A stretch of 32,307 nt of DNA from NCBI GenBank assembly GCA_011391275.1, contig JAABQW010000067.1, positions 1-32,307 of the forward strand. Reading direction: 5' to 3'. The position numbers were made by a program, and so were the translations under genes. Each line of letters starts with the position of its first letter. The first letter of the stretch is position 1. The notes beneath the pieces were generated by a model. The model ran no database searches. It saw nothing but the letters and a program-made list of their open reading frames with translations, and was not told the DNA's origin. Below are positions 1 through 32,307 of this stretch, one piece after another. Source of the DNA: Betaproteobacteria bacterium (lineage in GTDB: Bacteria > Pseudomonadota > Gammaproteobacteria > Burkholderiales > Usitatibacteraceae).

Positions 1-1
1 C

Positions 2-493
2 CCGACGAGGGACGGAAGGGCGAAGTTCGTGCACGCGGACCTCATCCCGGCCAACGAGCGGCCCGACGCCGGCTACCCCTTCGTCCTCATCACCGGCCGG
101 CAGCTCGAGCACTGGCATACGGGCTCCATGACGCGCCGCGCCTCCGTGCTCGACGCCCTCGAGCCGCGCGCCGTCGTCTCCATGCACCCGCTGGACCTCG
201 ATGCGCTGGGGGCGCTTCCCGGGGACGTGATCACCGTGGCCTCGCGCCGCGGCGCGATCTCGCTCGCCGCGCGCGCCGACGACGGCACGCCGCGCGGGTC
301 GGTCTTCATCCCCTTCGCCTTCTACGAGGCGGCGGCCAACCTCCTCACCAACCCGGCGCTGGATCCGTTCGGCAAGATCGCGGAGCTCAAGTACTGCGCG
401 GTCGCGGTGCGCAAGGGCGGCAAGCTCGCCGAGCTGGCGAGCTATGGCGGCGGGCAGTCCTTCCCGGACCCGGCTCCAGAACCGGGTTCCTGA
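2..493 (+). CDS. Molybdopterin oxidoreductase, formate dehydrogenase alpha subunit-like, C-terminal part (5' truncated by window)
   Basis: Open frame continues to the window edge; ITGRQLEHWHTGSMTRRASVL and the molybdopterin dinucleotide-binding C-terminal domain pattern (HPLDLDALGALPGDVITVASRRG) resemble FdhA/FdhF-type subunits. Confidence 0.85.
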   Translation, partial: PTRDGRAKFVHADLIPANERPDAGYPFVLITGRQLEHWHTGSMTRRASVLDALEPRAVVSMHPLDLDALGALPGDVITVASRRGAISLAARADDGTPRGSVFIPFAFYEAAANLLTNPALDPFGKIAELKYCAVAVRKGGKLAELASYGGGQSFPDPAPEPGS

Positions 494-508
494 GCCGGGT
501 TCCTGCAA

Positions 509-1006
509 GTGGCCGCGATCGATCCGGGCCGCTCCTCGCGTGTCGCGCTGGTCGAGATCACGAAGGACAGCCTGCGCGACTACCTGCGGCTGAAGGTCGC
601 GCCGTCGCAGGAGGGTTTCGTCGCGTCCAACGCGGTGTCGATCGCGCAGGCGCACTTCCACCCGGAAGCGTGGTTCCGCGGCATCGCCGCCGGCGCAACG
701 CCCGTGGGGTTCGCGATGCTCGAGGACTGGCGCCAGTGCCCGGAATCGGCGCCCGAGGATTGGCGGCGCGAGCCCTACGTGGGCCTCTGGCGGTTCATGA
801 TCGACCAGCGCCGGCAGCAGATGGGCTTCGGCGCGCAGGCGCTGCGCCTGCTCATCGACCACGCGCGCGCCGTGCCGGGAACGCGGGCGATGTTCCTCAG
901 CTTCGTCGAGGGAGAGGGCAGCCCCGAGGCCTTCTACCGCAAGCTCGGGTTCGAGCGCACGGGCGAGATGGACGAGGACGAGCACGTCATGAAGCTCGCG
1001 TTCTGA
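509..1006 (+). CDS. GNAT-family N-acetyltransferase
   Basis: GTG start; GLWRFMIDQRRQQMGFGAQALRLLIDHAR acetyl-CoA-binding motif and FYRKLGFERTGE ending typical of GNAT. Confidence 0.85.
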   Translation: MAAIDPGRSSRVALVEITKDSLRDYLRLKVAPSQEGFVASNAVSIAQAHFHPEAWFRGIAAGATPVGFAMLEDWRQCPESAPEDWRREPYVGLWRFMIDQRRQQMGFGAQALRLLIDHARAVPGTRAMFLSFVEGEGSPEAFYRKLGFERTGEMDEDEHVMKLAF

Positions 1007-1059
1007 TAGTGTTTCAGGTCCCCGAATCCTGCCGTTCCCGTTCATCCCGAGAGGTCACC

Positions 1060-2037
1060 ATGCGCACGTCCCGAACTCTGCCCGCGCTCGCCGCGGCGCT
1101 CCTCCTCGCCGTTGCGGCCCCTTTCGCCCAGGCCCAGGCCTGGCCCTCGAAGACCGTGAAGTTCATCGTCGGCTTCCCGCCCGGAGGCTCCACGGACCAG
1201 GTGGCCCGCATCCTCGCGGCGCAGCTCACGACGGCGCTCGGCCAGCAATTCGTCGTCGAAAACCGCACCGGCGCATCGGGCTCGATCGGCGCGGCCGCCG
1301 TCGCCCAGGCGGCGCCTGACGGCACCACGTTCGGGGTCGTGTTCGACACGCACGGCGTCAATCCCTCGGTGATCCCGAACCTGTCCTTCAGCACGACGAA
1401 GGACCTGGCCAACGTGATGCTCATCGGCACCTCGCCGATGGCGATCGTCACGCACCCGGGCCAGCCCTACAAGGACTTCAAGGACGCGCTCGCTGCGGCG
1501 AAGGCGAAGCCGGGGTCGGTCGCCATCGGCTCGATCGGCACCGGCAGCCTCGGGCACCTCGCCGTCGCGCAGATCGGCAACCTGCAGGGCGTCGAACTCA
1601 CGCACGTGCCTTACAAGGGCGGCGGGCCGCTCATGATCGACGCCATCGGCGGGCAGGTGCCGCTGGCGATCGGCACGGTGTTCCTCGCCAACCCGCACGT
1701 GAAGGCCGGCAAGGTGCGCGCGCTGGCCGTCACTTCCGCGAAGCCCTCGGCCACCATGCCGGGCGTGGGCACCGTGGCCGACCAGGGCGTGCCCGGGTTC
1801 GCCGCACTCGCCTGGTGGGGCGTCATCGCGCCTGCCGGCACCCCGGCACCCATCGTGAAGAAGTTGAACGAGGAAATCGCCAGGGCGCTCAAGCTTCCGG
1901 CCGTCGCGGAGAAGCTTTCCGCGCAGGGCATGGATATCGTCGGCAGCAGCCCGGAGGACGCGGACCGCTTCGTGAAGGGCGAGATCGAGCGCTGGGCCAG
2001 GGTCGTGAAGGACAACAGGATCAAGGCGGGCGACTGA
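1060..2037 (+). CDS. Bug/TctC-family tripartite tricarboxylate transporter substrate-binding protein
   Basis: Signal peptide then WPSKTVKFIVGFPPGGSTDQVARILAAQL, VENRTGASGSIGAAAVA, VPYKGGGPLMIDAIGGQV; ATG at 1060 in frame with stop at 2037. Confidence 0.92.
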   Translation: MRTSRTLPALAAALLLAVAAPFAQAQAWPSKTVKFIVGFPPGGSTDQVARILAAQLTTALGQQFVVENRTGASGSIGAAAVAQAAPDGTTFGVVFDTHGVNPSVIPNLSFSTTKDLANVMLIGTSPMAIVTHPGQPYKDFKDALAAAKAKPGSVAIGSIGTGSLGHLAVAQIGNLQGVELTHVPYKGGGPLMIDAIGGQVPLAIGTVFLANPHVKAGKVRALAVTSAKPSATMPGVGTVADQGVPGFAALAWWGVIAPAGTPAPIVKKLNEEIARALKLPAVAEKLSAQGMDIVGSSPEDADRFVKGEIERWARVVKDNRIKAGD

Positions 2038-3101
2038 TGCGGCTGCACAGGATCGCCGTGATGCCGGGCGACGGCATCGGCAAGGAAGTGGTTCCCGAGG
2101 GGCTGCGGCTCCTCGCGGCGGTGGAGAAGAAAGTGGGCGGCTTCCATTGCGAGCCGACCCACTTCCCGTGGGGCTCGGACTATTACCGCGAGCACGGGGT
2201 GATGATGCCGGAGGATGGCAACGACGCGCTCAAGCCGTTCGCCGCGATCCTCTTCGGCGCCGTCGGCGACCCTGAGCTCCCGGATCACCTCACGCTCTGG
2301 GGGCTGCGGCTCAAGATCTGCCAGGGCTTCGACCAGTACGCCAACGTCCGCCCCACGCGCATCTTCCCGGGCGTGCCCAGCCCGCTGGCCAATCGCGGCC
2401 CCGGCGACATCGACTGGGTGATCGTGCGGGAAAACACCGAGGGCGAGTACTCGGGCGCCGGCGGGCGCGTGCACACGGGCCTGCCTATCGAAGTCGCGAT
2501 GGAGACCTCCGTCTTCACCCGCGTGGGCGTGGAGCGCGTGATGCGGTTCGCCTTCCGCCTGGCGCAGTCGCGCCCGCGCAAGCACCTCACGGTGATCACC
2601 AAGAGCAATGCCCAGCGCCACGGCATGGTGATGTGGGACGAGATCGCGCGCGAGGTGGCCGCGGAGTTCCCCGACGTGGCGGTGCGAAAGCTCCTCGTCG
2701 ACGCCGCCACCACCGTGATGGTGCAGGACCCGCGCTCGCTCGACACGATCGTCGCGACCAACCTGCACGCCGACGTCCTCTCGGACCTTGCGGGCGCGCT
2801 CGCCGGGAGCCTCGGCATCGCGCCCACGGCGAACCTCAACCCCGAGCGCCTGTTCCCCTCGATGTTCGAACCGATCCACGGCTCGGCCTTCGACATCATG
2901 GGCAAGGGCGTGGCCAACCCCATCGCCACCTTCTGGACGGTGGCCATGATGCTCGAGCACCTGGGCGAGAAGCCGGCAGCCGACGCCATCATGGCCGCCA
3001 TCGAGAAGGTGTGCCTCGAAGGCAAGTCGCTGCCGCGCGACATCGGCGGCACCGCCCGCACCCGGGAAGTCACCGACGCCGTCATCGCGGCGCTGGGCTA
3101 G
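2037..3101 (+). CDS. Tartrate dehydrogenase/decarboxylating D-malate dehydrogenase-like (isocitrate/isopropylmalate dehydrogenase superfamily)
   Basis: MRLHRIAVMPGDGIGKEVVPEG, VRENTEGEYSGAGGR, MFEPIHGSAFDIMGKGVANPIA; ATG overlaps upstream stop by 1 nt. Confidence 0.9.
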   Translation: MRLHRIAVMPGDGIGKEVVPEGLRLLAAVEKKVGGFHCEPTHFPWGSDYYREHGVMMPEDGNDALKPFAAILFGAVGDPELPDHLTLWGLRLKICQGFDQYANVRPTRIFPGVPSPLANRGPGDIDWVIVRENTEGEYSGAGGRVHTGLPIEVAMETSVFTRVGVERVMRFAFRLAQSRPRKHLTVITKSNAQRHGMVMWDEIAREVAAEFPDVAVRKLLVDAATTVMVQDPRSLDTIVATNLHADVLSDLAGALAGSLGIAPTANLNPERLFPSMFEPIHGSAFDIMGKGVANPIATFWTVAMMLEHLGEKPAADAIMAAIEKVCLEGKSLPRDIGGTARTREVTDAVIAALG

Positions 3102-3172
3102 GAGGGGTCGCGCCGGGAAAGTCGTGGAAGAACGTTCCCACGCCTGACCGGCCAGCTCCGCCAGGAATTCCC

Positions 3173-3994
3173 ATGGAATCGCTGCCAACCACGTGGTCCG
3201 CCCTTTGCGCGCTGGCATTCGTGCTCGGCGTGCGGCACGGGTTCGACGCGGACCACCTTGCCACGATCGACGGGCTTACCCGTTTCAATGCCCGGACCAA
3301 CCCGGCCCTTTCGCGGCTGTGCGGCACGCTGTTCTCGCTGGGCCACGGGCTCGTCGTCTGCCTCGTGGCGCTGGCCGCCGGCACGCTTATGATCGGCTGG
3401 CAGGCACCGGGTTGGCTGGAGTTCACCGGCGTAGGCATCTCCATCGCCTTCCTGTTCGGGCTCGCGTACCTGAACCTACGCGCTGTCCTCGTCGCGGAGC
3501 CCGGAGCCGTCGTGTCCCCGGCGGGCCTGCGGTCCCGGCTGCTGGGCCGCATCGTCACCGTCCGCAGCCCCTGGGCGGTGGCGGCGGTGGGTTCGCTCTT
3601 CGCCATCTCCTTCGACACGGTCTCGCAGGCGGCGCTGTTCGCCCTTGCGGCGAGCCGCTTCGGCGGCATCCCTGAAGCGCTCTTCGTCTGCGCGCTGTTC
3701 GTCCTCGGGATGCTCGCGGTCGACGGCGCGAACGGCCTGTGGATCAACAGCCTCGTCGGGCGAGCCGACCGGACCGCGGCCATCGCCTCGCGTGTCATGG
3801 CCCTCGCGGTGGGCGGCATCAGCCTGGCCCTGGGACTCTTCACGGTCGCGAGGCTCGCACTGCCCGGTCTCGAAGCCTGGTACGAGGGCCGCGAGCTCGC
3901 GCTCGGCGGCGCCGTCGTGGCGATCGTGCTGGCGGCGTTCCTCGCGGGCATGCTCGCCGCCCGCCGGCGCGCGGCATTGGCACCGGGAAACTGA
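3173..3994 (+). CDS. Nickel/cobalt transporter (NiCoT)-like permease
   Basis: RHGFDADHLATID (HX4DH-type motif), SLGHGLVV, FDTVSQAALFAL, multiple hydrophobic segments. Confidence 0.8.
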   Translation: MESLPTTWSALCALAFVLGVRHGFDADHLATIDGLTRFNARTNPALSRLCGTLFSLGHGLVVCLVALAAGTLMIGWQAPGWLEFTGVGISIAFLFGLAYLNLRAVLVAEPGAVVSPAGLRSRLLGRIVTVRSPWAVAAVGSLFAISFDTVSQAALFALAASRFGGIPEALFVCALFVLGMLAVDGANGLWINSLVGRADRTAAIASRVMALAVGGISLALGLFTVARLALPGLEAWYEGRELALGGAVVAIVLAAFLAGMLAARRRAALAPGN

Positions 3995-4052
3995 TCCGGT
4001 CACGCTGCGGCCCGCCGCAACAGCCGCCCCTTGACAGGCCGGCGGCCTCCCG

Positions 4053-4072
4053 TCAAAGTGATATCACTTTGA
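4053..4072. promoter_or_regulatory. Perfect 20-bp palindrome TCAAAGTGATATCACTTTGA upstream of the SPFH gene; candidate operator
   Basis: Sequence equals its own reverse complement over all 20 positions; 22 bp upstream of the ATG at 4095; TTGACA hexamer at 4031-4036. Confidence 0.7.
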
Positions 4073-4094
4073 TAGCCCCTCCGGGAGGGACGAC

Positions 4095-4976
4095 ATGGCC
4101 GCCTACCGCAAGGAAGGCAACTTCGAGAAGCCGGCGAGCACCTTCAACGGCCTGTTCATGCTGCTTGTTCTCCTGGGGCTCGTCGCGCTCCTGGTGTTCG
4201 GCATCCTCGGCCTGCGGTCGCCGGCCGTCGCGGTGACGGCGGGCGCCGCCATCGTGTTCGTGGCCGGAGGCTTCTTCATGCTGCAGCCCAACGAGGCCGG
4301 CGTGATCACGCTCTTCGGCGACTACTCGGGCACGGAGCGCACGCCGGGCCTGCGCTGGACATGGCCCTGGATGATCCGCAAGAAGGTGAGCGCGCGGGCG
4401 CGCAACCACAACGTGGACACGCTCAAGGTGAACGACAAGCGCGGCAACCCCGTGGAGATCGCCGCGGTGGTGGTATGGCGCGTGGAGGACACGGCCCAGG
4501 CGCTCTTCGACGTCGACGACTTCGAGAACTTCGTGCACGTGCAGAGCGAGTCGGCGCTGCGCCACGTGGCCACGCGCTACAACTACGACGAGGGCGAGGC
4601 GCACGACGAGGGCGAGATCACGCTGCGAGCCGGTGCCGACACCGTGGCCGACGCCCTGTGCGACGAGCTGCAGGCGCGCGTGCAGCTCGCGGGCGTGAAG
4701 GTCGAGGAGGCCAAGCTCACCCACCTCGCCTACGCGCCCGAGATCGCGGGCGCCATGCTGCGCCGCCAGCAGGCGGAAGCCGTCATCAGCGCGCGCAGCA
4801 AGATCGTGACCGGCGCCGTGACCATGGTCGAGATGGCGCTGAAGCAGCTCTCCGAGAAGAACGTGGTCGAACTCGACGACGAGCGCCGCGCCGCAATGGT
4901 GTCGAACCTGATGGTGGTGCTCTGCTCGGAGCGCGACACGCAGCCCATCGTCAACGCCGGCACGCTGTATCCCTGA
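4095..4976 (+). CDS. SPFH/band-7 domain membrane protein
   Basis: Two N-terminal TM segments followed by [29 protein letters not shown] and coiled [32 protein letters not shown] typical of prohibitin/stomatin-like proteins. Confidence 0.88.
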
Positions 4977-4983
4977 GCCGGCC

Positions 4984-5340
4984 ATGGACGCGGCCACCGT
5001 CGGCGCGGCGATCCTGGGCGCCAATTCGATCCTGTTGCTCGCGCTCGCCTGGGCGATCGGCGTGCTCGGGCACGTGCGGCTCGTCAACAACTACCGCGCG
5101 CACCCGGAACGCTACCCGGACGCGCAGGGCCTCGGGCGGTGGATGGGTTTCACGCTCGGCGCGGGCGGCCTCTCGTTCGGCCTGTGCGCGCTCGCGTGGG
5201 GCGCGCGGGCCATCGGCGAGGACCAGGCCGGCCTGTGGGTGGGTGCCACGGCGTTGCTGCTGGTCGCCTTCGCCTTCGGGGGGCTCGCGCGGTACCGCCG
5301 AGTGCCCCCAGCGTCCGCTGGCACATCGAAGGGGCGCTGA
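4984..5340 (+). CDS. Small integral membrane protein of unknown function
   Basis: 118 aa, about 3 hydrophobic segments, tightly packed between the SPFH and RHH genes. Confidence 0.65.
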
Positions 5341-5347
5341 TCCTCCG

Positions 5348-5530
5348 ATGGCGAGCCCCGACAAGAAGGCGTTCCTGCTTCGCATCGACCCGGGGCTCTG
5401 GGCCGAGATCGAGCGCCTCGCGCAGTCCGAGCTGCGCAGCGTCAACGGCCAGGTCGAGTACCTGCTGCGCGACGCGCTGGAGCGCCGGGGCTTCCGCCCC
5501 GCCTCGGCGCGCAAGCCGCCGAAGCGATAG
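5348..5530 (+). CDS. Arc-like ribbon-helix-helix DNA-binding protein
   Basis: 60 aa; KKAFLLRIDPGLWAEIERLAQSELRSVNGQVEYLLRDALERRG matches beta-strand plus two-helix RHH pattern (SVNGQVEYLLRDAL). Confidence 0.85.
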   Translation: MASPDKKAFLLRIDPGLWAEIERLAQSELRSVNGQVEYLLRDALERRGFRPASARKPPKR

Positions 5531-5628
5531 TGGGACGGTTCTGCGGAACCGGTCTATTCCCGGAATTGATGGGCCCCGCGTCCTGGCTCACGAATAGACC
5601 GGTTCCGCAGAACCGTCCCACTATCGCT
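5523..5628. repeat. Perfect inverted repeat, 37-bp arms (5523-5559 / 5592-5628), 32-nt loop; REPIN/MITE-like hairpin element
   Basis: AGCGATAGTGGGACGGTTCTGCGGAACCGGTCTATTC and its exact reverse complement; each arm contains sub-hairpin CGGTTC-TGCG-GAACCG. Confidence 0.9.
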
Positions 5629-6829
5629 CCTCCGGCGGCTTCACCCGCCGGAATTCGCGCCACAGCGCGAGGTCGTAGCCGATCTTGGCGACTCCCGCGA
5701 GCACCAGGGGCACGCCCAGCCCCGCCGTCTGCATCAGGGCGCCGGCGAACATCGGCGCGAGCGCCCAACCTCCCGAGCGCACGAGGTTCGTCACCCCGGC
5801 CGCGGCCAGGCGCTCGGCGGGCTTCACCACGGCCATCACGTACGACTGGCGAGTCGGCACGTCCATCTCGTTGAGCGCCTCGCGCAGCAGGAAGAAGAAC
5901 GCGGCCCACGCGAACTCGTCCGAGGCGACGATCGTGAAGAGGAGCGCGCTCGAGGGGATGTGCGTGTAGACCATCGTGTTGATGAGCCCGATGCGCTTCG
6001 CGAGCCACGCCGCCGCGATGTGCGAGGCGGCAGACAGGAGCCTGCCCGCACTGAAAAGGACCGCCACGGTGGCGGCCGTCGCACCGAACCGTTCGGAGAA
6101 CCAGTAGGCGAAGATCGCCGAGCCGATGAAGCCGCCGGCGAAGGCGTCGACGAAGAAGAGCGCCGAGATCTTCGCGATGATGGGCCGGCTCTCGGGCGAC
6201 AGGTCGCGCAGCCGGGAGGGCGCGGCATCCCCCACGCGGGCGGGCAGCCGCGCGTAGAGCGCGGCGGAGGCGAGGTAGAGCGCGCAGAAGAGCACCAGCG
6301 CCGCCTTCATCGCGGCCAGCGGGGCCATCCCCGCGGCCATCTCGAGCAGCGTGGGCAATCCCGCCAGGAGGCCCCCGGCCGCATAGCCCACGTCGAGCAG
6401 CACGTTGTACCAGGCGAAGACGCGCGTGCGGTCCGAGTCCGTGGTGGTCGCGGGGAACATCGCCTGCTCGAGGATCGGGATGGCGCCCCGGTCGCGGCCG
6501 TTCACGTTGAACATGCCCACGAAGGCCGCGGCGGCGATCACCGGGAATGCGTCGGTCGCGAGGAGGAGGGCGCAGCCCAGGACGGGCAGGCCCGAGAGCG
6601 TCACGAGCAGGGCCCGCTCCGGCAGGCGGCTGCCGGCGATCATCGTGAGGAGCGTAGCGAGTGCCGCGCCCCAAAGCGCCGCGGAGAGGACCATGCCGAT
6701 CTGCGTCGCCGTGAATCCGAGCCGGGCGCAGTACAGCCCGATCAGCACCGCCATCATCCCGATGGCGAGCGCGCGCAGGAAAGCGGCGGTGTAGAGGATG
6801 CGGCGAACGCGTGCCGCGGAAGGGGTCAC
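5621..6829 (-). CDS. MFS transporter
   Basis: About 12 hydrophobic segments; N-terminus ILYTAAFLRALAIGMMAVLIGLYCARLGFTATQIGMVLSAALWG. Confidence 0.85.
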   Translation of the reverse strand: MTPSAARVRRILYTAAFLRALAIGMMAVLIGLYCARLGFTATQIGMVLSAALWGAALATLLTMIAGSRLPERALLVTLSGLPVLGCALLLATDAFPVIAAAAFVGMFNVNGRDRGAIPILEQAMFPATTTDSDRTRVFAWYNVLLDVGYAAGGLLAGLPTLLEMAAGMAPLAAMKAALVLFCALYLASAALYARLPARVGDAAPSRLRDLSPESRPIIAKISALFFVDAFAGGFIGSAIFAYWFSERFGATAATVAVLFSAGRLLSAASHIAAAWLAKRIGLINTMVYTHIPSSALLFTIVASDEFAWAAFFFLLREALNEMDVPTRQSYVMAVVKPAERLAAAGVTNLVRSGGWALAPMFAGALMQTAGLGVPLVLAGVAKIGYDLALWREFRRVKPPEER

Positions 6830-6847
6830 GCGGCGATCATACGCGGC

Positions 6848-7930
6848 TCAGATGGTGGGCCTGCGGCGCAGGAAGTCGAGCCGGTCGATGGAGCGCACCT
6901 TCAGTTCCCTGAGGTCGGTGCCCTGCAGCACCGTGAGCGCCACTTCCACCCCCGGCTCCCCCGCGGCCCACAGCTTTCCGTAGAAGTCCGCGAGGTCGCG
7001 CACCTTCTCGCCACCCACCGCGAGGATGAGGTCGCCGGTGCGCAGTCCCGCCGCCTCCGCGGGGCCCTCGGCGGTCACGCGCAGGACCTTGAGCCTCCCG
7101 TCGTCCTCGATGGTGTTCACGCCGATCCACGGCCGCCGGCCCGCCTTCTGCCGGCCCGTCTCGATCATCTCCGCGAGGATGGGCTTGATGAGGTCGATGG
7201 GGACGAACATGTTGCCCGGCAGGCGCTCTCCCGGCGTCATCGCGTCCATGACGAAAAGCGAGCCGATGCCCACCAGCTCGCCGTCCCGGTTGATCAGCGC
7301 CGCGCCGCTGTGGTCCACGCGCGGCGGCGCGGTGAAGATGGCCCCGTCGATGAGGTATTCCCAGTAGCCGGCGAAGGGCCGCTTCGAGACCACCGTGGCC
7401 ACCGACACGCCGCCCTCGCCCCCCGAGGCGATCATGAGGCGGTCGAGCTGCTCGACTTTCCCGGAGGCGCCGAGGCGGACGGGCTTCGGCGCGAGCGGCC
7501 CGAAGGGGCGCAGCAGCCCGAACCCGGTGGCGTGGTCGTAGGCCACGACGGTTGCCGGCAGCGACCGGCCGCCGGAGTCGGTGATCTCCACCTGGTCGGC
7601 CTCGAGGATCAGGTAGCCGATGGTGAGGACGAGCCCGGAGGGCGCGATGAGGATCCCGGAGCCGGAACGCTCGGCGCCCAGGGTCTCCTTCGAGCGCGCG
7701 TTGCCGATGGCGCGGGTGCGAACGGCGACGACGGCACCGGCGGCATCCTCGAGCTGCCGGCGGGTGGCCTCCTCGTCTCGGGCCGGCGCGGCGGGCTTTT
7801 CCGGGGCCGTGGGGACCGAGGCGCGGGCGGCCGGGAGCGCGGCGGCGAGGAGCAGGATCGCGAAGCGCAGCGCGGCACGATTCGGCAGCACGGTCGTCTC
7901 CTCGGGAATGCGGGGACCAGGCGAGGCCAT
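6848..7930 (-). CDS. HtrA-like trypsin-fold/PDZ protein, probably catalytically degenerate
   Basis: SGSGILIAPSGLVLTIGYLI, DHSGAALINRDGELVGIGSL, then PDZ domain GRRPWIGVNTIEDDGRLKVLRVTAEGPAEAAGLRTGDLILAVGGEKV. Confidence 0.8.
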   Translation of the reverse strand: MASPGPRIPEETTVLPNRAALRFAILLLAAALPAARASVPTAPEKPAAPARDEEATRRQLEDAAGAVVAVRTRAIGNARSKETLGAERSGSGILIAPSGLVLTIGYLILEADQVEITDSGGRSLPATVVAYDHATGFGLLRPFGPLAPKPVRLGASGKVEQLDRLMIASGGEGGVSVATVVSKRPFAGYWEYLIDGAIFTAPPRVDHSGAALINRDGELVGIGSLFVMDAMTPGERLPGNMFVPIDLIKPILAEMIETGRQKAGRRPWIGVNTIEDDGRLKVLRVTAEGPAEAAGLRTGDLILAVGGEKVRDLADFYGKLWAAGEPGVEVALTVLQGTDLRELKVRSIDRLDFLRRRPTI

Positions 7931-7963
7931 CCTAGCACCGCGCCCGGCGGGCGCGAAGCACCT

Positions 7964-8731
7964 TCAGGCGAGCCAGCCGAGGGTCTCGACGGTGGCCTTC
8001 GTGGGCCGGTACTCGGCGGCGGTCCAGCCCGCGTAGCCCAGGGCGTCGAGGCGCGCGAAACAGGCGGCGATGTCGACACGCCCCGTGCCGGGCTCGTGCC
8101 GCCCGGGGGCGTCGGCGAACTGGACGTGCCGGATCACCGGGGCGAAGCGCGCGAGGCCCTCGACGGGGTCCTCGCCCATCATGGCGGCGTGGTAGATGTC
8201 GTACTGCAGGCCCGCGTTGGGCGCGCCCGTCTCGGCCAGCAGCGCCGCGCCCTCGGCGGGCCGGGCGACGAGGAAGCCCGGCACGTCCACGGTGTTGATC
8301 GGCTCGAGGACGAGGGTGAGGCCCGCGCGCGCCATCTCCCGCGCGGCGTAGCGCAGGTTGGCGAGGAGTGTGGCGCGCAGCGCCGCCGCGTCCGCCCCGG
8401 CGGGCGCCTTGCCGGCGATGCAGTTCACGCGCTCGTTGCCCAGCACGCCCGCGTAGGCGATGGCGCGGGCCACGCCCTCCCGGAACTCGTCCTCGCGCCC
8501 CGGCAGGCACGCGATGCCGAAGTCGCCGGCGGACTTGTCGCCCATGGGCAGGTTGAAGAGGATCATCTCGAGGCCGTTGGCCTCGAGGAGCTCCGCGATC
8601 TCGCGCGCCTCCAGCTCGTAGGGCTGGGCGAATTCCACCGCGCCGAAGCCCGCGGCCGCGGCGGCGCCGAAGCGCTCCGCGAGGGGAACCTCGGGGAACA
8701 GGAAACCCAGGTTGGCGGCGAAGCGGGGCAT
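7964..8731 (-). CDS. hyi: Hydroxypyruvate isomerase
   Basis: MPRFAANLGFLFPEVPLAERFGAAAAAGFGAVEFAQPYE, FNLPMGD, LVLEPINTVDVPGFLV, YDIYHAAMMGED, HVQFADAPGRHEPGTG. Confidence 0.92.
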   Translation of the reverse strand: MPRFAANLGFLFPEVPLAERFGAAAAAGFGAVEFAQPYELEAREIAELLEANGLEMILFNLPMGDKSAGDFGIACLPGREDEFREGVARAIAYAGVLGNERVNCIAGKAPAGADAAALRATLLANLRYAAREMARAGLTLVLEPINTVDVPGFLVARPAEGAALLAETGAPNAGLQYDIYHAAMMGEDPVEGLARFAPVIRHVQFADAPGRHEPGTGRVDIAACFARLDALGYAGWTAAEYRPTKATVETLGWLA

Positions 8732-8768
8732 GGTCGCTGCTACTATAACGGACGAAGCGCCGCCACCG

Positions 8769-10604
8769 ATGAGCTCCGCCACCCTCCCGCAGGATTCCCC
8801 CAAGCCAGCCGAGCCGCCCGTCACGGGCGACGCCGGCGTGATCGCGAAGCTCCTGCCCTACCTGTGGGAGTACCGCGGGCGCGTCCTGCTGGCGATCGCC
8901 TTCCTGGTCACCGCCAAGTTCGCGAACCTCGCGGTGCCGCTCCTCATGAAGGCCATCGTCGACGGGTTGTCGGCGCCCAAGGCCGTGCTCGCCGTCCCCT
9001 TCGCGCTGCTGGCGGCCTACGGGCTGCTGCGCATGTCCTCCACGCTCTTCAACGAGCTGCGCGACGTCGTGTTCGTGAAGGTGGCGCAGCGCGCCATGCG
9101 GCGCGTGGCGTTGCAGGTCTTCGAGCACATGCACTCGCTGTCGCTGCGCTTCCACCTCGAGCGCCAGACGGGCGGCCTCACGCGCGACATCGAGCGCGGC
9201 ACGCGCGGCATCTCGACGCTCCTGAACTTCATGGTCTTCAGCGTGCTGCCCACCTTCTTCGAGATCGCGCTGGTGACCGGGTTCCTCATCGTGCGCTTCG
9301 ACGTCTGGTTCGGCGTCATCACCGTGGGCGCGCTGGTCCTCTACATCTCCGCGACCTTCCTCATCTCCGAGCGGCGCATCCACCACCGCCGCGCCATGAA
9401 CGAGTCGGACTCGAAGGCCAACACGCGCGCCATCGACTCGCTCATCAACTACGAGACGGTGAAGTACTTCGGCAACGAGGCCTTCGAGGCGCGGCGCTAC
9501 GACGAGAACCTGTCGCGCTACGAGGCGGCGGTGGTCACGAGCGAGACCTCGCTCGGGTTCCTGAACACCGTGCAGGCCGTCATCATCGCGGTGACCGTCT
9601 CGCTCCTCATGTGGCGCGCCGCGGACGGCATCGTGCACGGCGCGCTCACGCTGGGCGACCTGGTGATGGTGAACGCGCTCCTCATCCAGCTCTACATCCC
9701 GCTCAACTTCCTGGGCGTGCTCTACCGCGAGATCAAGCAGTCGCTGATCGACATGGAGACGATGTTCCGCCTGCTCGCGGTGAACCGCGAGATCGAGGAC
9801 AAGCCGGGCGCGCCCGGGCTCGCGGCGGCCGGCGGGTCGATCCGCTTCGAGAACGTGAACTTCGCCTACGACAAGCGGCGGCAGATCCTCTCGGGCGTGG
9901 ATTTCGAGGTGCCCGCGGGCAGGACGGTCGCCGTCGTGGGGGCGAGCGGCTCGGGGAAGTCGACGCTGGGGCGGCTCCTCTTCCGCTTCTACGACGTGCA
10001 GGAGGGCCGCATCCTGGTCGACGGGCAGGACATCCGCGACGTCACGCAGCTCTCCGTGCGCACCGCCATCGGCATCGTCCCGCAGGACACCGTGCTCTTC
10101 AACGACACGATCTACTACAACATCGCCTACGGCCGCCCCCGGGCGAGGCGCGAGGAGGTGGAGGAGGCGGCCAAGGTCGCCCACATCCTCGACTTCATCG
10201 AGAGCCTGCCGGACAAGTGGGAGACGATGGTGGGCGAGCGGGGGCTCAAGCTCTCCGGCGGCGAGAAGCAGCGCGTGTCGATTGCGCGCACGGTGCTCAA
10301 GGACCCGCCCATCCTCATCTTCGACGAGGCGACCTCGGCGCTGGACTCGGGGACGGAAAAGGCGATCCAGGCGGAGCTCGCGGAGATCTCGAGGAACCGC
10401 ACGACGCTCGTCATCGCCCATCGGCTGTCCACCGTCGTCGACGCCGACCAGATCCTGGTGATGGATGCCGGGCGCATCGTGGAGCGGGGCACGTTCCGCA
10501 GCCTCATCGCGCAGGAGGGCCTGTTCGCGGAGATGTGGCGACTGCAGCAGCAGGAGGAGTCCGAGGACGACGCCGTGCGCGCCACCGGAAAGGAAACGTC
10601 ATGA
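8769..10604 (+). CDS. ABC transporter permease/ATP-binding protein, Atm1/heavy-metal exporter type
   Basis: LINYETVKYFGNEAFEARRYD (Atm1 signature), Walker A GASGSGKST, LSGGEKQR, Walker B ILIFDEATSALD. An in-frame upstream ATG at 8712 would overlap hyi; 8769 preferred. Confidence 0.92.
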   Translation: MSSATLPQDSPKPAEPPVTGDAGVIAKLLPYLWEYRGRVLLAIAFLVTAKFANLAVPLLMKAIVDGLSAPKAVLAVPFALLAAYGLLRMSSTLFNELRDVVFVKVAQRAMRRVALQVFEHMHSLSLRFHLERQTGGLTRDIERGTRGISTLLNFMVFSVLPTFFEIALVTGFLIVRFDVWFGVITVGALVLYISATFLISERRIHHRRAMNESDSKANTRAIDSLINYETVKYFGNEAFEARRYDENLSRYEAAVVTSETSLGFLNTVQAVIIAVTVSLLMWRAADGIVHGALTLGDLVMVNALLIQLYIPLNFLGVLYREIKQSLIDMETMFRLLAVNREIEDKPGAPGLAAAGGSIRFENVNFAYDKRRQILSGVDFEVPAGRTVAVVGASGSGKSTLGRLLFRFYDVQEGRILVDGQDIRDVTQLSVRTAIGIVPQDTVLFNDTIYYNIAYGRPRARREEVEEAAKVAHILDFIESLPDKWETMVGERGLKLSGGEKQRVSIARTVLKDPPILIFDEATSALDSGTEKAIQAELAEISRNRTTLVIAHRLSTVVDADQILVMDAGRIVERGTFRSLIAQEGLFAEMWRLQQQEESEDDAVRATGKETS

Positions 10605-10993
10605 GGAAAGTCGACCTGGTTCTCGCGGCCGCGGTACTCGCCGCGGGGTGCGCAACGGTGTTGCCGGCGCCGGCGCCGGTGCCCGGCGAGGCACGCATCG
10701 TCCCGGCGGAGCGCCGCGGCTGGAACGCGCCCGTCGAGCCGAACCTGTACCGCGTGGAATTCGACGCGGTGCGGGTGCGCGAGATCGCCCGGGAGGCGGC
10801 GAGGCTGTCCCGGCACCGCTTCGAAGGGGACCTCCCTGCCGCGGAAGTCGCCGCCATGGAGCTCGATGCCGAGCGCGAACTCCGCGCCCGCGGCAAGTGC
10901 GACGGCGGCGCGCGGCTCGTGTCTCCCGCCAGCCTGGGCGACAGCCCGGCCGGCGTGAGCGCCATCTTCAAGTGCATCCCGCCGGTCTTCTAG
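10601..10993 (+). CDS. Small predicted lipoprotein of unknown function
   Basis: MRKVDLVLAAAVLAAGCAT lipobox; ATG overlaps the ABC gene stop by 4 bp (ATGA). Confidence 0.7.
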   Translation: MRKVDLVLAAAVLAAGCATVLPAPAPVPGEARIVPAERRGWNAPVEPNLYRVEFDAVRVREIAREAARLSRHRFEGDLPAAEVAAMELDAERELRARGKCDGGARLVSPASLGDSPAGVSAIFKCIPPVF

Positions 10994-11014
10994 TCCGCGG
11001 CGCGTGGCCGCGCG

Positions 11015-11806
11015 TCAGCCGGCGAGATGGGCGCGCAGGGCCGCGAGCACCTCGCGCGGCGCCTCGCTCATCATCGCGTGTCCCGCGTCCAGCGCCACGA
11101 AGCGCGCGCCCGGAATCTCCCGCGCGAGCGCCTGGCCGGACTTCCACGGCGTCATCTGGTCGCGCTGTCCGGCGACAACCAGCGTCGGGACCGCCAGGGC
11201 GCGGATCGCTTCCGGGGAGGGCGCCCAGGCGTGGCAGGCCGCGAGGTCGGCGTACTGCACGCCCGCTCCCGAGCGCGCCACCAGTTGCCGGCTCGCCCCG
11301 GCGAGCGTGAGTCCGGGAATCGCGCTCGTCGCGAGCGCCACCTGGCGCGCGTGGCCCCAGGCGGTCTGCATGTCGAATGCGGCGGGCGAGTCGTCCTTTG
11401 CCGCGGCGAGGAACGCCTCGCCCACCGGCATGGGCGCCGAGGTGCCCAGGAGGGCCAGCCTCGCGACGCGCGCCGGGTGGCGGATCGCCGTTTCCAGCGC
11501 CACGAGGGAACCCATGCTGTGGCCTACCACGTGCGCGCGCGCCATGCACGCGGCCTCGATGAATGCGGCCACCCAGTCCGCCATCGCCTCGATGGAGGTG
11601 CGCAGCGCCCCGGGGCTGCGACCGTGGCCGGGCAGGTCGACGGCGAGCGCGGAGTAGCCGTGGTGCGCGAGGTAGCGCGACTGCCACTGCCAGGTGCTGT
11701 GGTCCAGCGCCGCGCCGTGGACGAAGACGACGGCGGGCTGCGCCGGGTCGAAGGGCCTGCCGCCCGTGTAGGCGTAGGCCGGGTAGCCCTGCACGATGAA
11801 GTTCAT
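11015..11806 (-). CDS. Alpha/beta hydrolase
   Basis: VVFVHGAALDHSTWQWQSRYLA, nucleophile elbow GHSMGS, catalytic His region LDAGHAMMSEAP. Confidence 0.9.
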   Translation of the reverse strand: MNFIVQGYPAYAYTGGRPFDPAQPAVVFVHGAALDHSTWQWQSRYLAHHGYSALAVDLPGHGRSPGALRTSIEAMADWVAAFIEAACMARAHVVGHSMGSLVALETAIRHPARVARLALLGTSAPMPVGEAFLAAAKDDSPAAFDMQTAWGHARQVALATSAIPGLTLAGASRQLVARSGAGVQYADLAACHAWAPSPEAIRALAVPTLVVAGQRDQMTPWKSGQALAREIPGARFVALDAGHAMMSEAPREVLAALRAHLAG

Positions 11807-13101
11807 TTCTGCGAGGCGCGCAGCGCGCGGGCGAGATCCTCGACGAGGTCGTCGGGATGCTCGAGGCCGATCGACAGGCGCACGGTGTCCGCGGTGATGC
11901 CCGCCTGCGCCAGCGCCGCGTCGTCCATGCGGAAGTGCGTCGTCGAGGCCGGGTGGATCACGAGCGACCTGGCGTCGCCGATGTTGGCGAGGTGCGAGAA
12001 GAGCGCCAGCGCCTCGATGAACTTCCGGCCCGCCTCGCGTCCGCCCTTCAGCTCGAAGGAGAGGATGGCGCTGCAACCCGCCGGGTAGAGCCTCGCGGCG
12101 AGCGCGTGGTCCGGGTGCGTGGCGAGTCCCGGGTGGTGCACGCGCGTCACCGCCTCGTGCCCCGCGAGGAACCCGGCGACGATCGCCGTGGTCGCGACGT
12201 GGCGCGGCATGCGCAGGTGCAGTGTCTCCAGCCCCTGCAGGACCTGGAAGGCGGTCATCGCCGCCATGCAGGCGCCGAAGTCGCGCAGGCCCTCGCGCCG
12301 CGCGCGCAGCAGGAACGCGGAGACGGGCGACTCCTCGGTGAAGACCATGCCGTGGAACCCCTCGTAGGGCTGCGAGAGGGTCGGGAATTTGCCGGACGCG
12401 TCCCAGTCGAAGCGGCCCCCGTCGACGAGCACGCCGCCGATCACCACGCCGTGGCCGGAGAGGAACTTCGTCGCCGAGTGCACGACCAGGTGCGCGCCCA
12501 TGTCCAGGGCGCGGCCGAGGTACGGCGTGGTCACGGTCGCGTCGACGAGGAGCGGGATCGCGTGCTCGCCGGCGAGCGCGCCGAGCGCCGGGATGTCGAG
12601 CACGTCCACCGAGGGGTTGCCCACCGTCTCGCCGAAGAGGAGCCGCGTGTCGGGCCGGATCGCGCGCCGCCAGGCGTCGGCGTCGCGGGGCGGGACGAAC
12701 GTGGTCTCGATGCCGAAGCGGGGCAGGGTGTAGTGCAGGAGGTTGTGCGAGCCGCCGTACAGGCTCGCCGACGAGACGATGTGGCCGCCCTTGCCCATGA
12801 TCGTGGCGATGGCCAGGTGCAGGGCGGCCTGGCCGCTCGCGGTGGCGATCGCGCCGACGCCGCCCTCGAGCGCGGCCATGCGCTCCTCGAACACCGCCAC
12901 CGTCGGGTTGGAAAGCCGCGAGTACACGTGGCCCGGCGCCTCCATGTTGAAGAGCGCCGCCGCGGTGTCCGTGTCGGGCAGCACGTAGCTTGCGGTCTGG
13001 TAGATCGGCACGGCGCAAGCACCCGTGGCCGGGTCGGGCGACTGGCCGGCGTGCACGGCCAGCGTATCCGGGTGCGGGATCTTTGGAGGGGAATGAGCCA
13101 T
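11803..13101 (-). CDS. metY: O-acetylhomoserine/O-succinylhomoserine sulfhydrylase family (Cys/Met metabolism PLP enzyme)
   Basis: HPDTLAVHAGQSPDPATGACAVPIYQTASY, YSRLSNPTV, PLP-lysine HSATKFLSGHG. Confidence 0.9.
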   Translation of the reverse strand: MAHSPPKIPHPDTLAVHAGQSPDPATGACAVPIYQTASYVLPDTDTAAALFNMEAPGHVYSRLSNPTVAVFEERMAALEGGVGAIATASGQAALHLAIATIMGKGGHIVSSASLYGGSHNLLHYTLPRFGIETTFVPPRDADAWRRAIRPDTRLLFGETVGNPSVDVLDIPALGALAGEHAIPLLVDATVTTPYLGRALDMGAHLVVHSATKFLSGHGVVIGGVLVDGGRFDWDASGKFPTLSQPYEGFHGMVFTEESPVSAFLLRARREGLRDFGACMAAMTAFQVLQGLETLHLRMPRHVATTAIVAGFLAGHEAVTRVHHPGLATHPDHALAARLYPAGCSAILSFELKGGREAGRKFIEALALFSHLANIGDARSLVIHPASTTHFRMDDAALAQAGITADTVRLSIGLEHPDDLVEDLARALRASQK

Positions 13102-13141
13102 GGAATCAGGGATTTGGGATTTCTTCTTGAGACGGCTTATC

Positions 13142-13171
13142 TTGTCACGGACGCCATATCTTTGCTATGGT
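13142..13171 (+). promoter_or_regulatory. Possible sigma70-like promoter for the PBP7-type gene
   Basis: TTGTCA (13142-13147), 18-bp spacer, TATGGT (13166-13171) in a relatively AT-rich divergent intergenic region. Confidence 0.35.
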
Positions 13172-13199
13172 GCGGCTTGCCCCGTTCCGATCGGCTCCC

Positions 13200-14102
13200 A
13201 TGAAGCGCCTCGCCGCCCTTTTCGCCCTGCTCGCCCTTGCCACCGCGGCCGTCGCCGCGGACAAGCCCGTATCGCGCGCCAAGGCGACGAAGGCCACGCG
13301 GGCCGTCGCGGACGTGGACAAGGACGGCGACCCGAACCTCATGTCGACGGCGGCCCTGGTGCTCGACGCCAAGACGGGCGAGACGCTCTACGCCAAGAAC
13401 GCCGACACCGTCCATCCCATCGCCTCGATCACCAAGCTGATGACGGCGATGGTGGTCCTCGACTCGAAGCTGCCGCTCGACGAGCCCGTCCAGATCACCA
13501 CCGAGGACCTCGACCTCCTCAAGGGAACGCGGTCGCGTCTTCCCGTGGGCGCCCATTTCCGCCGCGACGACCTCATCCGCATCGCGCTGGTGGCTTCCGA
13601 CAACCGCGCCGCAGCCGCGCTCGGGCGCGCCTACCCGGGCGGCACCGGCGCCTTCGTGGACGCGATGAACGCCAAGGCGAAGCTGCTGGGCCTCGATTCC
13701 ACGCGCTTCGTGGATTCGAGCGGGCTCGCACCCGGCAACGTCTCCAGCCCCGCGGAGCTCGGCCGCCTCGTGGCCGAGGCCTCCAAGTACGACGTCATCC
13801 GCGAGTACTCGACCACGCCGGCCATCGACGTGACGCTGCCGACCACCGGCCGCAAGCTCGCCTACGTGAACACCAACGCCCTCGTGCGCGCGGGCGAGTG
13901 GGAAATCGGCGTCTCCAAGACCGGCTACATCAGCGAATCCGGCAAGTGCCTCGTCATGCAGGCGATGATCGCCAACACCCCCGTCGTGATCGTGCTCCTG
14001 GATTCCTGGGGCCGCCTCACGCGCATCGGGGACGCCAACCGCATCAAGCGCTGGCTCGAGAAGAACCCCGCCCGCCTCGCCGGCGCCCTGCGCGCGGGCT
14101 GA
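13200..14102 (+). CDS. pbpG: D-alanyl-D-alanine endopeptidase, PBP7/PbpG type
   Basis: Signal peptide; SITKLMTA (SxxK), SDNRA (SxN), KTGYISESGKC (KTG) motifs of peptidase S11. Confidence 0.9.
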   Translation: MKRLAALFALLALATAAVAADKPVSRAKATKATRAVADVDKDGDPNLMSTAALVLDAKTGETLYAKNADTVHPIASITKLMTAMVVLDSKLPLDEPVQITTEDLDLLKGTRSRLPVGAHFRRDDLIRIALVASDNRAAAALGRAYPGGTGAFVDAMNAKAKLLGLDSTRFVDSSGLAPGNVSSPAELGRLVAEASKYDVIREYSTTPAIDVTLPTTGRKLAYVNTNALVRAGEWEIGVSKTGYISESGKCLVMQAMIANTPVVIVLLDSWGRLTRIGDANRIKRWLEKNPARLAGALRAG

Positions 14103-14136
14103 TCCCCTTTTTCGTCGCCTGGCCCGGCAGCGCTCG

Positions 14137-16479
14137 CTAGAGCGCGTGCCCCTCCGCGTCCACCGCGTCGAGCTGGTGCGCGTCGGGCGCCTCCGCGGGT
14201 GCCGGGATCCAGCGCCCGAAGCAGGCGCGGTCCTTGAGGCAGGGGTCGGAGAGCGTTCGCAGGAACGCCGCGATGTCGGCCACGGCGGACTGCGGCACGC
14301 GCGCCAGGTCGATCCGCGGCATCGACACCGCCGGGAACGAGGCCTGGTCGCTCTTCATCTTCGCGAGCGCATCCAGGGTGTTGCGCGTGACGTCCGCGGC
14401 AGAATCCGCGCAGTCCGGCGTCGCGGCGAACACCGGCAGCGCGCACCACTGGCGATTCGCCAGGAAGGCGCTCACGACCGCATCGGGAGTGAAGTAGTGC
14501 TCGATCGCCCTTTCGAGCGTCGCGTAGGCCCCGGAGTGCCCGTAGGGCCCCGTCAGCTCGACGTTGAGCAGCGAGGGCGTGCGGAAGCGGTATCGCTCGA
14601 TCTGGTCTCCCGACTGCCGCCCGCGACCGAAGTCGTCCATGGCGCCCGTGCCGTCGCCCATCCCGGGCCCGACCTGCGGGAAGCCGATCGCGTGGTGCTG
14701 CTCGTTGGACAGGAAATCGCCCGCGTGGCACTGCACGCAATTCGCGCCGCCGCTGTCCAGCGGGCGGAAGAAGAAGAGCGCCCCGCGCTTGGCCTGCTCG
14801 CCGATGGCGGCATTGTCGCCGCGGACATAGCGGGCGAAGGGGGGGTCGACGAACGTCGCCGAGCGCTGGTACTCCGCGATCGCGAGTGCGATGTTGTCGA
14901 AGGTGACGAGCTGCTCGGCGGCGCCCGCCGGGCTGGCGAAGGCGGCGCGGAACTTCTGCAGCCACTGGCCGGGGGCGAGCTGCCCGCGGCCGGTGCCGTA
15001 GTCCCCGAGCCGCGCGGCGAGGTGCGCCCGGATCGCGTTGTCGCCCGTGATGCCCGGGAAGCCCGTGCCGAGCATCTCGGCTGCGCCCACCACCGGGAAT
15101 CGCGCCTGTGCCGCGGGCAGCGTGGGGCCCGCCGCCGGATCCGCCACGTTCGGCGGGGTGTCGGGCGTGCGGATGCCGCTGCCGGCCCCGTTGCGGTTGG
15201 CGAGCTTGCCGAGGCTTTCGACCCGTGAATCCCAGAAGTGCGCGGCATCGTGAAGGCCGACGTTGAAGAACGTGTTGGCGTTGCGCCCGACGAGCAGGCG
15301 GCCCGAGGCGAGCCGGCGGCCCGGGCCCACGACGTTCGCGCTCTGTGCGCCCGCGCCGATGGAAACGGAGAGCCCGTCGCCGCCGCCCAGGGCGGGGTGG
15401 TGGCAGGAGGCGCACGCGGCGTCGTTGGCGGCGCTCAGTGCCTTGCTGAAGAAGAGGAGCTTGCCGAGCTGCGGCAGCGGGTCGTCGATCGCAGGCAAGG
15501 TGCGCCCGTTGCGCAGGTTGCCGGCTAGGCCGTTCCCCGCGAGCAACGGGCGGAGCATCAGGTCCGTGGCCGAAGGCGGCGTTGCGGGCTGGTCGGTGCA
15601 GGGAAGTCCCGCCAGCGGCCCCACGAGACGGGAGAGCTCCACCGTGAAGGCCTGGTCGCCGGCGTACGCCAGGCGCAGCCGCGAGCAAGACAGGAAGTCG
15701 AGCGTCGCCACGCCGGCCGCGGCGATCGCCACGTCGGCGGAGCGGAAGCCGGCGCCGAACCGGGCGCCCGACCCCGTCACCAGCGGGATCGAGAGGCGCG
15801 TCGCGCCGGCGGCGAAGTCGGCGTTGCCCACCAGCCACGAGGCCGCGCCGGTGGCGGTGTAGGTGAAGTAGGCGAGGTAGGCGACGTTGCGCCCGCCCAC
15901 GGTCTCGAAGGTGACGAACTGCCCTTCGCCGGCGCGCACGGCGTTCCACCAGGAGCCGGACATGACGCCCGCGAACGCCGGCGTCGGTCCCGACGGCGCA
16001 GGGTCGGTGCACCCGGCACCCGCCAGCGGACCCACCAGCCGCGTGAGGTCGAGCGTGATGCCCGGCATCGCCGAGTGGCGCAGGCGCAGGCGGGTGCAGG
16101 AGACGAACTCGAGCGTGGCCGTGCCGGCCGGGGCGAACTGCGCGTCGGAGGCCTGGTAGCCGGCGCCGAAGCGCGCCCCGGTGCCCGAGACGACCGGTAT
16201 CGCGATGCTCGTCGCCCCGGGCGTGTAGTCCGCGTTACCGACGTGCCAGGTGGCGCTTCCGGAGGCGGTGTACGTGAAGTAGGCCAGGTAGGCGACGTTG
16301 CGCGTGCCCACGGTCTCGAAGGTGATGAACTGCCCCTCGCCGCCGCGGCCCGCGTCCCACCAGGAGCCGGACATGGTGCCGGAGAAGGTCTGGGCCAGGG
16401 CGGGAGCGCTGCAGGCCGCCACCCAGGCGACGAGCGCGATCGCGGTCCGGCGGGTGAGCGTGGCGACGAAGGCGCGCAT
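14137..16479 (-). CDS. Di-heme cytochrome c peroxidase (CcpA/MauG family) with two N-terminal tandem accessory domains
   Basis: Signal peptide MRAFVATLTRRTAIALVAWVAACSAPALA; heme motifs CASCHH and CVQCH; FFNVGLHDAAHFWDSRVESL, TPSLLNVELTGPYGHSGAYATLERAIEHY typical of the family. Confidence 0.9.
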   Translation of the reverse strand: MRAFVATLTRRTAIALVAWVAACSAPALAQTFSGTMSGSWWDAGRGGEGQFITFETVGTRNVAYLAYFTYTASGSATWHVGNADYTPGATSIAIPVVSGTGARFGAGYQASDAQFAPAGTATLEFVSCTRLRLRHSAMPGITLDLTRLVGPLAGAGCTDPAPSGPTPAFAGVMSGSWWNAVRAGEGQFVTFETVGGRNVAYLAYFTYTATGAASWLVGNADFAAGATRLSIPLVTGSGARFGAGFRSADVAIAAAGVATLDFLSCSRLRLAYAGDQAFTVELSRLVGPLAGLPCTDQPATPPSATDLMLRPLLAGNGLAGNLRNGRTLPAIDDPLPQLGKLLFFSKALSAANDAACASCHHPALGGGDGLSVSIGAGAQSANVVGPGRRLASGRLLVGRNANTFFNVGLHDAAHFWDSRVESLGKLANRNGAGSGIRTPDTPPNVADPAAGPTLPAAQARFPVVGAAEMLGTGFPGITGDNAIRAHLAARLGDYGTGRGQLAPGQWLQKFRAAFASPAGAAEQLVTFDNIALAIAEYQRSATFVDPPFARYVRGDNAAIGEQAKRGALFFFRPLDSGGANCVQCHAGDFLSNEQHHAIGFPQVGPGMGDGTGAMDDFGRGRQSGDQIERYRFRTPSLLNVELTGPYGHSGAYATLERAIEHYFTPDAVVSAFLANRQWCALPVFAATPDCADSAADVTRNTLDALAKMKSDQASFPAVSMPRIDLARVPQSAVADIAAFLRTLSDPCLKDRACFGRWIPAPAEAPDAHQLDAVDAEGHAL
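15571..16392 (-). repeat. Two tandem protein-coding repeats of about 137 aa (411 bp) in the cytochrome c peroxidase N-terminus
   Basis: FSGTMSGSWWDAGRGGEGQFITFETVGTRNVAYLAYFTYTASGSATWHVGNADYTPGA versus FAGVMSGSWWNAVRAGEGQFVTFETVGGRNVAYLAYFTYTATGAASWLVGNADFAAGA; equivalent bases offset by 411 bp (15863 vs 16274). Confidence 0.9.
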
Positions 16480-16580
16480 GAAGGCTTCCTCTTCCCGGTC
16501 GGCCCGCGGTCGTCGTGGGCGGCCAGACAATAGCACGGCGACCGCCGTCGCCGCCTTCGCCGCGCTGCTACACTGCCCCC

Positions 16581-17303
16581 ATGAAAGTGGGACTCTTCGT
16601 CACCTGCCTCGTGGACCTCGCCCGGCCCGGGATCGGGTTCGCGGCGCTGAAACTCCTCGAGGGCGCCGGCTGCGAGGTCGTGGTGCCCGAATCCCAGACC
16701 TGCTGCGGCCAGCCCGGCTACAACTCGGGCGGGCGGGAGGTCGCGAAGGCGCTCGCTCGCAAGGTGCTGGCCGAGTTCCGCGACTGCGACTACGTGGTGG
16801 CCCCTTCGGGCTCCTGCTCGGGGCAGATGAAGGTCGCCACCGTGCACGACCTCTTCAAGGGGGAGCCCGACCTGCCGGAGTTCGAGGCGCTCGCGGCGAA
16901 GTGGTACGAGCTCTCCCAGTTCCTCGTTGAAGTGCTCAAGGTCGACAAGGTGCCCGGCCGGTTCGACGGCACGGTCACCTACCACGACAGCTGCTCGGGG
17001 CTTCGCGAGCTGGGCGTGAAGATGCAGCCGCGCTACCTGCTGCAGATGGCCGGCGCGAAGATCGCGGAGATGGACGGCGCCGAGCGCTGTTGCGGCTTCG
17101 GCGGCACCTTCTCCATCAAGCTGGGCGACATCTCGACGCGCATGTGCGAGAACAAGTGCGAGTCGGTCCGCGCCACGGGTGCGGGCGCCATCGTGGGCGG
17201 CGACCTCGGTTGCCTGCTCAACATCGAGGGGCGCCTGCGCAGGACGGGGGACAGGGACACGAAGGTGCTGCACTTCGCGCAGGTGATCGCCGGCGAGGGC
17301 TGA
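16581..17303 (+). CDS. lutA: (Fe-S)-binding lactate utilization protein LutA/LldE
   Basis: CCGQPGYNSGG and CCGFGGTFSIKLGDISTRM cysteine-rich CCG-domain motifs; followed by LutB and LutC homologues. Confidence 0.92.
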   Translation: MKVGLFVTCLVDLARPGIGFAALKLLEGAGCEVVVPESQTCCGQPGYNSGGREVAKALARKVLAEFRDCDYVVAPSGSCSGQMKVATVHDLFKGEPDLPEFEALAAKWYELSQFLVEVLKVDKVPGRFDGTVTYHDSCSGLRELGVKMQPRYLLQMAGAKIAEMDGAERCCGFGGTFSIKLGDISTRMCENKCESVRATGAGAIVGGDLGCLLNIEGRLRRTGDRDTKVLHFAQVIAGEG

Positions 17304-17311
17304 CGGTTGCG

Positions 17312-17495
17312 GTAAACCTTTGGAACACGGATGAACACGGATGGACACGGATGAACACGGATAAGGCAATGCGAGAGACTCGAATCCACTGCCGGAGTCC
17401 GCGAACCTCACGCCTTGGGCACGGGCACCATCGAAGTGGGGGTTATCCGTGTTCATCCGTGTCCATCCGTGTTCATCCGTGTTCCAAAGGTTTAC
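17312..17495. repeat. Perfect inverted repeat, 53-bp arms (17312-17364 / 17443-17495), 78-nt loop, built from 10-bp AACACGGATG units
   Basis: Left arm GTAAACCTTTGGAACACGGATGAACACGGATGGACACGGATGAACACGGATAA is the exact reverse complement of the right arm. Confidence 0.93.
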
Positions 17496-17514
17496 TCCCC
17501 AGCGGAGCATAGAA

Positions 17515-18927
17515 ATGCAGATCCAGAGCATGTTCTTCAAGGAGCGCGCCACCGAGAAGCTCGGCGACGCCCTGCTGCAGGGGAACATGAAGAAGGCCAA
17601 GGGCAAGTTCGTCGACGGCCGTGCCCGGGCCGTGGCTGAGTTCGGCGTGTGGGAGGAGTTGCGCACGCACGCGGCGAAGATCCGCGACCGCGCGCTCGAC
17701 AACCTCGACGCCTACCTGGTGGAGTTCGAGAGGAACGCCACGCGGCGCGGCGCGGTGGTGCACTGGGCGGAGAGTGCGGAGGACGCCTGCCGCATCATCG
17801 TCGACATCGCGACCCGCAACGGCGTGAGGAAGGTCGCCAAGTCGAAGTCGATGGTCTCCGAGGAGGTGAACCTCAACGAGCGGCTGGAGGCCGCGGGCGT
17901 GCAGGTCGTCGAGACGGACCTCGGCGAGTACATCCTGCAGCTCGCCAAGGAGCCCCCCTCGCACATCGTGGCGCCCGCCGTGCACAAGTCGAAGGAGCAG
18001 GTGGCCGAGCTCTTCGTGCAGGCCCACGGCAAGCCCCGGCTGACCGAGATCCCGGCCATGACGCGCGAGGCGCGCGAGGCGCTGCGCGACCATTTCCTCA
18101 CGGCGGACATGGGCATCTCCGGGTCCAACTTCGTCATCGCGGAGACGGGCACGACCCTCACGGTCACCAACGAGGGCAACGCGGACATGGTGACGACGCT
18201 GCCGCGCATCCACTGCGTGATCACCGGGATCGAGAAGGTGATCGGCACCTTCGAGGACTTCGCTTCCCTCATTCGATTGTTGCCCCGCTCGGCCATCGGC
18301 CAGACGATCACCAACTACCTCACGCTCACCACGGGCATGAAGATGCCCGGCGACACCGACGGCCCGGAGCAGATGCACATCGTGCTCGTGGACGCGGGGC
18401 GCACGAAGCTCGTGGGCGGCGACATGCAGGAGATGCTGCGCTGCATCCGCTGCGGCGCCTGCATGAACCACTGCCCCGTCTACCAGAACGTGGGCGGCCA
18501 CGCCTACGGCTGGGTCTACCCCGGCCCCATGGGGTCGATCCTCACCCCGGTGTACGTGGGCCTCGAGAACGCGGGCGACCTGCCCAACGCGGCGACCTTC
18601 TGCGGCGAATGCGCGGTGGCCTGCCCGGTGAAGATCCCGCTCCCGGACCTGATGCGGAAGCTGCGCGAGCAGCAGTTCGACCGCAAGCTCAGGCCGTGGG
18701 CGGAGCGCATGGCGATCGCGGGGTGGAGCTTCATGGCGACGCGGCCGGCGCTCTATGCGCTCTTCGCGAAGGTGGGGGCGCGGGTGGGGAGCTGGCTGGG
18801 CGGGCGCGAGGGGCTGATCCACTCGCTGCCCGGGATCGACGGGTGGACGAAGGGGCGGGACATGCCGGCGCCGGCGGGAAGGACGTTCCGCGAGTTATAC
18901 AAGCAAAGGTCCCGGGAACACGGATGA
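17515..18927 (+). CDS. lutB: Iron-sulfur lactate utilization protein LutB/LldF
   Basis: FFKERATEKLGDALLQGNMKKAKGKFVDGRARAVAEFG; two 4Fe-4S clusters CIRCGACMNHCPVY and CGECAVACPVKIPL. Confidence 0.93.
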   Translation: MQIQSMFFKERATEKLGDALLQGNMKKAKGKFVDGRARAVAEFGVWEELRTHAAKIRDRALDNLDAYLVEFERNATRRGAVVHWAESAEDACRIIVDIATRNGVRKVAKSKSMVSEEVNLNERLEAAGVQVVETDLGEYILQLAKEPPSHIVAPAVHKSKEQVAELFVQAHGKPRLTEIPAMTREAREALRDHFLTADMGISGSNFVIAETGTTLTVTNEGNADMVTTLPRIHCVITGIEKVIGTFEDFASLIRLLPRSAIGQTITNYLTLTTGMKMPGDTDGPEQMHIVLVDAGRTKLVGGDMQEMLRCIRCGACMNHCPVYQNVGGHAYGWVYPGPMGSILTPVYVGLENAGDLPNAATFCGECAVACPVKIPLPDLMRKLREQQFDRKLRPWAERMAIAGWSFMATRPALYALFAKVGARVGSWLGGREGLIHSLPGIDGWTKGRDMPAPAGRTFRELYKQRSREHG

Positions 18928-18957
18928 ACACGGATAACGGCGGATGAACACGGATGA
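18918..18957 (+). repeat. Four 10-bp units of the AACACGGATG repeat (single orientation)
   Basis: AACACGGATG AACACGGATA ACGGCGGATG AACACGGATG; overlaps the lutB stop codon (18925-18927). Confidence 0.85.
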
Positions 18958-18974
18958 GGCTCGGGTGAGGGCAC

Positions 18975-19631
18975 ATGGGCGCTAGGGAGAACATCCTCGC
19001 GAGGATCCGCAAGGCGCAGGGGCGCAGCGGCTCCGAACCGACCGAGGCGGAGATCGCGATGGTTCGCGAGGCGATCGCGCGCCACGAGGTGGGGCCGCAG
19101 CCGCCGTTCGCGCACGCGCCCGACCGTCTGGCGCAGTTCCGCAAGGAGTGCGAGCGCCTGGGCACCACGCACGCGACGGTCGGCTCCGACTCGCAGGTTC
19201 CCGCGGAGGTCGCGCGCTACCTCGCCGCGGGCGGGATCGCGCCGGCGCTGGCGGGCTGGAGCGAGTTCGCCGGTCTCGACTGGGCGGGCGCGGGCATCGA
19301 GTTTCGCAATCGCCCCGCCGGCGCGGACGACACGACGGGGCTCACGGGGTCGTTCTGCGCCATCGCCGAGACGGGCACGGTGCTGCTGCTGTCCTCGCCG
19401 GCCACGCCCAAGGTGACCGCGCTGCTGCCCGAGACGCATGTCTGCGTCGTGCGCGCCTCGCGGCTGCTGGACACGATGGAGGATTCCTTCGCGCTCCTGC
19501 GCACGGAGGTCGGCGAGCCGCCCCGCGCCGTGTTCTTCGTGTCGGGCCCCTCGCGCACGGCGGACATCGAGCAGACGATCGTCATCGGCGCCCACGGCCC
19601 CTATCGCGTGCACGTGATCATCGTCGCCTAG
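18975..19631 (+). CDS. lutC: Lactate utilization protein LutC/LldG
   Basis: ARENILARIRKAQGR; FCAIAETGTVLLLSS; VFFVSGPSRTADIEQTIVIGAHGPYRVHVIIV. Confidence 0.93.
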   Translation: MGARENILARIRKAQGRSGSEPTEAEIAMVREAIARHEVGPQPPFAHAPDRLAQFRKECERLGTTHATVGSDSQVPAEVARYLAAGGIAPALAGWSEFAGLDWAGAGIEFRNRPAGADDTTGLTGSFCAIAETGTVLLLSSPATPKVTALLPETHVCVVRASRLLDTMEDSFALLRTEVGEPPRAVFFVSGPSRTADIEQTIVIGAHGPYRVHVIIVA

Positions 19632-19754
19632 GGTCCGCGCGGGCGCCGCCGGGGCGCGATGCCGCGGGACCGGGCCGGAACGGGTAGACCGGGTCTGCGC
19701 GCGCTGGGTAGAATCGGGCACCTTCCAGCCGCCCCGGGATCCGAAGCGCCTACC

Positions 19755-20228
19755 ATGCGCAAGCTCAGCGCCGCCGTCACGCTTTTCCTCTTCTGGATCG
19801 TGCTGTCCGGATACTTCACGCCCTTCCTGCTGGCGGCGGGCGCGGTGTCGGCCGTCGCGGTGGTCGCCTTCGCGCGGCGCCTCGAGGTCGTGGATCCGGA
19901 AGGCCATCCCGTCCACTTCGCGGGCATGGCGCTGCGCTACTGGCCGTGGCTCGCGAAGGAGATCGTCAAGTCGGCGTGGGAGGTGACGTTGATCATCCTC
20001 CACCCGCGTCTGCCGATCAGCCCGAGGCTCGTGCGCGTGCGCTCCACCCAGGCGACCGCCGTCGGGCGGGTCGTCTTCGCCAACTCCATCACGCTCACCC
20101 CGGGCACGGTGACCGTCGAGGCCGGGCGCGGCGAGTTCCTCGTGCATGCGCTCACCCGCGAGGGCGCGGCGAGCCTCGCCGGGGGCGAAATGGACGCGCG
20201 CGTCACGCGCAACGAGAACGTTTCATGA
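19755..20228 (+). CDS. mrpE: Mrp-type Na+/H+ antiporter subunit E (MbhA-like)
   Basis: ANSITLTPGTVTVEAGRGEFLVHALTREGA typical MnhE C-terminus. Confidence 0.9.
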   Translation: MRKLSAAVTLFLFWIVLSGYFTPFLLAAGAVSAVAVVAFARRLEVVDPEGHPVHFAGMALRYWPWLAKEIVKSAWEVTLIILHPRLPISPRLVRVRSTQATAVGRVVFANSITLTPGTVTVEAGRGEFLVHALTREGAASLAGGEMDARVTRNENVS

Positions 20229-20512
20229 TCTACGCGCCCGTCGTCGCGGCCCTCATTGCCACGCTCGCGCTCCTGCTCGCCCGGGCCTTCCTCGGGCCCA
20301 ACGTCTTCGACCGGGCGCTCGCCGCCAACGCGGTGGGCACGGTGGCCATGCTGCTGCTCGCGGTGATCGAGTTCTACACCGGCCGCCCCGGATTCACGGA
20401 CCTCGCCCTGGTGTACGGGCTGCTCAACATCCTGGGCACCGTCGCCGTCCTCAAGTTCTTCCGGGTCGGCGACCTCGGGGAGCCCGGCGAGAAGGAGGAG
20501 GAGGCGGCATGA
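20225..20512 (+). CDS. mrpF: Mrp-type antiporter subunit F (MbhB-like)
   Basis: GPNVFDRALAANAVGTVAMLLLAVIEFYTGRPGFTDLALVYGLLNILGTVAVLKFF. Confidence 0.9.
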   Translation: MIYAPVVAALIATLALLLARAFLGPNVFDRALAANAVGTVAMLLLAVIEFYTGRPGFTDLALVYGLLNILGTVAVLKFFRVGDLGEPGEKEEEAA

Positions 20513-20823
20513 CGATCGTCGAGCTCGCGGCCGCCGTGCTCATGGGGCTCGGGGGGCTCTTCTGCGTCGTCGGCGCCGTGGGAATGCTGCGCATGCCCGA
20601 CTTCTACACGCGCATGCACGCGGCGAGCGTCATCGAGACGCTTGGCGCGGGGCTGGTCATCGCCGGACTGATCCTTCTCGGGGGTCTCACCCTGGAGAGC
20701 GCGAAGCTCGCGATCCTCGCCCTGCTCATCTTCTTCGCGAGCCCCACTGCCACGCACGCACTCGCCCGGGCCGCGCTCGTGCGGGGGCTTGAGCCGGTTC
20801 TCGACGAGGACGCGCGAGAGTGA
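20509..20823 (+). CDS. mrpG: Mrp-type antiporter subunit G (MbhC-like)
   Basis: GLGGLFCVVGAVGMLRMPDFYTRMHAASVIETLGAGLVIAGL; SPTATHALARAA. Confidence 0.92.
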   Translation: MTIVELAAAVLMGLGGLFCVVGAVGMLRMPDFYTRMHAASVIETLGAGLVIAGLILLGGLTLESAKLAILALLIFFASPTATHALARAALVRGLEPVLDEDARE

Positions 20824-21368
20824 TCGAGACGCCAGGGATCGCCGCGCTGTTCGTCATGCTGGCGGCCGTGGCCGTGGCGGTGGCGCGCCAGCGCAACCTC
20901 TTCGGGGTCGTGGTCCTCACCGGCACCTACAGCTTCCTCATGGCCACGGCGCTCGCCGCGCTGGACGCCGCCGACGTGGCCATGACAGAGGCGGCGGTCG
21001 GGGCGGGCATCTCGACGGTCCTCTTCCTGGGCGCGCTCAACCTGGTCGGGAGCCTCGAGTCGAAGCCCATGGAGCGGCCGTGGATCCCGCTCGTCCTGTC
21101 GCTCTTCACCGGGATGCTGCTGGTGTACGGGACCTACGGCCTGCCGGCGTTCTCCGACCCGCACGCGCCCATCCACACGCACGTCGTGCCGCGCTACCTC
21201 CAGGAGGGCCTCGCCGAGACCGGGGTGCCCAACATCGTCACGGCCGTCCTCGCGAGCTACCGCGGCTACGACACCCTCGGCGAGACGACGGTGGTCTTCA
21301 CGGCCGGCATCGGCGTGATCACGCTCCTTCGCCGCCGCAGGAAGAAGAAAGAAGAGGGCGGCTCCTGA
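20820..21368 (+). CDS. DUF4040/MbhD plus MbhE-like fused subunit (equivalent to part of the MrpA C-terminus)
   Basis: AMTEAAVGAGISTVLFLGALNLVG (MbhD-like) followed by GVPNIVTAVLASYRGYDTLGETTVVFTAGIGVI (MbhE-like); GTG start overlaps mrpG by 4 bp. Confidence 0.85.
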   Translation: MIETPGIAALFVMLAAVAVAVARQRNLFGVVVLTGTYSFLMATALAALDAADVAMTEAAVGAGISTVLFLGALNLVGSLESKPMERPWIPLVLSLFTGMLLVYGTYGLPAFSDPHAPIHTHVVPRYLQEGLAETGVPNIVTAVLASYRGYDTLGETTVVFTAGIGVITLLRRRRKKKEEGGS

Positions 21369-21802
21369 TGCGCACCGACGTCATCCTTCGCGTCGTCGCG
21401 AAGCTGCTCATTCCCTTCGCGCTGATGTTCGCGCTCTACGTCCAGTTCCACGGCGACTTCGGCCCGGGAGGCGGCTTCCAGGCCGGCGTGATCGTGGCGG
21501 CCGCGGTGATCTTCTATGGCGTGATCTACGGCCTGCCGGCGGCGCGCCGCGCCGTGCCCGACCGCGCGGTCGAGCTGATGGTGGCCGCGGGCGTGCTTCT
21601 CTACGCGGGCGTGGGCGTGGCGGGCATCCTCCTCGGCGGCAACTACCTCGACTACTTCGTGCTCGCCTCCGACCCCGTGCACGGCCAGCATCGCGGCATC
21701 TTCTGGGTCGAGGCCGGGGTGGCGATCACCGTGAGCGGGGTCATGCTCAAGGTGTTCTACCTCTTCGCCGGCCGCGGGCGCGACCCGGAGGACGAGGCGT
21801 GA
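21368..21802 (+). CDS. mrpB: MnhB-domain antiporter subunit (MbhF-like)
   Basis: LRVVAKLLIPFALMFALYVQFHGDFGPGGGFQAGVIVAAAVI; EAGVAITVSGVMLKVFYLFAG. Confidence 0.9.
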   Translation: MRTDVILRVVAKLLIPFALMFALYVQFHGDFGPGGGFQAGVIVAAAVIFYGVIYGLPAARRAVPDRAVELMVAAGVLLYAGVGVAGILLGGNYLDYFVLASDPVHGQHRGIFWVEAGVAITVSGVMLKVFYLFAGRGRDPEDEA

Positions 21803-22155
21803 GCGTGGCGGGGCATTTCGGCTACTGGGCCACCGTCTTCCTGATGATGGCCGGGCTCTTCATCGTGATCTCGCGCGGCAACCTCGTGAAGAAGCTCGTG
21901 GGGCTTTCGATCTTCCAGAGCTCCGTCTACCTGCTCTACATCGTTCCCGGCAAGCTCGTCGGCGGCACCGTGCCCATCGTGGGCGAGGGCTTCACCGTCT
22001 ACTCCAACCCCCTGCCGCACGTGCTCATCCTCACCGCCATCGTCGTGGGCGTGGCCACCCTAGCCCTCGGGCTCGCGATCGTCGTGCGCATCCGCGAGGC
22101 CTACGGGACCATCGAAGAGGACGACCTCCTCGCCGCCGACGCGCGCGCCGACTGA
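21799..22155 (+). CDS. mrpC: MnhC/NuoK-like antiporter subunit (MbhG-like)
   Basis: ISRGNLVKKLVGLSIFQSSVYLLYI; NPLPHVLILTAIVVGVATLALGLAIVVRI. Confidence 0.9.
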   Translation: MSVAGHFGYWATVFLMMAGLFIVISRGNLVKKLVGLSIFQSSVYLLYIVPGKLVGGTVPIVGEGFTVYSNPLPHVLILTAIVVGVATLALGLAIVVRIREAYGTIEEDDLLAADARAD

Positions 22156-22164
22156 ACGCCCGCC

Positions 22165-23646
22165 TTGCTCGCCGAACACTTCCCCGCGCTCCTCGTCGTC
22201 ACGCCGCTCGTCGCCGCCCCCCTCATCGTGGTGGTGCGCAGCGCCCGGGCGGGCTGGGCCATGGCGCTGGCGGCCTGCCTCGCGGCCGTCCTGATGGCGG
22301 CGCAGCTGCTTGCGCGCGTCGCCGCCTCGGGCCCGGTCTCCTACGCCATCGGCAGCTGGCCGCCGCCCTGGGGGATCGAGTACCGCGTGGACGCGGCGAG
22401 CGCGCTCGTGGCCCTCCTCGTGTCGGCGATCGGGACGGCGAGCGTGGTGTACGCGCGGCGCAGCGCCGCGGCCGAGATCGGGGGCGAGCGCCTGTACCTC
22501 TTCTACGCGCTGATGATGCTGTGCCTCGCGGGGCTGCTGGGCATGGTGGTCACGGGCGACGCGTTCAACCTATTCGTGTTCCTCGAGATCTCGTCGCTCT
22601 CCACCTACGTGCTCGTGGCCCTGGGGCGCGACCGGCGCGCGCTCACCGCGTCCTTCCAGTACCTGATCCTCGGCACCGTCGGCGCCACCTTCTACGTGAT
22701 GGGCGTGGGCATCCTCTACCTCGCCACGGGCACCCTCAACCTGGCCGACCTGGCCGTGCGGCTTCCGCAGGCCGCGGACCCGCGCGCCGCCACCGTGGCC
22801 ATCGCGTTCATCACCGCGGGCCTCGGCCTCAAGCTCGCGATGTTCCCCCTGCACGCGTGGCTGCCCGGCGCGTACGCGCACGCGCCGTCGGCCGTCTCCG
22901 CCTTCCTCGCCGGCACCGCGACCAAGGTGGCGATCTACGCGCTCGCGCGCATCTGGTTCTCCGTGTACGGAGCGGACGCGTTGCTGCGCGACATCCCGGT
23001 GGCGCCCGTCCTCGCGGCCCTTTCGGTGGCGGCGGCCTTCATCGCCTCGGGCGCGGCCATCGTGCAGGACGACCTGAAGCGCATGCTCGCCTATTCCAGC
23101 GTCGGCCAGGTCGGCTACATCACGCTGGGGCTCTCGCTCGCCACCGAGCCGGGGGTGGCGGCGGCGATCGCCCACGTCGTGAACCACGGCGTCACCAAGT
23201 CGGCGCTCTTCATGCTGGCGGGCGCGATGGCCTTGCGCCTCGGGGGGACGCGCTTCTCGGACCTCGCCGGCGTGGGCCGCACCATGCCGGTCATCACCTT
23301 CGCCTTCGTGATCGGGGGCCTGAGCCTCATCGGCGTGCCGGGCACGGCGGGTTTCGTGACCAAGTGGGCGCTGGCCGGCGCGGCGATCCGGGCGGGGCAA
23401 CCGGTCTTCGCGGCGGTGGTGCTGCTCAGCTCGCTCCTCGCCGTGGCCTACATCTGGCGTTTCGTCGAGTGCGCCTACTTCCGCGAGCCGCCCGCAGGCG
23501 CGCCCGCGCCCGGGGAGGCGCCGGCCTCGATGACGGGCACGGCGCTGGCGCTCACCGCGGCGGTGGTCGCCATGGGGCTGCACGGCGCCCCGGTGCTCGG
23601 GGCCGCCGGGCGCGCGGCCGCGGCGCTGATGGGAGGGGCGCGATGA
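22165..23646 (+). CDS. mrpD: MrpD/NuoN-like proton-translocating antiporter subunit (1 of 3; MbhH-like)
   Basis: FNLFVFLEISSLSTYVL, GLGLKLAMFPLHAWLPGAYAHAPSAVSAFLAGTATKVAIYAL; TTG start assumed from ORF track. Confidence 0.88.
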   Translation: MLAEHFPALLVVTPLVAAPLIVVVRSARAGWAMALAACLAAVLMAAQLLARVAASGPVSYAIGSWPPPWGIEYRVDAASALVALLVSAIGTASVVYARRSAAAEIGGERLYLFYALMMLCLAGLLGMVVTGDAFNLFVFLEISSLSTYVLVALGRDRRALTASFQYLILGTVGATFYVMGVGILYLATGTLNLADLAVRLPQAADPRAATVAIAFITAGLGLKLAMFPLHAWLPGAYAHAPSAVSAFLAGTATKVAIYALARIWFSVYGADALLRDIPVAPVLAALSVAAAFIASGAAIVQDDLKRMLAYSSVGQVGYITLGLSLATEPGVAAAIAHVVNHGVTKSALFMLAGAMALRLGGTRFSDLAGVGRTMPVITFAFVIGGLSLIGVPGTAGFVTKWALAGAAIRAGQPVFAAVVLLSSLLAVAYIWRFVECAYFREPPAGAPAPGEAPASMTGTALALTAAVVAMGLHGAPVLGAAGRAAAALMGGAR

Positions 23647-25103
23647 GCGACGCCGCCTTCGCGCTCGCCGCGGTGGCCGTGCCGTTCGCCGGCGCCGCCC
23701 TCGTCGCCCTGGCCGGCGAGCGCCGCAGGGACCTGCGCGAGGCCGCCACCTTCGCCTCCGCGGTGATGCTCTTCTTCCTCGTGGTCGCGCTGGGCCCGCA
23801 GGTGCTCTCCGGCGGGCGGCCCGCGGTCCCGCTCTTCGACATGGTGCCCGGGGTGGCGCTCGCCCTGCAGGTCGAGCCGCTGGGCTGGCTCTTCGCCGCC
23901 GTGGCCTCGTCGCTCTGGGTGGTGAGCAGCGCCTACTCGATCGGCTACATGCGCGCCAACGGGGAAGGGCGCCAGACGCGGTTCTACGCCTGCTTCGCGG
24001 GCGCCATCGGCGCGGCCATCGGGATCGCCTTCTCCGCGAACCTCGTCACGCTGTTCTTCTTCTACGAGCTGCTCACGCTCGTCACCTACCCGCTGGTCAC
24101 CCATCACGGCACGGACGAGGCCCGCCGCGCCGGGCGGGTCTACCTCGGGATCCTGCTCGCGACCTCCATCCTCTTCCTGCTGCCTGCCATCGTGGTCACG
24201 TGGATCCTCACCGGGACGACGGACTTCCGGCCGGGCGGCATCCTGGGCGGCCGCATCGACGCGGCAACGGCCGGCGTACTCCTCGCGCTCTTCATGTTCG
24301 GCATCGGCAAGGCGGCGCTGATGCCCTTCCACCGCTGGCTTCCGGCGGCCATGGTCGCGCCCACGCCGGTGTCGGCACTGCTGCACGCGGTGGCGGTGGT
24401 GAAGGCGGGCGTCTTCTGCGTGATCAAGGTGATCGTCTACGTCTTCGGGATCGACACGCTGGCCTCCCTCGGCGGGAGCGCGCCCTTCACGGCGATCGCG
24501 GCCTTCACCCTCGTCGCGGCCTCGGTCGTCGCGCTTCGCGCCGACAACCTCAAGCGGCGGCTGGCCTATTCCACGGTGAGCCAGCTCGCCTACGTGTCGC
24601 TCGCCTGCTCGCTCTTCACGCCGGCGGCGATCATGGGGGCGACCCTGCACCTGGTGGCGCACGCGTTCGGCAAGATCACGCTCTTCTTCGCGGCCGGGTC
24701 CATCTACACGGCCGCCCACAAGACGGAGGTGAGCCAGCTCGACGGCATCGGCCGCGCCATGCCCTGGACGATGGCGGCCTTCGGCGTGGGGGCGCTTTCC
24801 ATGATCGGGCTGCCGCCGATGGCGGGATTCGTGTCGAAGTGGTACATCCTTTCGGGCGCCATGGCGGCGCGCGACTGGGTCGTGGTGGCAGCACTCGCCG
24901 CGAGCACGCTGCTCAACGCGGCGTACTTCCTGCCCATCGTCTACCGCGCGTTCTTCGTCGCGCCGGCGCCGGGCGACAGCGGCGGCCACGAGGCCCCCGC
25001 GCCCATGGTCCTGGCCCAGGTCGCGACGGCGGGCGCGTGCGTGGCGATCTTTCTTTTTCCCGGCCTCGCGATCGCCTTCGCGAAGGCCGTCGCGGGAGGA
25101 TGA
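23643..25103 (+). CDS. MrpD/NuoL-like proton-translocating antiporter subunit (2 of 3)
   Basis: FFFYELLTLVTYPLV, GKAALMPFHRWLPAAMVAPTPVSALLHAVAVVKAGVF; ATG overlaps previous stop by 4 bp. Confidence 0.9.
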   Translation: MSDAAFALAAVAVPFAGAALVALAGERRRDLREAATFASAVMLFFLVVALGPQVLSGGRPAVPLFDMVPGVALALQVEPLGWLFAAVASSLWVVSSAYSIGYMRANGEGRQTRFYACFAGAIGAAIGIAFSANLVTLFFFYELLTLVTYPLVTHHGTDEARRAGRVYLGILLATSILFLLPAIVVTWILTGTTDFRPGGILGGRIDAATAGVLLALFMFGIGKAALMPFHRWLPAAMVAPTPVSALLHAVAVVKAGVFCVIKVIVYVFGIDTLASLGGSAPFTAIAAFTLVAASVVALRADNLKRRLAYSTVSQLAYVSLACSLFTPAAIMGATLHLVAHAFGKITLFFAAGSIYTAAHKTEVSQLDGIGRAMPWTMAAFGVGALSMIGLPPMAGFVSKWYILSGAMAARDWVVVAALAASTLLNAAYFLPIVYRAFFVAPAPGDSGGHEAPAPMVLAQVATAGACVAIFLFPGLAIAFAKAVAGG

Positions 25104-25104
25104 C

Positions 25105-25392
25105 GTGGCCGACGAACGAACGGCGATGAACAGGGCCGGCACGCAGGCCGGGGTGCCCGTGCACTGGCTGGTGCGCCCGCGGACCATCCGCCTGCTGTGG
25201 ATCGCGTTCGTGGCGGTGCTGGCGGCCACGGTGGCGGCCGGTTTCCTCGTCGACATGCACCCGCACTTCGAGGTCGAGCGCTGGCCGGCGTTCTTCGCGG
25301 TCTTCGGCTTCCTCGCCTGCGTGGCCATGGTGCTCGGTTCGAAGCTCCTCGGCATGCTCCTCAAGCGCGAGGACACCTACTATGACCGCTAG
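25105..25392 (+). CDS. Small two-TM membrane protein in the antiporter cluster
   Basis: 95 aa, hydrophobic segments LLWIAFVAVLAATVAAGFLV and FFAVFGFLACVAMVLGSKLLGMLL; packed between antiporter genes and overlapping the next gene by 11 bp. Confidence 0.75.
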   Translation: MADERTAMNRAGTQAGVPVHWLVRPRTIRLLWIAFVAVLAATVAAGFLVDMHPHFEVERWPAFFAVFGFLACVAMVLGSKLLGMLLKREDTYYDR

Positions 25393-27070
25393 CGCATTCC
25401 TGCACCCGGGCCTTTGGCTCGCGGCGGCGGGCGTGGCGGCCTTCTTCCTGCGCGGCCGGGCGCGCCAGGCGCTGCTGCTCGCCGCCCCGCTGGCCGCCCT
25501 GGCGTTCGTGTGGATGATCCCCGAGGGGCTGCACGGCCGCTGGGAATTCCTCGGCTTCGACGCGACGCTCGCCCGCGTCGACCGGCTGTCGCGGCTCTTC
25601 GCGACGATCTTCGCCATCATGGCGTTCGCCGGGGCGCTCTTCGCGATGCGCCAGGCAAGCCGCCTGGAGGTGCCGGCGGCGTTCGTGTACGCCGGCTCGG
25701 CCATCGGCGCCGCGCTCGCGGGCGACCTCCTCACGCTCTTCATCTTCTGGGAACTGATGGCGGTGGGCTCCACGCTGGTGCTGTGGTCCGCCGCGGGCCC
25801 GAAGGCGTTCGCCGCCAGCCGGCGCTATGTCGCCGTGCACCTCTTCGGCGGCATGCTCCTCATGGCGGGCATCGCCGGGCACGTGGCCGGCACCGGGTCC
25901 ATCGCCTTCGACGCGATGCTTCCCGACACGGTGGCCAAGGCGCTCATCCTCGCCGGGTTCCTGCTCAACGCCGGCGCCCCCCCGGTCTCGGCGTGGCTTC
26001 CCGACGCCTACCCCGAGGCGTCCTGGAGCGGCATGGTGTTCCTGTCGGCCTTCACGACGAAGACGGCGGTCTACGTGCTGATCCGCGGCTTCCCCGGCGC
26101 CGAGATTCTCGTCCCGGTCGGGCTCTTCATGGTGTTCTACGGGATCGTCTACGCCATCCTGGAAAACGACATGCGGCGCATCCTCGCGTACTCGATCGTG
26201 AACCAGGTGGGGTTCATGGTGACGGGGGTGGGCATCGGCACCGAGATGGCGCTCAACGGCGCGGCCGCGCACGCCTTCACGCACATCATCTACAAGGCGC
26301 TGCTGCTCATGTCGGCCGGCGCCGTGCTGATGCAGACGGGCAAGCGCAAGTGCACGGACCTGGGCGGGCTGTTCCGAACCATGCCGGTCACGGCGGCCTG
26401 CGGCATCGTGGGCGCGCTCGCCATCTCCTCCTTCCCGCTCACCTCGGGGTTCGTGAGCAAGTCGATGATCTCGCAGGCGGCGGCCGACGGGCACCTCCTC
26501 GCCGTTTGGCTGGCGCTCGCCGCGGCCTCCGCGGGCGTGTTCCTGCACGCGGGGATCAAGTTCCCGTGGTTCGTCTTCTTCCAGAAGGACTCGGGCCTGC
26601 GCCCCGCGGAGCCGCCCGCCTCGATGCGTGCCGCGATGCTGCTGCTCGCGTTCCTGTGCATCGCGATGGGCGTGGCCCCGGAGCCGCTCTATGCGATGCT
26701 TCCCCACCCGGTCAGCTACGTTCCCTACACGGGCGGGCACGTGGTGGGGATGCTGCAGCTCCTCCTCTTTTCCGGCCTGGCCTTCTTCCTGCTCCTGCCG
26801 ATGCTCCGGCGCACGCTCACGATCACGCTCGACTCGGACTGGCTCTACCGGCGCGCGGCCCCGCGGCTCATCGCGCCCTTGGGAGCCGCCATCGCGGCGG
26901 GCAGGCGCGCGGTGGTCACGCCGGTTCTCGGCGCGCTCGCCGGGCTGGCGAACGGCGCGGGACGATTCGGCAGCCCGCGCGGCGCGTTCGGCGCGACGTG
27001 GACCACCCGCGCCACCGTGATGCTGGTGCTCGCCCTGATGGCGGGCGTGCTGCTATTCTCGTACCGCTGA
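25382..27070 (+). CDS. MrpD/NuoL-like antiporter subunit (3 of 3), TM7 motif variant
   Basis: LFIFWELMAVGSTLVLW, FLLNAGAPPVSAWLPDAYPEASWSGMVFLSAFTTKTAVYVLIR, YSIVNQVGFMVTGVGIG. Confidence 0.88.
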   Translation: MTASAFLHPGLWLAAAGVAAFFLRGRARQALLLAAPLAALAFVWMIPEGLHGRWEFLGFDATLARVDRLSRLFATIFAIMAFAGALFAMRQASRLEVPAAFVYAGSAIGAALAGDLLTLFIFWELMAVGSTLVLWSAAGPKAFAASRRYVAVHLFGGMLLMAGIAGHVAGTGSIAFDAMLPDTVAKALILAGFLLNAGAPPVSAWLPDAYPEASWSGMVFLSAFTTKTAVYVLIRGFPGAEILVPVGLFMVFYGIVYAILENDMRRILAYSIVNQVGFMVTGVGIGTEMALNGAAAHAFTHIIYKALLLMSAGAVLMQTGKRKCTDLGGLFRTMPVTAACGIVGALAISSFPLTSGFVSKSMISQAAADGHLLAVWLALAAASAGVFLHAGIKFPWFVFFQKDSGLRPAEPPASMRAAMLLLAFLCIAMGVAPEPLYAMLPHPVSYVPYTGGHVVGMLQLLLFSGLAFFLLLPMLRRTLTITLDSDWLYRRAAPRLIAPLGAAIAAGRRAVVTPVLGALAGLANGAGRFGSPRGAFGATWTTRATVMLVLALMAGVLLFSYR

Positions 27071-27158
27071 GCCGCATCCCGCGCCGAACTCCCGCGACAA
27101 GTCACGGTCGGAGCAGTGCGCGAATCGCCGCACGCGCCCACCGACGCAACCAAGACCG

Positions 27159-28250
27159 ATGACCAACGCCCTCCTGTTCCTCGCAGGCCTCGCCGCGCTC
27201 GTCGGCGGGGCGGAACTCCTCGTGCGCGGGGCGGGCAAGCTCGCCGTGTCGCTCGGCATCTCCCCGCTCGTCGTGGGGCTCACGGTCGTCGCGTTCGGCA
27301 CCAGCTCGCCGGAGCTCGCCGTCTCCGTGCAGTCGGCGTGGGACGGTCGCACCGACCTCGCGGTCGGCAACGTCGTCGGCAGCAACGTCTTCAACGTGCT
27401 CTTCATCCTCGGGCTCTCCGCCGTCCTCGCACCGCTGGTCGTCTCGCGGCAGGTCATCCGGCAGGAGGTGCCCATCATGGTGGGCGCGAGCCTCCTCCTC
27501 GGGGTCCTCGCGGGGGACGGGACCATCGGGCGAGCCGAGGCCGGCGCGATGTTCCTCCTGCTCGCGGCCTACACCGCCTTCCTCGTGGTGCAGTCGCGCC
27601 GCGAGCAGGCCGGGGCGGCCCTGGCGGAGGTCGAGGCGGAGATCGGGGCGGGAAGCGCATGGGACCGGCACTGGTCCGTGCAGGTCGCGCTCGTGGCCGC
27701 GGGGCTCGCCCTCCTCGTGGCCGGGTCGGGCTGGCTCGTGACGGCGGCCATCGCCTTCGCTCGCTCGCTCGGGGTCTCCGAGCTCGTGATCGGCCTCACG
27801 ATCGTGGCCGCGGGCACCTCGGCGCCGGAGGTGGCGGCCTCGGTCATGGCCACGATCCGCGGCGAGCGCGAGATCGCGGTGGGCAACGTGATCGGCAGCT
27901 GCACGTTCAACATCCTCTGCGTGCTGGGCCTCTCGGGGCTCGTGGCCCCGCAGGCGCTCGCGGTCGCGCCCTCGCTCGTGGCCTTCGACCTCCCGGTCAT
28001 GATGGCCGTGGCGCTCGCGTGCCTGCCGGTCTTCTTTACCGGCAACGCGATCGCGCGCTGGGAGGGCTTCGTCTTCCTCGCCTACTACGCGGCCTACGCG
28101 GCCTTCCTCGTGCTCGCCGCGCGCGAGCACGACGCCCTGCCCGCCTTCAGCGGGGCGATGATGCTCTTCGTCCTGCCCATCACGGCGCTCACGCTCGCGA
28201 TACTTGCCTGGCGCGCCCGTTCCGGGGCGGCACCGGGGAAGGGCGCATGA
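27159..28250 (+). CDS. CaCA-family Na+/Ca2+ (or cation/H+) exchanger
   Basis: Two alpha repeats: GLTVVAFGTSSPELAVSVQSAWDGRTDLAVGNVVGSNVFNVLFILG and GLTIVAAGTSAPEVAASVMATIRGEREIAVGNVIGSCTFNILCVLG. Confidence 0.93.
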   Translation: MTNALLFLAGLAALVGGAELLVRGAGKLAVSLGISPLVVGLTVVAFGTSSPELAVSVQSAWDGRTDLAVGNVVGSNVFNVLFILGLSAVLAPLVVSRQVIRQEVPIMVGASLLLGVLAGDGTIGRAEAGAMFLLLAAYTAFLVVQSRREQAGAALAEVEAEIGAGSAWDRHWSVQVALVAAGLALLVAGSGWLVTAAIAFARSLGVSELVIGLTIVAAGTSAPEVAASVMATIRGEREIAVGNVIGSCTFNILCVLGLSGLVAPQALAVAPSLVAFDLPVMMAVALACLPVFFTGNAIARWEGFVFLAYYAAYAAFLVLAAREHDALPAFSGAMMLFVLPITALTLAILAWRARSGAAPGKGA

Positions 28251-31036
28251 ACGCCGCGATCTTCCTCCTCGTCCTCCTGCCGTTCGTCGCCGGCGCCATC
28301 GCGCTCGCGATGCCGAACGCGGGCCGGCGCGGCGTCGCGCTGCTCGCGGGGGCCACGACGCTGGCGGGCCTCGCCATCACAGCCGGCCTCGGCGGCGCCG
28401 TCTTCGCGGGAGAGGTCCCGGCCGCCTCCGTCGCATGGCTGCCGTCGCTCGGCGTGGACTTCGGCTTCCGCGTCGACGGCTTCGCGTGGCTGTTCGTGCT
28501 GCTGATCTACGGCATCGGCGCGTTGGTCGTCCTCTATGCCGCGTACTACCTCGCCGAGGAAGACCCGCCGGCGCGCTTCTTCGCCTTCCTGCTCGCCTTC
28601 ATGGGGGCGATGCTGGGCGTGGCCACGGCCGACAACCTCGTCCTCCTCGTGGTCTTCTGGGAAGTCACGAGCATCACGTCCTTCCTCCTGATCGGCTTCT
28701 GGCGCGACCGGGCGGAGGCGCGCCGCGGCGCGCGCATGGCGCTTGCCGTCACCGGGGCGGGGGGCCTCTGCCTGCTGGCCGGCGTGATCCTCATCGGCGA
28801 CATCGTCGGCAGCTACCGCCTCGACGACGTCCTCGCCGCGGGCGATCGCATCGCCGCCGACCCGCGCTACCTCCTCGTGCTCGTGCTCGTGCTGCTGGGG
28901 GCGTTCACGAAGTCTGCGCAGTTCCCGTTCCACTTCTGGCTGCCGCACGCGATGGCCGCACCCACGCCGGTGTCGGCCTACCTGCACTCCGCGACGATGG
29001 TGAAGGCGGGCGTGTTCCTGCTGGGCCGCCTCTACCCCGCGCTCGCCGGCACCGAGGAGTGGTTCTGGATCGTGAGCACGGTGGGCGCCGTGACGCTGGT
29101 GGCGGGCGCGGTGCTGGCGCTCTTCCAGCACGACCTGAAGGGCCTGCTCGCGTACTCGACCATCAGCCACCTGGGGCTCATCACGCTGCTCTTCGGGCTG
29201 GACACGCCGCTGTCGGAGGTCGCCGCGGTGTTCCACATCCTCAACCACGCGGTGTTCAAGGCCTCGCTCTTCATGGCCGCGGGCATCATCGACCACGAGA
29301 CCGGCACGCGCGACATGCGCCGGCTGAACGGCCTCTGGAAGGCGATGCCGGTCACCGGCACGCTCGCCATGGTCGCCGCCGGGGCCATGGCAGGCGTCCC
29401 CCTGGCCAACGGGTTCCTCTCCAAGGAAATGTTCTTCGCCGAGACGCTGGCGCTGGAGGGGCACGGGCTGCTCGCGCTGGCCACCCCGGCGCTCGCCGTG
29501 CTTGCCGGCGTGTTCAGCGTGGCCTACTCGCTGCGCTTCATCCACGACGTCTTCTTCAACGGCGACGCCACGGGCCTGCCGCGCGCGCCGCACGAGCCGC
29601 CGCGCTGGATGCGCGTGCCGGTGGAAGTGCTGGTGCTCGCCTGCCTCGCCGTGGGGCTCCTTCCCGGCTGGACGGTGGGCCCGCTGCTCGCCCTGGGCGC
29701 GCGGGCGGTGCTCGGCCGGGAGCTGCCGGACTACGACCTGGCGCTCTGGCACGGGCTGAACGCGCCCCTGTTGATGAGCGTGCTCGCGCTCGCCGCCGGC
29801 GTGGGCCTCTACTTCCTGCTGCACCGGCGCGTGAACCTGCACGTGCTGGAGCACATCCCCGACCTGGGCAAGACGGTCTTCGACCGGCTGCTCGCGCTCC
29901 TCGACGCGCTGGCGCGGCGCCTGGAGCGCGCGGCCGCGAAGGGCGGCGTGCGCGCGTCCCTCGCCTGGCTGGTGGGCGCGGCCCTCCTTCTGGGCTACTG
30001 GCCCTATCTCGCGGTGGAGGACGTGTCGTTCTCCATCCCGGTCGCCGGGCTCACGCTGCCGGCCATCGTGGTGTGGCTGGTCGGGGTCGCCGGCGCCGTC
30101 GGCACGGTCGTCGCGCACCGCGAGCGCCTGGTGGCGCTCGTCATGCTCGGCGCCACGGGGCTGGTCGTGGCGCTCGCGTTCGTGTACCTGTCGGCCCCGG
30201 ACCTGGCGCTTACGCAGATGCTGGTGGAAGTGGTGACCATCGTGCTGATGATGCTCGCGCTGAACTACCTGCCGGCGCGCGCGCCGGCCGAGCCGCGCCT
30301 GGGGCGCAAGGCCCGCGACCTCATGCTGGCGCTCCTGGCCGGGGGCGGCGCGGCGGGCCTCGTCCTCGCGGTGCTCGCGCGGCCGTCGCAGTCGATCTCG
30401 GACTTCTACCTCGGGAAGTCGCTTCCCGAGGGCGGCGGGACCAACGTCGTGAACGTGATCATCGTGGACTTCCGCGCCCTGGACACCCTCGGCGAGATCG
30501 CGGTGCTGGGCATCGCGGGCCTCGTCGTGTTCGCGCTGCTGCGCGGCGTGACCATGCTCCCGCGCGGCGGGGAGTCCGCCCCCTCGGGCGACCCCCACCC
30601 GTTGCTGCTCGGCGTTGTCGCGAGGCTGCTGCTGCCCATCGCCGTTGTCGTCTGCATCCACCTGCTGCTGCGCGGCCACAACCTGCCCGGCGGCGGCTTC
30701 ATCGCCGGCCTCGTGCTCGCCGTCGCCCTGGTGCTGCAGTACGTCGCCTCGGGCAGCCGGGCCGTGGACGCGAGCCTTCGCGCGCGCTGGGATTCCTGGA
30801 TCGGGTGGGGCCTCCTGCTCGCGGGCGGGACGGGGCTCGCGAGCCTCGCCCTGGCGCACCCCTTCCTCACCTCGAGCTTCTGGAAGCCGACGCTTCCCGT
30901 GCTCGGCCAGGTGCCCATCACGAGCGCGATGTTCTTCGACATCGGCGTCTTCCTCACGGTGGTCGGCGCGACCCTCCTGGCGCTTTCCAGCCTCGGCCGC
31001 CTGCGAACCGGCCCGGCGCCGGCAGGGGGGGCATGA
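28247..31036 (+). CDS. mrpA: Mrp antiporter subunit A with C-terminal MnhB domain (MrpAB fusion)
   Basis: 930 aa; AFTKSAQFPFHFWLPHAMAAPTPVSAYLHSATMVKAGVFLLGRL; LTQMLVEVVTIVLMMLALNYLPAR; VVNVIIVDFRALDTLGEIAVL; LLRGHNLPGGGFIAGLVLAVALVLQYVA. Confidence 0.93.
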   Translation: MNAAIFLLVLLPFVAGAIALAMPNAGRRGVALLAGATTLAGLAITAGLGGAVFAGEVPAASVAWLPSLGVDFGFRVDGFAWLFVLLIYGIGALVVLYAAYYLAEEDPPARFFAFLLAFMGAMLGVATADNLVLLVVFWEVTSITSFLLIGFWRDRAEARRGARMALAVTGAGGLCLLAGVILIGDIVGSYRLDDVLAAGDRIAADPRYLLVLVLVLLGAFTKSAQFPFHFWLPHAMAAPTPVSAYLHSATMVKAGVFLLGRLYPALAGTEEWFWIVSTVGAVTLVAGAVLALFQHDLKGLLAYSTISHLGLITLLFGLDTPLSEVAAVFHILNHAVFKASLFMAAGIIDHETGTRDMRRLNGLWKAMPVTGTLAMVAAGAMAGVPLANGFLSKEMFFAETLALEGHGLLALATPALAVLAGVFSVAYSLRFIHDVFFNGDATGLPRAPHEPPRWMRVPVEVLVLACLAVGLLPGWTVGPLLALGARAVLGRELPDYDLALWHGLNAPLLMSVLALAAGVGLYFLLHRRVNLHVLEHIPDLGKTVFDRLLALLDALARRLERAAAKGGVRASLAWLVGAALLLGYWPYLAVEDVSFSIPVAGLTLPAIVVWLVGVAGAVGTVVAHRERLVALVMLGATGLVVALAFVYLSAPDLALTQMLVEVVTIVLMMLALNYLPARAPAEPRLGRKARDLMLALLAGGGAAGLVLAVLARPSQSISDFYLGKSLPEGGGTNVVNVIIVDFRALDTLGEIAVLGIAGLVVFALLRGVTMLPRGGESAPSGDPHPLLLGVVARLLLPIAVVVCIHLLLRGHNLPGGGFIAGLVLAVALVLQYVASGSRAVDASLRARWDSWIGWGLLLAGGTGLASLALAHPFLTSSFWKPTLPVLGQVPITSAMFFDIGVFLTVVGATLLALSSLGRLRTGPAPAGGA

Positions 31037-31383
31037 TGGAACTTCTCGTGGCCTCCTTCGTCGGCGTGCTCACGGCCTGCGGGGTCTACCTGCTCCTCAG
31101 GCCGCGGACCTTCGAGATCGTGCTGGGGATCACGCTGCTTTCCTATGCCGTGAACCTGCTCCTCTTCGCCATGGGGCGGCTGCGGGTGAACGCCGCCCCG
31201 ATCCTGCGTCCGGACCTGCCGGCGGACCTCGCGCACTACGCGGACCCGCTGCCGCAGGCGCTGGTGCTCACGGCGATCGTGATCGGCTTCGCGATGACCG
31301 CGCTGCTGCTGGTGATCGCCATCAAGTCGCGCGCCGATTCCGGCACCGACCACGCGGACGGCGACGACGGGGAGGGGCGATGA
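31033..31383 (+). CDS. mrpC: Mrp antiporter subunit C (NuoK-like)
   Basis: GVLTACGVYLLLRPRTFEIVLGITLLSYAVNLLLFAMG; DPLPQALVLTAIVIGFAMTALLLVIA. Confidence 0.93.
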   Translation: MMELLVASFVGVLTACGVYLLLRPRTFEIVLGITLLSYAVNLLLFAMGRLRVNAAPILRPDLPADLAHYADPLPQALVLTAIVIGFAMTALLLVIAIKSRADSGTDHADGDDGEGR

Positions 31384-32307
31384 GCGCCTCCCACCTGCTC
31401 GTGATGCCCGTCGTCCTGCCGCTCGCGGCCGGCGCGCTGCTCGTGGCCCTTCGCGGCGCGCCCGCCCGCGTGCAGGCGGCCATCGGGGCCGGCGCGACCG
31501 TGGCGCTCGCCGCGGTGGCGGTGGCACTCGCCGCCCGGGCCTCGGGCGGCGAGGTCGACGTCTACCTGATGGGCAACTGGGCGCCGCCCTTCGGCATCGC
31601 CCTGGCCCTGGACCGGCTGTCGGGGCTCATGCTGGTCCTGGTGGCGGTGCTCGCGCTCGCCAGCCTCGGGCACGCGCTCGTCCACTGGCACGCGCGCGGC
31701 GAGCACTTCCACGCGCTCTTCCAGTTCCAACTCATGGGGCTCAACGGGGCGTTCCTCACCGCCGACCTCTTCAACCTGTTCGTGTTCTTCGAGGTGCTGC
31801 TCATCGCCTCGTACGGCCTGCTGCTGCACGCGCCGGACGCGCGCCGCACGCGCGCCGCCACCCACTACGTCGCGGTGAACCTCACCGGCTCGGCGTTGTT
31901 CCTCATCGCCGTGGGCCTCCTGTACGGTCTCGCCGGCACGCTCAACATGGCGGACCTCGCCCTGCGCGTCGCGCAGCTGCCCGCCGGGGACGCGGCCCTC
32001 GCGCGCACGGCAGGAGGGCTGCTGCTCGTCGTCTTCTGCATCAAGGCGGCGGCGTTGCCGCTGAACTTCTGGCTTCCTGGCACCTACTCGGCTGCAGTGG
32101 CACCGGTGGCGGCGCTCTTCGCGATCATGACCAAGGTCGGGGTCTACGCGGTGATGCGGGTGTACACGCTCGTCTTCGGGCCGCTGGCCGGCGCCGCGGC
32201 CCTGCTGGCGGAGCCCTGGCTCGCGGTCTTCGGGCTGGCGACACTCGGCGTGGGGGCCCTCGGCGCGCTGGCGGCCCCCACTTTCGCCACGCTCGCCTCG
32301 TTCCTCG
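31380..32307 (+). CDS. mrpD: Mrp antiporter subunit D (3' truncated by window)
   Basis: Open frame from the ATG overlapping the mrpC stop to the window end; DLFNLFVFFEVLLIASYGLLLH, CIKAAALPLNFWLPGTYSAAVAPVAALFAIMTKVGVYAVMRVY. Confidence 0.9.
   Translation, partial: MSASHLLVMPVVLPLAAGALLVALRGAPARVQAAIGAGATVALAAVAVALAARASGGEVDVYLMGNWAPPFGIALALDRLSGLMLVLVAVLALASLGHALVHWHARGEHFHALFQFQLMGLNGAFLTADLFNLFVFFEVLLIASYGLLLHAPDARRTRAATHYVAVNLTGSALFLIAVGLLYGLAGTLNMADLALRVAQLPAGDAALARTAGGLLLVVFCIKAAALPLNFWLPGTYSAAVAPVAALFAIMTKVGVYAVMRVYTLVFGPLAGAAALLAEPWLAVFGLATLGVGALGALAAPTFATLASFL

What the first reader, a model, noticed from the sequence alone, without database searches (positions are those of the whole stretch)
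17312..17495. 53-bp perfect inverted repeat made of 10-bp AACACGGATG units inside the lutA-lutB gap
Seen: each arm carries four consecutive 10-bp units (AACACGGATG/GACACGGATG variants) plus a TAAACCTTTGG cap, and the arms match perfectly over 53 bp with a 78-nt loop. The 10-bp period is close to the DNA helical repeat. In a lutABC transcript this would form a very long RNA stem immediately before the lutB ribosome-binding region. Inference: a mobile or amplifying snap-back repeat, possibly an RNase III target or a differential-expression element within the operon. From unverified recall, similar ATCCGTGTTCATCCGTG strings occur in other bacterial genomes, but I know of no described function.
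Basis: partly seen in the sequence, partly recalled or inferred. Interest (0 to 1): 0.7.

Follow-up and report, generated by a model that had tools for sequence, protein, structure and literature searches.

The report
Mobile palindromes partnered with a nuclease
The hairpin between lutA and lutB is one of about 30 related palindromes scattered through this bacterial genome, built from the same 10-base unit that brackets the genome's only copy of a small uncharacterised nuclease-like gene (GxxExxY); the same gene-plus-array pairing recurs across many bacterial and archaeal phyla and looks like an undescribed class of mobile repeat.

Summary
It belongs to a dispersed family: at least 32 loci in this 3.27-Mb MAG, mostly two inverted arms around a loop of about 75 nt. 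One copy instead encloses a 127-aa GxxExxY protein (TIGR04256/PF13366, predicted PD-(D/E)XK nuclease), the only such gene in the genome. Of 80 GxxExxY loci from many phyla, 66 sit inside inverted short-unit arrays scoring above every distal control. Unit type tracks protein subfamily: CRCNRA-T units for FLEK-type proteins (73 vs 2), CRCNRA-G for LLES-type (41 vs 0). Within the genus, the common dispersed unit matches the unit around the livH-livM GxxExxY gene in 6/6 genomes; the species without the gene has neither. Orthologous sites are empty in two species and elsewhere hold elements of different unit type. The genome's Y1 transposase has a different REPIN, so this is not REPIN-RAYT. Best reading: non-autonomous palindromes spread and replaced in trans by GxxExxY. 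Nuclease activity, mobility in the laboratory and any effect on lut expression are untested. The open-access papers searched do not describe it.

The parts
17312..17364 (+). Left arm: cap GTAAACCTTTGG (17312-17323) plus four 10-bp units (17324-17363) and one base
17365..17442 (.). 78-nt loop; loop length is similar in other copies, sequence only weakly related to them for this copy
17443..17495 (-). Right arm, perfect reverse complement of the left arm
18915..18957 (+). Single arm at the lutB-lutC junction (units ACACGGATGAACACGGATAACGGCGGATGAACACGGATGA); one unit supplies the lutB stop codon (EHG*)
16515..17303 (+). lutA-like CCG-domain reading frame (host gene, upstream neighbour)
17515..18927 (+). 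lutB (host gene, downstream neighbour), TIGR00273 E 2.7e-145

Best explanation
The palindrome is a non-autonomous member of a dispersed element family whose arms are arrays of a 10-bp unit. Its partner is the genome's single GxxExxY gene, a minimal PD-(D/E)XK nuclease-like protein that lies between livH and livM inside arms of the same units. Shown: shared units, dispersal, presence/absence, replacement at fixed sites, and tracking of unit type with protein subfamily. Inferred: GxxExxY binds its own units, cuts or nicks palindromes that carry them (for example as cruciforms), and repair or hairpin-mediated copying spreads palindromes in trans and replaces old ones in place. Elements lie in gene-gene junctions, here inside an operon, where the RNA would form a long hairpin.
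For: Dispersed copies with clean control. One copy encloses the only GxxExxY gene, whose ATG lies in a unit. In 28 genomes of the family, unit pattern and gene coincide with two exceptions. 66 of 80 GxxExxY loci from many phyla lie in inverted arrays scoring above all 60 distal controls. Unit core tracks protein subfamily, 73 T/2 G against 0 T/41 G. Dominant dispersed unit equals the unit of the resident livH-livM gene in 6/6 genus genomes, and the genome without the gene has neither unit. Two cyanobacterial genomes each carry many copies of their own gene's unit variant. Empty orthologous sites in G004 and G006, different occupants elsewhere. Invariant D, E-x-K and GxGxxExxY residues; high-confidence model nearest to Cas4 and lambda exonuclease folds.
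Against: No activity is shown for any GxxExxY protein in the results here. No target-site duplication was recognised. Loops of short elements are not deletion derivatives of the gene-bearing element. Five of ten GxxExxY genomes in other groups have few dispersed copies, and G009 has a unit match without a gene. The 6/6 match in the genus has a chance probability of 1/20, the two patterns were run at different mismatch limits, and the loci in the subfamily test are not phylogenetically independent.
Confidence: 0.6

Rival explanations
1. Another enzyme moves these palindromes; GxxExxY is a passenger or a regulator that binds the arrays, for example an autorepressor whose operator-like arrays have spread.
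For: The gene's start codon lies inside the array, so binding there could control it; nuclease activity is not shown; the short loops are unrelated to the gene.
Against: The single Y1 transposase of the genome is bracketed by an unrelated REPIN; no other candidate recurs with the arrays, although not every transposase family was searched; invariant nuclease-type residues argue for catalysis.
Confidence: 0.22
2. Independent insertions at preferred target sequences, rather than exchange of the inside of an old element, explain why orthologous sites hold elements of different unit type.
For: Loops of different-type occupants are not convincingly related (max z 4.7); insertions sit in narrow gene-gene junctions, which may be the only tolerated places.
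Against: Site-specific outer ends are kept across unit types (S6: GATAACTC in 5/5 filled species, against GCATCACTC or GCGTCACTC at S3 and S4), as expected if the ends stay while the inside is swapped.
Confidence: 0.35
3. The hairpin is mainly a host regulatory or RNA-processing element of the lut operon (RNase III site or differential-expression hairpin).
For: Very stable RNA stem (z -15); lies between lutA and lutB in six of eight genus species.
Against: Absent from lutA-lutB in G004 and G006; unit and loop replaced between species; about 30 copies at unrelated loci.
Confidence: 0.08

Closest known systems
REPIN-RAYT (REP doublets with a Y1 REP-associated transposase; PMC3116915)
   Same: Inverted pairs that form hairpins, many extragenic copies, singlets as apparent remnants, and a low-copy resident partner gene flanked by the same repeats
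   Different: Partner is a PD-(D/E)XK-type GxxExxY protein, not a Y1 transposase; arms are tandem arrays of 9-10-bp units; the genome's own RAYT carries a different REPIN
MITEs (non-autonomous elements with terminal inverted repeats)
   Same: Short, non-coding, inverted ends, many copies
   Different: No transposase and no target-site duplication recognised; almost the whole arm is tandem units
23S rRNA intervening sequences with S23 protein (PMC4990558)
   Same: Small ORF inside a long inverted repeat that forms an RNA stem; mobility proposed, not proved
   Different: Other protein family and not in rRNA here; S23 genes sit in 7-nt-unit arrays, GxxExxY genes in 9-10-nt arrays
Homing endonuclease elements (general knowledge)
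   Same: A small nuclease linked to its own recognition sequence, and replacement at fixed sites
   Different: Recognition is inferred only; copies are mostly gene-less palindromes at many sites, not one intron or intein site

Membership tests
REPIN-RAYT | Inverted pair of repeats with spacer, dispersed in extragenic space | tested here: met
REPIN-RAYT | Partner gene is a Y1 (HUH) transposase flanked by the same repeat | tested here: not met
   Only Y1_Tnp hit, G000:C179, is flanked by CTGAAGGGGACGCTACCCTTCAG-type repeats, no ACACGGAT within its locus
REPIN-RAYT | Repeats carry the GTAG or CGTC tag of REPs (PMC3733652) | not tested
   No systematic check was made
MITE | Terminal inverted repeats, no coding capacity, many copies | tested here: met
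MITE | Target-site duplication | tested here: inconclusive
   Empty sites in G004 and G006 show no clear duplication, but flanks are diverged
MITE | Same ends as an autonomous transposon | tested here: inconclusive
   Same arms bracket a GxxExxY gene, not a known transposase
GxxExxY (TIGR04256 / PF13366) | Partner protein scores above the curated cut-off | tested here: met
   135.1 bits against 35; 132.2 against 22
PD-(D/E)XK nuclease (partner protein) | Conserved D...E-x-K in the right fold | tested here: met
   Invariant residues; model resembles Cas4 and lambda exonuclease at borderline E-values near 1e-3
PD-(D/E)XK nuclease (partner protein) | DNA cleavage activity | not testable with these tools
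   Needs biochemistry
23S rRNA IVS / S23 | S23 (PF05635) ORF, insertion in 23S rRNA | tested here: not met
   No PF05635 match in G000; the element lies between lutA and lutB
Known structured RNA (Rfam 15) | Match to any Rfam model | tested here: not met
   No match up to E = 1

The most novel reading that the evidence does not exclude
GxxExxY plus inverted decamer or nonamer arrays is a widespread class of mobile DNA, unrelated to transposase-driven elements, in which a minimal PD-(D/E)XK nuclease recognises its own repeat unit, spreads array-bearing palindromes in trans and drives in-place replacement of older copies, so that repeat unit and nuclease subfamily co-evolve; S23 with heptamer arrays may be a parallel system.
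Probability: 0.5. Interest if true: 0.92.

Novelty: new variant of a known kind. Interest (0 to 1): 0.82.

Why it matters
It would explain a common but unexplained kind of repeat in bacterial genomes (strings such as AACCGCAGATGAACGCAGATG and AACACGGATGAACACGGATG) and give a testable role to GxxExxY, a family named only for a motif. The core base after CRCNRA differs between two protein subfamilies, a ready-made test of recognition. In-place replacement at fixed sites would be an unusual form of genome turnover. For annotation, it warns that long hairpins at operon junctions and the repeat-encoded starts of these proteins come from such arrays.

Tried and rejected
RAYT as partner: rejected. 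Phage or plasmid cargo: one GxxExxY locus found in 2.9 million viral contigs (pattern-based scans) and 8 of 72,556 plasmid records. Known RNA family: none. Solved-structure homologue by sequence: none convincing. Loop as deletion derivative of the gene-bearing element: not supported. Homology of lutA-lutB loops between unit types: inconclusive. Intrinsic terminator: no T-run follows the right arm (sequence). Searches of papers for the unit strings and for GxxExxY found no description.

Full report
Observation. The palindrome is as described. Each arm is a 12-nt cap plus four decamers, and the one variant decamer (GACACGG) is mirrored in both arms. It fills the lutA-lutB gap without touching either coding sequence or the CGGAG before lutB. 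As RNA it folds far better than shuffles. No Rfam family matches.

It is a dispersed family. The own genome (G000, 3.27 Mb, 80.8% complete) has 55 forward and 60 reverse matches to the double unit and none with the reversed control, in at least 32 loci. Most are two inverted arms around a loop of roughly 72-90 nt. Two end types, chimeras of them, single arms and duplicated left arms occur. Many loops are homologous between copies, also between end types. Arms of one element agree better than re-paired arms of different elements (0.916 vs 0.851 identity; none of 20,000 re-pairings reached the observed mean), so arms are homogenised or selected as a pair.

One copy carries a gene. In G000:C274 the arms lie about 390 nt apart and enclose a 127-aa ORF whose ATG lies inside a unit. 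It is GxxExxY (TIGR04256, E 1.3e-39; PF13366 PDDEXK_3, E 1.5e-38) and the only such gene found in the genome. Across 16 homologues GxGxxExxY, D, E-x-K and NF are invariant. The AF2 model of a homologue (L174, pLDDT 96) resembles Cas4, lambda exonuclease and LHK-Exo at borderline E-values. By contrast, the one Y1 transposase found is bracketed by an unrelated REPIN.

The association is general. In 28 genomes of the family, unit pattern and GxxExxY gene coincide with two exceptions, G009 and G016. For 26 GxxExxY genes of relatives, the inverted-repeat score of the flanks has median 54.5 against 20 for mispaired flanks. For 80 loci from many phyla, archaea and cyanobacteria included, 66 exceed all 60 same-locus distal controls; 33 exceed the 95th percentile of mispaired flanks, a conservative control because arrays of different loci resemble one another. 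Unit type depends on protein subfamily: CRCNRA-T with FLEK proteins (73 T, 2 G), CRCNRA-G with LLES proteins (0 T, 41 G; Fisher p 2e-29, loci not independent).

Within the genus, the livH-livM GxxExxY element is built of ACACGGAT units in G000, G004 and G007 and of CGCCGAT units in G001, G002 and G003. The commoner dispersed unit agrees in all six. Forward/reverse matches, ACACGGAT then CGCCGAT: G000 46/54 and 1/2; G004 9/7 and 1/0; G007 45/36 and 2/2; G001 7/9 and 54/50; G002 0/1 and 38/38; G003 4/6 and 22/16. The patterns were run at 1 and 2 mismatches, so the counts are not strictly comparable, and part of the G002 count is CGCRGAT variants. G006 has no gene and neither pattern; in G005 no livH-livM copy was found. 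With three and three labels, 6/6 agreement has a chance probability of 1/20. In two cyanobacteria the listed dispersed units match the resident gene's own variant (Aliterella ACGCAGAT, Iningainema ACACAGAT); five of ten such genomes in other groups have few copies.

Orthologous sites. Eight G000 element sites were compared with up to seven other species. G004 and G006 are empty at lutA-lutB and at several other sites. Filled sites hold elements of different unit type in different species. Loops are clearly related only between some same-type occupants (z up to 43), never between different types (at most 4.7). Outer ends can be site-specific and shared across unit types (S6: GATAACTC in 5/5 filled species). 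This suggests that the inside of an element is exchanged while its ends stay; independent reinsertion remains a rival. At lutA-lutB the G002 loop is the inverted G005 loop (z 28.5). As far as read by eye, insertions lie at gene-gene junctions. At lutB-lutC a single arm supplies the lutB stop codon.

Interpretation. The system works like REPIN-RAYT (PMC3116915): dispersed palindromes and a resident low-copy partner gene bracketed by the same repeats. It is not a member, since the partner is not a Y1 transposase. I infer that GxxExxY recognises its own units and that cutting plus repair spreads and replaces palindromes. Recognition rests on correlation only, cutting on conserved residues and fold only, and no target duplication was recognised. 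Any effect on lut expression is untested.

Literature. Among 5.39 million open-access papers GxxExxY occurs in two; the passage read in one only names it as a domain near a reverse transcriptase (the other was not opened). Searches for unit strings found only papers on other subjects among those listed. Subscription journals and preprints were not searchable.

Noticed in passing
L144-L172 (S23/PF05635 loci, e.g. L145, L151, L164): S23 (23S rRNA IVP) genes outside rRNA often sit between inverted arrays of 7-nt units such as CAGTAGG or GAGTAGT; 13 of 25 exceed the control 95th percentile. Possibly a parallel system.
   Followed up: partly
L058:1240-2240 (G000:C179): The genome's only Y1 transposase (RAYT-like) is bracketed by its own REPIN, CTGAAGGGGACGCTACCCTTCAG and its inverted partner.
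   Followed up: partly
L257 and L259 (lutA-lutB gap of G005 and G002): The loop is inverted between the two species at the same site (z 28.5), as if flipped by recombination between the arms.
   Followed up: partly
window 18915-18957: A single arm at lutB-lutC supplies the lutB stop codon through the unit (EHG*); other species have other units there, and G004 and G006 none.
   Followed up: partly
L032:2660, L050:965, L053:948, L255: Extra truncated left arms stand in front of complete elements, often broken at AACACGG, as if by partial duplication or nested insertion.
   Followed up: no
G493 (genome of L237, Treponema zioleckii): High copy number of the CRCRGAT double unit, 66 forward and 101 reverse.
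   Followed up: no
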